A stretch of 64,000 bases of DNA, taken from assembly GCA_022844345.1 (NCBI GenBank), contig JALHLU010000004.1:1-64000 (forward strand), given 5' to 3'. Positions 1 through 64,000 of the stretch are shown piece after piece (position 1 is the first letter of the stretch; every line of letters begins with the position of its first letter). The stretch comes from Hyphomonadaceae bacterium (lineage in GTDB: Bacteria; Pseudomonadota; Alphaproteobacteria; Caulobacterales; Hyphomonadaceae). Below the pieces are notes generated by a model. It saw only the letters and a program-made list of their open reading frames with translations, made no database searches and was not told where the DNA came from. Made by a program: the position numbers and the translations under genes.

Positions 1-310
1 AATTCTCTATGATGCCGTTGTGCACGATGGCGACCCGGCCGGAAGCGTGCGGGTGGGCGTTCGTCTCGTTCGGCTGGCCATGCGTCGCCCAGCGCGTATG
101 GCCGATGCCGACGCTGGCCATCAGCGGCATGTCGCGCACCTTGGCGTCGAGGTTGGACAGCTTGCCTGGCGCGCGCAGCCGCTTGAGCTTTCCGCCTTCC
201 AGCAGGGCGACTCCGGCCGAATCATAGCCGCGGTATTCCAGCCGCTTCAGCGCCTCCACCAAGCGGGGGGCAGCCGGCTGGTCGCCAAGGATACCGATAA
301 TACCGCACAT
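1..310 (-). CDS. glmS: Glutamine--fructose-6-phosphate aminotransferase, N-terminal part (cut by window edge)
   Basis: Makes glucosamine-6-phosphate from fructose-6-phosphate and glutamine, the first committed step of UDP-GlcNAc synthesis in the cytoplasm. The reading frame begins ATG at 310 and gives MCGIIGILG, so Cys2 is the N-terminal nucleophile of the glutaminase (Ntn) domain. EYRGYDSAGVAL, HTRWATHG and the start of VHNGIIEN follow, all standard GlmS signatures. About 103 residues are present; the family is about 600, so the sugar-isomerase domains lie outside the window. The gene is divergent from glmM, which uses its product. The call is near certain. Confidence 0.96.
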   Translation of the reverse strand, partial: MCGIIGILGDQPAAPRLVEALKRLEYRGYDSAGVALLEGGKLKRLRAPGKLSNLDAKVRDMPLMASVGIGHTRWATHGQPNETNAHPHASGRVAIVHNGIIEN

Positions 311-495
311 TCGTGGTCTACTCCGACTGCAATCGCGCTGATCTAGGCGATTGGTGCGCTTAAGCTATTGCAAAACATGGCGGGGGTCCGTCATGAAATT
401 CACGGTTTCACGGCCGGTTATGGTGTTTCTGTTACCGCCATGAGCCTTATCCGCCGCCCCGGGACCGCTGGCTGGGCGTGTATGTGTGAGGAACG

Positions 496-1842
496 ATGAC
501 GGCTCGCAAGTTTTTCGGCACGGACGGCATTCGCGGCACGGCCAACTCATGGCCGGTCACGCCCGAAATGGCCATGCGCCTCGGCATGGCGGCCGCCACC
601 CATTTCCGCAAGTCCGACCCGCGCCGCCACCTTGTCGTCATCGGCAAGGATACGCGCCTGTCCGGCTACATGCTCGAACCCGCGCTTACGGCCGGCTTCA
701 CCGCCAAGGGCATGGACGTGGTTCTTTTCGGCCCGCTGCCGACGCCGGGCGTTGCCATGCTCACGCGCAGCTTGCGCGCGGATCTCGGCGTGATGATCTC
801 CGCCTCGCACAATTCCTATCAGGACAACGGCATCAAGCTGTTCGGGCCGGACGGCTACAAGCTCTCCGACGAGGCCGAGCTCGCCATCGAAGAACTGATG
901 ACCCATCCGCTCGACGAGGGCCTCGCCGCCCCGCCGGATCTCGGCCGCGCCCAGCGCGTGGACGACGCCCAGTCGCGCTATGTCGAGATCGTCAAATCCA
1001 CCTTCCCGCGCAAGCTGCGCCTCTCGGGCCTCCGCGTCGTGATCGATTGCGCCAACGGCGCCGCCTACAAGGTCGCGCCCAAGGCGCTCTACGAACTTGG
1101 CGCCGAAGTCTTCGCCATTGGCGATGATCCCAACGGCTTCAACATCAACCGCGAAATCGGCTCCACCGACACCCGCGCCATGGTCGAGGCGGTGCACCGC
1201 TATCGCGCCGACATCGGCATTGCGCTCGATGGCGATGCTGACCGCGTGGTGATGTGCGACGAGAACGGCCGCATCATCGATGGCGACCAGCTGCTCGGCC
1301 TCATCGCGCAAAGCTGGAAACAGCAGGGCAAGTTATCGAAGAAGGCCGTCGTCGCCACGGTCATGTCCAATCTCGGCCTCGAGAACCATCTGAAGGGCCT
1401 CGGCGTCGCGCTGGAACGCACGCAGGTGGGCGACCGCTATGTCGTCGCGCGCATGCTTGAGAAAGGCATCAATGTCGGCGGCGAACAATCCGGCCACATT
1501 GTGCTCTCCGACTTCTCCACCACGGGCGATGGCCTGCTGGCAGCCCTTCAGGTCCTCACCGTCATGGTGGAGACCGGCAAGCGCCTCTCCGAAGTGGCGC
1601 ACGTGTTCGACCCCGCGCCGCAGAAACTGGTCAACCGCAAATTCACCGGCGCCGATCCGCTCAGCCGCAAGCACGTGCAGGACGCCATCGCCGCCGCCGA
1701 AAAGGCGCTCGGAACCAAGGGCCGCCTGCTGGTCCGCAAATCCGGCACCGAGCCGCTGATCCGCGTCATGGCCCAGGCCGAGAACGAAGACCTCGTGAAG
1801 GAAGCCGTCGACGGTGTCCTGGCCGCGCTCGACCGGGACTAG
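496..1842 (+). CDS. glmM: Phosphoglucosamine mutase
   Basis: Converts glucosamine-6-phosphate to glucosamine-1-phosphate on the route to UDP-GlcNAc for peptidoglycan and LPS. The protein has 448 residues, the usual size for the family. It opens with [11 protein letters not shown]. It carries the phosphoserine loop ISASHN (catalytic Ser about residue 104), the metal-binding loop DGDADR, the sugar-binding GGEQSGH and the C-terminal phosphate-binding [12 protein letters not shown]. The ATG at 496 follows a gaggaa ribosome-binding site. It is divergent from glmS across 185 bases, which presumably hold both promoters. Confidence 0.97.
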
Positions 1843-1869
1843 GTCAGGCTTGGAGCCCTGCCGATCGGA

Positions 1870-3861
1870 CTACTCCCCCGGCTTGAACCCCAGGATCACA
1901 TTCCCCGGGGCCTGGCCGAACGAGCCGTAACCCGAATTCGCGATCAGCAGGCCGTTGGCGGCGTAGATCGATGCGGCGTCAATCGCGCCGCCCTTGCCGG
2001 GTACGCCGTTGACCGTGTCGTACTCTTTCGCCGTCGCCTGCTTCCAAAGCAGCGCGCCCGTCTGGGAATCCAGCGCATGCAGCGTCCCGTCCAGCGTGGC
2101 CGCGAATACGACGCCATCGATCACGGCCGGTGCCGCCGACATTGCGATGGGGTGAACCGGGAAGACGGCCGGCGTACCGGGAGGAGGAGGAGGCGTGCCG
2201 GGGGGCAGTTCCGGATTGTACTGCCACTTGATCGCGCCAGTCTTCGCGTCGAGCGCATAGAGACCTGGCTTGATATTCGGATCGAAATCCCACTCGCCCG
2301 CGATCGGCGTACCCACGGTCGAGATTGGAACGAACACTGTGTCCTTGTCGTACGCAATGCCCCAGTGGACGCCGCCAAGCGCGCCGCCCGTACCCAGCGC
2401 GCGGCGCCAGACGACCTTGCCCGTCTCCGGCTCGAACGCCCAGACTGAGCCCGATTTTTGCCCCGCATAGACCAACTGCTTGCCGTCCGAATGCGTGCCG
2501 AGAATGGTGGACGCGCCAAAGTCCACATCGCGATAGACCGTCTCGGGCGTGCTCGTGCAGTTCAGCAGCTCGGGCTTCGATTTCAGGTCGCAGCCGATAT
2601 TGTAGATGTCGTTCGGCGTGGCGTGGAAGCTCCACTTCTCCTTGCCTGTCAGCAAGTCCACGGCGATCACCGCATTGGTGTTCTTGTGCGCGGGCGGCGA
2701 ATTACTCTCGCCGGTCGCGAAGTAGATCAGATTGCGCTTCTCATCGATCGAGGGCGAATTCCAGATCGGCGCGCCGGACGGCCCCATCAGCGGCTTGCCA
2801 TCGCCGCGATCACGCACGCGCGTTGCTTCCGGCATGGTGTCATAACGCCATTGCTGATCACCCGTCTTCGGGTCCAGCGAGACGACATAGCCATGATTGG
2901 TGCAGCAGATGATGTCGTTGCTGCCGCCGAAAACGATCTCGAACTGCGAGACGGGAACGATGATCCGGTCCTTGAGAACGCTCGGCGTCCCTGTCGCTGT
3001 CGAATAGCTGTACGTCCCCACGGTCTTCGTCCACACGGCCTTGCCGGTGCGAGCGTCCACCGCATGCACCATGGTATCGAGGCCGGAGAAGACGAGCAGG
3101 GGCGTGCCATCCACCCAGCCGAACGCCGCGCTGGTGCGCAGCGGCGCTCCGCCCGGCGTGTTGTAGACCCATTGCAGGCAAGGCTTGTCCGTCGTCGAAA
3201 TGTCGAAGGCATACATCGCGCCTGCATCCGCCACGGGCACGAACAGGTTCTTGCCGACGACGGCGCCCTGCGAGCGCATCCCCGTCGCATCCGGAATGCC
3301 AACCGCCCACGCCAGGTCCAGTTTCGCGACCTGCGCCTTAGTGAGCCCGGCCTTCTCGGCCGTCAGGCTGCGCGTGTTGTGCATGTCGAAGCCGAAATTG
3401 GTGATCGCAGCCGCGCCGGAAAGATCCACCGGCATGCGCGCTGCATCGCACATCATCGCCGACGTCCAACTGTCGGATGGCGGCTTGGCGCCGATCAGGA
3501 AATTCACCACCTGCGCACGCTGCTCGTCAGAAAGCATGGCGCCCTGCGCCTTCATCTTGCCCTGGGTCAGCGAGAAGTTGATGAACTGAAGGCTCATCTG
3601 CTTCAATGTCGACATGGCCGGCGAGCGCGTGGCTTCGGGCTGGTCATGGCAGGCCGCACAATACGTCTTGTAGACGGCCTCGCCCGGATGTCCCGCAAGC
3701 GAAGCCTGCTGCGCGGGTGGGGCGATGTCATGCGACGGCGCGGCCGCCGAAGGCGCCTCCGCCGGAGCGATCGTGTCAGCCACCGGCGGGGGGCCGGCCA
3801 TGCATGAAGCCAGCGTGAGCGCCGCTGCGCCAAACAGCGCTGCTTTGGAGAGTGTGCTCAT
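1870..3861 (-). CDS. Lipoprotein quinohaemoprotein dehydrogenase, polyvinyl-alcohol-dehydrogenase-like (cytochrome c + PQQ propeller)
   Basis: Probably a periplasmic alcohol dehydrogenase that passes electrons from PQQ to its own haem. Of 663 residues, the first 20 form a lipoprotein signal (LASC, Cys20). A c-type cytochrome domain follows, with haem motif CAACH (Cys68, Cys71, His72) and a likely distal Met further on. A PQQ-type beta-propeller follows, with repeated blades such as LDPKTGDQQWRY, VDLLTGKEKWSF and FEPETGKVVWRR. This order (haem first, propeller second) matches polyvinyl alcohol dehydrogenase (cytochrome). A vicinal Cys pair (IICCTNHG) sits in the propeller. The true substrate cannot be told from sequence. 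It reads toward glmM (convergent). Confidence 0.8.
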   Translation of the reverse strand: MSTLSKAALFGAAALTLASCMAGPPPVADTIAPAEAPSAAAPSHDIAPPAQQASLAGHPGEAVYKTYCAACHDQPEATRSPAMSTLKQMSLQFINFSLTQGKMKAQGAMLSDEQRAQVVNFLIGAKPPSDSWTSAMMCDAARMPVDLSGAAAITNFGFDMHNTRSLTAEKAGLTKAQVAKLDLAWAVGIPDATGMRSQGAVVGKNLFVPVADAGAMYAFDISTTDKPCLQWVYNTPGGAPLRTSAAFGWVDGTPLLVFSGLDTMVHAVDARTGKAVWTKTVGTYSYSTATGTPSVLKDRIIVPVSQFEIVFGGSNDIICCTNHGYVVSLDPKTGDQQWRYDTMPEATRVRDRGDGKPLMGPSGAPIWNSPSIDEKRNLIYFATGESNSPPAHKNTNAVIAVDLLTGKEKWSFHATPNDIYNIGCDLKSKPELLNCTSTPETVYRDVDFGASTILGTHSDGKQLVYAGQKSGSVWAFEPETGKVVWRRALGTGGALGGVHWGIAYDKDTVFVPISTVGTPIAGEWDFDPNIKPGLYALDAKTGAIKWQYNPELPPGTPPPPPGTPAVFPVHPIAMSAAPAVIDGVVFAATLDGTLHALDSQTGALLWKQATAKEYDTVNGVPGKGGAIDAASIYAANGLLIANSGYGSFGQAPGNVILGFKPGE

Positions 3862-3969
3862 TTCCGTCCCCGAGATTGCGCGGCCCTTGCGACCGTCTCT
3901 GCGGGGAGATTGCGATAGCTTTGCGCCGAAGGCCAGCGCCGATAACGCGCGGTGCTTGCCGTAGCGTTG

Positions 3970-5088
3970 CTACCCAACCATCAGCGTATCCAGGCCCACG
4001 CGCTGGCTGATCCGTGCTGCCCCCATCGCGTCGCAGACCTGAAGCACAAGCTCGCGCTTGGCCCAGTCGATATCGATCAGCCCGAAATTGTTCTCACGCC
4101 ACGCATCGCCCACCCGCAGCGCATTCGGCGGCAGAACGGGCCATACCTCCGTAAGGCCGGAAGATGTCACGTCCCAGATCGGGTAGGGCGTGTTGAGATC
4201 GAGCATCGACAACTCCCCATAATGGGTATCGCCGGAAATGCAGACGAGGCCGTTGGCGTTCGCCTCGCGGATGGCGGCAAAGAGGCGCTGGTGGTCACGC
4301 GCATAGTTGACCCAGCCCTCCCATCCGGCGAAGTCCGCCAGCACCTGCAGGCTGGACCCGAAGATGCGCACGTCAGCCGGCTGACGCAGCTGTTCCTCCA
4401 GCCATGTCCATTGCGGCTCGCCCAGCATGGTCGCGGCTAGATCGGGCTCGCGCTCATAGGGGCCGGGCACGGGCTTGCCCGCCGCCTTCTGCTCTGCCGA
4501 CCAGGCCGCATAGGTCTTGCCGCCAAGGTCCAGCTTGCGGATCGGCGTGCGGTTCCAGCGCAGGTCCGGGAGGATCACCTGCACGCGCTGGCCGCCAGGG
4601 CCGAACATATGCGCGGCATAGATGCCATCACGGGTACGGCGCGGGCTGTCGGCGGCCTCACCCCAGAAATCACAGAACTGCCGCCGGCTCTCATCCTTCA
4701 TGGGATAGTCAGCGCCAGCGTCGTCCTCGCCGTAATCGTGGTCGTCCCAGATCGCGCACACCGGCGTCGTCTCGCGAAGCTTCTGGAAGCCCGGCTTGGC
4801 CGCCAGCATCGCATACTTGTCGGCCATCACCTTGGGATCGCGCGTGTCGGCATAGATGTTGTCGCCAAGGAAGATGAACAGGTCGGGCTTCGCCGCGTTG
4901 ATGGCGTCCCAGATCGGCTGGTCCTTGCTCTGCTTGGCGCACGAGCCGAACGCGATCCGGCTCAGCGTGCGCCCTCCCGCCCGGTGAATGTCGCCGGCAG
5001 GCGCAAGCTGGGGGGCAGTGGTACAGGCCGTTGCGGCAACCGCTGCGGCCCCAGCGATAGCCTCGCGGCGGCTCGGCTTCAGTGACAT
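3970..5088 (-). CDS. PhoD-like alkaline phosphatase / phosphodiesterase
   Basis: A secreted metallophosphatase of the PhoD family, 372 residues. The N-terminus, SRREAIAGAAAVAATAC, combines a twin-arginine-like motif with a possible lipobox, which suits Tat export of a folded metalloenzyme. Family features seen are RIAFGSCAKQSK, the metal-binding FLGDNIYAD, WDDHDYG and SGDTHYGELS. Known members hydrolyse phosphate mono- and diesters at the cell surface. It lies between the quinohaemoprotein and a TonB-dependent receptor on the same strand, with gaps of 108 and 74 bases, so the three may be co-transcribed. No Pho box was identified by eye. Confidence 0.85.
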   Translation of the reverse strand: MSLKPSRREAIAGAAAVAATACTTAPQLAPAGDIHRAGGRTLSRIAFGSCAKQSKDQPIWDAINAAKPDLFIFLGDNIYADTRDPKVMADKYAMLAAKPGFQKLRETTPVCAIWDDHDYGEDDAGADYPMKDESRRQFCDFWGEAADSPRRTRDGIYAAHMFGPGGQRVQVILPDLRWNRTPIRKLDLGGKTYAAWSAEQKAAGKPVPGPYEREPDLAATMLGEPQWTWLEEQLRQPADVRIFGSSLQVLADFAGWEGWVNYARDHQRLFAAIREANANGLVCISGDTHYGELSMLDLNTPYPIWDVTSSGLTEVWPVLPPNALRVGDAWRENNFGLIDIDWAKRELVLQVCDAMGAARISQRVGLDTLMVG

Positions 5089-5162
5089 GCGCGTCTCCAG
5101 AAATGTCGCCGCCGGAGACTTGCTCCGGCGGCGTAGTTTATCCGACTTTCCTTCAGGGGCTA

Positions 5163-7493
5163 TCAGAAGGATTTCCGGACCGTGGCAAACAATTGGCGCG
5201 GCGAGCCGACCATCAGGGTCTGCGAATCCGAACCCGTGCCGAAGCCGTTCGTGCCCATGGTCGAGACGTATTCCTCGTCCGTGAGGTTGGTGATGTTGAG
5301 CTGCAGTTCGACGCCCTCAAGGATGTCGTTGCCTTCGAGGCGGTAGCCGGCCGTGAAGTCAGCCAGCGTGTAGCCATCGACTTCGGCATTATTGAGGTAC
5401 GAGAAGTAGCGCGAGCCAGTGTAAGCAACCGACAGCTTGGCGAAGAACAGGCCGTTGTCGTATCCGAGGTCGGACTTGAACAGGTGCTCCGGCGCGTTCA
5501 CCACCGTCTTGCCGCCCGTCGCCTGGATAACGGCGTTGGTCGTGGGGTTGCGAACGTCGTCTTCGTATTTCGAGTCGTTGTAGGCGTACGAGCCCGTCAG
5601 CGTCCACTCGTCCGAGAAGTCATACGAGCCGGCGAGTTCGAAGCCCTTGGTCTCGACACCGCCGACGTTCTGGATCACCGACGGGTTGCCGATGATGCCT
5701 GCGCCGGTCGAGAAGCCGAGGAGGCGATCCTCGAATTTGACGAAGTAGGCGGCCGCGACGCCCTGGAACGGGCCGTTGCGATAGCGATAGCCGCCTTCCA
5801 GCGTCTTCGAGCTTTCCGGGTTGGTGTTCGACTTGATGAAGTCGAAGCCCGACTGCGTCTGGCTCGCCGCCGGAGCAAGCGTGTGTGCGCGCATGTTTTC
5901 GGTGTAGCCGCCGAAAATCTCGCTGCCTTCGCCCAGCTGGTAGGTGAAGCCGACCTGCGGCAGGAAGTTGTCTTCCGACGTGATGGTGCCGTCGAGGTCG
6001 TTGTTGGCGCCCGGCGCCGGTACGGTGAAGCCGTTGACATTGGTGTCGACCGTCATGTCCACAGTGACAGACTTGAAGCCGCCGAACACGGTCAGGTCCG
6101 GGGTGATGTCCCAGGTGTCCTGCACGTAGAACATCATTGTCTCGAAGTCGTACGCGTAGGACCACTGCGTCGCGAACGGGTTGCGCATGAAGTTCAGCGT
6201 CGAACGCGGAGCAGAGCGGGTGTTGGCGTAGAAGCGGCGATCCTGGTTGAAGTCGTTATACTCGTACCAGAAGCCGCCCTCGACCGTATGATCGCCCAGC
6301 GTCCAGGTCAGCGAACCCAGCGCGCCGTTGCGGTTCATGTCGTACTCGGTCGTGCGCACCGAGATCGGCGACACGGTGGCGCCGCCCTGGCCGAACGAGA
6401 AGGGGCTGACATACGGCGTGAACCAGATGCCCTGGCCTTCGTTCTCGTGAAGGTAGGCGGTCAGCGACAGATAGAGATCGCTGGTGAGATCCGCGTCATA
6501 GGAGAGACGCGCCAGTGTATCGTCGCGCAGGCCCGCCGCGTCGTAATAGGCGTCGTCCGCGCTGGCGATGGGAGCGGGATAGACCGTTCCCGCCGCTGCG
6601 TTCGTCACAGGCGCGCCCGTGTCGCCGCGGTTGTTGGCGATGTCGGCCACTTGCTGCGCCAGCGTCCAGTTCGGCGCGAAGTTGTCCCAGCCATAGCCAA
6701 GACGGCGGATCATCGCGAGCGAGAGATCCTGATAGTCCGTCTCGCGGCGCTCAGACCAGTTGTAGTAGCCCGACACCACGCCCGGACCGACCGGCACTTC
6801 AAAGCCGGCATTGGCCTGCTGGGACTTCTGCGGACCCGAGCCCTTCCACTTGTCCTGGTCATGCGTGACGTAGGAGACGTAGGCCTTCGCGCCCATGAGT
6901 GCGTCAATCGCGCCGGACTCGAGACGGGCATAGCCGCGGAACATGTTCTCGCTGCCGCCGGTCAGAGCAACCTGGCCGCCGAACTCGTCTGCCGGGCCGC
7001 GGCTGCTGAAGGCCAGCGCGCCGCCGAGGTTCGAGGTGGATGCGGTCGACAGCGAGGCCGAGCCCTGCGCCAGCTCGACGCTGCCGAGGTTTTCGGAAAT
7101 CACGGCGCGGCTGATGTGCAGGCCGTTATAGTTGCCATAGCTCATGTCGCCGAGCGGGATGCCGTCCAGCGTGTAGCCAAGCTGGTCCTTCTGGAAGCCG
7201 CGGATGTTGATGTTGACGGCCCACTCGTACGCGCCAAACGGATCGGCGGCAGTGTAGTTCACGCCCGGCAGGCTCTCGATCAGCTTGATCGGGCTCGATC
7301 CGGCGGCCTCGAGAGCAAGGTCTTCGCTGGTCAGCGTCTGGACCTGGCGGGTCTCGCCTTCACCATAGATGACAACAACGTCGCGAGTCGCATCGTCCTC
7401 GGCCGCCGGGGCCGATTGCGCCCAGCCCTGGCCAGCGCTGAGCGACACGATAGCCGCTCCCATCAGAAGCTTGATCTTCACGAAAAACCCCAT
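5163..7493 (-). CDS. TonB-dependent outer-membrane receptor
   Basis: A gated outer-membrane uptake barrel of 776 residues. The start is set at ATG 7493 (MGFFVKIKLLMG), because the upstream 66 in-frame residues look non-coding and a signal peptide ending GWAQ directly follows this Met. The plug domain shows VQTLTSEDLALEA, ESLPGVNY, NINIRGFQKDQ, YTLDGIPLGD and SASLSTASTSNLGGAL. The rest is a 22-strand-type barrel ending in a C-terminal Phe (QLFATVRKSF), the BAM recognition signal. The ligand is unknown. The neighbouring phosphatase and quinoprotein hint at a carbon or phosphorus scavenging role, but this is only inference. Confidence 0.92.
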   Translation of the reverse strand: MGFFVKIKLLMGAAIVSLSAGQGWAQSAPAAEDDATRDVVVIYGEGETRQVQTLTSEDLALEAAGSSPIKLIESLPGVNYTAADPFGAYEWAVNINIRGFQKDQLGYTLDGIPLGDMSYGNYNGLHISRAVISENLGSVELAQGSASLSTASTSNLGGALAFSSRGPADEFGGQVALTGGSENMFRGYARLESGAIDALMGAKAYVSYVTHDQDKWKGSGPQKSQQANAGFEVPVGPGVVSGYYNWSERRETDYQDLSLAMIRRLGYGWDNFAPNWTLAQQVADIANNRGDTGAPVTNAAAGTVYPAPIASADDAYYDAAGLRDDTLARLSYDADLTSDLYLSLTAYLHENEGQGIWFTPYVSPFSFGQGGATVSPISVRTTEYDMNRNGALGSLTWTLGDHTVEGGFWYEYNDFNQDRRFYANTRSAPRSTLNFMRNPFATQWSYAYDFETMMFYVQDTWDITPDLTVFGGFKSVTVDMTVDTNVNGFTVPAPGANNDLDGTITSEDNFLPQVGFTYQLGEGSEIFGGYTENMRAHTLAPAASQTQSGFDFIKSNTNPESSKTLEGGYRYRNGPFQGVAAAYFVKFEDRLLGFSTGAGIIGNPSVIQNVGGVETKGFELAGSYDFSDEWTLTGSYAYNDSKYEDDVRNPTTNAVIQATGGKTVVNAPEHLFKSDLGYDNGLFFAKLSVAYTGSRYFSYLNNAEVDGYTLADFTAGYRLEGNDILEGVELQLNITNLTDEEYVSTMGTNGFGTGSDSQTLMVGSPRQLFATVRKSF

Positions 7494-7724
7494 TGGCTCG
7501 AAGGCGCAGATCCGTGTCGGATGCGCGCGCCGGGGGTTAGGCCCGATCCGTGACGGTCCAGCTTCAGGCGTGCGACGCTTGTGTTGCGCTGCAGAAAAAG
7601 TTCCATGACGGGGATTGGCGGCAACGCCGTCAGCGAAACGATGAGCTTCCAAACGAGTAGGGCGGATGCTTGCGCATCCGCCCTGTGTCATCTTGTCAGT
7701 CGCGTTTCGCGAGTTGCGACAGCG

Positions 7725-8519
7725 TTAGTGGACGAAATTCGCGGTCTGCTTCTCGACATAGTCGGCGCCGCGTTCGGCAAGGCCGGCGCCTGCCTTCATC
7801 GCTTCGTCCGCCACTCCGCGCAGCTTGTCGCGCTCCATCGAGCTCAGCGGCGCAAGCGAGCCCAGCAAAGCGCCGATCGCAACGCCAATCGCTCCGGCAG
7901 CCAGCGGGTTGTCATTGTACATCGCGCCTGCCTTGTCTTTTGCGCCAGCCGCCATCTCGCCCGCATGCTCCGCCTGCTCGTGGATGAAATGCCCGGCCTT
8001 CGACATGCCTGACGACACCGCGTCGCGAACCGAAACGGCGCGCCGCTCCAGCCCCTCGACCGTGCGCGACACGCGCGCCTGGAAAGCATCGTACGCCTCG
8101 CCAGTCATCTGCTTGATATCGAGCGCCTTGGCGTGATCGTCGTGCAGCCGGCGGGTATAGTCCTCATCCGTCTCGTCGGCCGCGCGCGGCGAATTGGCCC
8201 GCATGTTTTCGACCTTGCGGAAGTGGTGCTCTGCGCGCCAGTCGTCTTCGTGGATCTTGGGCTCGTTGTCGTGCTGCTGGCGCTGGTTCAGCAGGTACAT
8301 CCCGACGCCCGCGCCGATCAGCAGCAGCGGAATCGGGTTGTCCCTCACCTGTTTGCCGACATTGGTCGTGAACTGGCCGAACTGGCCCTGCGCCACGCCG
8401 AGTACTTCGTCCACGATCTGGCCAGGCGAAAGTTTGCCGCCGAGGCGGTTTATCGTGTCGTTCAGCGCAGAGCGCGAACGGTCGATATCCTGTTCGATCT
8501 TGTCTGTTTCCGTGGTCAT
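7725..8519 (-). CDS. DUF3618 domain membrane-associated protein
   Basis: 264 residues. The first 50 residues (DKIEQDIDRSRSALNDTI, then LSPGQIVDEVLG) match the DUF3618 family, found mainly in alphaproteobacteria and without a settled function. Two Gly/Ala-rich hydrophobic stretches (PIPLLLIGAGVGMYLL, and LAAGAIGVAIGALLGSLAPL near the C-terminus) look like membrane segments, separated by a charged helical region. It is the last gene of a three-gene operon and overlaps the stop of the preceding gene by four bases (ATGA), so translation is probably coupled. By analogy with yqjDE-type operons it may act at the membrane in stress or stationary phase. Confidence 0.8.
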   Translation of the reverse strand: MTTETDKIEQDIDRSRSALNDTINRLGGKLSPGQIVDEVLGVAQGQFGQFTTNVGKQVRDNPIPLLLIGAGVGMYLLNQRQQHDNEPKIHEDDWRAEHHFRKVENMRANSPRAADETDEDYTRRLHDDHAKALDIKQMTGEAYDAFQARVSRTVEGLERRAVSVRDAVSSGMSKAGHFIHEQAEHAGEMAAGAKDKAGAMYNDNPLAAGAIGVAIGALLGSLAPLSSMERDKLRGVADEAMKAGAGLAERGADYVEKQTANFVH

Positions 8520-8893
8520 GACGGTAGATGCTCCTTGATGGTTTGAATGTCGCGGCCAACCTGCTCGCGCGTTTTTGGAAAGGTGAGAGAGTCGGGCGCA
8601 ATGGCTGACTTGCCCGCATTCATGAACAGCATGGCGGCAACGCCCGCTGCGACGCCTGCCAGCGCGAACGCCGCCCAGCGCGGAAAGTCGGCTGGCAACA
8701 GTTCGACAAGGGCAAACCCGATCAGCGTCACGGCCGCGACAGCGAATGCAACGCCGACACCAATCAGCACGAGGCTGCCGCCCATGCTCTTTGCGCTCTG
8801 CACGGCTTCTGTCCGCGCGAGTTTTAATTCGTTGCGGAACATGTCGCCGAGATGCTGCACCATCTCCTTGGTCAGTTCAGGGATGGAGGACAC
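8516..8893 (-). CDS. Phage-holin-family (YqjE-like, PF07332-type) membrane protein
   Basis: 125 residues with a short amphipathic N-terminus (TKEMVQHLGDMFRNELKLARTEA), then two hydrophobic segments of about 20 residues and a charged tail. This layout is that of the putative actinobacterial holin-X / YqjE family. Despite the name, these are chromosomal inner-membrane proteins and not lysis proteins. It lies three bases after the upstream gene and overlaps the downstream DUF3618 gene by four bases, so the three form one translational unit. Confidence 0.8.
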   Translation of the reverse strand: MSSIPELTKEMVQHLGDMFRNELKLARTEAVQSAKSMGGSLVLIGVGVAFAVAAVTLIGFALVELLPADFPRWAAFALAGVAAGVAAMLFMNAGKSAIAPDSLTFPKTREQVGRDIQTIKEHLPS

Positions 8894-8896
8894 GGG

Positions 8897-9433
8897 TCAG
8901 CCCCCCGTCGTGGCGGGATAGGGCGTTCCGGCGTCAGCGGGCGACTTCGGCGCAGCGTCCGTCTTGGATTGCATTGCAGGGGCCGCATCTTCAATCGCTG
9001 TCTTGCCCACGCGCGCCAGCGCAAAGCCCAGCGCTACGCTGGCGCCAAGGAAGATTGCGGGCTGTCGCCGCGCAAAGTCCGAAAGTCCGTTCATCGACTG
9101 GCTGATATCTCCGCGTGTCAGCGAATTGGTCAGCCCATCGAGTCCATCTGCCGATTTCGTGAACGCGCCCGAAAGCCACGGCATGTCGCTCTCGACCTGA
9201 CCAGCAAACTCCCGGAACCGCGAGGCTGTAGTGTGCCCCATGTCGCCAGCCTTCGAGCGCGCATCTTCCACGCCCTGCATGGCGGCAATCTTCACGTCGT
9301 TGATCGCACCGCCAGCGGCGTCCTTCATGCGATCGGTCGCGTCGCCTGCCGCATCGGCCGCGCGACGCGCAGAATCTTCGGCTGACGGCGTTTTCGCGGC
9401 CGTGGCGGGCGGGCCGCCATTGCGATTTTCCAT
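8897..9433 (-). CDS. Hypothetical YqjD/ElaB-like helical protein, first gene of the envelope operon
   Basis: 178 residues, starting at ATG 9433 after a clear ggagg ribosome-binding site; an in-frame Met ten codons upstream is less likely. It is rich in Ala, Asp and Lys, with long predicted amphipathic helices (AADAAGDATDRMKDAAGGA), and has one hydrophobic segment late in the chain (PAIFLGASVALGFALARVG). The plan of a charged helical domain followed by one transmembrane helix recalls YqjD/ElaB-type ribosome-associated membrane proteins. No catalytic motif is visible, and the family assignment is tentative. Confidence 0.7.
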   Translation of the reverse strand: MENRNGGPPATAAKTPSAEDSARRAADAAGDATDRMKDAAGGAINDVKIAAMQGVEDARSKAGDMGHTTASRFREFAGQVESDMPWLSGAFTKSADGLDGLTNSLTRGDISQSMNGLSDFARRQPAIFLGASVALGFALARVGKTAIEDAAPAMQSKTDAAPKSPADAGTPYPATTGG

Positions 9434-9599
9434 GATTTCCTCCGTTAAGATTGTGAAAGGCAAACGCCGCCTCCCCCAGCCTGTTCCGGGAACCCCGCCT
9501 ATGCGCTGACGAATTTTGCGGCGCAGGCGAAGAGTGGGCGCGCACCTGCCGCTGAATTCACTTGTTGGAAAGGGGTCCAGCCCCTACCTTGTCGATGGC

Positions 9600-9765
9600 G
9601 GTAAGCTGCAGCGTTCGAACGGCAACACATTCCGTCGACCGTACATTTCTGTCAGGGAGCTGGCTCTGGCGGGGACCGTGGTCCTCATCATCTGGCGCCC
9701 ACCTAGCTTGCTGGGTCGAACGGGAATGAAAAGCTCGTACGGCGCACGTGGCCCCGCCAACCTTT
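9600..9765 (+). ncRNA. ssrS: Candidate 6S RNA (SsrS) upstream of the 5-formyl-THF cyclo-ligase gene
   Basis: This stretch has no convincing reading frame but strong pairing potential. GGCGGGG at 9668-9674 can pair with CCCCGCC at 9751-9757, extended by CC/GG and GTG/CAC around a bulge, enclosing about 75 bases. Across bacteria 6S RNA, which binds sigma70-RNA polymerase, often lies directly upstream of this gene (ssrS-ygfA order). The call rests on position and structure, not on a confirmed match to the covariance model. Ends are approximate, and the opposite strand can form similar stems. Confidence 0.5.
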
Positions 9766-9801
9766 CTTCTTCCAAGCTCATGCCAGGCGGCGCGGGCCCC
9801 G

Positions 9802-10416
9802 ATGGAGCGCCCGGCCCTGACCGATTCCGCCGAGATCATCGAACAGAAGGCCATCCTGCGTGGCCACATGCGAGAGATACGCGCCGAATCCGCCGCGCGT
9901 GATCCAGATGCAGCCACAAAGCTCGCCGGGCGCTTTCCGGCCAAGCTGTTCGACCGCTACGGCCCAGTCGTCGCCGGCACGCTGGCCATAAACGATGAAC
10001 TCGATGCCGCTCCACTGTTGTCGCGCCTCGCCTCGCTTGGCGCGCGCATCGTGCTGCCGCGTGTGGAGGGCAATGGCGAGATGACGTTCCGCGATTCGTC
10101 CGAAGCTACGCTCGAGAAGGGCCCCTTCGGCCTGACCCAGCCATCGGACAAGGCCGAGATCGTGCGGCCCAACCTGGTGCTCGCGCCGCTGCTTGCCTTC
10201 GACCTGCGTGGCCGCAGGCTCGGCTATGGCAAGGGACACTATGATCGCGCCATCGCACAGCTGCGCGCCACGGGCAGGGTTTTCTATCTCGGGCTCGCCT
10301 ACGCCCAGCAGCAGGTCGATGCAGTGCCGATCGAACGGCACGATCTCCTGCTTGACTGGGTCGAGACCCCACTTGGTTCCATACCGCTTTTCCTTGGCCA
10401 GGCTGTCGGCCGCTGA
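9802..10416 (+). CDS. 5-formyltetrahydrofolate cyclo-ligase
   Basis: Converts 5-formyl-THF to 5,10-methenyl-THF with ATP in one-carbon metabolism. From ATG 9802 the protein has 204 residues, typical for the family (about 180-200); an upstream in-frame GTG at 9748 lies in the presumed RNA gene and is rejected. Diagnostic motifs are KAILRGHMREIR at the N-terminus, ARIVLPRVEG in the middle, and the nucleotide/substrate motif RRLGYGKGHYDRAIAQL followed by GLAYAQQQVDAVP. Its place behind a 6S-like RNA is the conserved arrangement. Confidence 0.92.
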   Translation: MERPALTDSAEIIEQKAILRGHMREIRAESAARDPDAATKLAGRFPAKLFDRYGPVVAGTLAINDELDAAPLLSRLASLGARIVLPRVEGNGEMTFRDSSEATLEKGPFGLTQPSDKAEIVRPNLVLAPLLAFDLRGRRLGYGKGHYDRAIAQLRATGRVFYLGLAYAQQQVDAVPIERHDLLLDWVETPLGSIPLFLGQAVGR

Positions 10417-10529
10417 AGTGTCCGTATGCATGTCAGGGGCATGACCGCCGGCTTTCCCGCTTGACCCCCGGCTACGGTGCAAGCGACCCTCCCGGCATTG
10501 ACGATCTCTGCGGTGCAAGGGAGCGGGGC

Positions 10530-12932
10530 GTGAGCGATCAAGGCGAACACAGGCTGGGCAAGGCCGTCCGCGCCGCGCTGCTGACGTCGCTGGCCGCCGC
10601 CAGTCTTGCCGCATGCGCGGGTGGCGGAGGCGGCGGCGGACCATCCCCGCCGCCGCCTCCCATCCTGCCGCCTCCTCCACCCCCACCGCCGCCGCCCCCA
10701 CCGCCGCCTCCACCGCCGCCTCCACCGGCAAGCTCCTTCGAAACGCCAGAGTATCGCGGCGCGCTGTTCTCGCAGGACCGGAACACGGTCACCGAACTGA
10801 TCGGCGCTTCGACGGCCTATTCGCAGGGCGCCACGGGCCAGGGCATCACGGTCGCGGTCATCGACACCGATGTCGTCGGCTCCATCTCGGAACTGGACGG
10901 CCAGCTGGCCGGAAATCACGATGTTTGCGCGACCAATGCCGCTGGCTGCCTAGTTGCGCGATCGGCCACCGACAAAGACACGGACGGCCACGGCACAATG
11001 GTGGCGGGCGTCATTGTGGCCAAGAAGGACAATATTGGCATTCACGGCGTCGCCTATGAAGCCAAGGTGCTCGCCATTCGCGCCGACCGGCCGGGCACCT
11101 GCCAGCAGACGGGCGAGGACGAAGGCTGCAGGTTTAGCGATTCGGCGCTGATCAACGCGATCAACTACGCCGTCGCCAACGGCGCGAAGATCATCAACAT
11201 GTCGCTGGGCGGCGACGGTGCGATCTCGAGCAGTCTGCGCAGCGCAATCATCGCCGCAACGAACCAGGGCGTGCTGTTCACCATCGCGGCCGGCAATGAA
11301 GGCGCCGGCCCAACAGGGGCGGAGCCGGCCAAAGGCACGGTTCCAAGCGAGCCTGCGATCGTCGCTAGTGATGCTGCTGTCAACGGCCGCGTCGTCGCCG
11401 TTGGCGCCGTCGACGCCAATGGCGCCATGCCGACCTTCTCCAACCGCGCAGGCCCCACCGCTAATTTCTACCTGCTCGCGCCCGGCTCCGGAATCGTCCT
11501 CGCTGGTCTGGACGACAATGTGCGCGCGCCGGGCAATCCCACGTGTTCGGCGACCGTAACCACTGGCTGCAACGACACGGACGACGACGGCGACTACTGG
11601 CTCGGATCCGGCACGTCGTTCGCGGCGCCAGCCGTCGCCGGCGCCCTTGCGCTGATGCTCGACCTTTTCCCCAACATCGCGCCGGAGACCGCGCTGGAGA
11701 TCCTGCTCGATACCGCCGACGACTATGTCACGACGACGCCCGATGCCGTGCTTGGCGTCACTGCGGGCGCCGGCACGGACAGTGTCGGGGGCCGAGGCGT
11801 CATGAACCTCGCCCAGGCGTTCTCCCCGCAGGGCGCGGCCATCTTCAGCTTCGATGGTGCGCTGGTTCATCTGTCCGAAGCGCTCGGTCCAGCCAGCGGT
11901 GCGCTCGGCGACTGGGCCGAAGCCTCCGGCGCTTTCGATGGCCTGATCTTCCAGGACCGCTACATGCGCGGATTTCGCATCGACAATACGCGCATGCTGG
12001 CGACGCGCGCGCCATTCAACGACTTCAGCCAGCGCGCGGATATTGCGCGCGGGCAGGCGCGGGCCGTGGCGCTTGGGCCGGCCCAGCTGTCATGGTTCAA
12101 CGCGCCCGCGCCGATCTACGATCCGCGCTTCCCCTGGATGGAAGCGCCGGACGCCACCTTCCAGTTCAGCTATGCCATGGGCGATTCAACAGTCGCCCTC
12201 GGCCGGGGCGGCGGTCCGCAGCGCCTGACGCCGGGCCTCGTGCTCGTCGATGATCTGTCCGGCCCGGCCATGCTGGGCTCCGGCGATTCCTGGACCAGCG
12301 TGTCCCACGCATTCGGTCCGATCATGCTGGATGCGCGCACGTCGGAAGGTTCCGGCCGCAGTTCTTCCAGCGTCGGCATCGGAGCCGGCGGCGGCGATTG
12401 GGCAGTCAGGCTGGGTTATTCCGCTTTGGTCGATGATCGCACCGCGCTGGGCGGCACATTGCAGAGCCGCTTCGGCGGCGAAGACGAAGCCCGTCTGTCG
12501 GCTATCGGTCTTGAAGCCCGGCGTGAAGCGGGGTCGTGGACGCTCTCCGGCGCGCTGGAGGCAGCCGAACCGAAACTCAACGGCCTCGACGTGTCAGGCC
12601 TGTGGACCAGCAGCTGGACGCTCAGCGCCGAACACCCCCTTGCCGGCGGCCTGCTGCGCCTCAGCGCTGCCCAGCCGCGCCGGGCCGAGGGCGGGGCGCT
12701 CGACTTCCGCGCGCCCGTGGAGCTCACCCGGTCGGGCCGCATCGTCTATGAAACGCGCTCCGCGGGCCTGACACCCAGCGGCCGCGAGCTGGATATTGAG
12801 GCGGCCTGGACCGTCCCGCTGGGTGATCTGACAACGCTCGAAGCTGCGCTCGCGCTGGCCATGGAACCGAACCATGTCGCCGGCGCCGAAAACGAAACGG
12901 CGTTCTGGCTCAGCCTGCGGCACGCCTGGTAG
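10530..12932 (+). CDS. Lipidated subtilisin-like (S8) autotransporter, NalP/SphB1-like
   Basis: A cell-surface serine protease of 800 residues from GTG 10530, which follows aagggag at good spacing. The order is: lipoprotein signal (SLAAC, Cys29); a Gly run; a polyproline run of more than 20 Pro; the S8 protease domain with Asp112 (AVIDTD), His154 (DGHGTMVAG) and Ser363 (GTSFAAPAVAG); then a C-terminal region of alternating strands ending SLRHAW, as in beta-barrels. Lipidated subtilase autotransporters with a Gly/Pro linker are known from Neisseria (NalP) and Bordetella (SphB1), where they process other surface proteins. The barrel is inferred from pattern and its terminal Trp. Confidence 0.8.
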   Translation: MSDQGEHRLGKAVRAALLTSLAAASLAACAGGGGGGGPSPPPPPILPPPPPPPPPPPPPPPPPPPPASSFETPEYRGALFSQDRNTVTELIGASTAYSQGATGQGITVAVIDTDVVGSISELDGQLAGNHDVCATNAAGCLVARSATDKDTDGHGTMVAGVIVAKKDNIGIHGVAYEAKVLAIRADRPGTCQQTGEDEGCRFSDSALINAINYAVANGAKIINMSLGGDGAISSSLRSAIIAATNQGVLFTIAAGNEGAGPTGAEPAKGTVPSEPAIVASDAAVNGRVVAVGAVDANGAMPTFSNRAGPTANFYLLAPGSGIVLAGLDDNVRAPGNPTCSATVTTGCNDTDDDGDYWLGSGTSFAAPAVAGALALMLDLFPNIAPETALEILLDTADDYVTTTPDAVLGVTAGAGTDSVGGRGVMNLAQAFSPQGAAIFSFDGALVHLSEALGPASGALGDWAEASGAFDGLIFQDRYMRGFRIDNTRMLATRAPFNDFSQRADIARGQARAVALGPAQLSWFNAPAPIYDPRFPWMEAPDATFQFSYAMGDSTVALGRGGGPQRLTPGLVLVDDLSGPAMLGSGDSWTSVSHAFGPIMLDARTSEGSGRSSSSVGIGAGGGDWAVRLGYSALVDDRTALGGTLQSRFGGEDEARLSAIGLEARREAGSWTLSGALEAAEPKLNGLDVSGLWTSSWTLSAEHPLAGGLLRLSAAQPRRAEGGALDFRAPVELTRSGRIVYETRSAGLTPSGRELDIEAAWTVPLGDLTTLEAALALAMEPNHVAGAENETAFWLSLRHAW

Positions 12933-12964
12933 GCCTGCCCGCGAGGTCGGGGCGTCGTCGGGGT

Positions 12965-15001
12965 CTATTCGGAGTCGCGGCGTCTCAATTCATCCGCCCT
13001 GCGCGCGCGGCGCATGGCGCGGCGCATCGCCAGTCCCACACGCTGCATCGAGCGGCTGCGGCGCGGCGGCGCAAGGCGGCGCACATCCGTCGTCCCCCGC
13101 GCCTCCAGCATTTCGGCGCGCCGTACGATGTCCGGCTGAGCGAGGTCTTCCGGCGTCGCCATCAGCCGCCACGAGATCGAACCCCGTCGCGCTACGCCCG
13201 AGACCTGCCGCGCAACCAGCGGGGCAAATATCAGCACGGTCGCCATGGGGAGGTTCTGCAGCATGAAAGTCGGCGAGATGGCGAACGAGGCCAGCAGCAA
13301 GCAGAAGCCCACGATCATGTGCTGCATGTAGTGCCGCACGAGGTCGCTCCACGCAAAGCCGTTACGGTCGCGCACCTGCGGACGCCAGCCGGCATCGACG
13401 CCCATCAGCGTCGAAAGGATCGAGCCTGCATGGTTGACCATGGTGATCGGGGCCAGCAAGGCCGTCATGCCAAGGTCGGAGAGCACGGCGAGGAGGAAGC
13501 GTGGCGAGCGGTCCCAACCCGGAAGCTTTCCAAATGCCCACAGGATGATCGCCAGCCATTTCGGCGATGTCAGCAACAGGCCCATGATCACCACAAGCCT
13601 GATCCCCGCATTGGGGTCGGCCGCGACGACGGCGGCGGTTTCGGATTCGAAAAACTTGGCGTTGCCAGCGATCAGCACGCCCATGATGATCAGGCACAGC
13701 CACAGGAAGCCCGACATGTAGCCCATCAGGCCGGCCCCGATGTGCACCTTGGACAGCCAGTCGAAGCCCTTCGAGAAGAGGATCTGGATCTGCTGGATGT
13801 TGCCCTGCGCCCAGCGGCGGTCGCGCGCGGCAAGGTCGACGATGGTTGGCGGAGCTTCCTCGTAGGAGCCGACAATGTCGCCCGCGATTTCAACTCGCCA
13901 GCCGGCGCGGCGAAGCAGGGCGGCCTCGACGAAATCATGGCTCAGGATCTTGCCGCCGAGCGGCTCTTTTCCCGGCAGATCGGGCAGGGCGGCGTGTGCC
14001 GCAAACGGAGCGAGCCGGATGATCGCGTTGTGGCCCCAGAAATTTCCGGCCCCGCCTGACCACCAGGTCAGGCCCGCGCCGAACAGGCCGCCATGCACGC
14101 GTAGTGCAAGTTGTTGGGCCCGCGCCGAATAGGTCCGCGCGCCAACGATGATAGGCAGCGACTGGATCAGCGCGGTGCGCGGGCGCGCATCCATGCGGCG
14201 CACCAGTTCCAGAATAGCCTCGGGCGAGACAAAGCTGTCTGCGTCGAGTTCCAGCATGTAGTCGTAACGGCCGCCCCAGCGCTGGACAAAATCGTTGATA
14301 TTGCCCTGCTTCTTCTGGGTGTTTTCGCGGCGGCGGCGATACCAGAACGGCTCGTTGGCGCGGCGAAGCATCAGCTCCTGGATCGCCTTCTCCTCGATTT
14401 CGGCGAGGGCGGGATCCGACGTGTCCGATACGAAAAAGACCTCGAAGCCCTTCTCGGCGTCGAGGTCCTTGAGTGCATCCCACATCGCCTCTGCGGCGGC
14501 GATCACCTTGGACGGCTTTTCCTGGTAGAGCGCGATGATGATGGCGGTTTTGCTGCCGCTGGTGATGGGCTGGTTCGACTGCGGCGGCGCCTTGGGCGAG
14601 AACAGCAGAACGAAAGTCCCGGCAAAGCCCGTATAGGCCGCGATGCCGAGATAGAAAAAGTTGGCGGCGAAGATCGTGATGGCCAGCGCTTCGAGCGTGT
14701 TCACCCCGCCCGTGAAGAAGCCGCTCATCATGGCCTGAGCGGCGAAGAAGGTGGTGGTCAGCGAGGCTGCGACGATCAGCAGGAAACGCCATTTGCCGTC
14801 ACGCTCGGGCGCGGGGCGGCTGCGGCGGGTCACCAGCGGCTGCGGCGGCATTTCGAGTCGCTGCTCGGGCGGGCGGCGCGCATAGCCGGCGTCGGACGCA
14901 ACATAGGCGTTCCGGGCGCTGGCCGGGCTCTTTCCCTGAACGGACAAAGGGGCGGCGCTTTGCGGGGCCAACCCGTCGATCATGTCAGACTGCACGCTCA
15001 A
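12965..15001 (-). CDS. opgH: Glucan biosynthesis glucosyltransferase H (OpgH/MdoH family)
   Basis: An inner-membrane GT2 enzyme that polymerises UDP-glucose into osmoregulated periplasmic glucan. Of 678 residues (E. coli OpgH has about 850), a Pro-rich cytoplasmic N-terminus comes first, then two membrane segments and the GT2 domain. This shows KTAIIIALYQEK, the D-x-D-type ELDADSFVS, and the QRxRW-like RRWAQGNIQQ, then further membrane segments. The start is TTG 15001 after agggg, or ATG 14983. No opgG partner lies next to it, which is unusual. Confidence 0.85.
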   Translation of the reverse strand: MSVQSDMIDGLAPQSAAPLSVQGKSPASARNAYVASDAGYARRPPEQRLEMPPQPLVTRRSRPAPERDGKWRFLLIVAASLTTTFFAAQAMMSGFFTGGVNTLEALAITIFAANFFYLGIAAYTGFAGTFVLLFSPKAPPQSNQPITSGSKTAIIIALYQEKPSKVIAAAEAMWDALKDLDAEKGFEVFFVSDTSDPALAEIEEKAIQELMLRRANEPFWYRRRRENTQKKQGNINDFVQRWGGRYDYMLELDADSFVSPEAILELVRRMDARPRTALIQSLPIIVGARTYSARAQQLALRVHGGLFGAGLTWWSGGAGNFWGHNAIIRLAPFAAHAALPDLPGKEPLGGKILSHDFVEAALLRRAGWRVEIAGDIVGSYEEAPPTIVDLAARDRRWAQGNIQQIQILFSKGFDWLSKVHIGAGLMGYMSGFLWLCLIIMGVLIAGNAKFFESETAAVVAADPNAGIRLVVIMGLLLTSPKWLAIILWAFGKLPGWDRSPRFLLAVLSDLGMTALLAPITMVNHAGSILSTLMGVDAGWRPQVRDRNGFAWSDLVRHYMQHMIVGFCLLLASFAISPTFMLQNLPMATVLIFAPLVARQVSGVARRGSISWRLMATPEDLAQPDIVRRAEMLEARGTTDVRRLAPPRRSRSMQRVGLAMRRAMRRARRADELRRRDSE

Positions 15002-15254
15002 GCACCCCTTGAGACTTCAACGCTTGGGGACGGCGTGCTGTACCGTACCCTTGCTCCCCAGCGATTGGCGGCCAGCTCACCATTGAAAGTCCGGCCGTTA
15101 CCGACGGGGCTATAGCACGCCAGGCAGACCGTGGGGCCACCCTTGAGGCCTTCAAATAGCGATTTGCCAGCGAATTAATCACTTGACTCATGCTGCAAGC
15201 GCGCACCTCAAGGTTAATGCCTTGAAAAAAAGCCGAAAACTTTGTCTTTTGGGC

Positions 15255-17429
15255 TCAGGGCGTTGCCGCTCGCGATAAGGCGTCCACAGTGTTAGCGGGC
15301 CTGTCGACGATCAGCCGCTCGATGAAAAACTCCATCATGCGGGTCTGGTCGACAGCCGTGTGGCCGCGATCCGGGCCCACCTGCACCTCGAAACTCTTCC
15401 GCGCCGCCTGCAACGCCCTGATCAGCTGCAGCGCGTTCTTGGGGTGAACATTGTCGTCCGAGGTTCCGTAGTAGATCAGCAGGTCGCCTTCCAGCTGGTC
15501 CGCATAGCTCAGCACGGCCGCCCGGTCATACGCGTCGGCGTCCGGGCCGGGCAGGCCGAGATACCGCTCCGTGTACGCCGTGTCGTAGAGCCGGTAGTCC
15601 GTGACCGGAGAATTCGAGACCGCCGCCTGCACCACGTCCGGATGGCGCATCAGCACTGTCGCCGCGACGGTGCCGCCATACGACGTGCCATAGATGCCCA
15701 CCCGCGTGGCGTCGACATAGGGCCGGCTCCAGGTCGCCCTGATCCCGGCGGCAATGTCGTCCATCTCCACAACGCCCAGCTGCTTATAGACGGTGTCGAG
15801 TATCTTCCGCCCCTTGCCCGCATTGGTCCGCGCATCGACGCGCAGGATGAGAAAGCCATACTCGGCCAGCGCGTTTGGCGCGGCATAGGTTTCGTTCAGC
15901 CCGTTCGAGCCCGGCCCGCCATAGACGCTGACGAGCATCGGATACTGTTTCGACGGATCGAAGTTGGATGGGAACTGCAGCATGCCGTGCAGCTGCGTTG
16001 ATCCATCGGCCGCTGTGAAGGTGAACAACTCCGCCGGTCGCAGGTTCATCTGCTTGAACGCGGCCGTGTCGCTGGACGCCAGCTCGGCCACCAGGCGGCC
16101 TTCGAAGTCGCGCACGCGCGTCACCGGCGGCTTGTCGTGCGCCTGTTCGACATCGACGAAATGCCTGCCGTCGGGCGCGACTTCCACACGATGCGTCAGG
16201 GACGGGTCAGTCAGGCGTTTATCGCCCGTGCCATCCAGGCGCACGCGGTGCAGCTGCACCTTCATGTGGTTGTCGCCCGATCGCGCCGTGTACCACAGCC
16301 ATCCGTTCGCCTCATCGATCTTGACGATATCAACCACCTCGAACGCATGCCGCGTCAATGTCGCCAGCTGGTTTCCCGAAATGTCGTAGAGGTAGAAGTT
16401 CCGGAAATCCGTACGCTCGGACGTCCAGATGAAGCGCTTTCCATCAGCGAGGAAGCGCGGCGCGGCGCCCGCAGCCCACGCGCCTTGCCGCGTCTCGCGC
16501 ACCAAGCTGCGGCACTTGCCTGTTGCGGGCGCGCAGGCCGCCAGATCGTAGTGTTTCTGCAGCCTGTCGGCGCGCCGCACCATGATTTCGGAACTGTCCT
16601 TCGCCCAGAGCGCCGCCCACGCATAGTGCCCGATCACTTCGTCGGCGAACCCCGCCCCTTCGCGCACGTCCATCACGGTCGTCACGCCCGTGGCAACATC
16701 AAGAACCAGCAGGTCGGCCACCGGGTTCGGCGTTCCCGGATGCGGATAGGCCTGCACCAGCATCGTCGACAGCGCCCGGGTCTGGTCGAGTTGCAGGAAA
16801 TAGTCTTCGACCCTGGATTCGTCATAGCGCATCCAGGCCAGCTTCTTCCCGTCCGGCGACCACCAAACGGGTTGCGAGACGCTGAACTCCTCAAGATAGA
16901 CATAGCTGCCAACGCCATGCCGGATGCGTCCACTCTCCGAGCCATCCGTCGTCAGCTGGAGTTCCGGCCCGCCATCCTGAGGCACAAGCCATATGTTGCG
17001 ATCGCGCGAGATCGCGCGGGTCTTGCCGTCGGGCGAGAGCACATCCGCATCGCGTCCCCGCCCGCGCGCCAGAACAAGACCGCCGGGCTGGCTGGGCTGC
17101 GACGCCGAAGGTCCGGGCGAGGGCGGAGCGCCGCCGCCCGGCGGCTCCACCACCGCGCGCGTCGTCACGTCGAAGCGCCAGCGCTTGCCGTCGAGCGTGT
17201 AGTCGAACGATCTGGAATCCGGAGACCAATCTGCGGTGACCGCACCCTGCTTCACCGCGTTTGCAAGCTGCGGCGCAATCGCGGCCCACTGGTCATAGCC
17301 CGGCATGTTCCGTATGCGCGATTGGCCCTGCGCCGCCGGCGCCAGTGCGATCAGGATTGCTGCAGCAAGACCCGTGACGAGTCCGGTCAGGCGATGGCGC
17401 ATGGGGAGTTCCCGGCCTTGTTCATTCAT
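15255..17429 (-). CDS. Secreted S9 family (dipeptidyl peptidase IV-like) serine peptidase
   Basis: A periplasmic peptidase, 724 residues from ATG 17429; an alternative start is ATG 17402 (MRHRLTG). Either gives a signal peptide ending about AAQGQS. The N-terminal half is the DPP IV propeller (VSQPVWWSPDGKKLAWMRYDES). The C-terminal half is an alpha/beta hydrolase with the nucleophile elbow GIYGTSYGG, the acid in YGTSDDNVHP and His in DRGHTAVDQ. Family members remove N-terminal dipeptides or cleave after Pro. The longer in-frame extension upstream of 17429 runs into the promoter region of the divergent MFS gene and is judged non-coding. Confidence 0.88.
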   Translation of the reverse strand: MNEQGRELPMRHRLTGLVTGLAAAILIALAPAAQGQSRIRNMPGYDQWAAIAPQLANAVKQGAVTADWSPDSRSFDYTLDGKRWRFDVTTRAVVEPPGGGAPPSPGPSASQPSQPGGLVLARGRGRDADVLSPDGKTRAISRDRNIWLVPQDGGPELQLTTDGSESGRIRHGVGSYVYLEEFSVSQPVWWSPDGKKLAWMRYDESRVEDYFLQLDQTRALSTMLVQAYPHPGTPNPVADLLVLDVATGVTTVMDVREGAGFADEVIGHYAWAALWAKDSSEIMVRRADRLQKHYDLAACAPATGKCRSLVRETRQGAWAAGAAPRFLADGKRFIWTSERTDFRNFYLYDISGNQLATLTRHAFEVVDIVKIDEANGWLWYTARSGDNHMKVQLHRVRLDGTGDKRLTDPSLTHRVEVAPDGRHFVDVEQAHDKPPVTRVRDFEGRLVAELASSDTAAFKQMNLRPAELFTFTAADGSTQLHGMLQFPSNFDPSKQYPMLVSVYGGPGSNGLNETYAAPNALAEYGFLILRVDARTNAGKGRKILDTVYKQLGVVEMDDIAAGIRATWSRPYVDATRVGIYGTSYGGTVAATVLMRHPDVVQAAVSNSPVTDYRLYDTAYTERYLGLPGPDADAYDRAAVLSYADQLEGDLLIYYGTSDDNVHPKNALQLIRALQAARKSFEVQVGPDRGHTAVDQTRMMEFFIERLIVDRPANTVDALSRAATP

Positions 17430-17527
17430 CCCGTTCTCGTGCCGGGCGTCCCGCAGTCTAGAAAACTTGCAGGCCTGAGGTCGAGCCCCCGCATGCGGCA
17501 AAGCCTGCGCCAACCCGGCCGCTTGTG

Positions 17528-18859
17528 ATGGCGCCCGGGCCGCCTTATGCCCATGAACCCATGGATGCCTCGCCCCAGAATGACCTGTCGCGCCCGGATC
17601 GCCGTGGCGCTTTCCTGCTGCTGTTCTTCTGCCTGCTGGCGGTGGGGGCGGGGAACACAATGCTCACCTCGGCCGTGCTGCCGCCGCTCACCCGCGAGCT
17701 CAAACTGCCAGACTGGACCGCGGGCGCCATCTTCTCTCTGTCGGCCGCCGTCTGGGTCGTGACCGCGCCCTACTGGGGCGCCAAGTCGAACCAGTGGGGC
17801 CGCCGCCGCGTCGCCGCCATCGGCATGCTCGGCTTTGCCGCGTCCATGTTCTTCTTCGCGCTGGTCTCGCTGTTTGCGCTCATAGGCTGGATCTCGAACT
17901 GGATTCTGATCTTCGTCCTGCTCCTCGTTGCACGCACTCTGTTCGGGGTCTTCGGCTCGGCCACCAACCCGGCCGCCCAGGCCTATGTCGCCGACCGCAC
18001 CAGCCGCGAGGAGCGGATGGACGAGATCGCAACGCTGACCTCCGGCTTCACGCTTGGCCAGATGGCCGGTCCCGCCGCCGCCGCCGCGCTGATCACGGGC
18101 GGGGCGATACTGTCTCCCACAGTCGGCCTGCTTGCCCCTGTCGTGATGATCACCATCATAGCCACCGTCATCGCCTGGATGGTGCTGACCCGCCTGCCGG
18201 AACACCGCGCCCCGCGCGTCGACGCCGGGCTTGGCCCCTCGTCAGGCGCCAAGGGCTTGTGGAAACAGCCCACCATCTTCCCCTTCCTGCTCTATGCGGT
18301 CGCGCTATCCCTGGTCACCGGCGTTCTCAGCCAGACCTTTCCCTACGCCATCATGGACCGCATGAACGCGCCCGGGGCCGCGTCGGCCCAGTTCACCGGC
18401 CCGGCGATGACGATGGGCGCTATGGCGACGCTGATATCGCAGCTGGTGCTGATCCCGCGTCTCAAGCTCTCGGTGCGCTCGCTGATGGTCTACGGCGCCA
18501 TCATGCTGGCGCTGGCCTCGCTCTTAATGGTGTGGGCGCAGGACTTCGCCCTGTTCGCCTTCTCCCAGATACTGTTTGGTCTCGGCCAGGGCTTTTCGCG
18601 CCCCGGATTTTCCGCCGGCGCCTCGCTTGCCGCCACGCATGAACAGCAGGGCGATATCGCGGGCCTCGTCACCGCCGCCAACGGCATGGGCTTCGTGATC
18701 TCGCCGCTCTTCGGATTGTGGATGTACGAGAACGTCTCCTCCGAGGCGCCCTTCATCTTCTGCACGGGCCTCGTGATACTGATGGCGTTCTACGCCTGGT
18801 TCACCACGCCGAAGGACACGAGCGGAAAGGCCATCGCGAACGACAAGCCGCCCGAGTAA
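17528..18859 (+). CDS. MFS transporter
   Basis: A major facilitator carrier of 443 residues with about 12 hydrophobic segments, such as GAFLLLFFCLLAVGAGN near the start and SLVTGVLSQTFPYAIM opening the second half. A basic loop after the second segment (GAKSNQWGRRRVAAIG) fits the MFS motif A region. The substrate is unknown; the fold matches drug/metabolite efflux permeases. ATG 17528 is chosen and an internal ATG at 17561 is possible. It is divergent from the S9 peptidase across about 98 bases. Confidence 0.88.
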   Translation: MAPGPPYAHEPMDASPQNDLSRPDRRGAFLLLFFCLLAVGAGNTMLTSAVLPPLTRELKLPDWTAGAIFSLSAAVWVVTAPYWGAKSNQWGRRRVAAIGMLGFAASMFFFALVSLFALIGWISNWILIFVLLLVARTLFGVFGSATNPAAQAYVADRTSREERMDEIATLTSGFTLGQMAGPAAAAALITGGAILSPTVGLLAPVVMITIIATVIAWMVLTRLPEHRAPRVDAGLGPSSGAKGLWKQPTIFPFLLYAVALSLVTGVLSQTFPYAIMDRMNAPGAASAQFTGPAMTMGAMATLISQLVLIPRLKLSVRSLMVYGAIMLALASLLMVWAQDFALFAFSQILFGLGQGFSRPGFSAGASLAATHEQQGDIAGLVTAANGMGFVISPLFGLWMYENVSSEAPFIFCTGLVILMAFYAWFTTPKDTSGKAIANDKPPE

Positions 18860-18912
18860 CGCAAAGAAGGGCCGGCCGCCGGCCAGCGCGGTCTTGCTTT
18901 CCAGGGCGCGAG

Positions 18913-19158
18913 TTACTGCGGCGCCGGGGCAGGCGGCGGGGTGACATTGCGGGCGGCGTCGCGTGCGCTGTCGCTCATGCTGTCGGCTGCATCATCCACG
19001 CTGTCGGCGATCCGCCCGATTGCATCTTCGGCTGTGCTAGGCCTCTGCGCCTGGCCAAACATCATCCACGCCAGAACAGCAACGCCGACGACCAGCGCGC
19101 CGACGATGAAGTACAGCATTCCATTTCCGCCGCTCGCGCGGGGTTGCTCGCCAGCCAT
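18913..19158 (-). CDS. Small single-span membrane protein, hypothetical
   Basis: 81 residues from ATG 19158, which follows tggag. The N-terminal 13 residues are polar. One transmembrane helix comes next (MLYFIVGALVVGVAVLAWMMF), then a charged helical stretch (DAIGRIADSVDDAADSM) and a Pro/Ala tail. I do not recognise a family. It lies between the MFS gene (convergent) and the MltB gene, which is transcribed the same way upstream. Confidence 0.65.
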   Translation of the reverse strand: MAGEQPRASGGNGMLYFIVGALVVGVAVLAWMMFGQAQRPSTAEDAIGRIADSVDDAADSMSDSARDAARNVTPPPAPAPQ

Positions 19159-19244
19159 ATCAATCTCCACAAGATGTGAAGGTTGAACGTGCCGCACGAA
19201 CGACAGTTCCGGTTTCGCCGCAGGGAAGGGGTGCGCCGGGACCG

Positions 19245-20570
19245 TCAGCTTGCGCTGGCGGCTTCCAGCACCTTTGCCAGCATGTCCGTCGTCGGGAATC
19301 CGTCGGCCACCAGCGAGCGGTCCTTCTGGAATTTCTGCAGCGCGCCGCGCGTGCCGCGTCCGATGATGCCGTCAACCGCGCCGGCATTGTAGCCAAGCTT
19401 GTTAAGTCCTGCCTGCAGGTCCTTTGCTTCCTGCTGGGTCAGCATCTGGATGTCGGTTGGCCAAGGCCGCGACAGGTCAGGCCGCCCCGCCAGCCGGTCA
19501 GCAAGAAGCCCAACGGCCAGCGCATAACTGTCGGCATTGTTGTAGCGCTTGATGATCCCGAAATTGTCGAACAGCAGGAAGGCGGGTCCATACGATCCTG
19601 CCGGCAGGAACAACTCGGCCTGTAGCGTCTCCGATTGCGCAAAACTCTGCGCCGTCGCCGGCGCCAGCCCCGTCGCCTTCCACGCCGCAATCGTCAGCTT
19701 GCGCCCGTCGCCCAGCGAATAGTCATAGCCTGCGGGGATCAGCGTCTCGACAGCCCATGGCTGTCCCTCGCGCCAGCCATACGCCGTCAGGTAGTTCGCA
19801 GCTGAAGCCAGCGCATCGCCAGCATTGGCCCAGAGATCCTTGACGCCATCGCGATCGAAATCGCGGCCATATTGCAGCATGCTCGACGGCATGAACTGCG
19901 TCTGGCCCAACGCACCGGCCCACGACGCCTTGCGGAACTGGTCGCGCGTCGCCGAGCCATCCTCGATCAGCTGCATGATCGCCAGCAGCTCACCCTCGTT
20001 GAAATCCTTGCGCCGGCCGATCGCCGCCTGGCTCGCCAGCACGCGCGGCGCATCGTCCGTTCCGATGAAGCCGCCATAGCTCGACTCCATGCCCCAGATC
20101 GCCGCCACGATCTCGCGCGGCGGGGAATAGGAGGCCTCGACCGCCTCGAAAATCGAGGCATTGGCGGCAAGCTTCGCCTGGCCGTTGGCGATCCGCGTCG
20201 GGGAGACGGCGCTCTTGGCGTAGTCCCAGATCGGCTTCACGAACTCGGCCTGGTTGTCGAACGACTGCGCCTGCACGGCCTGTTCGACCGGAACCAGCCC
20301 GTCGAGCACGGCGCGGATCGTGGCCGCGCCACGGCCGGTGCCGCTCGCGCGCGAGGCGAACTGCACGCGCCAGGCGTCAAAGTTCTCATCGCCGGATGAG
20401 GCAAAGGAATGCCCGCCGCCCGAATTCCCGCTCGTGGAGGGCGGGGCGGGGGCAGCTGGCGGTGTCTGCGGCGCCGGGCCGCCGCCCGCGACCTTTGTCG
20501 TTTCGCAGGCCGCGAGGACAATGCCCAACACGATGCCTGCGGCCGCCCAGCGGAACGATCGAGCCGACAT
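19245..20570 (-). CDS. Membrane-bound lytic murein transglycosylase B family, with peptidoglycan-binding domain
   Basis: Cleaves the MurNAc-GlcNAc bond of peptidoglycan to the anhydro product. The 441 residues begin with a lipoprotein signal (VLAAC, Cys22) and a Pro/Gly linker. The SLT_2 (MltB) domain spans about residues 60-350, with the catalytic Glu in IWGMESSYGGFIG and the typical GALGQTQFMPSSML. The C-terminal 60 residues are a PG_binding_1 domain (LQAGLNKLGYNAGAVDGIIG, then GTRGALQKFQ). It sits on the inner face of the outer membrane if the lipobox is used. Confidence 0.93.
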   Translation of the reverse strand: MSARSFRWAAAGIVLGIVLAACETTKVAGGGPAPQTPPAAPAPPSTSGNSGGGHSFASSGDENFDAWRVQFASRASGTGRGAATIRAVLDGLVPVEQAVQAQSFDNQAEFVKPIWDYAKSAVSPTRIANGQAKLAANASIFEAVEASYSPPREIVAAIWGMESSYGGFIGTDDAPRVLASQAAIGRRKDFNEGELLAIMQLIEDGSATRDQFRKASWAGALGQTQFMPSSMLQYGRDFDRDGVKDLWANAGDALASAANYLTAYGWREGQPWAVETLIPAGYDYSLGDGRKLTIAAWKATGLAPATAQSFAQSETLQAELFLPAGSYGPAFLLFDNFGIIKRYNNADSYALAVGLLADRLAGRPDLSRPWPTDIQMLTQQEAKDLQAGLNKLGYNAGAVDGIIGRGTRGALQKFQKDRSLVADGFPTTDMLAKVLEAASAS

Positions 20571-20711
20571 GGTTAACTGTCCTCCGCAACCCAGGCCAAT
20601 CTAACACGGGAAACCGCGACAGACTGGCCGGTTTTTGATGCCAGACTTCGATGAATGACGCCCGAACGTTAAGGCCAATTTACGTTCTCCGCCGCGCAAC
20701 TTCGGGGCCGG

Positions 20712-20739
20712 TTGACAGGCGTGCGGGCCTCCAGTAGAT
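20712..20739 (+). promoter_or_regulatory. Probable sigma70-type promoter for rpmJ
   Basis: A perfect -35 box TTGACA at 20712-20717 is followed after 16 bases by TAGATG at 20734-20739, about 45 bases before the rpmJ start codon. The -10 match is partial. Confidence 0.5.
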
Positions 20740-20782
20740 GCCGCGCTCCCAATTCTGGTCGAAATAGTCCGGCGGCACGCCC

Positions 20783-20908
20783 ATGAAAGTCCGTTCTTCG
20801 CTCAAATCGCTCAAGGGCCGGCACCGCGACTGCAAGGTCGTTCGCCGCAAGGGTCGCGTTTACGTGATCAACAAGACGGACCCGCGCTTCAAGGCCAAGC
20901 AGGGCTGA
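20783..20908 (+). CDS. rpmJ: 50S ribosomal protein L36
   Basis: A 41-residue protein of the large ribosomal subunit: [17 protein letters not shown], then [20 protein letters not shown]. Only one of the Cys/His zinc ligands of the canonical C+ form remains, so this is the zinc-independent type that is usual in alphaproteobacteria. It stands alone, not in the spc operon, which is also common for this form. ATG 20783 follows ggcggc. Confidence 0.95.
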
Positions 20909-20988
20909 TTGCCCGCCTGAAGCTTCTGCCGCCAGCCTGCTACTGAATGCGATCCCTTGCCCGTGCGCGGCCCGGCCCGCATAGTGGA

Positions 20989-21612
20989 ATGATGCTACGT
21001 TCCAGCCTCTCCGCAATCGTCGTGCTCGCGCTCCTCGGCGCCTGCGGCGACAAGGCGTTCGCCCCCGGCACAGCCGGCGATGCGGCCCGTCCGGGCGACC
21101 TTGCCGCCGGCGCTGACGCTATCGAGGAACCCCAGACCCTCGCGGAAGACCTGCTGGACAAGCTCAAGGACGTGCAGACCGACGAGGAAGCCGTCCAGCT
21201 GGAGACCGAGATTTTCGACTCATGGCTGTTTTCCGGCAGCGCCACGGTCGACGTCCTGATGAAGCGCGGCCTTGAATATCAGGCCGCCGAAGACCTCGAG
21301 GGCGCCCGCGACGCCTTCGACCGCGCCATCGCGATCAAGCCTGAATACGCCGAAGCGTGGAACCGCCGCGCCGTCCTGTTCTTCAGCGACGGCAAGTACG
21401 ATGAGGCCGTCGCCGACCTTGAATCCGCGATCCAGAACGAGCCTCGTCATTTCGGCGCATGGATTGGCCTCGCCATGATCTTCGAGGCGATCGACCGGCC
21501 GGACGCCGCCCTGCGCGCCTACGAGAAGGCGCTGGAAATCCACCCGCGTCTGCAGGATGCGATCCAGGGCAAGCGCCGCCTCGACCGGATGGTCAACGGC
21601 GCCCCGCTCTAG
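20989..21612 (+). CDS. Tetratricopeptide-repeat lipoprotein
   Basis: 207 residues from ATG 20989 (a second ATG follows at once). The signal ends in a lipobox (ALLGAC, Cys19). After a Pro/Asp-rich linker there are about three TPR units, for example LMKRGLEYQAAEDLEGARDA, AIKPEYAEAWNRRAVLFF and DEAVADLESAIQNEPRHFGA. It probably serves as a protein-protein scaffold in the periplasm; no enzyme motif is seen. The gene is 80 bases after rpmJ on the same strand. Confidence 0.82.
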   Translation: MMLRSSLSAIVVLALLGACGDKAFAPGTAGDAARPGDLAAGADAIEEPQTLAEDLLDKLKDVQTDEEAVQLETEIFDSWLFSGSATVDVLMKRGLEYQAAEDLEGARDAFDRAIAIKPEYAEAWNRRAVLFFSDGKYDEAVADLESAIQNEPRHFGAWIGLAMIFEAIDRPDAALRAYEKALEIHPRLQDAIQGKRRLDRMVNGAPL

Positions 21613-21739
21613 CCTCGCTCACCACCGCAACTCACAGCCCATCAACAGGGAATCGCTCCCCGGCTCGCCCGCGTCGTTGGATGTGCTGTGCCGCCCCGAT
21701 AGGGTGCCCCCTTGATCGAGAGCTTCCGGAGTAGACGAC

Positions 21740-22003
21740 ATGGATGACGGCGCAGCAGCAGCCGCCCTTACGCAAGCCGCGAAGGACAAGCTCAAGCAGA
21801 CGGTCATGAAGATCGAGAAGCTCGAGGAAGAGAAGAAAGAGATCGGCGGACAGATCAAGGACGTCTACCAGGAAGCCAAATCCATGGGCTACGACACCAA
21901 GGCCCTGCGCGCCGTGGTCCGCCTGCGCAAGATGGACCGCCAGGAACGCGAAGAAGCCGAAGCGATCCTCGACACATATCTGCTGGCGCTTGGCGAAATC
22001 TGA
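21740..22003 (+). CDS. gapR: GapR family (DUF2312) DNA-binding protein
   Basis: 87 residues. GapR of Caulobacter binds overtwisted AT-rich DNA ahead of replication and transcription and stimulates topoisomerases. Seen here are the coiled-coil N-terminus ([19 protein letters not shown]), the conserved core [18 protein letters not shown], and [20 protein letters not shown], all diagnostic of DUF2312. The length fits. It stands as a single gene after a 127-base gap. Confidence 0.92.
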
Positions 22004-22021
22004 GGCCGGCACGCCCAGCGG

Positions 22022-22127
22022 CTGTCATCCCGGAAGCGCGCAGCGCTGTCCGGGACGCATTGCTCCACGCTGACACTGGCCTGATGAATCCCGGGTCTGC
22101 GTGCTTCGCACTGCGGCTGGGTGACAG
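22022..22127. repeat. REP-like palindromic intergenic element
   Basis: Nested inverted repeats: TCCCGGA (22028-22034) with TCCGGGA (22049-22055), and within it AGCGC with GCGCT. The outer arms CTGTCATCC (22022-22030) and GGGTGACAG (22119-22127) pair nearly perfectly around a second small hairpin. The pattern resembles the multicopy palindromes seen between genes in many alphaproteobacteria. Copy number outside the window is unknown. The rest of the gap to 22532 holds no gene I can support, only a short imperfect repeat of TTGCCTACTGCC at about 22499 and 22519. Confidence 0.6.
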
Positions 22128-22532
22128 CTGGCTGCGTCAGATTCGGCCGGTTAGCGGGGCCGCGCAGAAGAATCTTCGCGAGCACTTTCAGCTCACTACC
22201 GAAATCCAACTGTGGGACAGCCGCAATCTCATCCCCGCCCTCCAGAGCGGGCGTATATTGCGTCCATCGCCTCCGCACGGAGGGCTTCTGCAGAGACCTG
22301 TAGAGCGGGGCGATGCGGGCGGGAGCAATCCTGTTCGCGGGGACGCGGGCCATCCGCGCTTCGGACTACGAACCACGAACTACGGACTTCCATCTGCGGA
22401 GCAATCCGCATCCCCAGCCCTCCACTGATTTCAGGAAGGCGAAACGGAAACATCCCGCAGGGCAATCGGCCCGTGCGCATGAGAATCCGCGCCCTCTTGC
22501 CTACTGCCTGCCGCCCATTGCCTACTGCCCCC

Positions 22533-23027
22533 ATGCCCAAGCGGCCGACAACAAAACGGGAAGTCGACAAGCGCAAGACATCGAAGGCGCTGCGCAAGCT
22601 GCGACGCGTGGCTGACCGTGCGAGCGAGGAGGGCGGCCCTGGCCTCACCACATGGGAGAAGGACTTCGTCGAAGGCGTCTCCGGCCGGCTCGAAAAATAC
22701 GGCTCGGCCTTCCGCGATCCCGCCAAGGGCCGGCTCGAGGAGGCGCTGTCCAGCCGCCAGACCCACATCGTCCGTGTGATCGACAAGAAGTCGAGAAAGC
22801 CCGCCAAGGACGGGACCAACAAGGCTCCGAATTCCACCCTGTCGCGCGGCAAGCCGATGAAGGCGTCGGGCAAGCCCAAATGGACGCCCCGCGTCCGCGA
22901 CATCAACGACGATCCGGTCCAGTCTGAACCCCCGGCTCCCAGGCATGAGCCGCCTTCGCCTCCCGAGAAGCGCCGCATCCACCTCAAGGTGGTCCCCGGC
23001 GGCAAAACGACTGGCAGGGGCAGGTGA
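22533..23027 (+). CDS. Hypothetical basic protein
   Basis: 164 residues from ATG 22533 (MPKRPTTKREVDKRKTS). The N-terminal 90 residues are helical and charged (TWEKDFVEGVSGRLEKYGSA, then RLEEALSSRQTHIVRVIDKK). The C-terminal half is disordered, rich in Lys, Arg and Pro, with DPVQSEPPAPRHEPPSPPEK. The strong basic charge suggests nucleic-acid binding, but no known domain is recognised. A longer in-frame extension upstream covers the intergenic repeat and is rejected. The next gene on the same strand begins 36 bases after the stop. Confidence 0.65.
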   Translation: MPKRPTTKREVDKRKTSKALRKLRRVADRASEEGGPGLTTWEKDFVEGVSGRLEKYGSAFRDPAKGRLEEALSSRQTHIVRVIDKKSRKPAKDGTNKAPNSTLSRGKPMKASGKPKWTPRVRDINDDPVQSEPPAPRHEPPSPPEKRRIHLKVVPGGKTTGRGR

Positions 23028-23063
23028 AACCGCAGCTTGCGCGAACGGCCCCGGCGCGAGAAC

Positions 23064-24284
23064 ATGGCCATGGGGAAGTTGATTGCGGATAGACGGGCCA
23101 TGACGAAGGGGTTGGCGCTCGGTTTGGCGCTTCTGGGAACTGTGCTTGCGTCCGGCGAGGCCGCAGCCCAGCGCGACCCGCTCGGCGGGCAGTTCGGCGT
23201 TGTCGAGGTTGCCCTGTCGCCGTTGGAGGCCGCCCGCGACGTGGAGTTGATGGCGGATTCCCTCGGCAAGATTGCGCCCCAGCGCCCGGGCGTGGTCGAC
23301 ACCTATGTCCTCACCGCATCCTTCTGGAACGATCCCGTCTTCGAGAATGAGGCGAAGGAAGCTGCCGGCGTGCTCGCCCGCCGCTATGATGCGTCCGACC
23401 GCACTATTGTCCTATCGGCCGGCCGTGGCGCCCGCTCGCAACGCGTTTACCCGCAGGCCAGCCCGAACAATTTCAACGCCGCCATCGGCCGCATCGCGAA
23501 GACGATGGACCCGAAGGAAGACCTGCTGGTCGTCTTCGTCACCTCCCATGGTGGGGAGGATGGCGCCGTCGCCCTGCAGGAACAGGGGCGCATGGGCGGG
23601 GCGCTCCGTGCGCTCCACCTGCGCACGTCGCTGCAGCAGGCCGGCATCCAGACCAAGCTGGTGATCGTCTCGGCCTGCTTCTCGGGCCACTTCATCCTGC
23701 CCTTCAGCAATCCGGACACCGTCGTGCTCACCGCCGCCGCCGCCGACAAGACGTCGTTCGGCTGCGAACCCAGCCGTGACTGGACCTTCTTCGGAGATGC
23801 GCTGTTCAATCACTCGATGCGTGGCGGCGCGGGTGTAATTGCCGCGTTTGAGGAAGCCCGCGGAATCATCTCGGGATGGGAAGGCAACATGCACAGCGGC
23901 TGGCAGGCCAAGCCCCAGTCGGTTCGTGCGCGCGAGCCCGAGCCGCTGGCCTCCAACCCGCAGATGGCGATTGGCGAGAAAGCGCTCGCGGTGATCAATG
24001 CCGCTGAGAGCTATGGCACCGCGATCTCGTGCGCCGCGCACCTGTCGTTCGCGCTCGATCGCGCCAAGACCGGGCGTGCGCTGAAGGGGCTCAACGACAT
24101 CGGCGCGCTCACCACCGCGCTCAGCCAGGCCACCGATCGCGCCACCGCCGAGGGTCAGACCCGCGGCCACACGGCGCAGGAAACGGGCAGGGCGATCGCG
24201 ACATCCTCAGCCACCGCGCTGCAGCTGTATCAGGGCCAGCAGGACTACATCGTCGGCCACGCCACGACCTGCATGGGGGCGTGA
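23064..24284 (+). CDS. Secreted C13 (legumain-like) family cysteine peptidase
   Basis: About 406 residues with a signal peptide ending AAAQ. The catalytic dyad of the C13/caspase-like fold is visible: His162 in VFVTSHGGEDG and Cys205 in VSACFSGHFI, each after a hydrophobic strand. SPNNFNAAIGRIA and DKTSFGCEPSRDWTFFGDALF are further family-like segments. Legumain-type enzymes cleave after Asn or Asp; bacterial members are poorly studied. The C-terminal 100 residues are helical and without a known domain. The start at 23064 is uncertain; 23070 and 23100 are in-frame Met codons. Confidence 0.82.
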   Translation: MAMGKLIADRRAMTKGLALGLALLGTVLASGEAAAQRDPLGGQFGVVEVALSPLEAARDVELMADSLGKIAPQRPGVVDTYVLTASFWNDPVFENEAKEAAGVLARRYDASDRTIVLSAGRGARSQRVYPQASPNNFNAAIGRIAKTMDPKEDLLVVFVTSHGGEDGAVALQEQGRMGGALRALHLRTSLQQAGIQTKLVIVSACFSGHFILPFSNPDTVVLTAAAADKTSFGCEPSRDWTFFGDALFNHSMRGGAGVIAAFEEARGIISGWEGNMHSGWQAKPQSVRAREPEPLASNPQMAIGEKALAVINAAESYGTAISCAAHLSFALDRAKTGRALKGLNDIGALTTALSQATDRATAEGQTRGHTAQETGRAIATSSATALQLYQGQQDYIVGHATTCMGA

Positions 24285-24294
24285 GGCTGATAGC

Positions 24295-25488
24295 CTACCG
24301 CCCCAGTTCCTTCGTCGCCTCTTCCACGCCCTTCACCGTCAGCGGGAACATCCGGTGCTGGCCGACAATGGTGCGGATCATCTCGGTTGAGCCCGAATAG
24401 TCCCAGCCCGACGGATGCGTGGGGTTGAGCCATGCAAGGTGCGGATAGATGTCGACGAAGCGCTGCAACCACACGGCGCCCGGCTCCTCGTTCCAGTGCT
24501 CCACCGAGCCGCCCGGATAGGTGATCTCGTAGGGGCTCATGGCGGCATCGCCCACGATGATGACCTTATAGTCCGCGGAAAACTTGTGCAGCACATCCCA
24601 GGTCGGGATCTTGCTCACGCCGCGCCGGCGATTGTCCTTCCACACGCCTTCGTAGATGCAGTTGTGGAAATAGAAGAATTCGAGATTCTTGAACTCGGTC
24701 CGCGCCGCCGAGAACAATTCCTCGCAGGCCTTCACGTGCGGATCCATCGATCCGCCGATGTCGAGGAACATCAGGAGCTTCACGGCATTGCGCCGCTCGG
24801 GGCGCATGACGATGTCGATATAGCCTTCCTTGGCGGTCTTCTTGATTGTGCCATCAAGATCGAGCTCTTCGGCGGCGCCATCGCGCGCCCATTTGCGCAG
24901 GCGGCGTAGCGCGACCTTCAGGTTGCGCGTGCCGATCTCGACCGAGTCGTCGAGGTTCTTGAACTCGCGCTTGTCCCACACCTTCACGGCGCGCTGGTGG
25001 CGGCTCTTGTCCTGCCCGATGCGCACGCCTTCCGGGTTGTAGCCATGCGCGCCATAGGGCGAGGTGCCGGCCGTGCCGATCATCTTGTTGCCGCCCTCGT
25101 GGCGCTTCTTCTGTTCTTCCATCCGCTGCTTCAGCGTCTCCATGAGCTTGTCCCAGCCGCCCATGGCCTCGATCATCTTCTTGTCTTCTTCCGAGAGGAA
25201 TTTCTCGGACATCTTCTTCAGCCACTCTTCCGGGAACTGGTGGACGTCGACGCCCTCGGAGAATGAATCGAGCCCCTTGAAGACGTGGCCGAACACCTTG
25301 TCGAAGCGGTCGAGATGCTTCTCGTCCTTCACCAGGGTGGCGCGCGCAAGATAGTAGAAATCCTGCACCTCATTGCCGCCATCACCGCCGACCACACCCT
25401 TGTCCATGGCCTCGAGCAGGGTCAGGTATTCCTTGAGCGTCACCGGCACCTTGGCGGAGCGCAGCTCATGGAAAAAATGCTGGAACAT
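24295..25488 (-). CDS. VWA domain protein, CoxE-like
   Basis: 397 residues. Starts MFQHFFHELRSAKVPVTLKEY, typical of the CoxE-like VWA group that works with MoxR-type AAA+ ATPases in metalloenzyme or complex assembly. The VWA domain in the C-terminal half has a MIDAS-type DIGGSMD and later VIIVGDAAMSPYE. No MoxR gene is in view directly upstream on this strand; the partner may be elsewhere. It converges with the C13 peptidase gene with only 10 bases between stops. Confidence 0.87.
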   Translation of the reverse strand: MFQHFFHELRSAKVPVTLKEYLTLLEAMDKGVVGGDGGNEVQDFYYLARATLVKDEKHLDRFDKVFGHVFKGLDSFSEGVDVHQFPEEWLKKMSEKFLSEEDKKMIEAMGGWDKLMETLKQRMEEQKKRHEGGNKMIGTAGTSPYGAHGYNPEGVRIGQDKSRHQRAVKVWDKREFKNLDDSVEIGTRNLKVALRRLRKWARDGAAEELDLDGTIKKTAKEGYIDIVMRPERRNAVKLLMFLDIGGSMDPHVKACEELFSAARTEFKNLEFFYFHNCIYEGVWKDNRRRGVSKIPTWDVLHKFSADYKVIIVGDAAMSPYEITYPGGSVEHWNEEPGAVWLQRFVDIYPHLAWLNPTHPSGWDYSGSTEMIRTIVGQHRMFPLTVKGVEEATKELGR

Positions 25489-25580
25489 GGGTCAGCCTCT
25501 CAGGGGCGGTTTCCTGCGCAGGGGCCAAGCCTAGCCGGAAGCCGCTCCGAGGGCAAAGGGGCGGGGACTATTGGGTGAAA

Positions 25581-26402
25581 TCAGCCCGCGTCATCATCGC
25601 TGGGCGGGGCGCTGCTGTCATACTGCATCGCCTGTTCCAGTGGGCGCACGGTCTTGTTCGGCAGCGCCTCGAAGGTCGCGATCTCGATCTCGAGTGCAGG
25701 CGCGCCATTGCGCTCGATCTTGATGATCTTCGGCCATTTCACGCCGTTGCTGGTGATCTCGCCGGAGAAGCTTGCCATGGTGACGCTGGCGGCTCCGGTC
25801 TTGGGATCGGTGCCGGCATGGCCGCCCCGCACCAGCTTTCCTGACGCATCGAACTCCAGCTCGGACGCGGGCGCGCCCGGGTGCGCGACCTGGATGGCGC
25901 GCGTGCCGTCTGCGCCCACAGGTTGCTCGTCCACACTCACGCCAGCAGCCTTCAGCGGCGCCAGCAGCATCATGCTGTAGAAAGCAAGCTGCTCATTCTC
26001 GAACTTCGCAGCCGGCGCGGCCATCGGCTGCCAGGTGACGCGGTTCACGTCCCACGCCTTGCCGAGCTCGGCCTGCACCGTCTTGGCCGTCTTAGGTTCT
26101 GCGCCCTTGGCCCAGCTTGTCAGGCGATAGAAGCTGAAGGGACGAACCAGCACGGCCACATTCTGCTCGGTCGTGGTCCCGTCCACCGTCACCTTGGCGG
26201 CGCCAGTGAAGTAGATCTCCTTGACCTTGCCTAGCGCGGCCTCTCCGCCCGCCGCCTCTATCGCGACATCGAGCACGCTCTTGCCGGCGTAGATGCCAGC
26301 GTCAACGGCGGCGGCGTCAGCCGGCGGCGCGTCGGTGGTGGCGCACCCGCCCAGAGCGGCGGCCAGCGCCGCGCACGCGATCAGGGTCCTGGAAACAGCC
26401 AT
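25581..26402 (-). CDS. Hypothetical lipoprotein (LolA-like size and layout)
   Basis: 273 residues with a lipoprotein signal (AALGGC). The body has alternating beta-type segments (EIYFTGAAKVTVDGTT, VLVRPFSFYRLTSWA, TIRAIQ-like and SELEFDASGKLVRGGHAG) and ends in an acidic tail SSAPPSDDDAG. The pattern resembles secreted proteins with an outer-membrane lipoprotein-sorting fold, but I cannot assign a family. It stands alone between the VWA gene and the next lipoprotein gene on the same strand. Confidence 0.7.
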   Translation of the reverse strand: MAVSRTLIACAALAAALGGCATTDAPPADAAAVDAGIYAGKSVLDVAIEAAGGEAALGKVKEIYFTGAAKVTVDGTTTEQNVAVLVRPFSFYRLTSWAKGAEPKTAKTVQAELGKAWDVNRVTWQPMAAPAAKFENEQLAFYSMMLLAPLKAAGVSVDEQPVGADGTRAIQVAHPGAPASELEFDASGKLVRGGHAGTDPKTGAASVTMASFSGEITSNGVKWPKIIKIERNGAPALEIEIATFEALPNKTVRPLEQAMQYDSSAPPSDDDAG

Positions 26403-26595
26403 ATGAGCACTCCCCGTGATTCTGCCTCGCCGGCGTTGTCCGCCGATCGGTGCAAGGCTTTAGCCCATCCGCCGGGTCCCTGCGAAGCGTCCGGAACGCC
26501 GCGGCGGCACAAAGGCCCGTGATCGGCCGGGGAAATGTTTTCAGGCGACCTTGAGCTGAATCAAGGACCCGGCCGCTTCGGGCTGGACGGCGGCG

Positions 26596-26970
26596 TCAGC
26601 TGACCTTGTCGCGCAGGGAGGCAAGCGTTGCCTTCGCGTCATACTGTCTTGGCCCGCCAGCCAGCGTCTCGCCCTTGCCCATGACGATAACCAGCGTCTG
26701 CGTGTTGCGGCCGTCGAGTTTGCCGTCGACCTTGCTCTGAATCTCGAACCACTCATTGCCCGCATCAAGCGTGACCTGCGCCGCGCGCGCCAGCGCCCTG
26801 TCGCCGACGAGCCGGACCGAGGCCTCATCCTGCGCAGTGTAGGCGATGCGATAGCGCCCGCCCGACATCGATTCTTCGGTGAAGCCGGAAAGGGGCTGGG
26901 GACTACTGCCCGGCAAGGATGTGCAAGCCGCTAACGACATGACCGCCAGGGTCAGAATGAACTTCTTCAT
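26596..26970 (-). CDS. CC0125/CC1285 family lipoprotein
   Basis: 124 residues with signal MKKFILTLAVMSLAAC. Then comes the family core: FTEESMSGGRYRIAYTAQDEA, followed by VRLVGDRALARAAQVTLDAG and NEWFEI, as in the Caulobacter CC0125/CC1285 group. The function of this group is unknown. No operon partner is obvious. Confidence 0.78.
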   Translation of the reverse strand: MKKFILTLAVMSLAACTSLPGSSPQPLSGFTEESMSGGRYRIAYTAQDEASVRLVGDRALARAAQVTLDAGNEWFEIQSKVDGKLDGRNTQTLVIVMGKGETLAGGPRQYDAKATLASLRDKVS

Positions 26971-27034
26971 GTGAACATTCCCGATCGACCGTCTAACCCG
27001 AAATTACGCCCGGTCCGGATTCTGGTTCCATACG

Positions 27035-28624
27035 TCAGGGCAGGGTACGGAAAAATTCCGGCGCCGATCGCGCCTGCGACTTCTGTTCGTAGGCATAGGC
27101 AAGGCCCAGCAGAGTCCCCTCGGACCATTTGGCGCCAAAGAAGGAGAGGCCCACGGGAAGGTCACGCACTTCGCCCATCGGCACGGTGATGTGCGGATAC
27201 CCTGACACGGCCGCAAGGCTCGATGACGAGCCGAGGAAATGGTCGCCGTTCACCGGATCGGTCGGCCAGGCCGGGCCGCCCGTCGGCGCCACCAGGGCAA
27301 CGACGTAGTTGGCGGTGAGCAGCCGGTCGATGCCCTCAGGGCCTGCCAGGCGGGCAGCCGTGGCTTTCGCATCAAGATACGCCTTGTCCGTCAGCGCCGG
27401 GGCCTTCGCGGCCTGCTCGAAAATTTCCTGCCCAAAGAACTCGGTTTCGGCTGCCGTGGCGGCGTTGAACGCGATCAGGTCGGCCAGCGTTCGCGCCTTC
27501 ACGCCTTCCGGCGCGGTTGCCAGATAGGCTTCGACGCCCGCGCGGAATTCCGCGAGCAGCACCGTGTACTCAGCCGCGCCCATCGCGCTCATGTCGCCGC
27601 CGAAATCCTTGATCTCGACCAGAACCGCGCCGGCTTCTTCCAGCACACTCAGCGCCTCGGCGAAGGCGGCGTCCGTTGGCGCATGATATCCGGCCTCGAA
27701 TCGCGCCACGCCGATTCGCTTGCCCTGCAGCGCATTGGCGTCGAGCGCGGCGGAGTAGTCCTGCTTGCGTGCATCCGCCTCCGCCGTGGCGGGGTCGGCG
27801 GGGTCCGTGCCTGCAATGACTGAAAGGAGCAGGGCGGCGTCCGCCACCGTCAGCACCATGGGCCCAGCCGTGTCCTGCGTGGCGCTGATCGGCACGATGT
27901 GCGTGCGCGAAACCAGCCCAACGGTCGGCTTGAGGCCGACAATACCGTTGGCCGAGGCCGGGCACACGATTGATCCATCCGTCTCCGTTCCGATCGCCGC
28001 CGCAGCAAGGCCTGCCGCCATGGCCGCGCCCGATCCAGAGGATGAACCGCACGGATTGCGGTCCAGCACGTGCGGATTGCGCGTCTGCCCGCCCACGGCG
28101 CTCCAGCCCGATGTCGACGCCGTGGAGCGGAAATTGGCCCATTCGCTGAGATTGGTCTTGCCCAGGATTACTGCGCCGGCCGCCCGCAGCCGCGACGCCA
28201 GCGGCGCATCCCTCCCGGTGACGTTGAGTTGAAGCGCCAGCGATCCGGCAGTCGTCGGCATCGGGTCGGACGTATCGATATTGTCCTTCAGGAGGATCGG
28301 CACGCCATGAAGCGGTCCCTTCGATATGCCTTCCGCCAGCAGGGCGTCGAGCGCCTGCGCCTCTGCCAGCGCGTTGGGATTGAGAGCGAGCACTGCGTTC
28401 AGCATGGGCCCGGCATCGTCCACCGCTGCAATGCGATCGAGGAAGGCCTGAACCACCAAAGCAGAGGTTATGCGCTTTTCGGCGATGTCGGCTGCAATGG
28501 TCACCAGCGATTTCGGTTCGGCCACGAGGGCCGAAAAATCGTCCGTGTCCGGCGCTGCCGGCGGCGTCTCGCCCTGACAGGCTGACGCAACAAAAAGTGA
28601 AGCGATCGCCAGAAATCTTTTCAA
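27035..28624 (-). CDS. Secreted amidase (amidase signature family), lipoprotein
   Basis: 529 residues from a TTG start at 28624, chosen because ggagag precedes it and a lipoprotein signal follows directly (IASLFVASAC, Cys16); a longer in-frame ATG start would disrupt the signal. The Ser-cisSer-Lys machinery of the family is present: Lys in ILLKDNIDT, and the Gly/Ser-rich CGSSSGSGAAMAAG followed by GTETDGSIVCPA. It hydrolyses an unknown amide in the periplasm. Upstream codons to 28708 are also open. Confidence 0.88.
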   Translation of the reverse strand: MKRFLAIASLFVASACQGETPPAAPDTDDFSALVAEPKSLVTIAADIAEKRITSALVVQAFLDRIAAVDDAGPMLNAVLALNPNALAEAQALDALLAEGISKGPLHGVPILLKDNIDTSDPMPTTAGSLALQLNVTGRDAPLASRLRAAGAVILGKTNLSEWANFRSTASTSGWSAVGGQTRNPHVLDRNPCGSSSGSGAAMAAGLAAAAIGTETDGSIVCPASANGIVGLKPTVGLVSRTHIVPISATQDTAGPMVLTVADAALLLSVIAGTDPADPATAEADARKQDYSAALDANALQGKRIGVARFEAGYHAPTDAAFAEALSVLEEAGAVLVEIKDFGGDMSAMGAAEYTVLLAEFRAGVEAYLATAPEGVKARTLADLIAFNAATAAETEFFGQEIFEQAAKAPALTDKAYLDAKATAARLAGPEGIDRLLTANYVVALVAPTGGPAWPTDPVNGDHFLGSSSSLAAVSGYPHITVPMGEVRDLPVGLSFFGAKWSEGTLLGLAYAYEQKSQARSAPEFFRTLP

Positions 28625-29023
28625 GATCGTCTCTCCAGACCATTGCGGCGACCACATCACCGCCCGCTCTGCATGTCGAGGAGACAGGGCGCGAAGGCCC
28701 TCCATCAATTTTCATTGCCAGATTCTTAACCCCGCCGCGGGCGCCGTGAACGCGCACGCAAATCGCATATGCGGCAGCGCTTTCGCGCGATTGACGCCTT
28801 CAGCACGTGGACTGGAAAACGCGATTTCCGGCCTCGTTCCGGCTACCTCGTTAACGCGGAAAAGTCCTTGGGAGTGCTGATGAATCGGCAAAAACTGCCG
28901 GAAACCGGATGGAAACCATTGAGTGGGAAAAGTGGCCTCGTGGAGGTCGGCTAGCTGACCGCCGCGTGTAGATGCGCGTCGACCGAATGTCGACTTGAAG
29001 ACTACGACCAGGATGGTCCGGCC
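28625..29023. other. Intergenic region between divergent amidase and octad-repeat genes
   Basis: About 400 bases without a convincing gene. It must hold both divergent promoters. Visible are a small hairpin CGGCA/TGCCG (28887-28901), a direct repeat GGAAACC just after it, and an aggatgg ribosome-binding site ahead of 29024. I cannot name a -35/-10 pair with confidence. A 61-codon frame at 28769-28954 is judged spurious. Confidence 0.4.
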
Positions 29024-32000
29024 ATGTCGATTTCCTCGCTGTCAGTTGCGCAGATTCGCAATCTGTCCACGACGGCCATCCAGTCGCTGTCGAGCACGTC
29101 GATCCAGTCGCTGACGACCACGCAGGTCGCGGCCTTCACCACGACGGGCATAGACGCCATCACGGCCGGACAGTTCGAGGCCTTCTCCACCACACAGGTG
29201 AGGGCGCTCCAGACCACCCAGATCCCTTCCATCAACTCCAGCGTCGTGCTGACCTCGAACCAGCTGCTCGCGTTGACGGCGCAGCAGCTCGGCGTGCTTG
29301 CCACCGGGCAGGCCACGACCATGGAAACGACCGCGATCGCCGGCTTCAGCACCTCGCAGATCGCCGGCCTTTCATCCGCCAATCTTTCGGCGCTTGACGC
29401 CACACAGGCAGCCGCGCTCACCACCACGCAGGTTGCCTCGTTCTCGACCTCGCAGGTCCTGGGTCTCAACGCGACGGACATTTCCGAACTGTCCTCCACG
29501 CAGGTTTCGGCCTTCACGCGCACGCAGATGGTGCGTCTCGGCACCGAAGCGGTCGCAGCGCTTGATGCAACCCAGATCGGCGCGATTTCGACGTCGGTGA
29601 TCCAGGCCCTCAACAGCACGCAGATCGGCGCGCTCGAAGCGGCCGACATCGCCGAGTTCTCGACGACCCAACTGGCCGCCTTGTCGACAGCCCAGGTCCG
29701 CGCCCTCAATACCACGCATGTCGGCGGCCTGACGACAGAGCAGGTCTCCTCAATGACGACCACGCAGCTGCTTGCGATGTCGTCGACCAGTCTTTCGGCG
29801 CTCGACGCCAACCAGGCTGCAGCCCTCTCGACAACACAGCTTCGTTCGCTTTCGACCTCGCAGATCGCGGGTCTCGACGCCACGGACGTCGCCGAATTCA
29901 CCACCACGCAGATCGGCGCTCTGACCAACACGCAGGCGCAATCGCTGAGCTCGACGCAGCTTGGCGGCCTCGCCGATACACAGGTGCAGGCCTTCACGAC
30001 GACCCAGGTCGCCTCGCTCTCGACCACGCAGGTCCGCAACTTCACCTCCGAGATTTTCGCGGCGCTTGACGCGACCCAGATCGGCGCCTTGACCGCGACA
30101 CAGGTCGGCTCGATCTCCACCACCAACCTCAACGCGATCGACGCGACCAAGCTCAACTCGCTGAACACCACGCAGGTCCGCGGCCTGACCAACACGCAGA
30201 TCGCCGCGCTCGAAACGACGGCTATCTCCGGCATCGACGCGACGCGCTTTGGCTCGTTCACGGCCACGCAGGTCCGCGCCCTCACGACGACCCAGATCGG
30301 CGCGATGGAAGGCTCCGACGTCGCCAAGCTCGGCGCGGTGCAGATCGCAGCCCTGACCACCGCCCAGGTCGGCGCGCTGTCCTCGACCGGAATCAGCGAC
30401 CTTGCCGCGACGCAGATCCAGGCCTTCACCACGGGGCAGGTGCAGTCGATCTCGACCACAAACCTCAACGCCCTCAACGAAACCCAGCTTTCGGCGCTGA
30501 CCACGACGCAGGTCCTGCGCCTGTCGACCACGCAGGTTGGCGCGCTGAGCGAGACGAACATCGCCGCGATGGCGACCAGCCAGGCGGCGGCGCTTGCCAC
30601 GACCCAGCTCTCGCAGCTGTCGAGCGAGGCCCTGCGCGCCTTCTCGTCGACGCAGTTCGCGGCCCTGAGCGCCACGCAGGTCCGCGCGCTGACCACGACG
30701 CAGATCGAGAACCTCGAATCAAGCGACATCGCCGAGTTCACGACCACGCAGATCGCAGGCCTCGCCACGACTCAGGTGCGCGACCTCAGCGAGACCGCGA
30801 TCGCCGCCCTCGACACGACGCAGCTGGCCGCCCTGACGACCACGCAGATCAAGTCGCTGACGACCACAAATCTCGTTGCGCTGGCCGACACGCAGATCGC
30901 CGCGCTGACCACGACGCAGATCTCGAACCTCGCGACGACGCAGGTCGCGGCGCTGGAAACCACCAACGTCGCCGCCCTGACGTCGACCCAGGTCGGGGCC
31001 CTGACGCCCGCCCTGTTGACTGCGCTTGGCTCGACCAATTTCGCGGCGCTCGACGAAACACAGATCGGCGGCATCACAACGACACAGATGCGCGCCCTGT
31101 CGACGACCCAGGTCGCCAACATTGACGCCGACCAGATTGCGGCCTTCTCCACGACCCAGCTGACCCAGCTCAACGCGACGCAGATCCGCTCGCTGAGCAC
31201 GACCAACCTGTCCTCGCTCGACACGACCCAGATGGGCGCACTGACCGCCACGCAGATGGCCGCGCTGACGACGACGCAGATCGGCGGCCTGGTCTCCGGC
31301 GACATGGCCGAACTTACGACCACGCAACTCCAGGCGATGTTGACTGCGCAGGTTGGAGCCCTCGGCACAGAGGCCTTTGCCGCGCTCGACACCACACAGG
31401 TTCAGGCGCTGCGCACGACGCAGATCGCCGGCCTCACCACGACCCAGCTCAACGCGCTGGATTCGGCTGACATGACCGAATTCACGACCACCCAGGTCAG
31501 CGCGCTGAGCACGACGCAGGTCGCCGGTCTCAACGCCACCAACGCGCAGGCGATGACAACGACCCAGATCGCCAGCCTGACGACGACCCAGGTCAAGTCG
31601 CTCACCGCCACCAACATCGCAGCGTTTGATGCGACGCAGGTCGAGGCCCTGACAACCACGCAGATCAAGTCGCTGACCGCCACCCAGATCGGCGAACTTG
31701 CGGCGGAAGATGTCGCCGAGTTCAGCACCACGCAGATCGGCGCCCTCCAGAATACCCAGATCGTCGCGCTGACTTCGACGAACATGGCGAACCTCGCCGA
31801 GACCCAGATCGCTGCTTTCTCGGGTATCGGCGTCAAGACGCTCTCCGCCACGAACTTCGCCTCGCTGGCCGAAACCCAGCTGGCCGCGCTCACAACAACG
31901 CACATCGCTTCACTGACGACGTCGCAGCTGCAGGCGCTGAATGAGACCAAGTTCGCAGCCTTCACCGAAACGCAGATCGGCGCCCTGACCACGACACAGG

Positions 32001-34192
32001 TCGCGGTCCTGTCCGAGACCAACATCTCGGCTCTCGAGGCCACGCAGGTAGCGGCCCTCTCGACGGCCCAGCTGCAGCGCCTGACGACGACGCAGCTTAA
32101 TGGCCTCACCACGACCGACATGGGCGACTTCACGACCACGCAGGTCGCCGCGCTGTCGACCACGCAGGTTCGCGGTCTGTCGGACGCCAATATCGGCGCG
32201 CTTGCCGATACGCAGGTCGCTGCGCTGACGACGACACAGCTTGCTTCGGCCACGACGACCAACCTTGCTGCGCTGGATGCGACGCAGGTCGGCGTCCTCA
32301 CCACGACGCAGCTTGGCGCCGTCACAGGCACGCAGCTGGCCGGACTCTCGGCCGCTGACATGGCGGAATTCACGGCTGATCAGATCGGCGCGTTCACGAA
32401 CACGCAGGCCCGTTCGCTCACGGCAACGAATCTTGCCGATCTCGGCGACACACAGATCCAGGCCTTCTCGACGACGAGCCTGCGCGGCATCTCCGCCACG
32501 GCGTTCGGCTCTCTGTCGGAAACCCAGCTGGCGTCGCTGACGACGGATCAGGTCGCCTCGCTGGTCACGGCCCAACTGTCGGCGCTCAACTCCACGAAAT
32601 TCGGCGCCTTCACCGAAGCCCAGGTCGAAGCCCTCACGACGACGCAGGTTGCCGCGATCTCCAGCACCAACCTGACGGCGCTCGCTTCCACGCAGGTTGC
32701 CTCGCTCAACGAAACGCAGGTTGCCGCGCTCACGGCGACTCAGGTCGGCGCCCTGACGACTGACAATGTGGCGGCCCTCACCGAAACGCAGATCGGCGCG
32801 CTCACGACCACGCAGATCAAGGCGCTGTCCACCACGAACCTGTCGGCGCTCGAAGCCACGCAAGCCGCCGCTCTGACCACGACGCAGATCGCCAACCTCA
32901 CGACGACGCAGGCCGGCGCGCTTACGGGTACGGACATCACCGAGCTGACTGCCGAACAGATGGGCGCGTTCACGTCCACGCTGCTGGCGCGCCTCGGCAC
33001 GGAAGCGGTTGTTGCGCTGGACGCCAACCAGATCGCGGAATTCAACACCACGCAGATCGCGTCGCTCACCACGACGCAGCTGGCGGCGCTGGAAGCCGGC
33101 GACATCGCCGAGTTCAACGAAACGCAGATCGCCACCCTGACGGCAACGCAGGTCCGCGCGCTGACCACCACCGCCGTTGCGGCCCTCGCCGAGACGCAGA
33201 TGGCCGCGCTGACGACCGCGCAGGTCCAGGCCCTGTCCACAACTTCGCTGTCTGATCTCGAGGCCTCGCAGGTCGCGGCCATGACGACCACACAGGTCCG
33301 CGCCATCACGTCGGCGCAGATCGCGGCGCTGTCGACCACCGACGTCCAGGAGTTCACGACCGATCAGGTCGCAGCCTTCACGACGACACAGCTCAACGCC
33401 TTCTCCTCGACCAAGTTCGCGGCGATGACGGATGCGCAGATCGCGGCGATGACGCTCGGCCAGGTCCAGGCGATCTCGGCAACGAACCTCTCGGCGCTCG
33501 GCCTCACGCAGATCACCGCGTTGTCGACCGATCAGGTCGGTGCGCTCACGACGACGCAGCTCGCCGGCCTGTCGGTCACCAACCTGTCGGCCCTTGAAGC
33601 CTCGCAGATGGAAGCGCTTTCGACCACGCAGGTCCGCGCCTTCACCGCGACGCAGATCGCCGGACTGGAAGCGACCGACATCGCTGAGCTCAACAACACG
33701 CAGATCGAGGCGCTGACGACGACCCAGGTTGGCGCCTTGACCTCGACGAACATCGCTTCGCTCAGCGACTCGCAGGTCGCCGCGATGGTGGACACGCAAC
33801 TCGCGCGTCTGGCGACGTCGGTGGTCCACGCGCTCGACGCGACCCAGGTGGGCAGCCTGTCCACGACACAGGTCCAGGCCTTCACGACGACGCAGATTGG
33901 AGCCCTCGACGAAACCGATCTCGACGAGTTCACAGTGGGCCAGCTCGGCGCGCTCACGACGACCCAGGTCCGCGCGCTGACCACAACCGTCATCGGCGCC
34001 ATCTCTTCGCAGGCTCTCGGTGCGTTCGAAACGACCCAGATTGCTCAGCTGACCACGACGCAGATCGACAACCTCTCGACCACCAATCTCTCGGCGCTTT
34101 CGACGACGCAGCTGGGCGGCTTCACGGGCGGGCAGGTGGCGACGTTCAGTGACGAGCAGCTCGAGGCCTATCTGGTCGGAATGTCGGCCTAG
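29024..34192 (+). CDS. Giant octapeptide-repeat protein, 1722 residues, unknown function
   Basis: After MSISS the whole chain is tandem octads: eight units (residues 6-69), a six-residue break INSSVV (70-75), then about 205 units in unbroken register to residue 1715 and a short tail YLVGMSA. Consensus is L/F-S/T-T-T-Q/N-I/V/L-x-A/S. I see no Cys or Trp, only two Pro, and one Tyr near the C-terminus. Thr makes up roughly a quarter. No signal peptide or membrane segment is visible. Each S/T-x-x-Q could cap a short helix, or the array could form a beta-solenoid; sequence alone does not decide. Similar proteins are sometimes labelled haem utilisation or adhesin, without support here. The next gene encodes a GT41 glycosyltransferase. 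Confidence 0.85.
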   Translation: MSISSLSVAQIRNLSTTAIQSLSSTSIQSLTTTQVAAFTTTGIDAITAGQFEAFSTTQVRALQTTQIPSINSSVVLTSNQLLALTAQQLGVLATGQATTMETTAIAGFSTSQIAGLSSANLSALDATQAAALTTTQVASFSTSQVLGLNATDISELSSTQVSAFTRTQMVRLGTEAVAALDATQIGAISTSVIQALNSTQIGALEAADIAEFSTTQLAALSTAQVRALNTTHVGGLTTEQVSSMTTTQLLAMSSTSLSALDANQAAALSTTQLRSLSTSQIAGLDATDVAEFTTTQIGALTNTQAQSLSSTQLGGLADTQVQAFTTTQVASLSTTQVRNFTSEIFAALDATQIGALTATQVGSISTTNLNAIDATKLNSLNTTQVRGLTNTQIAALETTAISGIDATRFGSFTATQVRALTTTQIGAMEGSDVAKLGAVQIAALTTAQVGALSSTGISDLAATQIQAFTTGQVQSISTTNLNALNETQLSALTTTQVLRLSTTQVGALSETNIAAMATSQAAALATTQLSQLSSEALRAFSSTQFAALSATQVRALTTTQIENLESSDIAEFTTTQIAGLATTQVRDLSETAIAALDTTQLAALTTTQIKSLTTTNLVALADTQIAALTTTQISNLATTQVAALETTNVAALTSTQVGALTPALLTALGSTNFAALDETQIGGITTTQMRALSTTQVANIDADQIAAFSTTQLTQLNATQIRSLSTTNLSSLDTTQMGALTATQMAALTTTQIGGLVSGDMAELTTTQLQAMLTAQVGALGTEAFAALDTTQVQALRTTQIAGLTTTQLNALDSADMTEFTTTQVSALSTTQVAGLNATNAQAMTTTQIASLTTTQVKSLTATNIAAFDATQVEALTTTQIKSLTATQIGELAAEDVAEFSTTQIGALQNTQIVALTSTNMANLAETQIAAFSGIGVKTLSATNFASLAETQLAALTTTHIASLTTSQLQALNETKFAAFTETQIGALTTTQVAVLSETNISALEATQVAALSTAQLQRLTTTQLNGLTTTDMGDFTTTQVAALSTTQVRGLSDANIGALADTQVAALTTTQLASATTTNLAALDATQVGVLTTTQLGAVTGTQLAGLSAADMAEFTADQIGAFTNTQARSLTATNLADLGDTQIQAFSTTSLRGISATAFGSLSETQLASLTTDQVASLVTAQLSALNSTKFGAFTEAQVEALTTTQVAAISSTNLTALASTQVASLNETQVAALTATQVGALTTDNVAALTETQIGALTTTQIKALSTTNLSALEATQAAALTTTQIANLTTTQAGALTGTDITELTAEQMGAFTSTLLARLGTEAVVALDANQIAEFNTTQIASLTTTQLAALEAGDIAEFNETQIATLTATQVRALTTTAVAALAETQMAALTTAQVQALSTTSLSDLEASQVAAMTTTQVRAITSAQIAALSTTDVQEFTTDQVAAFTTTQLNAFSSTKFAAMTDAQIAAMTLGQVQAISATNLSALGLTQITALSTDQVGALTTTQLAGLSVTNLSALEASQMEALSTTQVRAFTATQIAGLEATDIAELNNTQIEALTTTQVGALTSTNIASLSDSQVAAMVDTQLARLATSVVHALDATQVGSLSTTQVQAFTTTQIGALDETDLDEFTVGQLGALTTTQVRALTTTVIGAISSQALGAFETTQIAQLTTTQIDNLSTTNLSALSTTQLGGFTGGQVATFSDEQLEAYLVGMSA
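29039..34168 (+). repeat. 213 tandem 24-bp units encoding octapeptides, with higher-order repeat
   Basis: Units are diverged at DNA level but keep the 24-base phase. A variant octad with Asp at position 5 followed by xE(F/L) recurs with its Asp codon at 29477, 29645, 29885, 30317, 30725, 31301, 31469, 31709, 32117, 32357, 32933, 33101, 33341, 33677 and 33917; every interval is an exact multiple of 24. A second variant (L-G-T-E-A-V/F or a relative) lies 108 bases before an Asp marker at five places (29537, 30617, 31361, 32993, 33809). The block from 31301 recurs at 32933, exactly 1632 bases (68 units) later. Confidence 0.9.
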
Positions 34193-34203
34193 GGGCGGAG
34201 TTC

Positions 34204-34226
34204 GGCGCGCCCGGGCAGGGCGCGCC
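34204..34226 (+). terminator. Probable terminator after the octad-repeat gene
   Basis: Two copies of GGCGCGCC (34204-34211 and 34219-34226) pair around a 7-base loop, followed by ataaggatttt. The T-run is short, so termination may be partial and allow readthrough into the glycosyltransferase gene. Confidence 0.5.
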
Positions 34227-34373
34227 ATAAGGATTTTGGCCGGTTCCGGGGGTGTCTTAACGGCGCCCTTGGGCCGGTTTACCTTTTATTGAGCAACGAA
34301 ATCCAATCCTGTCGCGCCCGCGTTCCACCCGGCACCCGCCGCGGCTCGGCGCGCGCTGATCAGGTGGACGTTG

Positions 34374-36425
34374 ATGTCACAGCCCGCTTTTCTCGCAGCG
34401 ATCCAGAAGATCACAGCTGGCGGCCTTGCACTGGAAGAACTGCTCGCCGCCGCAGGGGGGTTGGAGCCAGACCAGGCGCGCCAGCTCTATCAGGTCTGGA
34501 TATCCTTCAACAAAACCCATCCGCTGCTGTTCATCGCGCACTTCAACTGCTCCACGCTGCTGCAGCAGGTCGGCGATGAAGCGGGCGGCGAGGCCGAGCT
34601 TCGCGCCGCGCTGGAGCTGAAGGCGGATTTCGCGCCCGCAGCCATCAACCTGGGCTCCAGCCTCGAGCGGCAGGGCAAGGCAGGCGAAGCCGTCGCCCAA
34701 TGGCGCGGCGCGCTCGACCTGATGTCAGCGGTCTCCGCCGACAGCATCAACTACAAGATCACGCTTCTGAAGCAGATCAGCCGCGTGCTGTCCGACAGCC
34801 ACCAGCTCGCCGCAGCCGAAGTGGCGCTGACGCAGTGCCTCGAGCTTGCGCCGGATGCGCGCGACGTGGCCGAGCAGTATGTCGCGGCGCGTCTGTCGCA
34901 GTGCAAGTGGCCGATGACACCCGAGGGCGGAAAGTTCTCGCGCCGCAATCTGGTCTCGCGCCTTCATCCGCTGTCGGTGTGCGCCTATACCGATGATCCG
35001 CTGCTGCAGCTGGCCGCCTCGGACAAATACGTGCGCACCATGGTTCCGATCGAGGATCGCACCACGCGGTTCGATCGCCGCGCAGCGCCCATCGAGACCA
35101 ACCGCCGGCTGCGCATCGGCTATGTCTCATCCGATCTGCGCCACCATGCGGTTGGCTATCTGATGGTCAACTTCTTCGAGGAGCACGACCGCAACGATTT
35201 CGAGGTCTTTGCCTATTACACGGGCATCAAGTCCGAGGATCCGATTCAGGCGCGCATCAAGGCGTCCTGCGATCACTGGCGCGACATTCGCAACATCACG
35301 GACGATGAGGCGGCCGCGAAGATCGCGGAAGACGGCATCGACATCCTCATCGATGTGAACGGTCACACGCGGGATGCCCGCATCGGCGTATTCGCGCGGC
35401 GGCCTGCGCCGATCCAGGTCAACTGGCTCGGCTATCCCGGCACGATGGGTTCGTCCTTCCACCACTACATCGTGGCCGACGATTTCACGATTCCGGACTA
35501 CGCGGAGAACTGGTATTCGGAGAAGGTGGTGCGCCTGCCGTGCTACCAGCCGAATGATCGCAAGCGCATCGTCGATGAGACCGTGCCGGCACGCGCCGAC
35601 TTCGGCCTGCCGGACAACGCATTCGTATTCTGCTGCTTCAACGCCAGCCACAAATTCACGCGCTTCACCTTCGAACGCTGGATGGAAATCCTGCGCGGTA
35701 CAGAGAACAGCGTGCTCTGGCTGCTGGACTATTCGCCGGAAACGAACCAGCGCCTGCGCGAACAGGCCGAGGCGCGCGGCGTTGCTGGCGACCGTCTCGT
35801 CTTTGCGCCCAAACTGCCCAACCCGCGCCACCTCGCGCGTTATCCGTTGGCTGATCTGTTCCTCGACACGGTGCCCTATGGCGCCCACACGACGGCGTCG
35901 GATGCGCTGTGGATGGGCGTGCCGGTGCTCACCTGGTCTGGCCGGTGTTTCGCCAGCCGCGTCTGCGGCAGCCTGCTCACATCCGCCGGCCTGCCGGACC
36001 TCGTCTGCGAAACGCCGGAGGACTTTGTCTCGCGCGCCATCCATCTAAGCGGGGCGGCAGGCAAGGGCGAGCTGCAGGAGATCAAGGCGCGCCTCGCCGC
36101 CAATCGCGACGCCTGCACGCTGTTCGACGTGGCGAAACTCTCGCGCAGCATGGAAGAGCTCTATCGCCAGATGCGCAGCGACTACATCGCCGGCAATCTC
36201 CCGCGTCCGAACCTCGCCAATCTCGACAGCTATTTCGACATTGGCGTGGCGCAGGACCACGAGGCCCGCGAGATGGCCGCGCTGACCGACTATGAGGGCT
36301 TCTACCGCGCGCAGCTGGCGCGCCGGCACTATCACCACCCGATGCCGGCCGACGGCCGCCTGTGGACAGGCGAGGAAGAGGCCGACGCGAAGCCGGTCAA
36401 GCGGACGCGCCCGAAGGCGGCTTGA
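34374..36425 (+). CDS. GT41 family glycosyltransferase (OGT/SPINDLY-type) with N-terminal TPRs
   Basis: Predicted to move a sugar from a nucleotide sugar to Ser/Thr (or other) side chains of proteins in the cytoplasm. 683 residues. TPR-like helices fill about residues 40-200 (FAPAAINLGSSLERQGKAGE). The catalytic region has RIGYVSSDLRHH (from residue 247), PIQVNWLGYPGTMGSS, CCFNASHKF with Lys427 at the place of the UDP-binding Lys of human OGT, and LDTVPYGAHTTASDALWMG (from 497). A basic tail ends it. ATG 34374 follows aggtgg. It lies 181 bases after the octad-repeat gene on the same strand, so that protein is the natural substrate candidate. Confidence 0.88.
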   Translation: MSQPAFLAAIQKITAGGLALEELLAAAGGLEPDQARQLYQVWISFNKTHPLLFIAHFNCSTLLQQVGDEAGGEAELRAALELKADFAPAAINLGSSLERQGKAGEAVAQWRGALDLMSAVSADSINYKITLLKQISRVLSDSHQLAAAEVALTQCLELAPDARDVAEQYVAARLSQCKWPMTPEGGKFSRRNLVSRLHPLSVCAYTDDPLLQLAASDKYVRTMVPIEDRTTRFDRRAAPIETNRRLRIGYVSSDLRHHAVGYLMVNFFEEHDRNDFEVFAYYTGIKSEDPIQARIKASCDHWRDIRNITDDEAAAKIAEDGIDILIDVNGHTRDARIGVFARRPAPIQVNWLGYPGTMGSSFHHYIVADDFTIPDYAENWYSEKVVRLPCYQPNDRKRIVDETVPARADFGLPDNAFVFCCFNASHKFTRFTFERWMEILRGTENSVLWLLDYSPETNQRLREQAEARGVAGDRLVFAPKLPNPRHLARYPLADLFLDTVPYGAHTTASDALWMGVPVLTWSGRCFASRVCGSLLTSAGLPDLVCETPEDFVSRAIHLSGAAGKGELQEIKARLAANRDACTLFDVAKLSRSMEELYRQMRSDYIAGNLPRPNLANLDSYFDIGVAQDHEAREMAALTDYEGFYRAQLARRHYHHPMPADGRLWTGEEEADAKPVKRTRPKAA

Positions 36426-36503
36426 TCGGGAACGACCGCGCCGGCGGTGGCCGCCGGGGGCGGACAGGTGGGGGTCTGCTTCAACGTTTACCGCCTTTGC
36501 TCA

Positions 36504-36950
36504 TCACCGCAGATCAATCTCGCTGCGCTTCAGACCTTTCTCCTCCAGCGCCCGCGCGATCCTGTCGCGGTGGCAGTGGGATGCCTCGCCGCAGAAGCAG
36601 AGCAGGGCCGTGGGCGCCGCGCGGCAGAGATCGGCTGCTTCCAGCAGGGCAAGCTGCGCTTCGGGCTGCTGGAACGACCGCTCGTAGATCGCCCAGAATT
36701 CGTCCATCCGCCCTGCGCGGTTGGCCTCACGCCCCGCCTTGGGCGTGCCCAGCGCGCGCAGGTGAATATACGTGATGCCCGCCTGATCCAGCGAAGCCGC
36801 CAGAAGCTTCTTGGAAAAGCCCGCGCGCCGCGAGTTGGCGACATCGCGCGTGTCGATCAGGCGCTTCACGCCTTCTTTCTGTAGCGCAGCGATCAGCCCG
36901 GCCTGCGTGACGAACTCATAGCCGACTGCGAAGAAAGTCCTGCGCGGCAT
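36504..36950 (-). CDS. DUF488 family protein
   Basis: 148 residues. The family signatures are present: FFAVGYEFVTQAGLIAALQ, LIDTRDVANSRRAGFSK, and the C-terminal ALLCFCGEASHCHRDRIARAL with its Cys/His cluster. The biochemical role of DUF488 is unknown; the cluster suggests metal or nucleic-acid binding. It lies two bases after the preceding gene on the same strand, so the two are probably one operon. It converges with the glycosyltransferase gene. Confidence 0.88.
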   Translation of the reverse strand: MPRRTFFAVGYEFVTQAGLIAALQKEGVKRLIDTRDVANSRRAGFSKKLLAASLDQAGITYIHLRALGTPKAGREANRAGRMDEFWAIYERSFQQPEAQLALLEAADLCRAAPTALLCFCGEASHCHRDRIARALEEKGLKRSEIDLR

Positions 36951-36952
36951 GT

Positions 36953-37885
36953 CTAATCCGGCTTCTCTTCCTGTCGTCCGAGGCGCGCAGCGGTCAGGAT
37001 GTTGATGAGCGAGTGGTTGCCTTCATGGCAGGCGTATTCGAAGAATCCCATTTGAACCCGATTGAGGATGAACTCTGCGAGCCATGGCCGCTTGTAGAGG
37101 GAGGGATCCTCGATCGTGAACTGATAGAGCATCAGGTCGTTTGACTGCATGCGGAAGCGCTCGATGACGCGGCTGTCCGCAGTCACGGGCGCAGCGGTGC
37201 GCCAGATCAGGCCGCTGGGAGGTCCGGGGACTGCGAAAAGGCTCGTCTCGACAATCAGCGTGTCGCCCTCCCACCGCCCGCGCGAATGTCCGTCGGGCGA
37301 GCGCATCGCTTCGGGCGGCAGGCTGTCTGACATGCTGACGATGCGTGCGGGATTGAAGTCCTCTGCCGCGAAGATGAGTGCGGCGGGCGTCTGGACGATC
37401 TGAAGCGGGATTGCGAAAGCGGCGGCCGATAGCGGCGCCTGTGCAAGGCCGCCGAGGCAACGTTCAGGCGCCGGGCGGTCCTCATGGTGATCGTAGCGGG
37501 CTCTCGGCGCATCCATCACCGCGCTGGCAAGGGCGGTCAGCGGCAACTTGCCGTCCGCAGGCTCGACGATCCATGACGAACGAAGCTGGCCATCGATCTC
37601 CAGGAGAGCCGGGGGGACCGGATTGTGATCGAACTCCGGATCGTAGACTTCGCCCTCGGAAAACCACTCCACCATCTTGGCGATGGCGGCGTCTTTCTCT
37701 TCGCGGGGAATAATCAGGGTCGTGAAGCCATCCGGCCGCTCGAGCGGGGTCATGTAACCCGAGAACCAGACGCCCTGCAGGTCTGGCTTGCCGTCGGGCG
37801 TGCGCGGGACGGGCTCCTGCGGCGACGCCGGCAGCGCCATGAGGGCGGCGAGCGCGCAGACGGCAAGACGCATGACAGACCCCAT
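36953..37885 (-). CDS. Secreted protein of unknown function
   Basis: 310 residues from ATG 37885 (or 298 from ATG 37873), with a signal peptide ending about ASPQ. Conserved-looking segments are TPDGKPDLQGVW, DGHSRGRWEGDTLIVETS, IERFRM and the C-terminal YACHEGNHSLINIL. These belong to a group of exported proteins that is common in proteobacteria and has no assigned role. It is immediately upstream of the DUF488 gene. Confidence 0.72.
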   Translation of the reverse strand: MGSVMRLAVCALAALMALPASPQEPVPRTPDGKPDLQGVWFSGYMTPLERPDGFTTLIIPREEKDAAIAKMVEWFSEGEVYDPEFDHNPVPPALLEIDGQLRSSWIVEPADGKLPLTALASAVMDAPRARYDHHEDRPAPERCLGGLAQAPLSAAAFAIPLQIVQTPAALIFAAEDFNPARIVSMSDSLPPEAMRSPDGHSRGRWEGDTLIVETSLFAVPGPPSGLIWRTAAPVTADSRVIERFRMQSNDLMLYQFTIEDPSLYKRPWLAEFILNRVQMGFFEYACHEGNHSLINILTAARLGRQEEKPD

Positions 37886-37959
37886 CCTGACCTGCGAAAC
37901 GCTCGCACGGTTCAACCGGGATGGCCAGCCGGGTTGGCCAGTCCGTCTCTATCGGTAGG

Positions 37960-38892
37960 TTATTGCTTGCACTCCGGGTCGATGCCCTGGACGTAGTTGG
38001 CGATCACGTTGATGTCCTTCGCGGTCGCCGCGCCTTCAAAACCGGTGAGGCGCTCATAGCCGACATCGACCGGATACTGCTTGAGGTACCAGTCGGCGAC
38101 CGGCCGATAGGACCAGTGCCACTTCTCCTCTTCATATCCCGTCGTGCGTCCGCTCTCCTCGCCCTTCTTTGTATAGACCTGGCAGAAGCCATAAGTGGTC
38201 GCATGCTGGACCAGCCAGTCATAGACGCGCTTTCCCTCGCGCGTGTTGTTGAAATAGTTGTTGTCCAGCGCGTTGATGTCGAAGTCCGTGCCCCAGTGAT
38301 GGCGCGAGGTTCCTGGCATGGAGGAGAATTCGAGGATCTTGAGAGCGCGCGCCTTCGGGTCGGGCACGGAGACGTTGAGCTTCTTCCCGCCCACCAGCGT
38401 CTTGCCGCTCCACTTGTCCTCCCAGATCTTCTTCTGGTCCGAGAAAGACCGGAAGGCTGAAACGATCTTCAACTTGTAGCCATTGGCCGCGGCGTTCTCG
38501 GCCATGCGCACGAACGCGTCGACCGCGTCCCTGTGGCCCCAGACGCGGCTGCCGCCGAGATACTTTTCCGGTATGCGCGCGAACATGGGGTCGCTTGCGG
38601 GGTCGATGTCCCCGATCAGGTATTTGAGTGCGACGTGGGATGTGGACGGCTGCACCGGCGCTTCCGGCGCCGTGGCGGCGGCGGGCGGGGCAGGCGGATC
38701 CACTGCCGTACCTTCAGCCGGCGGCTGCACCACCTGTTCGACGGCTGCCGAGGCTGCCAGCGCGGATGTGGGCGTCACGATCGCGCCTGCAGGGGCTGCA
38801 GCTGGCGAGTCCGGTTCCTGGCCGGCGCTTGCGCTGCACGCGGCAAGCACGCCTGCAAGAGCAGGGTACAAAAGGCTGCGGCCGATTTTCAT
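37960..38892 (-). CDS. M15 family (VanY-type) D-alanyl-D-alanine carboxypeptidase, lipoprotein
   Basis: Trims the terminal D-Ala of peptidoglycan stem peptides. 310 residues from ATG 38892, with lipobox VLAAC (Cys19) and a long Ala/Pro linker to about residue 95. The zinc site of M15 is clear: SRHHWGTDFDI supplies His and Asp, and EEKWHWSY supplies Glu and the second His. SAFRSFSDQKKIWEDK is the usual segment before them. A longer in-frame start to 38946 is rejected because it precedes the signal. Confidence 0.9.
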   Translation of the reverse strand: MKIGRSLLYPALAGVLAACSASAGQEPDSPAAAPAGAIVTPTSALAASAAVEQVVQPPAEGTAVDPPAPPAAATAPEAPVQPSTSHVALKYLIGDIDPASDPMFARIPEKYLGGSRVWGHRDAVDAFVRMAENAAANGYKLKIVSAFRSFSDQKKIWEDKWSGKTLVGGKKLNVSVPDPKARALKILEFSSMPGTSRHHWGTDFDINALDNNYFNNTREGKRVYDWLVQHATTYGFCQVYTKKGEESGRTTGYEEEKWHWSYRPVADWYLKQYPVDVGYERLTGFEGAATAKDINVIANYVQGIDPECKQ

Positions 38893-39059
38893 GCCGGTCT
38901 CCGATCGCCCCGTCCTGATCAAATCACGTTCGCGGGCCATGTCCATGGTTCATGGCGCCGCGTTTAGAAAAGGTTGCAGCGCGGGAACGAGCCATGACCC
39001 AGCCTTTCGCGGCGGGCTGCTAGCCACGAATGACTAGGAATGGCTAGCGGGTGAGGGCC

Positions 39060-39959
39060 TCAGTTCTTGAACTTCGATTCACGCGGCCGCATCAGGCCTT
39101 CCTGCGTCACCGAGGCGACCAGCGTGCCGGCTTCGGTGAAGACCTCGCCGCGATTGAAGCCGCGCGCGCCCGAGGCGGAGGGCGAGTCCATCGCATAGAG
39201 CAGCCAGTTCGAGATATCGAACGGCTCGTGAAACCACATCGAGTGGTCGAGCGAGGCCATCTGCACCCCGCCCGTGAACCAGTTCACGCCATGCGGCTTG
39301 GTGGCGGTGTCGAGAATGCCCATGTCCGAGGCGTAGGCCAGCAGGCATTGCTGCAGCGGGATGTTGTTGGGATCGACCACGCCGCGCGCGCGCATCCACA
39401 TCTGCTTCTTTGGCTCGGTCTTGACCGGGCTGATCATCTGGCGCGGATCGACCGGCTTCAGCTCGATCGGGCGGGGGCGCGCGAACTGTTTCTGGAATTC
39501 CTTGGGGATGTGATCCTTCGCCATCGCGCGCAGCTCGTCCTCGCTTTTGAGGTCGTCCGGCTTCTTCACCGCTGGCATGGGCGTCTGGTGGGTGAAGCCC
39601 TGTTCGGGCGCCTGGAAGGAAGCGGCGAGGTTGAAGATCTGCTCGCCATGCTGGACGGCGATGACGCGGCGGGTCGCAAAGCTCTTGCCATCGCGCGCGC
39701 GGTCGACCTCGTAGAGGATCGGGACGGTGGGATCGCCCGGCCGGATGAAATAGGCGTGCAGGCTGTGGCACACCCGGTTCTCGACCGTCCGGTAGGCCGC
39801 CACCAGCGCCTGCGCGATGACCTGGCCGCCGAACACGCGCTTCATGCCATCGTCGGGCGACAGGCCCCGGAACAGGTTCACCTCAATGCGCTCGATGTTG
39901 AGCAGGTTGATCAGGTCGGCGACCGGGTCGTCGCTGAAGGGGGGAGCGGTGTTGGCCAT
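39060..39959 (-). CDS. tesB: Acyl-CoA thioesterase II
   Basis: Hydrolyses medium- and long-chain acyl-CoA in the cytoplasm. 299 residues, close to the usual 290, with a double hot-dog fold. Seen are LFRGLSPDDGMKRVFGGQVIAQAL, the conserved HSLHAYFIRPGD and GKSFATRRV, and the C-terminal SLDHSMWFHEPFD with the active-site Asp and the final LVASVTQEGLMR with Gln. A stand-alone gene. Confidence 0.93.
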   Translation of the reverse strand: MANTAPPFSDDPVADLINLLNIERIEVNLFRGLSPDDGMKRVFGGQVIAQALVAAYRTVENRVCHSLHAYFIRPGDPTVPILYEVDRARDGKSFATRRVIAVQHGEQIFNLAASFQAPEQGFTHQTPMPAVKKPDDLKSEDELRAMAKDHIPKEFQKQFARPRPIELKPVDPRQMISPVKTEPKKQMWMRARGVVDPNNIPLQQCLLAYASDMGILDTATKPHGVNWFTGGVQMASLDHSMWFHEPFDISNWLLYAMDSPSASGARGFNRGEVFTEAGTLVASVTQEGLMRPRESKFKN

Positions 39960-40091
39960 GTTCGGTTCCAGACAGGTGCAGGCGGGAGGCGGGCCAGATG
40001 GTGGAAGGCGTGGCTGGTCTTGCGCCAGCCCATGCCCCGTGTTGCCGCGCAGGTATAGACTCCGGCGGGCGGAAAGCGAACCCGCGCGGTG

Positions 40092-40628
40092 CTACTGGGC
40101 GGGAGGTTCGGCGGGCTGCTCGGGGAGAGGCGGGGGCTCGGGCTGGCCAGAGCATTCGCCGGTCCGCGTGGCGATGGTGATGATGGTGGTCGTGCCGGAG
40201 GCCGGGGGGGTGGGGTTCGAGGCCGTTATCACCTCGGTCATCGTATAGGCGGATGCCAGATTGCCCGTGATGATGATTTCGGTCCGGTCATCGCCACAGG
40301 TCGTGGAGCCGAGAATGCTCGATCCCTCCTGACGAAACGCCGCGGGCGCACAGCCGGCGACGGGTGGACGATGGAGGTCGTAGGCCTGTCTCAGCGTCGG
40401 CTGGTAAACGAGGCAATGGCCCTCGCGTGGCGTGGTGACGCCATCGATCGATTCGATGAACGACCAGCGGCCGGCGGCCGGGCCGGGCAGGTCAGGCGCC
40501 GGGGCGGGCGCGGGCGGCAGGGCCGCGGGTACGATATCTTCGGCCACAGCGGCTGCTTCGGGTCCCCCGGCAGGCTCGCCGCTGCAGGCGGCCAGGGCCA
40601 GCGTCACAACCAGGACAAGATGTTTCAT
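40092..40628 (-). CDS. Hypothetical lipoprotein, possibly DUF3617-like
   Basis: 178 residues from ATG 40628 with lipobox ALAAC. A Pro/Ala linker is followed by a compact domain with [19 protein letters not shown], and paired Cys ([20 protein letters not shown]). It ends in a Pro-rich tail. The W/C pattern recalls DUF3617 periplasmic proteins but the match is weak. Longer in-frame starts reach the yebC promoter region and are rejected. Confidence 0.62.
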
Positions 40629-40839
40629 CGCAGTCTTCCCCGGGGGATTCGAACCCGGCCAGCATAATGCGCCGCACGCCACATGCGATGGCCGCGTGCA
40701 TGAAACCTCATTCTGCCTCGAAATTTGGCGCGCCGGGCGGCGCCGGCAGGCCGGAAAGCTTGCATCCGGCGGGCCCTCTCGGCTATGCGGGCCATCCGCC
40801 CCTTTTGGGGGCCAGCACACATCTGACGCGAGTATTTCC

Positions 40840-41589
40840 ATGGCCGGCCATAGCAAGTGGGCCAACATCCAGCATCGCAAGGGCAAGGCGGACAAGGCCA
40901 AGGCCAAGCTGTTCTCCAAGCTGGCGAAGGAGATCACCGTCGCCGCCAAGTCGGGCATGGCGGATGTGAACTTCAATCCGCGCCTGCGCCTCGCGGTGAA
41001 CAACGCCAAGGCCGCCTCGATGCCGAAGGACAACATCCAGCGCGCCATCGACAAGGGCGCCGGCGGCGACGGCGCCAATTACGAGGCGATCCGCTATGAA
41101 GGCTTTGCGCCCGGCGGGGTCGGCCTGATCGTGGAATGCTCCACCGACAACAAGAACCGCGCCGCGACCGATGTCCGCACGGCCTTCACCCACCATGGCG
41201 GCAATCTTGGCCAGACGGGCGCTGTCTCCTCCGGCTTCGAACATGTCGGCGAGATCGTCTATCCGCCAAATGCAGGCACCGAAGACGCCATCATGGAAGC
41301 CGCTCTCGATGCAGGCGCGTCCGATGTCTCCAGCGATGCAGACGGCCACTACATCTACACGGCGCGCGCGGACCTTGCTGAAGTTGCAGCCGCCCTTGAG
41401 GGCAAGATCAAGGTTGCTGCAACCTCCACCGGTCTGATCTGGAAGCCGCTCAACACCGTGGCTGTCGAAGGCGAGAACGCCGACAAGCTGATGAAGATGC
41501 TCGAAGAGCTCGAGGATTGCGACGACGTGCAGAACGTCTACGGCAACTACGAACTCTCCGACGCGGAGATGGCGCGCCTGGGGGGGTAG
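40840..41589 (+). CDS. yebC: YebC/PmpR family translation/transcription factor
   Basis: 249 residues from ATG 40840: [20 protein letters not shown], the invariant family start. The rest shows [15 protein letters not shown], the [19 protein letters not shown] region, and [10 protein letters not shown]. YebC proteins were described as DNA-binding regulators, and more recently as factors that relieve ribosome stalling at proline stretches. The polyproline subtilase in this window would be one client if that holds here. Confidence 0.95.
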
Positions 41590-41603
41590 GGGCACCTTGG
41601 CTG

Positions 41604-42143
41604 CTACCGCTCAGGCACCGGATAGTCCGGCGATTTGTAAATGCCCATGCTTGGCAGGCCGAGCTTGTAGTCGATATGGCAGGCCTCGCACGCTGCGACC
41701 AGACGATCGCCGGCTGCGTTCAGGAGGGCGACGTTCTTCGCCTTCGTCGCCGCAAGCGCGTCCATGCCAGCTGCGCTCATCTCGTCCGACATAGAAATCC
41801 ATTTCGGATCGGCGACCCATGTCGCATCATTCGGCCCGGTGCCGGCGAGCTGGATCAGCTTGCCCCCCACGGCCATCTGGTAGGCGTGATGTTCCGCCGC
41901 GCGCCAGCCTGCCTCGGTCGTCGGCGGCTCATAGGCATCCAGCCACAGCGGCTCGGAGGCGTGGTCGACCAGCGCCACCATCACGGCGTTGAGACTGACT
42001 GGAAGCGTAATCGGTCGCGGCGTCGCTGCCGCCGCTTCGGCGGCCGATGGCGTTTCGGCGGCGGGCGTTTCCGGCGACGGGGGCGCGCACGCGGCGGCCA
42101 GTGCAACCAGGCCGGCTGACATCACGAACAATCCAGAGCGCAT
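41604..42143 (-). CDS. Cytochrome c-type lipoprotein (cytochrome c'-like)
   Basis: 179 residues from ATG 42143 with lipobox LAAAC. The body is helical, and a single haem motif lies near the C-terminus (LVAACEACHIDYKLG: C-x-x-C-H). A C-terminal CxxCH on a helical bundle is the layout of cytochrome c'. It probably binds one haem in the periplasm. The Ala-rich linker after the lipobox is about 30 residues. Confidence 0.75.
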   Translation of the reverse strand: MRSGLFVMSAGLVALAAACAPPSPETPAAETPSAAEAAAATPRPITLPVSLNAVMVALVDHASEPLWLDAYEPPTTEAGWRAAEHHAYQMAVGGKLIQLAGTGPNDATWVADPKWISMSDEMSAAGMDALAATKAKNVALLNAAGDRLVAACEACHIDYKLGLPSMGIYKSPDYPVPER

Positions 42144-42228
42144 TTGAGCAACTCCCTCTCTGCTGCTGGCAGAGAGGCTGCGCTCCACGCGGGGCGGCGG
42201 ACTTGATTACGATCAATCGCCGCCCGAT

Positions 42229-42858
42229 CTAGGGCCTCGACGGGAAGATTCCCTGCGTCGCGATGCAGCTGACGCCAGCGCCTGCAGCTTGCGGCGCTTC
42301 CGGCGCCGCGCGCGTTACCCGGATGCTCGAGGTCAGGTCGTTGAAGCCGCGTGCAACAAGGCAGCGATCCTCGCCTGTAATCGTCACGGACTGGCCATCG
42401 AGATTGGCGCCGTCGAACAGCGTCACAATCCAGCCGGGTGAGGCGCGAACGCTGGATACGTTGTTGTCGCTGTAGGGCGGGCGGGCGAGGTCGCTGGCGC
42501 GATGGTCGCCAAGTCCTAGCGGGACGTTCCAGCCCTCAAGTTCGCAATGCTCGTAGATGCGCGCCTCGCCACCGCCGGCATTCGCAGGCGCCGCTGGGGC
42601 GGGGCTGCTCATTGGCGGGGCGATCCGGGGCAGGGCGAAAGTTGAGCGGCCATCGCCGCCATAGGTTGTGCCCAGCAGGCTGAACAGCGCCGAGTGCTGC
42701 GAGATCTGCAGCATCGCGCCATTGGCCGGGGCCCAGCCGACCGGACAGAAATTCGACGCGAACTGGCGCACTTCGCCCACATAGGCATCCTGCGCGATTG
42801 CGGGCGCTGACACGCAAAGCGTCGCGATTGCCACGCACGCGGCTGAATTCAATCTCAT
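42229..42858 (-). CDS. Secreted tail-collar domain fused to a beta/gamma-crystallin-like domain
   Basis: 209 residues from ATG 42858 with a signal peptide ending APAIAQ. Residues about 25-80 match the phage-tail-collar (microcystin-dependent MdpB) domain: GEVRQFASNFCPVGW, QHSALFSLLGTTYGGDG, STFALPRI. After a Pro/Ala linker, residues about 105-190 have Greek-key strands like beta/gamma-crystallins: ARIYEHCELEGWNVPLG, VSSVRASPGWIVTLFDG and GFNDLTSSIRVTR. Cys residues may form a disulphide. The fusion is unusual and its function unknown. Confidence 0.72.
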   Translation of the reverse strand: MRLNSAACVAIATLCVSAPAIAQDAYVGEVRQFASNFCPVGWAPANGAMLQISQHSALFSLLGTTYGGDGRSTFALPRIAPPMSSPAPAAPANAGGGEARIYEHCELEGWNVPLGLGDHRASDLARPPYSDNNVSSVRASPGWIVTLFDGANLDGQSVTITGEDRCLVARGFNDLTSSIRVTRAAPEAPQAAGAGVSCIATQGIFPSRP

Positions 42859-43023
42859 TGTCCCGTCCTCCCGATCCAGGACAGGACCCTGCGCGCTGAC
42901 TTGCTGTGGCGCAAGGGCGGACGGCATGCCCGGCGCCAACACCGTTTGCGCCGACAGCGGAAATCCGGAACGGAAGAACGACTACGGGGTTGGAGTTGAA
43001 GCAACCTCGAAAAGTGGACCATC

Positions 43024-43236
43024 ATGAAAATCATTGCCCTTGGCGCTGCGGCCCTGCTGCTCACCGCTTGCGGCACGACGAACAGTTCGCGAGGTCTCTC
43101 GGGCGCCATGATTGGCGCTGGTGTTGGCATGCTCGGCGGGCCGATTGGTGTCGGAGCTGGCCTTCTGATTGGCGCGGGAACCGGCATTCTGACCGATGCG
43201 GACGACTTCAACCTCGGCAAGCCGATCTGGGACTAG
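43024..43236 (+). CDS. Small glycine-zipper lipoprotein
   Basis: 70 residues with lipobox LLLTAC, then a Gly-zipper stretch (GAMIGAGVGMLGGPIG) and a short polar end. Small outer-membrane lipoproteins with such zippers are widespread; no specific role can be given. ATG 43024. Confidence 0.75.
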   Translation: MKIIALGAAALLLTACGTTNSSRGLSGAMIGAGVGMLGGPIGVGAGLLIGAGTGILTDADDFNLGKPIWD

Positions 43237-43272
43237 CCTTAGAGCCCACGCTGGCGAACGATCGAGCGAGGG

Positions 43273-43725
43273 TTACCTCACGCCCTGCAACATCCCAGTT
43301 TCGCGGAGCGGCCGCACGTGCAGCCGTGCGCCCAGCTTTGTGCCGCTCAGCGACCGGCAGAAGGTTGCATCGTAGAGGCCTGCGGCCGCCAGGAAGCGGA
43401 TCGCGCGCGCTTCGAGGTCCTTCGCCCGTTCGCGCTCCGCATCGTCGCGCATCCGCACGTCGCGGATCGCAGACAGCAATTGCGCCATGGCGCCGGCAGC
43501 CGAAACCGCCTCGACCTGCGCAAGACGATCGCGCGCATCTTCTGCCGCAAGGATAAGTTCGTCCGAGATTGCCTCCAGCTGCGCCATCAGGCCGGGCGAG
43601 CTCGCCAGTTGCGCCTCTTCATGCAGGCGCGCGACATGGTCGATGAAGCCTTCCAGCCGTACGACAGCTGCGGCGCAGGCGGCGGCGGGGCAGAATTCGA
43701 TTGGATCGGCAGTCTGCGTAGACAT
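43273..43725 (-). CDS. Hypothetical helical protein
   Basis: 150 residues from ATG 43725 (MSTQTADPIEF). It is largely helical and charged (RLEGFIDHVARLHEEAQL, then EAISDELILAAEDARDRL and RDDAERERAKDLEARAIRFL). No signal peptide and no recognised domain. An upstream in-frame Met at 43803 has no supporting features. Confidence 0.6.
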   Translation of the reverse strand: MSTQTADPIEFCPAAACAAAVVRLEGFIDHVARLHEEAQLASSPGLMAQLEAISDELILAAEDARDRLAQVEAVSAAGAMAQLLSAIRDVRMRDDAERERAKDLEARAIRFLAAAGLYDATFCRSLSGTKLGARLHVRPLRETGMLQGVR

Positions 43726-43895
43726 CGGGCGCGTCCTCCTTCGCCTGCAGCCGGAAGCAGCTTTTAGCAGCTCCGGGCGGCTCATGGGAGTTATCAGGCG
43801 CAAATGGTTAACGAGGTGTTAACTGCGCCGGTCCGGCGCCCGCAAAGGCCCGGTCTCAAAGGGTTTGATTGTGGATGGACGAGGCGAGCGCAGGC

Positions 43896-44081
43896 TTAGC
43901 CGGGGAGTTTGCCGGACTTCCAGAGTTCCTGGAGGTGCTGGAGGATGATGTTCCGCGCAACCTCAGCCCGGTTGGAGCCATAGAGGCCGGAATCCACCAG
44001 AATTTCAAGGCGCTCGGCTGCCTTTTCGGGCAGCACGACGGTGAAGGGTTTGGTCCCCTGCGTGGCGGGTGGCTTGGCCAT
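43896..44081 (-). CDS. Ribbon-helix-helix (CopG-like) protein
   Basis: 61 residues: a strand-forming TKPFTVVLPEKAAERL, then a helix-turn-helix (LVDSGLYGSNRAEVARNIIL). This matches the RHH fold of small dimeric DNA-binding regulators, including antitoxins. No toxin gene is adjacent. It is divergent from a second RHH-like gene across 92 bases containing a direct repeat. Confidence 0.68.
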   Translation of the reverse strand: MAKPPATQGTKPFTVVLPEKAAERLEILVDSGLYGSNRAEVARNIILQHLQELWKSGKLPG

Positions 44082-44092
44082 ACATTGTCATT

Positions 44093-44110
44093 GCAATGCC
44101 TAGGCAATGC
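44093..44110. promoter_or_regulatory. Possible RHH operator (direct repeat)
   Basis: GCAATGC at 44093-44099 is repeated at 44104-44110, an 11-base (one helical turn) spacing with CTAG between. It lies between two divergent RHH-type genes, just upstream of the minus-strand start codon. RHH dimers bind such spaced short repeats. Confidence 0.4.
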
Positions 44111-44173
44111 TTGCAAGGTGATTCTCGCTACAGGCGTCGGGGGGCTCCCGACAGCTGCTGATGGAATCACGTG

Positions 44174-44389
44174 ATGACCAAGACAGCAAATCGCCAGCCG
44201 CTCACCGTCAGGCTCGATCCTGAATCGAAGAAGCTGTTCTCGGAAGAGGCGGAGAAGTGCGGGCTAGAGCCGGGTGTCGCCGCGCGCCAGATCCTTGAAC
44301 TCTACGTCCAGCGCCTGCGCGAAAGCGGCGACTACATCCAGACGCTGGCGGATTTCTCACACGCGATGAAGCCGTCACGAGCGGGATAG
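44174..44389 (+). CDS. Small RHH-like protein
   Basis: 71 residues from ATG 44174 (GTG 44171 is an alternative). RQPLTVRLDPESKKLFSEEA and the following helix (GLEPGVAARQILELYVQRL) fit a ribbon-helix-helix fold. Its 3' end overlaps the end of the minus-strand coiled-coil gene by 15 bases. Confidence 0.62.
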   Translation: MTKTANRQPLTVRLDPESKKLFSEEAEKCGLEPGVAARQILELYVQRLRESGDYIQTLADFSHAMKPSRAG

Positions 44390-45124
44390 CAGCGACGGGC
44401 CATCTGCCCAAAGTCGCTCTGATATAATTTTCTCAATTGCGTCCAACAGCGGTCGGCCTTCCGACTCTACCTTGTCCATCTCGGTGCGCCAAACGGTTGG
44501 GTCGAAAGCGGGGTGCCGTTCGGAATTTTCGCGAGCATTGAGGGCCGAAATCAATATCCTCACGAGGTCGTCGAACTTGCCCTTGAGAGGGGGGCGAATA
44601 AAGATCGCGTTGCGGATGACAAACGTGTGGAAGTCTCGATATGCCTCCCTCGCTTCGTGAAGTTCATGAAGCGTCCGATAGCGTAAGTATTCAGAAGATT
44701 TGTCCTCCGCTTCTCTGACTCTGGCTTTTTGAGACTCTAGAAGGTCTGAAGCGGCTAGGAACTCTTCAAGCTGGTCGTGCGCCATTTCGTCGAGATTAAA
44801 AGTTCTCCTGAAGGTGGCGGACAGCGCTAAGGTACGAAGAAAAACATCATCAAGCTTTGCCCACGCTTGCGGCAAAACTTCGAACTCGAATTTTTGTAGT
44901 GTAGTTGCGCGGTCCAGAAGTTTTTGGATCTCGTGCCGCAGGTTCTCGAGCTCAATTTGCTGAGCATGGCGATGATCTTCTAGCCGCTTGTTGAATTTTG
45001 CATCCAACCATTTTTCTGCGAAGAGCCTGAAGAGCCAATACGCAAAACCAACCATCGCGGCGATTGTAATGCCTACGCCGGCGAGGCTCGAAAACGCAGT
45101 GTTGACTAACTCGTTGAACGTCAT
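44375..45124 (-). CDS. Membrane-anchored coiled-coil protein, low GC, unknown function
   Basis: 249 residues from ATG 45124. An N-terminal transmembrane helix (AGVGITIAAMVGFAYWLFRLF) is followed by a coiled-coil stretch (DHRHAQQIELENLRHEIQKL) and a helical domain ending in PSLLSRS. The gene is clearly poorer in GC than its neighbours and uses A/T-ending codons, which suggests recent transfer. No catalytic motif is visible. Similar single-span helical proteins occur singly in many bacteria. Confidence 0.75.
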   Translation of the reverse strand: MTFNELVNTAFSSLAGVGITIAAMVGFAYWLFRLFAEKWLDAKFNKRLEDHRHAQQIELENLRHEIQKLLDRATTLQKFEFEVLPQAWAKLDDVFLRTLALSATFRRTFNLDEMAHDQLEEFLAASDLLESQKARVREAEDKSSEYLRYRTLHELHEAREAYRDFHTFVIRNAIFIRPPLKGKFDDLVRILISALNARENSERHPAFDPTVWRTEMDKVESEGRPLLDAIEKIISERLWADGPSLLSRS

Positions 45125-45176
45125 CTTTTGCTCCCCACAACTCGATTTCACTGATTATAGAAGCAAGCAATCTCAT

Positions 45177-46025
45177 ATGAAACTCATCGACTCGATTTCC
45201 TTCCCCGGCTCGAAGCTGGGCGGCGGGATGAAGACCGGCACGGGCGACGATCGCTATGCGTTCGATGAAGCGGCCGGCTGGGCCTGCGTGATCGACGGCG
45301 CGACGGATGTTGGCCCAGTGCGCATCTTCAAGGCGGCGGAATCCGACGCGGCGCGCTACGCTGAAATCTTCGCCGCAGAGATCGTGAGGGGGCCGGCTGA
45401 CCCGCGCGAGATTCCGCAGGCATGGTTTGCGCGCCTGCTGCCGCGAATCCGCGCTGCGGTTGAGCGCGAGGTGAAGATCCCGTTGAAGGATGCGCCGCTG
45501 TCATCTTATCCCACCGCTGCGGCTACGTGGGTGCGCTTGCGCAAGGGCCGTATCGAGGGCGCGACGCTGGGCGACAGCATTGCCATCGTGAAATCGCCCG
45601 ATGGCCCCGTCAGCGTGTTCGGCGAGACCAGCAAGGCTGCGGACGAGCAGGGCCGCGCCAAGACCGTGATGGCGATGACGCCGGAAGACCGGCTGAAGTG
45701 GCTGCAGGATGTGCGCGCGATGCACAACACCGCGAAGGGATACTGGGTGTTCGGCGTACAGGCCGAAGCCGTCTCGCACATTGTCTATCAGGATGCGCCG
45801 GCGCCTGCGGGCACGAAGGTGCTGGTGATGACGGACGGCTTCTATCGGCTGGTCTCGCCCTATGCGCGCTACACGGATGAGGGCCTGATCGATGCAGTGA
45901 TCGCGCGCGGTCTCGGTCCGCTGATGCGCGAGCTGCGCGATATGGAAGCCTCGCCCGAGGACGATGCCAAGATCGGCCGCTTCAAGACGTCGGACGATGC
46001 AACCGCGCTGCTGCTGGAAGTCTGA
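45177..46025 (+). CDS. PP2C-like serine/threonine phosphatase
   Basis: 282 residues from ATG 45177. DDRYAFDEAAGWACVIDGATDVG holds the first metal-binding Asp residues of the PP2C fold, with LGDSIAIV and LVMTDGFYRLVS as later motifs; the final DDATALLLEV matches the usual D-N/D motif. It probably dephosphorylates Ser/Thr or a related cytoplasmic substrate. No sensor domain is attached. It is divergent from the low-GC gene by 52 bases. Confidence 0.8.
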   Translation: MKLIDSISFPGSKLGGGMKTGTGDDRYAFDEAAGWACVIDGATDVGPVRIFKAAESDAARYAEIFAAEIVRGPADPREIPQAWFARLLPRIRAAVEREVKIPLKDAPLSSYPTAAATWVRLRKGRIEGATLGDSIAIVKSPDGPVSVFGETSKAADEQGRAKTVMAMTPEDRLKWLQDVRAMHNTAKGYWVFGVQAEAVSHIVYQDAPAPAGTKVLVMTDGFYRLVSPYARYTDEGLIDAVIARGLGPLMRELRDMEASPEDDAKIGRFKTSDDATALLLEV

Positions 46026-46031
46026 GCCGGC

Positions 46032-47066
46032 TCAGCCGCCCTTCGCGACGCGCGCGTAGAGGGCCAGGGAATCCCGCACGAACGCTTCGCGCGTGAAGGT
46101 CGCCGCGTGGCTGGCGCGGCCGCCGGCGACAAGGCTTTCGGCAAGGCCGGGCTCCTCGATCACGCGGCGCATTGCGTTGGCCAGCGCATCTGCGTCGTCT
46201 TTCCGAACCAGCAATCCGTTGACGCCATCGACGACATAGGCGGCGGGGCCCACCGCATCGGTGGCGACCAGCGGCCGGCTCGCGGCCCATGCGTCGACCG
46301 TCACCGTGCCAAACGGTTCATAGCGCGAGGGGAACGCCACCAGCGTTGATGCCGCAAGCAGCGCGCCGCGATCATTGCGCCAGCCCAGAAAGCGCACGCG
46401 GTCATCTAGGCCCAGCCGCGTGCAGCGCGCCTTGAGATCGGCCTCAAGCGGCCCCTCGCCGGCGATCCACAGATAGAGCCCGGGAACTTTCGACGTGGCG
46501 TCCAGAAGCGTGTCCAGGCCCTTGCGCTCGTGCAGCCGCGCCAGCGCAAGCGCCACCGGCGCATCGCTGGGCGTTGCAAGCCCCGCACGGTCCGCCGCCG
46601 CCTGGCCTTCGAAGTCGGCATAGGTGTGGATGATGGCGCAACGATTCTCGGCGACGCCCTGGTCGCGGATGTGGCGCAACAGGTCGCGGGTAAGGCCCAC
46701 ATGCCAGTCGCAGTTCCTGAACCGCGCAAGCTTGTAATAGCCGCCATACCAGGCGACTGACCGGGCCCGGTAGGCCGCCGGTGCGAACTCGCCCGCACGC
46801 CCCATCCAGTACTGGATGACATCCGGCTGGAACGCGCCGATCGCGTGCAAAAGGGCGCGCCGCGTGCCCCAGGGCAGGTATCGGTCGAACCTGGCCCAGG
46901 TCACGGGAATTCCGGCTTGCTTGAGGCGCTCGACGCGATAGGCGCTCCCTGGCCGCGTCACCACGGCCTGAGCGACGCCCGCACTGGCCAGCGCCAGCAC
47001 GCTTTCAAGCATGATGTTCTCAGCGCCGCCTTCCCGGGCGCCAGCCATGACATGAAGCACGCGCAT
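46032..47066 (-). CDS. Glycosyltransferase family 4
   Basis: 344 residues, a GT-B type enzyme. It opens with HVMAGAREGGAENIMLES (nucleotide-binding loop of the N-domain) and has GLATPSDAPVALALARLHERKGLDTLL and WIAGEGPLEADLK in the C-domain. The late motif YEPFGTVTVDAWA has Asp where the E-x7-E signature normally ends in Glu. It probably adds a sugar in lipopolysaccharide or capsule synthesis. No cluster surrounds it. Confidence 0.86.
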   Translation of the reverse strand: MRVLHVMAGAREGGAENIMLESVLALASAGVAQAVVTRPGSAYRVERLKQAGIPVTWARFDRYLPWGTRRALLHAIGAFQPDVIQYWMGRAGEFAPAAYRARSVAWYGGYYKLARFRNCDWHVGLTRDLLRHIRDQGVAENRCAIIHTYADFEGQAAADRAGLATPSDAPVALALARLHERKGLDTLLDATSKVPGLYLWIAGEGPLEADLKARCTRLGLDDRVRFLGWRNDRGALLAASTLVAFPSRYEPFGTVTVDAWAASRPLVATDAVGPAAYVVDGVNGLLVRKDDADALANAMRRVIEEPGLAESLVAGGRASHAATFTREAFVRDSLALYARVAKGG

Positions 47067-47268
47067 ACAGGGAGCCCGGCAGTTGAGGATCGGCTGGATA
47101 GCCGCTTAAGACGGGCAGGGCAAACCCTTGGAGCCCATGGCGGGCCTGCGTCGTTGGGAAGCTGCCCGGGTCCCGTGAATCAAGGAAAACCTCACCCGTG
47201 CGGCCACAAACAGCGGTTGTTTCCAAAGCTTATCCCGCGTAGTTTCCGCGCGCTTTCCGGAGACATGG

Positions 47269-48636
47269 ATGCCCTATCGCCTGTTCGGCGCCGAGACCTC
47301 GGCCTATTCGACCAAGATGCGGTCGTACCTCACCTACAAGTCATTCGCCTTCGACTGGGTGCCGCGCACCCAGGAATCGGAGAGCGAGCTGAAGCGCCTG
47401 TCGCGCTTTGCAACCCTGCCGGTGCTGGTGACCGAGTCCGGCTATGCCGTGCATGACACAACGCCGCTGATCGAGGCGCTCGAGGCTGACCGGCCCGAGC
47501 CATCGGCGACGCCCGCCGATCCTGCGCTCGCCTTCCTCGCCTGCGTGCTGGAGGAATATGCCGACTCGTGGCTCGCCAAGGCGGTGTTCCACTATCGCTG
47601 GTCACGCAAGAAGGACCAGAAGATCGCCGCCCAGCGCGCGCTCGAGGAGTACTACGTCACGACCCCGCCCGATGATCGCAAGGCCAGCGAGGACCTCGCC
47701 ATCGAGACGATGACGGGCCAGCTGAAGCTGATGCAAGTCGATGGCGACCTTGGCGATGTTGTCGAGAAGTCGTTCAAGAAATTCGTCAAGCTGCTCGACG
47801 ACCACCTGCGCAAGCACCTCTTCATCTTCGGCGACCGCCCCTCGATCGCGGACTTCGCCGTGGCCGGCCAGCTGATCCAGATGCTGAAGGATCCAACGCC
47901 CGCGAAGATCATCGAGAAGGACGGCGCGTTCGTCGCCAAATGGTGCGAGTTCATGACCGCGCCGACCGCGTCGGGCCCGTTCGCCGCCCTTGACGATCTC
48001 AAGGAAACGCTTGCGCCGATATTTGCCGATGATCTCGCTGTCTTCTTCCTGCCTTGGGCAGCCGAAAATCTGGAAAACTCGCTTGCCGGCGCGGAGACAT
48101 TCTCGCTCGCCATCGGCAAGGAGCCGATGACGCTTGCGCCGCTGCGCTCGGCCGCGCGCTCATTCCGCGAACTTCGCCGCAAGTTCGTTACCGGCCAGAC
48201 ACTGGAAGCGCTGAAGGCTTTCACCGACCAGGCCGGCGCAACCGTCTACCTGCTTCGTCCGCAGCGCCAGGAACCGCCGGCATTTGCTCCGTCCGCCGCA
48301 GACGCTGGTGAAGCTGAAGCTGATGCTGACGGCGCTGAAGCGTCGAACGCGGAGGCGCCGCCGGCCGATGTTGGTGAAGGCGAGGGCGGCGCCCGCCGCC
48401 GCCGCCGCAGGCGTGGTGGCCGCAGCCGCGCCGAAGGCGCAGCAATCGCGGATGCTTCTGCTGCCGGCGATGAGCCTGCAGAGTCGCTCGGCGAAAACGC
48501 TGGTGAGACGGTCGAAGCGGCCGGGGAAGCTGCAGCTGTGCCGGACAATGTTCTGGTTGCTGGCTCCGTAGATGACGATGTCGCCGATGCGGGCGTCTCT
48601 GACGATGACGCGCCTGCCGAAGACGTCCGCAGCTAG
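47269..48636 (+). CDS. Glutathione S-transferase family protein with long low-complexity tail
   Basis: 455 residues. Residues 1-100 are a thioredoxin-like GST N-domain (YRLFGAETSAYSTKMRSYL, then FATLPVLVTESGYAVHDTTPLIEAL). About 110-235 is a helical C-domain. From about 330 the chain is Ala/Glu/Asp-rich, with one arginine block (GGARRRRRRRGGRSR) near 385. The arginine block could bind RNA; GST activity is not assured. ATG 47269 follows ggag. Confidence 0.8.
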   Translation: MPYRLFGAETSAYSTKMRSYLTYKSFAFDWVPRTQESESELKRLSRFATLPVLVTESGYAVHDTTPLIEALEADRPEPSATPADPALAFLACVLEEYADSWLAKAVFHYRWSRKKDQKIAAQRALEEYYVTTPPDDRKASEDLAIETMTGQLKLMQVDGDLGDVVEKSFKKFVKLLDDHLRKHLFIFGDRPSIADFAVAGQLIQMLKDPTPAKIIEKDGAFVAKWCEFMTAPTASGPFAALDDLKETLAPIFADDLAVFFLPWAAENLENSLAGAETFSLAIGKEPMTLAPLRSAARSFRELRRKFVTGQTLEALKAFTDQAGATVYLLRPQRQEPPAFAPSAADAGEAEADADGAEASNAEAPPADVGEGEGGARRRRRRRGGRSRAEGAAIADASAAGDEPAESLGENAGETVEAAGEAAAVPDNVLVAGSVDDDVADAGVSDDDAPAEDVRS

Positions 48637-48657
48637 TATCCGGACGGGACGGCGCAC

Positions 48658-49281
48658 ATGGGAGAGCTTGAACAGTTCCTGTCTGCGCCCGCTACGCTAG
48701 TCCTGCTGGCGGTGAACATCGGCCTGTCCTTCGCGGCGCTGCAGAATCCCGCGTTGATGGACAAGCTGATCTTCGATGTGGCCCGCATCCGGCGCCACGG
48801 CGAATGGTACAGGGGCATCTCGTCCGGCTTCGTGCACGGCGACGGGATGCATCTGTTCATCAACATGCTGACGCTGTTCTTCTTCGGGCCGACGCTGGAG
48901 GCGGCGCTGGGCACGGTTCCGTTCCTGGGCATCTATTTCGGGTCTCTGATCGCGGGTTCAGCGTGGACCTGGATGGAGCATTTTCGCGACCTGAATTACC
49001 GTGCGGTGGGAGCATCCGGCGCCATCGCGGGCCTCGTTTCGGCCTATGCCATGTTCGCACCGATGGCGATGTTCCTCTTTCCGCCCGTGCCTGCGATTGT
49101 CTACGCGATCGGCTTCGTCGGCTGGTCCGCCTGGGCGGCCGCCAGCAATGTCCGCGACGGGATCGGCCATGCCGCCCACCTTGGCGGCGCGCTTGCCGGC
49201 ATCGCCATCGTCTGCATCCTGTGGCCGTATATTCCACAGCGGATGGTCGACGAGATCGTTGCGGCCGTTACGGGATTCTGA
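48658..49281 (+). CDS. Rhomboid family intramembrane serine protease
   Basis: 207 residues with about six membrane segments. The catalytic Ser is in GASGAIAGLV and the His in GHAAHLGGALAG; FVHGDGMHLFINMLTLF is the usual segment ahead of them. It cleaves membrane proteins within the bilayer; the substrate is unknown. It lies 21 bases after the GST gene, so they are probably co-transcribed. Confidence 0.92.
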   Translation: MGELEQFLSAPATLVLLAVNIGLSFAALQNPALMDKLIFDVARIRRHGEWYRGISSGFVHGDGMHLFINMLTLFFFGPTLEAALGTVPFLGIYFGSLIAGSAWTWMEHFRDLNYRAVGASGAIAGLVSAYAMFAPMAMFLFPPVPAIVYAIGFVGWSAWAAASNVRDGIGHAAHLGGALAGIAIVCILWPYIPQRMVDEIVAAVTGF

Positions 49282-49411
49282 ATCGCACAACCCTAGCCAG
49301 CCGCCGCGCCTCTGCTACCACTTGCTGGCCGGCTCCTCAGGAGACCAGCGCAGCACGCGGACTGCAGGTCTCATCATGCACGGCCACCCGCGCCAGAAGT
49401 CAGGAGCAGCC

Positions 49412-49795
49412 ATGAAACGCGCCTTTGCAACGGGTCTTGTGCTCGCTGGCTTGCGGGCGCTTTCCGGCTGTGGCGACCCCGCCGGAGTCGATGACGGCGG
49501 CGCGTTCGCTACGCGCATGACGGACATATGCATCAAGGAACGCGGCGAGGTTGATCGCGCCGCCTGCGAATGTGTTTCGCGCGCGATACACGAATCGTTG
49601 AGCGGGCAGGATCGCAAACTCGCCATGCTCAGCCTCGACGCCGAGGAAGGTCTCTTCAAGACACAGGAAGAGGCCCGCAATGCCATGCAGGCGGCCGGCT
49701 TCGACCCCGCCGATGCTCAGGAGGTACTGAGCGGGTTCATCGATCGCATGACGGTGGTGGAAGGCAAAGCCAGCTCCCGCTGCAATCTGCGCTGA
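49412..49795 (+). CDS. Hypothetical small lipoprotein
   Basis: 127 residues from ATG 49412, which follows caggag. Lipobox ALSGC, then a domain with paired Cys (DICIKERGEVDRAACECVS) and helices. No family recognised. The sequence ends KASSRCNLR. Confidence 0.7.
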   Translation: MKRAFATGLVLAGLRALSGCGDPAGVDDGGAFATRMTDICIKERGEVDRAACECVSRAIHESLSGQDRKLAMLSLDAEEGLFKTQEEARNAMQAAGFDPADAQEVLSGFIDRMTVVEGKASSRCNLR

Positions 49796-49816
49796 CGCCG
49801 ATACTGAACACGGCAC

Positions 49817-49852
49817 GAAAAAGCGGCGCGCTCCGGATAGGGGCGCGCCGCT
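49817..49852 (-). terminator. Intrinsic terminator for the hsp20 gene
   Basis: A ten-base perfect stem AGCGGCGCGC/GCGCGCCGCT (49822-49831 with 49843-49852). Read on the minus strand it is followed by TTTTT, as expected for the gene ending at 49930. It may also serve the plus-strand lipoprotein gene. Confidence 0.75.
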
Positions 49853-49929
49853 CTCGTCGGCAGGATCCAAGGTCAGACCAGTCAGGGGAGGGAGGGGAGA
49901 CGGCCGGACCCGGTTCACTGCCAGTTGTT

Positions 49930-50415
49930 TCAGGCTGCCGACACTTTCGTCCGGCGGCCTTCGATCACGTTGCTCTGACCCTGAGCAGCATCGGCGCCGA
50001 TCGCGATCTTGCGGGGCTTCATGGCCTCGGGAAGTTCGCGGCGAAGCTCGATACGCAACAGACCGTTCTTCAGGTTGGCGCCGGTGACGACAACATGATC
50101 AGCCAGCTGGAAGCGCCGGATGAAGCCGCGCTCGGCGATGCCGCGGTGCAGGAATTTGCGGTTTTCAGTTCCACCATCCTTCTTGCCGACGATGACAAGC
50201 TGGCCTTCCTTCACTTCGAGGTCGAGATCGTCCTCGCCGAAGCCGGCGACCGCCAGTTCGATGGCGTAGGTGCTCTCTTCCTCGATGGATTGTTCGATGT
50301 TGTATGGCGGATATCCCTGCGCCCCATCAAGGCGTTGCGCCGTGTCGATCAGGCTCGCCAGGCGGTCGAAGCCGACCACGGTGCGGTACAGGGGAGAAAA
50401 ATCGAAAGTGCTCAT
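49930..50415 (-). CDS. Small heat shock protein, Hsp20/IbpA family
   Basis: 161 residues. An ATP-independent chaperone that holds unfolded proteins. The alpha-crystallin domain spans about residues 35-130: TYAIELAVAGFGEDDLDLEV, GKKDGGTENRKFLHRGIAERGF, then NGLLRIELRRELPE with the conserved I-x-L-type end. Its 5' leader can form a ROSE-like hairpin, so expression is probably raised by heat at translation as well as by promoter choice. Confidence 0.92.
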   Translation of the reverse strand: MSTFDFSPLYRTVVGFDRLASLIDTAQRLDGAQGYPPYNIEQSIEEESTYAIELAVAGFGEDDLDLEVKEGQLVIVGKKDGGTENRKFLHRGIAERGFIRRFQLADHVVVTGANLKNGLLRIELRRELPEAMKPRKIAIGADAAQGQSNVIEGRRTKVSAA

Positions 50416-50500
50416 GTCTGTCCTCGTTCAAGCAACAGGCGGGCGCAGCGGCGCACGCGGGGGGTTGACGTACCGAGGCCATTCACGGCGCCACCTGATG
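50416..50500 (-). promoter_or_regulatory. ROSE-like RNA thermometer in the hsp20 leader
   Basis: In the transcript the segment complementary to 50418-50438 reads CUGUUGCUUG-AA-CGAGGACAG when gapped. It folds into a hairpin where the ribosome-binding site CGAGGA pairs with UUGCUUG, with one unpaired G and two G-U pairs. That is the signature of ROSE elements, which melt on heating. The first part of the leader is GC-rich and can form further stems; only the last hairpin is well supported. Confidence 0.65.
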
Positions 50501-50549
50501 GTCTGCGCCTTGGCCTCCAAGGCCCGCAGCTGCGGCGCCTCGCCAATCG

Positions 50550-50578
50550 AATTGGGAATGCCTCCCCCGGTGGTCAAG
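50550..50578 (-). promoter_or_regulatory. Possible heat-shock (sigma32-type) promoter
   Basis: On the minus strand CTTGAC (50573-50578) is followed after about 15 bases by a CCCAATTC-type -10 near 50550. It resembles sigma32 boxes but only partly. It lies upstream of the ROSE-like leader, as expected for hsp20. Confidence 0.35.
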
Positions 50579-50638
50579 TGATGCAAGTTGGATAAAGTCG
50601 GTTGTGGCGCATGGGGCGCCAGTCACTGGGAAAACCAC

Positions 50639-51556
50639 ATGAAAACCGCTCATTTGCTGCTGGCGACCATCCTGTCGGGCCTTGTGGCTGCGTGCGGCGG
50701 CGAGGCAGCCGCCCCGACTCCGGGCGGCGGGGCCGGGCCCGCAGCGGCGGGCGAGACCGCTCCTGCCGGCTCGCTGGAATGGGCTGTGGCCGGCGACTGG
50801 CGACTGGATACAGAAAAGGCGCGCGATGCCTGGCGCCATCCGGTCGAGACGCTGACATTCTTCGGGCTGAAGCCCTCCGACACGGTGGTGGAAATCGCCC
50901 CGGGCGGCGGCTGGTACACAGCGATTCTTGGCCCATGGCTGAAGCAGGGCGGCGGCAAGCTCTACGCCGCGCATCTTGATCCGGCCTCGTCCGATTATGC
51001 GCGCCGCAATGTGGACGCCTTCACCGCCGCTTACCTGGCCAAGCCGGACGTCTATGGCGACATCACCCTGACCGTCGTCTCTCCGGCGAGCCCCGGTTTA
51101 GCGCCCGATGGTTCGGCAGATGCGGTGCTCACTTTCCGCAACATCCACAACTGGATGTCGGGTGGCTTTGCCGACAAGGTCTTTGCTGATGCGTTCCGCG
51201 CGCTGAAGCCGGGCGGGGTGTTTGGCGTGGTCGAGCATCGCCTGCCATCTGCCCGGGACCAGGATCCGCAGGCAGGCAACGGCTATGTGCTCGAAAGCTA
51301 TGTGGTGCAGATTGCCGAGCGGGCCGGCTTCGTTCTCGAAGCCGAGTCGGAGATCAACGCCAACCCGAAAGATACAGCGGATCACCCGGTGTGGATGTTG
51401 CCGCCGAATCTGTCGGAGCCGGAGGCCGGCTCGCCGCAGGCTGAGGGGTATGATCGCGCCAAGTACGAGGCGATTGGCGAAAGCGACCGCATGACGCTGC
51501 GCTTCCGCAAGCCTGTCGCCCCAGCGCCCGCGCCGGCGGCGCCCACGCCGCAATGA
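50639..51556 (+). CDS. SAM-dependent methyltransferase-like lipoprotein
   Basis: 305 residues from ATG 50639. The signal has a lipobox (GLVAAC), then a Gly/Pro linker. The class I methyltransferase fold follows: TVVEIAPGGGWYTAILGPWL (SAM loop) and DAVLTFRNIHNWM. The C-terminus is Pro/Ala-rich. SAM is not expected in the periplasm, so either the lipobox is not used or the fold has another job. It overlaps the next gene by four bases. Confidence 0.78.
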   Translation: MKTAHLLLATILSGLVAACGGEAAAPTPGGGAGPAAAGETAPAGSLEWAVAGDWRLDTEKARDAWRHPVETLTFFGLKPSDTVVEIAPGGGWYTAILGPWLKQGGGKLYAAHLDPASSDYARRNVDAFTAAYLAKPDVYGDITLTVVSPASPGLAPDGSADAVLTFRNIHNWMSGGFADKVFADAFRALKPGGVFGVVEHRLPSARDQDPQAGNGYVLESYVVQIAERAGFVLEAESEINANPKDTADHPVWMLPPNLSEPEAGSPQAEGYDRAKYEAIGESDRMTLRFRKPVAPAPAPAAPTPQ

Positions 51557-52224
51557 GCGTGAAGGAACGCACGGTTACGCTCGCCGATGGCGCGACCGTC
51601 TCTGCACTTTGGCAGAAACCGAAGGATGCGAAGGCTGTGCTCGTCCTGGCGCATGGCGCCGGGGCGGGCATGGCGCACAGGCACATGGCCGCAACGGCCG
51701 ATGGGCTGGAGGCGCGCGGCGTCGCGGTGTTGCGCTACAATTTCGCTTACATGGAAAAGGGCTCGAAGCGGCCGGATAGCCCGCCGCTTGCACATGCCGC
51801 CGTACGTGCGGCGGTGGCGCATGCCGCGAAGCTTTCGGGAGGCCTGCCGCTGTTTGCAGGCGGACGATCGTTTGGCGCGCGGATGACATCGCAGGCACAG
51901 GCGCTGGAGCCGCTGCCTGGCGTTGCCGGTCTCGTCTTCTTCGCCTGGCCGCTGCACCCGCCGGGAAAGCCGGGCGCCGAACGCGCCGAGCACCTTGCCT
52001 CGGTGAAAGTCCCTATGCTGTTCCTGCAGGGCTCGAAGGACGAGTTTGCCGAGACGCCCCTGCTTAAATCCATGGTGAAGTCGCTGGGCAGGCGCGCGAA
52101 GCTGCATCTCGTCGAGCACGCCGACCATTCCTTCCACGCGCCCGCCAAGTCCGGCCGCAAGGATGCAGAGGTGATGGACGAGATTCTCGACGCCGCCGTG
52201 GCGTGGATCCTCGCGCAGTCCTGA
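51553..52224 (+). CDS. Alpha/beta hydrolase (KANL3/Tex30-like)
   Basis: 223 residues. The nucleophile elbow is FAGGRSFGARM (G-x-S-x-G), the oxyanion-side motif LVLAHGAGAGM comes early, the acid is in GSKDEFAE and His in HADHSFHAP. The size and motifs match the small predicted hydrolases of the Tex30 group. Substrate unknown. It is translationally coupled to the methyltransferase gene (ATGA overlap). Confidence 0.85.
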   Translation: MSVKERTVTLADGATVSALWQKPKDAKAVLVLAHGAGAGMAHRHMAATADGLEARGVAVLRYNFAYMEKGSKRPDSPPLAHAAVRAAVAHAAKLSGGLPLFAGGRSFGARMTSQAQALEPLPGVAGLVFFAWPLHPPGKPGAERAEHLASVKVPMLFLQGSKDEFAETPLLKSMVKSLGRRAKLHLVEHADHSFHAPAKSGRKDAEVMDEILDAAVAWILAQS

Positions 52225-52243
52225 GACAGTGTCCAAAAGCAAA

Positions 52244-52276
52244 TGCCCCGCACCTTGCGATGCGGGGCGTTCCGAT
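52244..52276. terminator. Bidirectional terminator between convergent genes
   Basis: TGCCCCGCA (52244-52252) pairs with TGCGGGGCG (52261-52269), followed by a short T-containing run (gttccgatttt). It lies between the hydrolase gene and the minus-strand secreted-protein pair. Confidence 0.65.
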
Positions 52277-52295
52277 TTTCTGGAGCGAAAATTGT

Positions 52296-52625
52296 CTACT
52301 TGATCGTGATCGTCGCCGTGCCTTGCGAGCCGGTGACTTCGAATGAATCGCCGGACTTCTTGCCAGCCGGGTAGACGACGCATTCCTCCTGCGGCACGAA
52401 GTTTGAGGTCGTGCACAGTTTCTCGCCGTCGATGCGCCAGGCCCCCGTCACCGCGCCATCCATGGCCGTGAACTTGCCATCCGGCGTGTAGGTCACTTCA
52501 ATCTGCATGCCGCCGGCATCCATGACCATGCCCTTGGTGGTCAGCTCCTGCAGCGTGGTGGCTGTCTGCGCAAGGGCGGGGGCCGCAAGCAGGGCTGCGA
52601 TCGCCGGAACAATGATGCGTTTCAT
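52296..52625 (-). CDS. Small secreted protein, paralogue of its neighbour
   Basis: 109 residues with a signal peptide (APALAQ). The mature part has TPDGKFTAMDG, GAWRIDGEKLCTTS, and YPAGKKSGDSFEV. Two Cys probably form a disulphide. The same pattern recurs in the gene just upstream, so the two arose by tandem duplication. No known family named. It begins nine bases after that gene ends. Confidence 0.7.
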   Translation of the reverse strand: MKRIIVPAIAALLAAPALAQTATTLQELTTKGMVMDAGGMQIEVTYTPDGKFTAMDGAVTGAWRIDGEKLCTTSNFVPQEECVVYPAGKKSGDSFEVTGSQGTATITIK

Positions 52626-52634
52626 GTCTGGGCC

Positions 52635-52988
52635 CTATTCCCTGATCTTGACGGTGATCTCGCCGAGCGTGGCATGCGTGAGCTTGAATTCGTCACCCGG
52701 CTTCTTGCCGACGGGATAAGCCGTGCAGCTTTCGCCCAGTTGCGAGGCTGTGCAGAGCTTGTCGCCATCGATCTTCCACGTGCCGCCGCCAAGCTCCTGG
52801 CCCATCACTGTTGCGGTGTATGTGCCGTCAGCCTTGTAGGCCATGCTGAGTTCGAGCGCCTGACCCTGCATCTCGGCCTGAACGACCGTGCCCTTCGTAA
52901 CGACGTGCTGCAGTGTGTCGTTGTCTTCGGCGAAAGCCGGCGCGGCCATTCCGAGCGCAATCACGCCGACAAGAATTCTGCTTTTCAT
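52635..52988 (-). CDS. Small secreted protein, first of a tandem paralogous pair
   Basis: 117 residues from ATG 52988 with a signal peptide (APAFAE). Shared with the next gene are TKG, the K-x-DG turn, GTWKIDGDKLCTAS, and YPVGKKPGDEFKL, and the paired Cys. Function unknown; the compact beta-rich pattern suggests a periplasmic binding or inhibitor-type domain, but this is only a guess. Confidence 0.7.
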   Translation of the reverse strand: MKSRILVGVIALGMAAPAFAEDNDTLQHVVTKGTVVQAEMQGQALELSMAYKADGTYTATVMGQELGGGTWKIDGDKLCTASQLGESCTAYPVGKKPGDEFKLTHATLGEITVKIRE

Positions 52989-53191
52989 GGGGCCAAGTTT
53001 CATGGGGGGAGGTCTCCGTCCTCGACTTTCTTGTCCGCACAGCCAACCCCGCACGGAGCCGGAAACCTACCAGTTCCCCCGGCCGCCGCAACCTTCAGCA
53101 GCGGCGCGAACTGTCATTACGCGCACGTTAGCGATGCGGCTGCGCATGTTTCGCAGTGCGTCTCGTCTCGATTTGTGCAGGCCGCCGGCCG

Positions 53192-54463
53192 CTATTCCGG
53201 CGACTTGATCGTTGCGCCGCCCTTCATCACGAAGACCGGCTTCTCCAGCACGGTCACGTCGCGCGTGGGGTCGCCCACGACGCCGACAAGATCGCCCCAG
53301 GCGCCCTTCTGCACGACGCCGACCTTGCCCTTCCAGCCGAGCGCATCGGCGGCGTTGATTGTTGCCGCCTGTATCGCCTGCAGCGGCGTCGCGCCATAGC
53401 GCACCATCACGGCGAACTGTCTGGCGTTGTCGCCATGCGGATAGACGCCGCTGTCGGTGCCGTAGACCATCTTTACGCCCGCAGCGAGCGCACGCTTGAA
53501 ACCCTGGCGCTGCACTTCTGCGACGTCGCGGTCCTTGCGTAGGTTGTCTTCCATCACGCCGTTCTTGGGCCCTTCGGACTGGGTGTAGTCGGTGTTGTAG
53601 ATGTCCATCGACAGGAAGGTGCCCATCTTCCTGGCCGCGGCGATGCCTTCATCGTCGATCAGGCTTGCATGCTCCACGGTGTCGACGCCGGCGAGCGCTG
53701 CATCGCGGATGCCCGATGCGCCGTGGGCGTGTGCGGCGACCTTGAGGCCCCACATGTGCGCCTCCTCGACGATGGCCTTCATCTCCGCAAGCGTCAGCTG
53801 CTGCTGGCCCGGCTCGGTATTGTGCGAGAACACGCCACCCGTCGCGCAGATCTTGATCACCTCGGCGCCATATTTGCGGATCTCGCGCACGCTCTTGCGG
53901 CCTTCGTCCGGGCTGTCGGCGTTGTAGGGGCTGTGCGCGTCGAACGAGGGGGGCAGGCCGGTGGCGTCGCAATGGCCGCCGGTGGCGCCAAACGAGTAGC
54001 CGGCCGGCATGATGCGCGGCCCCTCGATCCGGCCCATCTCGATCGCCTGCTTGAGTGCAACATCGTTCCAGTCGCTCGCGCCGACATTGCGCACAGTGGT
54101 GAAGCCCGCTTCCAGCGTCACCTTGGCATTGGGCACCGCGATCATGCTCCAGAATGTGTCGGTGACGGTGAGGCCCGAAAAGCCGCCAAAGGTGGGGTCG
54201 GCATCAAGGTGGGTGTGCATGTCGATCAGGCCAGGCAGCAGCGTTACGCCTGGCAGTTCGACGACTTCAGCGGCGGAGGGGACCTGCGTCGAGGCTTTGG
54301 GGCCCACCGCCGTGATGACGCCGTCCTGGATCACGATGGCGGGGTCCTGAATCATCCGCCCCGTCGTCACGTCGAGCAGGCGGTCGGCCGTGACATAGAC
54401 ATTCTGCGCCAGCGCGGCGGGGGCCGCCGCCATCATCAGGCCGGCCAGGATGAATGAACGCAT
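53192..54463 (-). CDS. Secreted metal-dependent amidohydrolase (imidazolonepropionase-like)
   Basis: 423 residues from ATG 54463, after ggagg; a signal peptide ends AALAQ. The metal ligands are LPGLIDMHTHLDADP (HxH), the Lys in VIKICATGG, His in KVAAHAHG and DTVEHASL, and the late Asp in MVYGTDSGVYPHG. The family hydrolyses amide bonds of peptides or cyclic compounds. Exported members are common in Caulobacterales. It diverges from the PEP-mutase-family gene. Confidence 0.88.
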   Translation of the reverse strand: MRSFILAGLMMAAAPAALAQNVYVTADRLLDVTTGRMIQDPAIVIQDGVITAVGPKASTQVPSAAEVVELPGVTLLPGLIDMHTHLDADPTFGGFSGLTVTDTFWSMIAVPNAKVTLEAGFTTVRNVGASDWNDVALKQAIEMGRIEGPRIMPAGYSFGATGGHCDATGLPPSFDAHSPYNADSPDEGRKSVREIRKYGAEVIKICATGGVFSHNTEPGQQQLTLAEMKAIVEEAHMWGLKVAAHAHGASGIRDAALAGVDTVEHASLIDDEGIAAARKMGTFLSMDIYNTDYTQSEGPKNGVMEDNLRKDRDVAEVQRQGFKRALAAGVKMVYGTDSGVYPHGDNARQFAVMVRYGATPLQAIQAATINAADALGWKGKVGVVQKGAWGDLVGVVGDPTRDVTVLEKPVFVMKGGATIKSPE

Positions 54464-54609
54464 GAAATCCTCCCACGTGAACTGTCTTGATGCGACGCCC
54501 GCATCTCTGCGTAAAGCCGCTTGGCCAGCGGCCATGAGATTTTCGCCGTGGCAGCCCGGGTGTCTGGCGGATAGAAGCAGGGCATAACAAGAAACCGGAG
54601 GACCTCCCC

Positions 54610-55446
54610 ATGAAGACACAGGCCGAAAAGGCCGCTGCGTTCGAGGCGCTGCATGCCGCGCCGGGCGTGTTCGTGATCCCCAATCCGTGGGACCCGGGTT
54701 CGGCGCGCATACTTGCGGGCCTCGGCTTCAAGGCGCTGACCACCACCAGCGCGGGCTATGCGCGCTCCATCGGCTTTCCTGACTACAATGCCGGGCGCGC
54801 CGCCGTGATGGAGCATATCCGCGCCATGGCGCCGATGATCGACATTCCGCTGGCGGCTGATCTCGAGGATGGCTTCGGGTCGAAGCCGGAAGACTGCGCC
54901 GAGACGATCCGGCAGGGCGCCGAGGCGGGGCTCGTCGGCGGCTCCATCGAGGACTTCACCGGCGACAAGGCCGATCCGATCCACTCCATCGAGAGGGCCG
55001 CGGACCGGGTGCGCGCGGCGGCAGAGGCGGCGCGGAAGCTGCCGTTCAAGTTCATGCTGTGCGCCCGGGCCGAGAACTACCTGCACGGCCGCGCTGATCT
55101 GGCTGACACGATTCTGCGGCTGCAGGCGTACCAGGAAGCCGGCGCGGATGTTCTCTTCGCGCCGGGGCTCAACACGTCGGAGGAAGTGCGCGAGGTGTGC
55201 CGCGCCATCGACCGGCCGTTCAACATCATGCGTGGGCCGCGCAAGGAACAGTTGACGGTCGAGCAGGTGGGCGCGCTCGGCGTCAAGCGCATCTCGACGG
55301 GCGGCATGATGCACGCCGCCGCCATGAGCGCGATGATCGCGGCGGGCAAGGAGATGCTCGGGCCGGGCACGTTCGGCTTCGCAGGCGCGATGCCGCACGC
55401 AGCGGAGATCGATCCGCTGCTGGGCAAGGGCGCGGCGGCAGCATGA
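54610..55446 (+). CDS. Isocitrate lyase / PEP mutase family protein
   Basis: 278 residues, a TIM-barrel. FVIPNPWDPGSARILAGLGF opens it and the metal site region DIPLAADLEDGFG follows, with CARAENYLHGRADL late. The usual Cys-containing active loop of isocitrate lyase is absent, so it is a PEP-mutase-like hydrolase or lyase (oxaloacetate or carboxyvinyl-type substrates). The stop overlaps the next start by four bases. Confidence 0.87.
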   Translation: MKTQAEKAAAFEALHAAPGVFVIPNPWDPGSARILAGLGFKALTTTSAGYARSIGFPDYNAGRAAVMEHIRAMAPMIDIPLAADLEDGFGSKPEDCAETIRQGAEAGLVGGSIEDFTGDKADPIHSIERAADRVRAAAEAARKLPFKFMLCARAENYLHGRADLADTILRLQAYQEAGADVLFAPGLNTSEEVREVCRAIDRPFNIMRGPRKEQLTVEQVGALGVKRISTGGMMHAAAMSAMIAAGKEMLGPGTFGFAGAMPHAAEIDPLLGKGAAAA

Positions 55447-57025
55447 TGCGTGCACTTGCGCTTGTTGGGGCGTTGCTACTCGGCGGATTGACTACGGCAT
55501 GTGCGGGTCGTGCGCCGGCAATTTCGGCCCCGCTTGTGAAGACAGCCAGCGGGCTGGTGGAGGGGTCGACCGCCGATGGCGTCGTTGCGTGGCTCGGCTT
55601 GCCATATGCCGCTCCGCCTGTGGGGGACCTGCGCTGGCGGCCGCCGGCGCCCGCAGCGGGGTGGGAAGGCGTGCGCATGGCGACGGCGTTTGCGCCTGCT
55701 TGCATGCAGTCTGGCGTTTCGATGCCGGGTGAGGCGCCGCCCACAACCAGCGAAGATTGCCTCTATCTCAATGTGTGGTCTCCGCCGGAAAGCCGGGATG
55801 AACGGCTGCCCGTGATCGTGTGGATACATGGCGGCGGGTGGACCAATGGCGCAACTGCCATGCCGCTCTATTCAGGCGCGCAGCTGGCGAAGCGCGGCGC
55901 CGTGTTCGTCAGCATTGCCTATCGCCTCGGGCCGCTGGGCTTTCTTGCGCATCCCGAACTCAGTGCGGAAAGCGGCGTGGCGGCGTCGGGCAATTACGCG
56001 CTGATGGATCAGATCGCGGCGCTCGAATGGGTGCAAGCGAACATTGCATCGTTCGGCGGCGACCCTGCGCGCGTGACGATTGCTGGCCAGTCCGCCGGCG
56101 GCATGGCGGTGAGCCTGCTGATGGCTTCGCCGCGGGCCGCAGGTCTTTTCAGTGGAGCGATTGGCCAGAGCGGCGGCGTGTTCGAGCCGTTGCAGCTTGC
56201 CCCGAACTATCTGCTGGCGAATGCGGAGAAGGATGGCGTGGCTTATGCTGCTTCGCTCGGCGCGACATCGCTTTCGGACCTGCGCGCGATGCCTGCAGAT
56301 AGACTGCTGGGTGGCCGGGCCGGCAGCATCAGCCATCCGGTGATCGAGCCGCGCGTCCTGCCACTGTCGCCCTACGATGCGTATGTCGCGGGACGGATAC
56401 ATGATATTCCGGTGCTGGTCGGGCTAATGCGGAGGAGGGGAATTCGCTCGCCGACCTCTCGCGCGTCACGGCGGCAAACTTTGCCGACGACCTTAAGGGT
56501 GCGTGGGGAGACCTGCCGCCGCCGCTGGTGACGGCCTATCCCTATGCGACGGACGCAGAATCGAGGGCCGCTCGATCCGCCTTCGAGCGCGACCTGCGTT
56601 TCGGTTGGGACATGTGGGCGTGGGCGCGGCTGCAGGCGAAGGCGGGCCGGCCGGCTTTCTACTATCGCTTCGATCATGCGCCCCCATTCCCGGCGGGATC
56701 TGTGCGCGAGCATTGGGGCGCCGCCCATTTTGCCGAGCTCTGGTACATGTTCGACAATCTCGATCCGGGCGATGGCGGCTGGACGGATGCGGATCACAGG
56801 CTCGCGGACACGATGGCGGACTACTGGGTGAATTTCGCACGCACCGGAAACCCGAACGGCGCCGGGCTGCCGCTGTGGCCGGCTTTTGGCGAGGCGGGGC
56901 GGGTGATGGTGCTGGGTCAAGCGCCTAGGCCGCTATCTGCGCCGATTGATGAACAGCTGCACGTCTTTGATGCCGTCTACGACGCCGTGCGAGGCGCGGC
57001 GTTTGGAGCGCAGAAGCCGGATTGA
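55443..57025 (+). pseudogene. Carboxylesterase type B, broken by a frameshift
   Basis: A secreted esterase with lipobox (LTTAC). The first frame (55443-56531) holds WLGLPYAAPPVGDLRWRPP, SEDCLYLNVW, IHGGGWTNG, the Ser elbow FGGDPARVTIAGQSAGG, and about 320 matching residues. Near 56425-56432 the frame shifts: VLVGLMRRRG replaces the expected VLVGSNAEEGNSL. The remaining homologous part continues in another frame to 57025 (YRFDHAPPF, HWGAAHFAELWY, NFARTGNPN). One base appears missing. Either a true pseudogene or an assembly error. The intact protein would be about 527 residues. Confidence 0.82.
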
Positions 57026-57135
57026 CGCTCTTCAGATGGATGCCTCGCGCGAGGCTTAGGCATTACCTTTGAAGTAATTGGCTGGCGTCGATACGGGGCT
57101 ACACCAGAGCGGCACAAGGTTGTCGGGAGAGATCG

Positions 57136-57561
57136 ATGTCTGGATTCTGGCGCGGCTGGCTCAACGTCTGGTCTGCAGCAGTGGTGGTCTTCGGACTGGT
57201 TCTTGCCGGGGGCGGGCTGGATGCGACGGACGGCGCAGCAGAGATGCTCTACGGCGTAATGGGTCCGCCCGGTGGCTTCGAGTGGACGCCACATCTTCGC
57301 TTTGCCACCGCTCTCATGGGGGCAGTCACGATGGGATGGGGGCTTACTTTCTTCGCCGCGTTTGGCGCGGCGCACAGGCTGGGGGATCAGGCAGGGCCAG
57401 TCTGGCGCATGATCGCGGCGGCGGCGGTGGCGTGGTTCGTCGTCGACAGCGCGCTTTCCGTCGTCACCGGCTTCTGGTTGAACGCGGTGTCGAACACCGG
57501 CCTGATGATCGGCTACCTCATCCCCGTGCTCGCGACCGGCGTCCTTGCGCGGCGGGGTTGA
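57136..57561 (+). CDS. Hypothetical four-span membrane protein
   Basis: 141 residues. Four hydrophobic segments (WSAAVVVFGLVLAGGGL, FATALMGAVTMGWGLTFFAA, MIAAAAVAWFVVDSALSVV, GLMIGYLIPVLATGVL). No charged catalytic motif or known family. A single gene in the gap between the esterase and the ABC cluster. Confidence 0.72.
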   Translation: MSGFWRGWLNVWSAAVVVFGLVLAGGGLDATDGAAEMLYGVMGPPGGFEWTPHLRFATALMGAVTMGWGLTFFAAFGAAHRLGDQAGPVWRMIAAAAVAWFVVDSALSVVTGFWLNAVSNTGLMIGYLIPVLATGVLARRG

Positions 57562-57644
57562 TCGTCGCCATGCGACCCGGTGTCATGCGCTGAGCGGGGC
57601 GAAGGGGGTTCCCTTCCGGCCCGCGAGCGGGTTCAACTCTGCCG

Positions 57645-58028
57645 ATGCAGCTCTGCTCCATCGAATTCACGACCGACAGGTTCCCGCCCATCCTGCCTGA
57701 GTCCTGCCAGGTCAATACGGACCTCTATGGCTTCGAGCTGGCGGTCTTTCTTGCCGGAGCGTTGGCCGAGCGGGGCGCCGTCACCAGCTATCCGTATCCC
57801 GACGACTGGGGCTGGTTCCTCGAATACATTACCGAGCACGAGCAGGAATTGATGGTCGGTTGCGCCAGTGCGGGCGCTACGAACGGCTATCCGACCGACT
57901 GGATCATCTTCGTGCGCCAGCGCCGCAAGCCGAAAAAGGGCGGCCAGGACATGGGCGCCGTGCTAGTCGAGACCATCTTGTCAGTTCTTGCCGCCGAGGG
58001 CATCGAAGCCCGGCATCATCCAGCGTGA
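57645..58028 (+). CDS. Hypothetical protein coupled to the ABC ATPase
   Basis: 127 residues, soluble: FELAVFLAGALAERGAVTSY, then DDWGWFLEYITEH and TDWIIFVRQRRKPKK. I do not recognise the family. The stop overlaps the GTG start of the ABC gene (GTGA), which suggests translational coupling. Confidence 0.66.
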   Translation: MQLCSIEFTTDRFPPILPESCQVNTDLYGFELAVFLAGALAERGAVTSYPYPDDWGWFLEYITEHEQELMVGCASAGATNGYPTDWIIFVRQRRKPKKGGQDMGAVLVETILSVLAAEGIEARHHPA

Positions 58029-59887
58029 GCGTAAACTTGACCAGCCCTGCCGAAAAGCCCGCCCTTCTCGATGTCCGCGATCTCTCGGTCTCCTTCGAGA
58101 CCCAGGATGGCCGCGTCGAGGCGGTGAAGAAGCTCTCATTCAGCGTCGCGGCGGGCGAGTGCCTCGGCCTCGTCGGCGAAAGCGGTTCGGGCAAGAGCCA
58201 GACGGTGCTCGCCGCTATGGGGCTCACCGCCGCTAACGGTATTGTCGAAGGCTCGATCCAGTTTGAAGGGCGGCAACTCGCCGGCCTGTCGCGCCAGGAA
58301 CTCAACGAGATCCGCGGCGCACACATCTCCATGATTTTCCAGGACCCGCTGACCTCTCTGACGCCGCACATGACGGTCGGCGCGCAGATGGCGGAAGTGC
58401 TGGCGCGTCACAGAAATCTCAAGGGCGCAGCCGCCGACCAGCGTATCGTTGAGTGGCTCGAGCGTGTGCGCATTCCCGAGGCGCGCCGCCGTCTTCACCA
58501 GTTCCCGCACGAGCTTTCGGGCGGCATGCGCCAGCGTGTCATGATCGCCTCAGCCATGCTGTGCGAGCCCAAGCTGCTGCTCGCCGACGAGCCGACCACG
58601 GCCCTCGACGTGACGGTGCAGGCCCAGGTGCTCGACCTGATGGACGAACTCAAACGTGAAACCGGGGCAGGCCTCGTGCTGATCACCCACGACATGGGGG
58701 TCATTGCGCGCATGGCGGACCGTGTCGTCGTCATGCGCCATGGCGAGGCGGTCGAACGCGGCCCCGTGGACCAGGTGTTCTCGGCACCGTCGCATGAATA
58801 CACACGCATGCTGCTCGAAGCGATGCCGCGGCTTGATCGCACGGATCGCGGCGGCCGGCCCGCTATCGGCCCGGCGCCGTCGATCGAGACCAGGCCTCTG
58901 CTCGTGGTTGACGATCTCCACGTGACTTTCCCGGTCAGCGTGCCCGGCGGCTTCTTTGGAAAGCGCGTGCAGTTGCGCGCCGTCGATGGCGTCAGCTTCT
59001 CCCTGCGCCCCGGCGAGACCATGGGCGTCGTCGGCGAAAGCGGCTGTGGCAAGTCCACGCTCGCGCGCGGCGTCTTGCGCCTGCTCGATCCCAGCGCGGG
59101 GTCGGTCGCATGGCTCGGCCGCGACATCGCGAAATCCTCGCGCAAGGATGTGCAGCCGCTTCGCAAGGAATTGCAGATCGTCTTCCAGGACCCGCTCGCC
59201 AGCCTTGATCCGCGCATGACGGTCGGCCAGTCCATCGCCGAGCCGCTGGGCGTGTTCAGTCCGGAGTTGAGCGGCAAGGCGCGGGAAGACGCCGCGCGCG
59301 AGATGATGGCCCGCATGGGTCTCGATCCTGTCATGGTGAACCGCTATCCGCACGAACTCTCGGGCGGGCAGAACCAGCGCGTCGGCATCGCCCGCGCCAT
59401 GATCCTGAAACCTAAACTCGTCGTCTGCGACGAAGCCGTGTCTGCGCTCGACGTGTCGGTGCAGGCGCAGATCCTCGACCTGCTGATCGATCTCCAGAAG
59501 GAGTTCGGTCTCGCCATGATGTTCATCAGCCATGACCTTTCGGTGGTGCGCGAGATTTGCCATCGCGTCATGGTGCTCTATCTCGGCCGCGTCGTCGAAA
59601 CGGCCCCGCGCGATGTGCTGTTCTCCAATCCTCGCCATCCCTATACGCGCGCCCTGCTGTCAGCCGTGCCCTCGCCCGACCCAGTGCTCGAACGCTCGCG
59701 TACGCGGGTGAAGCTGGTGGGAGACCTCCCGTCTCCCCTCGACCCCAAGGCCAGCCTGCGCTTCATGAAGTCGAAGCTGACTGGCGAGGGGCCCTTCTAC
59801 CGGCCGCGTCTCGTCGAGGTCGCCCCCGGCCACCTTGTGGCGGAGCATGACCCTACGGAAGGAGTGGCCGGTCTTTCCGTTGCTTAA
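58025..59887 (+). CDS. Fused peptide-type ABC transporter ATPase (two nucleotide-binding domains, YejF/DppD-DppF-like)
   Basis: 620 residues from GTG 58025. Domain 1 (about 10-260): Walker A GESGSGKSQ, Q-loop MIFQDPLTSL, signature ELSGGMRQRV, Walker B LLLADEPTTALD. Domain 2 (about 295-550): GESGCGKSTLARG, IVFQDPLASLDPRM, ELSGGQNQRVG and VVCDEAVSALD. The C-terminal TRVKLVGDLPSPLDP is the typical oligopeptide-transporter end. No permease or binding-protein gene is adjacent, so the membrane partners must be elsewhere. Confidence 0.93.
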   Translation: MSVNLTSPAEKPALLDVRDLSVSFETQDGRVEAVKKLSFSVAAGECLGLVGESGSGKSQTVLAAMGLTAANGIVEGSIQFEGRQLAGLSRQELNEIRGAHISMIFQDPLTSLTPHMTVGAQMAEVLARHRNLKGAAADQRIVEWLERVRIPEARRRLHQFPHELSGGMRQRVMIASAMLCEPKLLLADEPTTALDVTVQAQVLDLMDELKRETGAGLVLITHDMGVIARMADRVVVMRHGEAVERGPVDQVFSAPSHEYTRMLLEAMPRLDRTDRGGRPAIGPAPSIETRPLLVVDDLHVTFPVSVPGGFFGKRVQLRAVDGVSFSLRPGETMGVVGESGCGKSTLARGVLRLLDPSAGSVAWLGRDIAKSSRKDVQPLRKELQIVFQDPLASLDPRMTVGQSIAEPLGVFSPELSGKAREDAAREMMARMGLDPVMVNRYPHELSGGQNQRVGIARAMILKPKLVVCDEAVSALDVSVQAQILDLLIDLQKEFGLAMMFISHDLSVVREICHRVMVLYLGRVVETAPRDVLFSNPRHPYTRALLSAVPSPDPVLERSRTRVKLVGDLPSPLDPKASLRFMKSKLTGEGPFYRPRLVEVAPGHLVAEHDPTEGVAGLSVA

Positions 59888-60001
59888 TGGTACCTGCCAT
59901 TAACAAATTCCGGTGAGAACGGGTCGCGACAGGTTGACGCTGTCAGGGCTTTAGCGGATGCATTAGCCCGCGAAATATAACACTTGGAGGAGCTCCCCCT
60001 C

Positions 60002-62029
60002 ATGTCTCGACGCCTGACCTACACAGCCATCGGCCTTGTTCTGGCCATTGGCGCCACCGGCTGCGCCCAGCCTGGTTCCGTTTCGCAAGCCGAAGGCGCT
60101 GCCGCTGTTGCGGTCGCCGCGCAGGAGCCGATGGCCGAAGTTGCGCCCCGCATCGACAATTTCCGCCTGGTCTCGGCTGAAGGCCGCGCCCATGAGCTCT
60201 ACCGCCTCAAGGATGCACCGGCCGTCGTCGTGGTGATGCACGCTGCCGGCAGCCCGGATACGGCCAAGGTCGCCGCCTCGCTCGAAGCTCTGAAGGCCGC
60301 GTGGGCGCCCAAGGGCGTCGAGTTCATGATGGTGAACTCCAACCCGCATGACACGCGCGAGATGATCCTCGCCGATGCGCAGAAGAACAACATCTCGGTC
60401 CCGGTGCTGCAGGATAACCTGCAGCTGGTCGGCGGCCAGATCGGCGCCTCGCGCGTCGGCCAGACCTTCGTGATCGATCCGAAGACGTGGAAGATCGCCT
60501 ACAGCGGTCCGCTCTCGGCTGATCCCATCGCCGCCGTCGTCGGCGGCCAGCCTGTTGCTGTTGCCTCGGCTCCGGTCGAAGCGCAGTCGATCAGTTTCCC
60601 GGGCCGCACGCCGGAAGCCAAGGCTGCGTTCGCGAAGATCTCCTACTCGGAGACCATCGCGCCGATGCTCGAGCAGAAGTGCGTCGCCTGCCACCAGGAA
60701 GGCGGCATCGCGCCGTTCGCGTTCGACAACTACGATCGCGTGAAGCAGTTCTCCGGCATGATCCGCGAGGCCGTGCGCACCGACCGCATGCCGCCGTGGG
60801 ATCCGGATCCGCACATCGCCAAGTTCAAGGACGACAAGTCGCTTTCGAACGACCAGATCAAGACGCTGGTAGCCTGGGTTGAAGCCGGCGCGCCGCGCGG
60901 CGAAGGTCCGGACCTTCTGGCCGAGGTGAAGCACGTTGCGCCGGAATGGCCGCTGGGCAAGCCGGATCTCATCGTGGATATCCCGTCCTATCAGGTCCCG
61001 GCGACGGGCGTGGTTGACTACCAGTACCCGACCGTTCCCAACCCGCTGACCGAAGGAAAGTGGCTCCGCGCCGCGACGGCGCGCGTGGACGAGCGTCAGG
61101 TCGTTCACCACATCCTCTCGGGCGTCATCCCGGAAGGCGCGACGCAGCGTGGCATGCAGGCCTGGGGCGGCGGGGTTGGCGGCTACACCGTCGGCATGGA
61201 ATCAACCGTGGCGCCCAAGGGCATTGGATCGTGGGTGCCGCCGGGCGGCGAGTTCGCCTACCAGATGCACTACACGCCCTTCGGCAAGGAAGTGACATCG
61301 ACCCAACAGATCGGTCTCTACTTCTACAAGGACGGCGAGACGCCTGACCTGATCATGCGCGAAATGCCGCTCGTCGATCAGTTCATCGAAATCCCGGCCA
61401 ACGACGGCAACCACAAGGAAATCGCCTACTTCCTGTTCCCGAAGGATGCGATCCTGCACACCGCCGTCGTGCACGCCCACTATCGCGGCACCTATTCGAA
61501 GCTCGAGCTGATGACGCCGGACGGCAACCGCGAGACGATCCTCAACGTGCCGTTCTACGACTTCAACTGGCAGCGCATGTACGAGTTCGCCGAGCCGATT
61601 TCGATCCCGGCCGGCTCGAAGGTGATCGCGACCTACATCTACGACAACTCGAAGCGCAACCCGGCCAACCCGGACCCGAGCCAGAAGATCGTCTGGGGTG
61701 ACCAGTCGTTCGAGGAGATGTTCTACACCTCGCTGCGCTATCTCTGGAAAGACGAGACGGCCGCCAACCAGACGAACTACGATCAGCTTCTGAACAAGAC
61801 GCGCCTGCTTGGCATGCTCGACGACGACCTCGACGAAAAGGTCCAGATGTCGGAGTTGCGCGGCCAGTTCAAGCAGATGATCGGCAGCCCGATGGCTTTC
61901 GGCATGATCGACAAGAACAAGGACGGCGGCATCGACATGCAGGAATTCGAAGCTGTCATGCCGATGATGCGCCGCGGCGGCGGTCAGCAGCCTGCTGCTG
62001 ACGCCAAGCCGCCGATGGGCGGCCGCTAG
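60002..62029 (+). CDS. Multidomain lipoprotein: redoxin-like, cytochrome c-like, copper monooxygenase-like, EF-hand
   Basis: 675 residues from ATG 60002 after ggagg. Lipobox IGATGC (Cys21). About 45-190: a thioredoxin/AhpC-like fold, but AAGSPDT stands where the redox Cys pair would be, so it lacks thiol activity. Then a haem motif CVACH (Cys227, Cys230, His231). About 320-600: a region resembling copper type II ascorbate-dependent monooxygenases, with VVHHILSG, YQMHYTPFG and VHAHYRG as possible metal ligands. Residues 637-648 form a classic EF-hand (DKNKDGGIDMQE). Function unproven; similar fusions occur in planctomycetes and alphaproteobacteria. Confidence 0.78.
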   Translation: MSRRLTYTAIGLVLAIGATGCAQPGSVSQAEGAAAVAVAAQEPMAEVAPRIDNFRLVSAEGRAHELYRLKDAPAVVVVMHAAGSPDTAKVAASLEALKAAWAPKGVEFMMVNSNPHDTREMILADAQKNNISVPVLQDNLQLVGGQIGASRVGQTFVIDPKTWKIAYSGPLSADPIAAVVGGQPVAVASAPVEAQSISFPGRTPEAKAAFAKISYSETIAPMLEQKCVACHQEGGIAPFAFDNYDRVKQFSGMIREAVRTDRMPPWDPDPHIAKFKDDKSLSNDQIKTLVAWVEAGAPRGEGPDLLAEVKHVAPEWPLGKPDLIVDIPSYQVPATGVVDYQYPTVPNPLTEGKWLRAATARVDERQVVHHILSGVIPEGATQRGMQAWGGGVGGYTVGMESTVAPKGIGSWVPPGGEFAYQMHYTPFGKEVTSTQQIGLYFYKDGETPDLIMREMPLVDQFIEIPANDGNHKEIAYFLFPKDAILHTAVVHAHYRGTYSKLELMTPDGNRETILNVPFYDFNWQRMYEFAEPISIPAGSKVIATYIYDNSKRNPANPDPSQKIVWGDQSFEEMFYTSLRYLWKDETAANQTNYDQLLNKTRLLGMLDDDLDEKVQMSELRGQFKQMIGSPMAFGMIDKNKDGGIDMQEFEAVMPMMRRGGGQQPAADAKPPMGGR

Positions 62030-62054
62030 GTCTCATCGAACCAACAGAATGCAG

Positions 62055-62082
62055 CGCCCCGGCCCAAAAGGCCGGGGCGTTT
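62055..62082 (+). terminator. Intrinsic terminator after the multidomain lipoprotein gene
   Basis: CGCCCCGGCC (62055-62064) pairs perfectly with GGCCGGGGCG (62070-62079) around a five-base loop, followed by TTT and GCTT. Confidence 0.8.
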
Positions 62083-62166
62083 GCTTGCATGGCTGCCGCT
62101 ACGGCGCGACTGGTCAGATTGCCCGGCGGCGGTAAGGTCTCTCAAAACGACACTTGGGAGAACGCC

Positions 62167-63792
62167 ATGATCCGGATGGTCTGTGCTGCGTCCATGCTCG
62201 CTCTGGCTGCCTGTGGCGGCGAGGCAGCGAAGCCCGTCACTTGGGACGTCACCGAGTTCATCGGCCCATCGCCCTTCCACGGCCTGCACGGCCTCGCGGT
62301 GGAAGAGGACGGAACGATCCTCGCGGGCAGCGTGGTCGGACAAGCGATCTATGCGGTGAACCCGCAGACCGGCGAAGTCACTGAACGCTTGGGCCCGCCC
62401 GATGGCATGGCTGACGACATCGCCTTCGGCCCGAACGGAGAGATGGCGTGGACCGGCTATCTCACCGGCAAGGTCTTCATCCAGGACAAGGGCGGCCAGC
62501 CGCGCATGATCTCGTCCGGCCTGCCAGGCTCCAACTCGCTGGCCTTCACCAAGGAGGGTAAGCTGTACTTCACGCAGGTCTTCCTCGGCGATGCGCTCTA
62601 CGAAGCCGACGTGACGGGTGCAGCCCCAGCGCGCCTGATCCGCAAGGACCTCGGCGGCTTCAACGGCTTCGAAGTCGGGCCAGATGGCATGCTCTACGGT
62701 CCGCTGTGGTTCAAGAACGCGATCGTGAAGATTGATCCGAAGACAGGCGCGGACACCGTCGTCGCCGATGGTTTTCAGATCCCTGCAGCGGCAAATTTTG
62801 GCCCCGACGGCAATCTCTACGCCATCGATACCAAGACCGGCGAAGTGAAGCGCATCGACATGAAGACCAGGGCGGTCACGGTCATCGCAACGCTGGCCCC
62901 GGCGCTCGACAATCTCGCCATCGCCAAGGACGGCACGATCTACGTCTCCAACATGGCCGACGCCACGATCTACGCCGTGAACCCCGCCGATGGCGCCGTG
63001 CGCACCGTGGTCAGCGGCCCGCTCGCAACGCCCACCGATCTTGTCATCACCGATGGTCCCGAAGGCGAGAAGCTGCACGTCGCGGACGTGTTCAGCTATC
63101 GCGTCATCGACACGGCCACGAAAGCGATCACTGACCCGCTGCGCATGTATCGCGACGAGACCGAGAACCAGCTCGGCATTGGCGCGGGAAAGACGAAAAT
63201 CCTGATCACCTCATGGGCTGCCGGAATGGTTCAGGTGGTCGATCGCGCCACCGGCCAGTCCGAAATCCACCATGGCTTCATGGCTCCGAGCGATGCGATC
63301 GAACTCGCAGACGGCCGCCTGATCGTGCTTGAGGCAGCCACCGGCAAGATCCGGCCGGTCAGCGTCGATGCAACGACGCCGCAGGTCGAGGGCCTCAACT
63401 ATCCTGTTTCGATGGTCGAGGCGGCTGGGGGCAAGCTCTACGTGACCGAAACCAATCCGACGGCCAAGGGTGCGCTCGCCAGCGTTGATCTTGCCACCGG
63501 AGAGGTCACGCGCGTGCTGGAAGGTCTTGAAGGCCCCGAGGGCGTGGATGTCGGCGCGGATGGCAGGGTCTACGTCGCCGAAGCCGGCGCTGGCCGCGTC
63601 ATTGCCTTCGACCCAACTGACAAGTCGGTCACAGTCCTCGCCGAAGGCCTCAAGACCGGGCTCGTCTCGGCCGAGGGAGCGCTCCCAGCCTACACCACCA
63701 CAGGCGTCGCCGTCTCGAAGAAGGACGGGTCAGTCTATGTCGCGTCCGACATCACCAACGCCATCTACCGGATCGCGCCAAAGTCCGAATGA
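62167..63792 (+). CDS. Beta-propeller lipoprotein (SMP-30/NHL-like)
   Basis: 541 residues from ATG 62167, after gggagaa. Lipobox LALAAC. The chain is a run of propeller blades: HGLAVEEDGTILAGSV, IAFGPNGEMAWTGYL, FKNAIVKIDPKTGADTV, FGPDGNLYAIDTKTGEVKR, DVGADGRVYVAEAGAGR. There are about ten blade-like segments, so perhaps two propellers. It may be a lactonase or a binding scaffold; no catalytic residues can be picked with certainty. Confidence 0.8.
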   Translation: MIRMVCAASMLALAACGGEAAKPVTWDVTEFIGPSPFHGLHGLAVEEDGTILAGSVVGQAIYAVNPQTGEVTERLGPPDGMADDIAFGPNGEMAWTGYLTGKVFIQDKGGQPRMISSGLPGSNSLAFTKEGKLYFTQVFLGDALYEADVTGAAPARLIRKDLGGFNGFEVGPDGMLYGPLWFKNAIVKIDPKTGADTVVADGFQIPAAANFGPDGNLYAIDTKTGEVKRIDMKTRAVTVIATLAPALDNLAIAKDGTIYVSNMADATIYAVNPADGAVRTVVSGPLATPTDLVITDGPEGEKLHVADVFSYRVIDTATKAITDPLRMYRDETENQLGIGAGKTKILITSWAAGMVQVVDRATGQSEIHHGFMAPSDAIELADGRLIVLEAATGKIRPVSVDATTPQVEGLNYPVSMVEAAGGKLYVTETNPTAKGALASVDLATGEVTRVLEGLEGPEGVDVGADGRVYVAEAGAGRVIAFDPTDKSVTVLAEGLKTGLVSAEGALPAYTTTGVAVSKKDGSVYVASDITNAIYRIAPKSE

Positions 63793-63871
63793 CCGTCGGC
63801 AGAATCGCGTTGTCGAAAATGTCGGATCAGCGCCGCCGCCTGCGTCCTTGGGGCCAGGACAGGAGAAACCC

Positions 63872-64000
63872 ATGCGCTTCGTGATGCTGATGTACCCCGG
63901 CCCGCAGGCCGAGACCGAAACCAACCCCGTTCCGCCCGGGCCGGAAGGCCAACAGCTGCTTCAGGACATGATGGCGTTCAACCAGCGCATGGTCGATGCC
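63872..64000 (+). CDS. YCII-related (DGPF-type) domain protein, N-terminal part
   Basis: Only the first 43 codons are inside the window. MRFVMLMYPGPQAE followed by LLQDMMAFNQRMVDA matches the start of the YCII-related proteins of about 120-140 residues, often encoded beside ECF sigma factors. ATG 63872 follows aggag. The rest lies beyond the edge. Confidence 0.72.
   Translation, partial: MRFVMLMYPGPQAETETNPVPPGPEGQQLLQDMMAFNQRMVDA

Follow-up and report, generated by a model that had tools for sequence, protein, structure and literature searches.

A long octapeptide-repeat protein with a non-integer screw period beside a glycosyltransferase gene in a Hyphomonadaceae bacterium

The octad gene and its screw period

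The window, i.e. the whole stretch of 64,000 nucleotides from a Hyphomonadaceae bacterium that we analyzed, contains a gene at positions 29024..34192 of the forward strand, which is open throughout and encodes 1722 amino acids assigned by Pfam to PF20080 (ALTTAQ_rpt). A possible ribosome-binding site, AGGA (29010..29013, forward strand), lies ahead of the ATG within the short inverted repeat GACCAGGATGGTC (29006-29018). Codons like those of D-Q-D-G upstream of the gene start are also found at the loci L037, L038, L048 and L051 of relatives. After a gap of 178 nt (34193..34370), in which GGCGCGCC is repeated at 34204-34211 and 34219-34226 and no terminator-like site was reported, the forward strand continues with a gene for a glycosyltransferase of 684 amino acids with TPR and GT41 (OGT-like) parts (34371..36425, Pfam and alignments). 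A second ATG of this gene is present at 34374.

The 1722-residue protein starts with an N-terminal block of eight octapeptides, here called octads (residues 6-69, 29039..29230, forward strand), that is conserved in relatives according to sequence comparison and the structure model. It is followed by a break of six residues (residues 70-75, 29231..29248) and by an array of 205 octads in a single register (residues 76-1715, 29249..34168). The break is not noise, because a similar one occurs in the N-termini of relatives from the order Caulobacterales and of L083. At the other end a helix of twelve residues is predicted as a C-terminal cap (residues 1710-1721, 34151..34186), and its motif D/E-x-Q-L/I-E-A-Y-L recurs in the closest relatives and in genus g17. 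The earlier sequence-only reading of this DNA had claimed 213 octapeptides in 1722 residues, with one break and no later slip of the register. The reading frame and the octad count (8 + 205 = 213) agree with this exactly, and the unbroken register of residues 76-1715 is confirmed.

Both position 1 and position 6 of the octad are occupied by Leu, Phe, Ile, Met, Val or Ala in 205 of the 205 array octads. If both positions are required to be hydrophobic and Ala is disallowed at position 1, 99.5% of the octads still pass in the true frame, compared to 19.6% at most for 500 shuffles, each scored in the frame that suits it best. The consensus L-S/T-T-T-Q-I/V-x-A given earlier holds as an average but not as a literal motif, which is matched exactly by only 8 of the 205 octads. 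Gln occurs at position 5 in 139 of 205, and 200 of the 205 octads are distinct. The 1722 residues include 354 Thr, 150 Ser and two Pro, and neither Cys nor Trp. At the DNA level the octad units have a mean identity of 53%, and Tandem Repeats Finder picks up only short pieces of the gene. With units this diverged, the array does not stem from a recent DNA expansion.

A longer period is superimposed on the octad register. If octads are compared with each other, identity is maximal at lags of 3-4, 7, 10, 14, 17, 21, 24, 27-28, 31, 34, 38, 41 octads and onward, which implies a period of approximately 3.42 octads. The top Fourier peak lies at 3.425 octads with 6.44 times the mean power, and 100 shuffles of the octad order reached at most 2.66 times. 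Recent duplication is not the source of this peak, because our duplication test revealed no internal duplication in the protein. The top peak fell between 3.38 and 3.48 octads in 41 of 57 octad proteins, a set that includes the 1722-residue protein, duplicates and truncated proteins, and in 37 of the 57 such a peak exceeded all 100 shuffles, leaving 20 that fail this strict test. The duplicates are one region present twice (L117 = L080) and near copies (L128 and L118, L036-L038); further members are truncated contigs and pairs that represent both ends of one gene (L099/L100, L113/L114), and L052, L079, L102 and L105 were left out as the octad-ORF filter found none there. Of the 16 proteins outside the band, L108 and L122 lie at its edge, seven have peaks near 2.4 or 8.5 that we interpret as second and third harmonics, folded, of 3.39-3.45, and seven do not fit.

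A period of 3.43 octads (24/7) corresponds to about 27.4 residues per turn, and 24 octads thus make seven turns. With one helix per octad, successive helices would be approximately 105 degrees apart, with 3.43 of them in each turn and some 60 turns overall, where the physical angle is deduced from the period in the sequence.

The charged residues follow the same screw. Asp and Glu gather at one phase (Asp at position 5, R 0.86; Glu at position 8, R 0.82) and Arg at position 7 lies on the opposite side (R 0.67), so that acidic and basic residues are 165 degrees apart. A separation of 151-180 degrees was found in 10 of 17 proteins tested, namely the 1722-residue protein, L037, L038, L040, L042, L045, L049, L080, L083 and L084, and in each of them at most one of 500 permutations reached the acid value, and likewise the base value. 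The stripes are not a property of all lineages: the base stripe is not significant in L078 (169 degrees) and L039 (131 degrees), and opposite stripes are absent in L082, L103, L106, L107 and L110.

Predicted fold, repeat family and conservation of length

We predicted the structure with AlphaFold2 and four orthologues in two models, residues 1-600 and 1096-1722, which together cover 1227 of the 1722 residues. The prediction had been proposed earlier as a check and gave a helical solenoid in both cases, with a mean pLDDT of 89.4 and a pTM of 0.69 for the first model, and of 93.2 and 0.71 for the second, in which 550 of 627 residues reach a pLDDT of at least 90. Nearly all octads in the models form one helix of about 4-6 residues, a few being fused or shorter, and the last helix comprises twelve residues. 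As modelled, the octad protein is therefore a helical solenoid to which each octad adds roughly one short helix. For the octad of residues 30-37 the model places this helix at residues 32-37, which makes position 2 (Ser/Thr) the N-cap and position 5 (Gln) N3. This fits the short stacked helices with an S/T-x-x-Q capping box that had been suggested from the sequence. The beta-solenoid, its proposed alternative, finds no support in these predictions and we rejected it, as neither model contains a strand over the 1227 residues covered.

Among the Foldseek matches listed for both models 8fni_9 came first by E-value, and no close solved fold was found. By probability (0.99-1.00) mesothelin chains ranked at the top, with TM-scores of 0.25-0.39 by target length. 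The published mesothelin structure is that of a right-handed solenoid in which 24 short helices are arranged approximately three per circle (PMC10035497), and an earlier structure-prediction paper on its family exists (PMC2628672). The likeness, as judged by the Foldseek probability, would be that of two solenoids built from short helices; mesothelin has disulfides while the octad protein lacks Cys, and no mesothelin chain occurs among its 27 PDB sequence matches at E up to 1.

The sequence-only reading knew of no characterised family with this unit, which has to be corrected in two respects. The repeat is that of Pfam PF20080, which matches 71 stretches of the protein (745.1 bits, E 1.4e-230, cut-off 26.4 bits), though we found no description of a function. 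The Pfam model has 38 positions, equal to roughly five octads, and does not describe the screw of 3.43 octads, the fixed length or the partners. Further, the same octad is present in a solved chain, HeliScrew4 (9zem, 120 amino acids), which aligns without a gap over 111 residues (E 9.2e-16, PDB sequence search). The comparison is one of sequences, and the chain is absent among the 50 Foldseek matches listed for either model. HeliScrew4 has about 15 octads compared to 213, and its positions 3-4 are mostly Pro-Glu or Pro-Asp where the octad protein has Thr; judging from its name and regularity it appears to be an engineered protein. NCBIfam gave no match near any cut-off. A full-text search of the open-access literature for the name and accession of PF20080 found no paper, and among the papers listed for the repeat, its octad motif and HeliScrew none looked relevant. 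Leucine spacing probably explains the Pfam match to LRR_EndoS, which at 46.7 bits exceeds its cut-off, and the weak PDB matches to leucine-rich repeats; we rejected this assignment as the models are not of that fold. What is new here, with the repeat itself already in Pfam, is the screw symmetry, the partnership with the enzyme and a length that several clades maintain.

The conservation of length is evident from pairwise alignments. L036, L037 and L038 are 90, 70 and 67% identical to the 1722-residue protein and align over 1721-1722 residues with zero internal gaps, at a synonymous divergence of 0.57-0.85. The computed dN/dS values are 0.098, 0.271 and 0.281, respectively, and position 5 of the octad is the most constrained one (0.012, 0.026 and 0.057). 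The earlier suggestion of selection for a regular solenoid is borne out by these ratios and by the lack of internal gaps. In genus g17 six proteins near 2104 amino acids (L041-L045, L048) share 60-75% identity with internal gaps of two residues only. A seventh gene of this genus, L051, is split by a frame break; it is 56-59% identical over a partial alignment and has a gap of 32 residues in two of six comparisons. L104 and L107 (2942 amino acids, 83% identity) align without gaps, and L078 and L081 (49%) with a single two-residue gap at the start. Large length gaps separate L080 from L084, and L103 from both L104 and L106. It follows from these alignments that the length is held in several clades and changed in others.

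Internal duplications were detected in 12 of 24 octad proteins tested, and those of L080, L083 and L114 are recent. Most of them have lags close to a whole number of turns. A lag of 192 residues (7.00 turns) occurs in L039, L080, L082, L084, L110 and L115, lags of 248 and 496 residues (9.04 and 18.08 turns) in L049 and L083, and lags of 987, 495 and 492 residues (35.98, 18.05 and 17.94 turns) in L047. Among the top lags, those of L039, L042, L047, L049, L080, L082, L083, L084 and L110 come close to whole turns, where L083, with a period of 3.444 of its own, drifts off at large lags. A strict rule of whole turns had to be rejected, since it is broken by the lag of 32 in L114, L115 and L116, by lags of 64, 96 and 128 in L114, 128 in L116 and 160 in L115, and by the gaps of 88, 64 and 232 between L103 and L104, which singly are not whole turns; the same applies to L103 and L106.

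The neighbouring GT41 glycosyltransferase

The catalytic domain of the 684-residue neighbour matches PF13844 with 276.5 bits (cut-off 25) and aligns with human OGT (E 2.3e-80) and with XcOGT/XCC0866 (E 6.1e-79), the latter alignment starting at residue 35. One His and one Lys, which may be the catalytic residues of OGT-like enzymes, align at matching stretches. The TPR-like region (residues 88-161, 34632..34853, forward strand) rests on TPR_12 with E 8.6e-7 and 29.5 bits, just under the cut-off of 30.1, and other TPR models are weaker. OGT modifies many target proteins. The neighbouring enzyme, although homologous to OGT and XcOGT in its catalytic domain, has few TPRs and one apparent partner protein.

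This partnership is seen in the distribution of both genes. A genome search found the gene downstream of the octad gene as the sole GT41 gene of the host. Among 150 sampled genomes of the order, a match to this GT41 of at least 771 bits occurs in ten, which are exactly those with PF20080 over the cut-off, a count that ignores kinship as no phylogenetic correction was applied; the ten belong to three families and are therefore not ten independent cases. All other genomes of this sample score at most 374 bits, including G096, G131 and G146 (305-373 bits), in which PF20080 is unmatched. The GT41 gene lies directly downstream on the same strand, with a gap of 72-178 nt, at 17 loci, close relatives included. 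With a GT41 profile built from seven sequences, 32 of the 57 octad loci have such a gene in the fragment and 25, some of them truncated, do not. Glycosylation would therefore not be essential to the fold.

The composition of the octads varies with the enzyme. If whichever of positions 3 and 4 has the larger Ser/Thr fraction is taken, lineages linked to GT41 have the higher values (P = 0.0009). This comparison comprised 19 linked and 18 unlinked lineages picked by hand, and L103, L106 and L107 among the unlinked ones are linked to secretion genes. GT41 genes lie approximately 1 kb (L103) and 5 kb (L106) past the edge of the fragment. Without these three lineages and second copies P becomes 0.0001 (19 vs 11). 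The mean of both positions gives P = 0.05, and Ser/Thr at position 2 is lower in linked lineages (P = 0.035). The lowest Ser/Thr fractions (0.25 and 0.24) belong to L101 of genome G870, which alone among 11 genomes has no match to GT41. L078 is also low although its genome, G189, has several GT41 genes elsewhere.

In FlmG of Caulobacter an N-terminal TPR domain is reported to bind flagellin, and the C-terminal transferase part to be needed for the cytoplasmic O-glycosylation of flagellin (PMC7591256). We liken the neighbouring enzyme to FlmG by its architecture of TPR and glycosyltransferase domains and by the gene pairing, and its TPR-like region is presumed, by this analogy, to bind the substrate. 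FlmG acts on flagellins, and the proposed partner of the enzyme in the window is the octad protein.

Export, alternative readings and the proposed rod

We propose that the octad protein is a glycosylated rod of fixed length with the geometry of an alpha-screw, exported at least in relatives, and give this reading a probability of roughly 60%. Its export part is based on genes that flank the octad gene elsewhere. HlyB-like ABC and HlyD genes do so at L040, L080, L084, L103, L105 (beside L104), L106 and L107, and among the 57 loci an ABC gene is found at 10 and an HlyD gene at 13. For three ABC proteins tested the best model was type_I_sec_HlyB, with scores under its curated cut-off, and the HlyD of L080 scores above its own. 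By annotation the octad gene stands with ABC and HlyD genes in Cereibacter sphaeroides and Pseudoroseomonas, and beside a TolC/HlyD/ABC set on two Pseudomonas plasmids. Plasmid pA of Cereibacter sphaeroides 2.4.1 carries octad, OGT-like, ABC and HlyD genes side by side.

These plasmid loci derive from 57 of 72,556 plasmid records matched by tblastn, of which the regions of 18 were examined, five without annotation. At five plasmid loci the TPR or transferase gene beside the octad gene proved to be a GT41 gene, and neither GT41 nor secretion genes were found at the plasmid loci of Thioclava, Shinella, Roseateles and Polaromonas. PF20080 is patchily distributed: of the genomes sampled it matches 11 of 150 in the order (10 over the cut-off, the weak one being G021 by E-value), 6 of 385 in the class (6 over) and 28 of 398 in the phylum (25 over). 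Caulobacter vibrioides, which served as a control, has members of both the PF20080 and the GT41 families. A phage or viral origin was rejected, as tblastn gave no match of the octad protein in phage records and none of 17 pattern matches in viral contigs was confirmed.

Alternatively, the octad protein could stay in the cytoplasm as a scaffold or measuring rod, which the TPR-GT41 enzyme glycosylates or just binds, the secretion genes of the relatives serving other substrates or a derived use. We regard this as unlikely, though it deserves to be taken seriously. It is in agreement with an N-terminus that consists of octads from the outset, with no Sec signal obvious by eye, and with the fragments from the same order, in which no secretion gene was found. 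A search for type I secretion genes near the octad gene in the window found none, the host genome has no close transporter (no match to the one linked to L040 at E <= 1e-100), and its three HlyD-type adaptors over the cut-off are all on other contigs. The octad protein has no match to HemolysinCabind (RTX nonapeptides) at E up to 1. A purely cytoplasmic rod is opposed by the secretion genes of one HlyB-like kind beside octad genes in separate lineages (L040, L080/L084, L103, L105-L107, Cereibacter, Pseudoroseomonas) and by the TolC/HlyD/ABC sets of the Pseudomonas plasmids.

It is less probable still that the GT41 enzyme leaves the octads unmodified and is paired with them in another role, e.g. 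as a chaperone-like TPR protein that holds the chain before folding or export. The acceptor residues may be hidden in the folded helices and some octad proteins have no GT41 gene nearby, which would suit such a role; the catalytic domain nevertheless aligns over its full length with OGT and XcOGT, and the Ser/Thr content of positions 3/4 goes along with the occurrence of GT41.

Names in public records lead to a further reading, that of an ice-nucleation-like or heme-utilisation protein. Plasmid relatives are annotated “ICE nucleation protein”, as is the octad gene of Cereibacter sphaeroides 2.4.1, or “heme utilization protein”. Ice nucleation proteins do have octapeptide repeats as well, but their fold is a beta-solenoid, unlike our two all-helical models. 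Pfam finds neither family in the octad protein, and none of 30 reading frames scanned in the window matches a family named for heme uptake, so that we rejected these names and give the reading very little credence. Least credible is a slippage-expanded repeat under little constraint with regularity as a by-product, since the recent duplications of L080, L083 and L114 and the differing lengths of L080/L084, L103/L104 and L103/L106 stand against dN/dS values of 0.10-0.28, the lack of internal gaps at 67-90% identity, and a 1722-residue protein free of internal duplication whose screw phase is coherent over 205 octads.

Returning to the glycosylated rod, we envisage that each octad contributes one short helix, with Ser/Thr of position 2 as the N-cap and Gln at N3, and that the hydrophobic residues of positions 1 and 6 would pack the core of the solenoid. 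Rotation by approximately 105 degrees between successive helices would then produce a long, rigid alpha-screw of about 60 turns, probably capped by the C-terminal helix at one end and by the N-terminal block, including the break, at the other. Helical solenoids extend by about 1 nm per turn, and the rod would therefore measure approximately 60 nm. Ser and Thr at positions 3 and 4 would serve as surface acceptors for O-glycosylation by the neighbouring enzyme. Like FlmG with flagellin, this enzyme probably recognises the octad chain in the cytoplasm. The glycosylated product would then probably be exported, in several relatives by the linked type I secretion system, and form a glycosylated rod of fixed length at the cell surface. 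Glycosylation, export by the Hyphomonadaceae host itself, the surface location and lateral packing are inferences from these data, and so is the twist as a physical angle. The opposite acidic and basic faces may, speculatively, allow rods to pack side by side.

A more far-reaching reading, which we consider less likely than not, is that single-chain alpha-screw rods of genetically fixed length, glycosylated by a dedicated TPR-GT41 enzyme and exported, represent an undescribed bacterial surface structure whose charge faces pack into a lattice or bundle. If true, changes in rod length during evolution would mostly comprise whole numbers of screw repeats (24 octads = 7 turns, 31 = 9, 62 = 18), and the charge faces would therefore stay aligned.

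With the octad protein, nature provides a protein screw that is near-perfect but non-integer, and several clades preserve its exact number of residues despite large divergence. Together with the GT41 enzyme it represents an unusually clear candidate for an enzyme-substrate pair in the bacterial OGT family. For the PF20080 repeat, for which we found no function, these results provide a testable structure, an enzyme as partner and a route by which it is probably exported.

Flanks and opposite strand of the octad gene

The short inverted repeat GACCAGGATGGTC at 29006-29018 overlaps the likely ribosome-binding site of the octad gene, and the codons upstream of the octad start in the related loci L037, L038, L048 and L051 resemble those of the window. 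In the interval between the octad gene and the gene of the GT41 glycosyltransferase, two copies of GGCGCGCC occur with a 7-base spacing (34204-34226); this pair, which is without a strong T-run, represents a possible hairpin. Long open reading frames of up to 772 aa lie antisense to the octad gene on the minus strand (29002-34228) and are probably a by-product of its GC-rich, repetitive codons.

Genomes with more than one octad gene

A second octad gene was found in the genomes G042 and G116 (loci L046 and L050), with no GT41 gene adjoining it within the fetched fragment. Several octad genes per genome occur in family f198 (L113-L116; genomes G583, G618 and G629), where the open frames reach 6436 aa. 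Some of these genes are composed of 4-octad duplications and do not obey the rule that internal duplications lie near whole screw turns.

Unusual relatives and their names

In L079 (7568-10990) the PF20080 repeats adjoin VCBS/cadherin-like repeats, and a large RTX-bearing ORF is located nearby. The weak similarity (24% identity) of the octad protein to a Spiroplasma endosymbiont plasmid (hit H72, CP117533.1) could represent either a distant octad case or chance similarity. The octad genes of Pseudomonas asturiensis (L119:5795-13209) and of genome G112 (L051:8688-15036) are apparently broken into several frames, by either decay or sequencing error. Relatives in plasmid records (e.g. L128:9779-14464) are named “ICE nucleation protein”, “heme utilization protein” or “large exoprotein involved in heme utilization or adhesion”; these names look unfounded.
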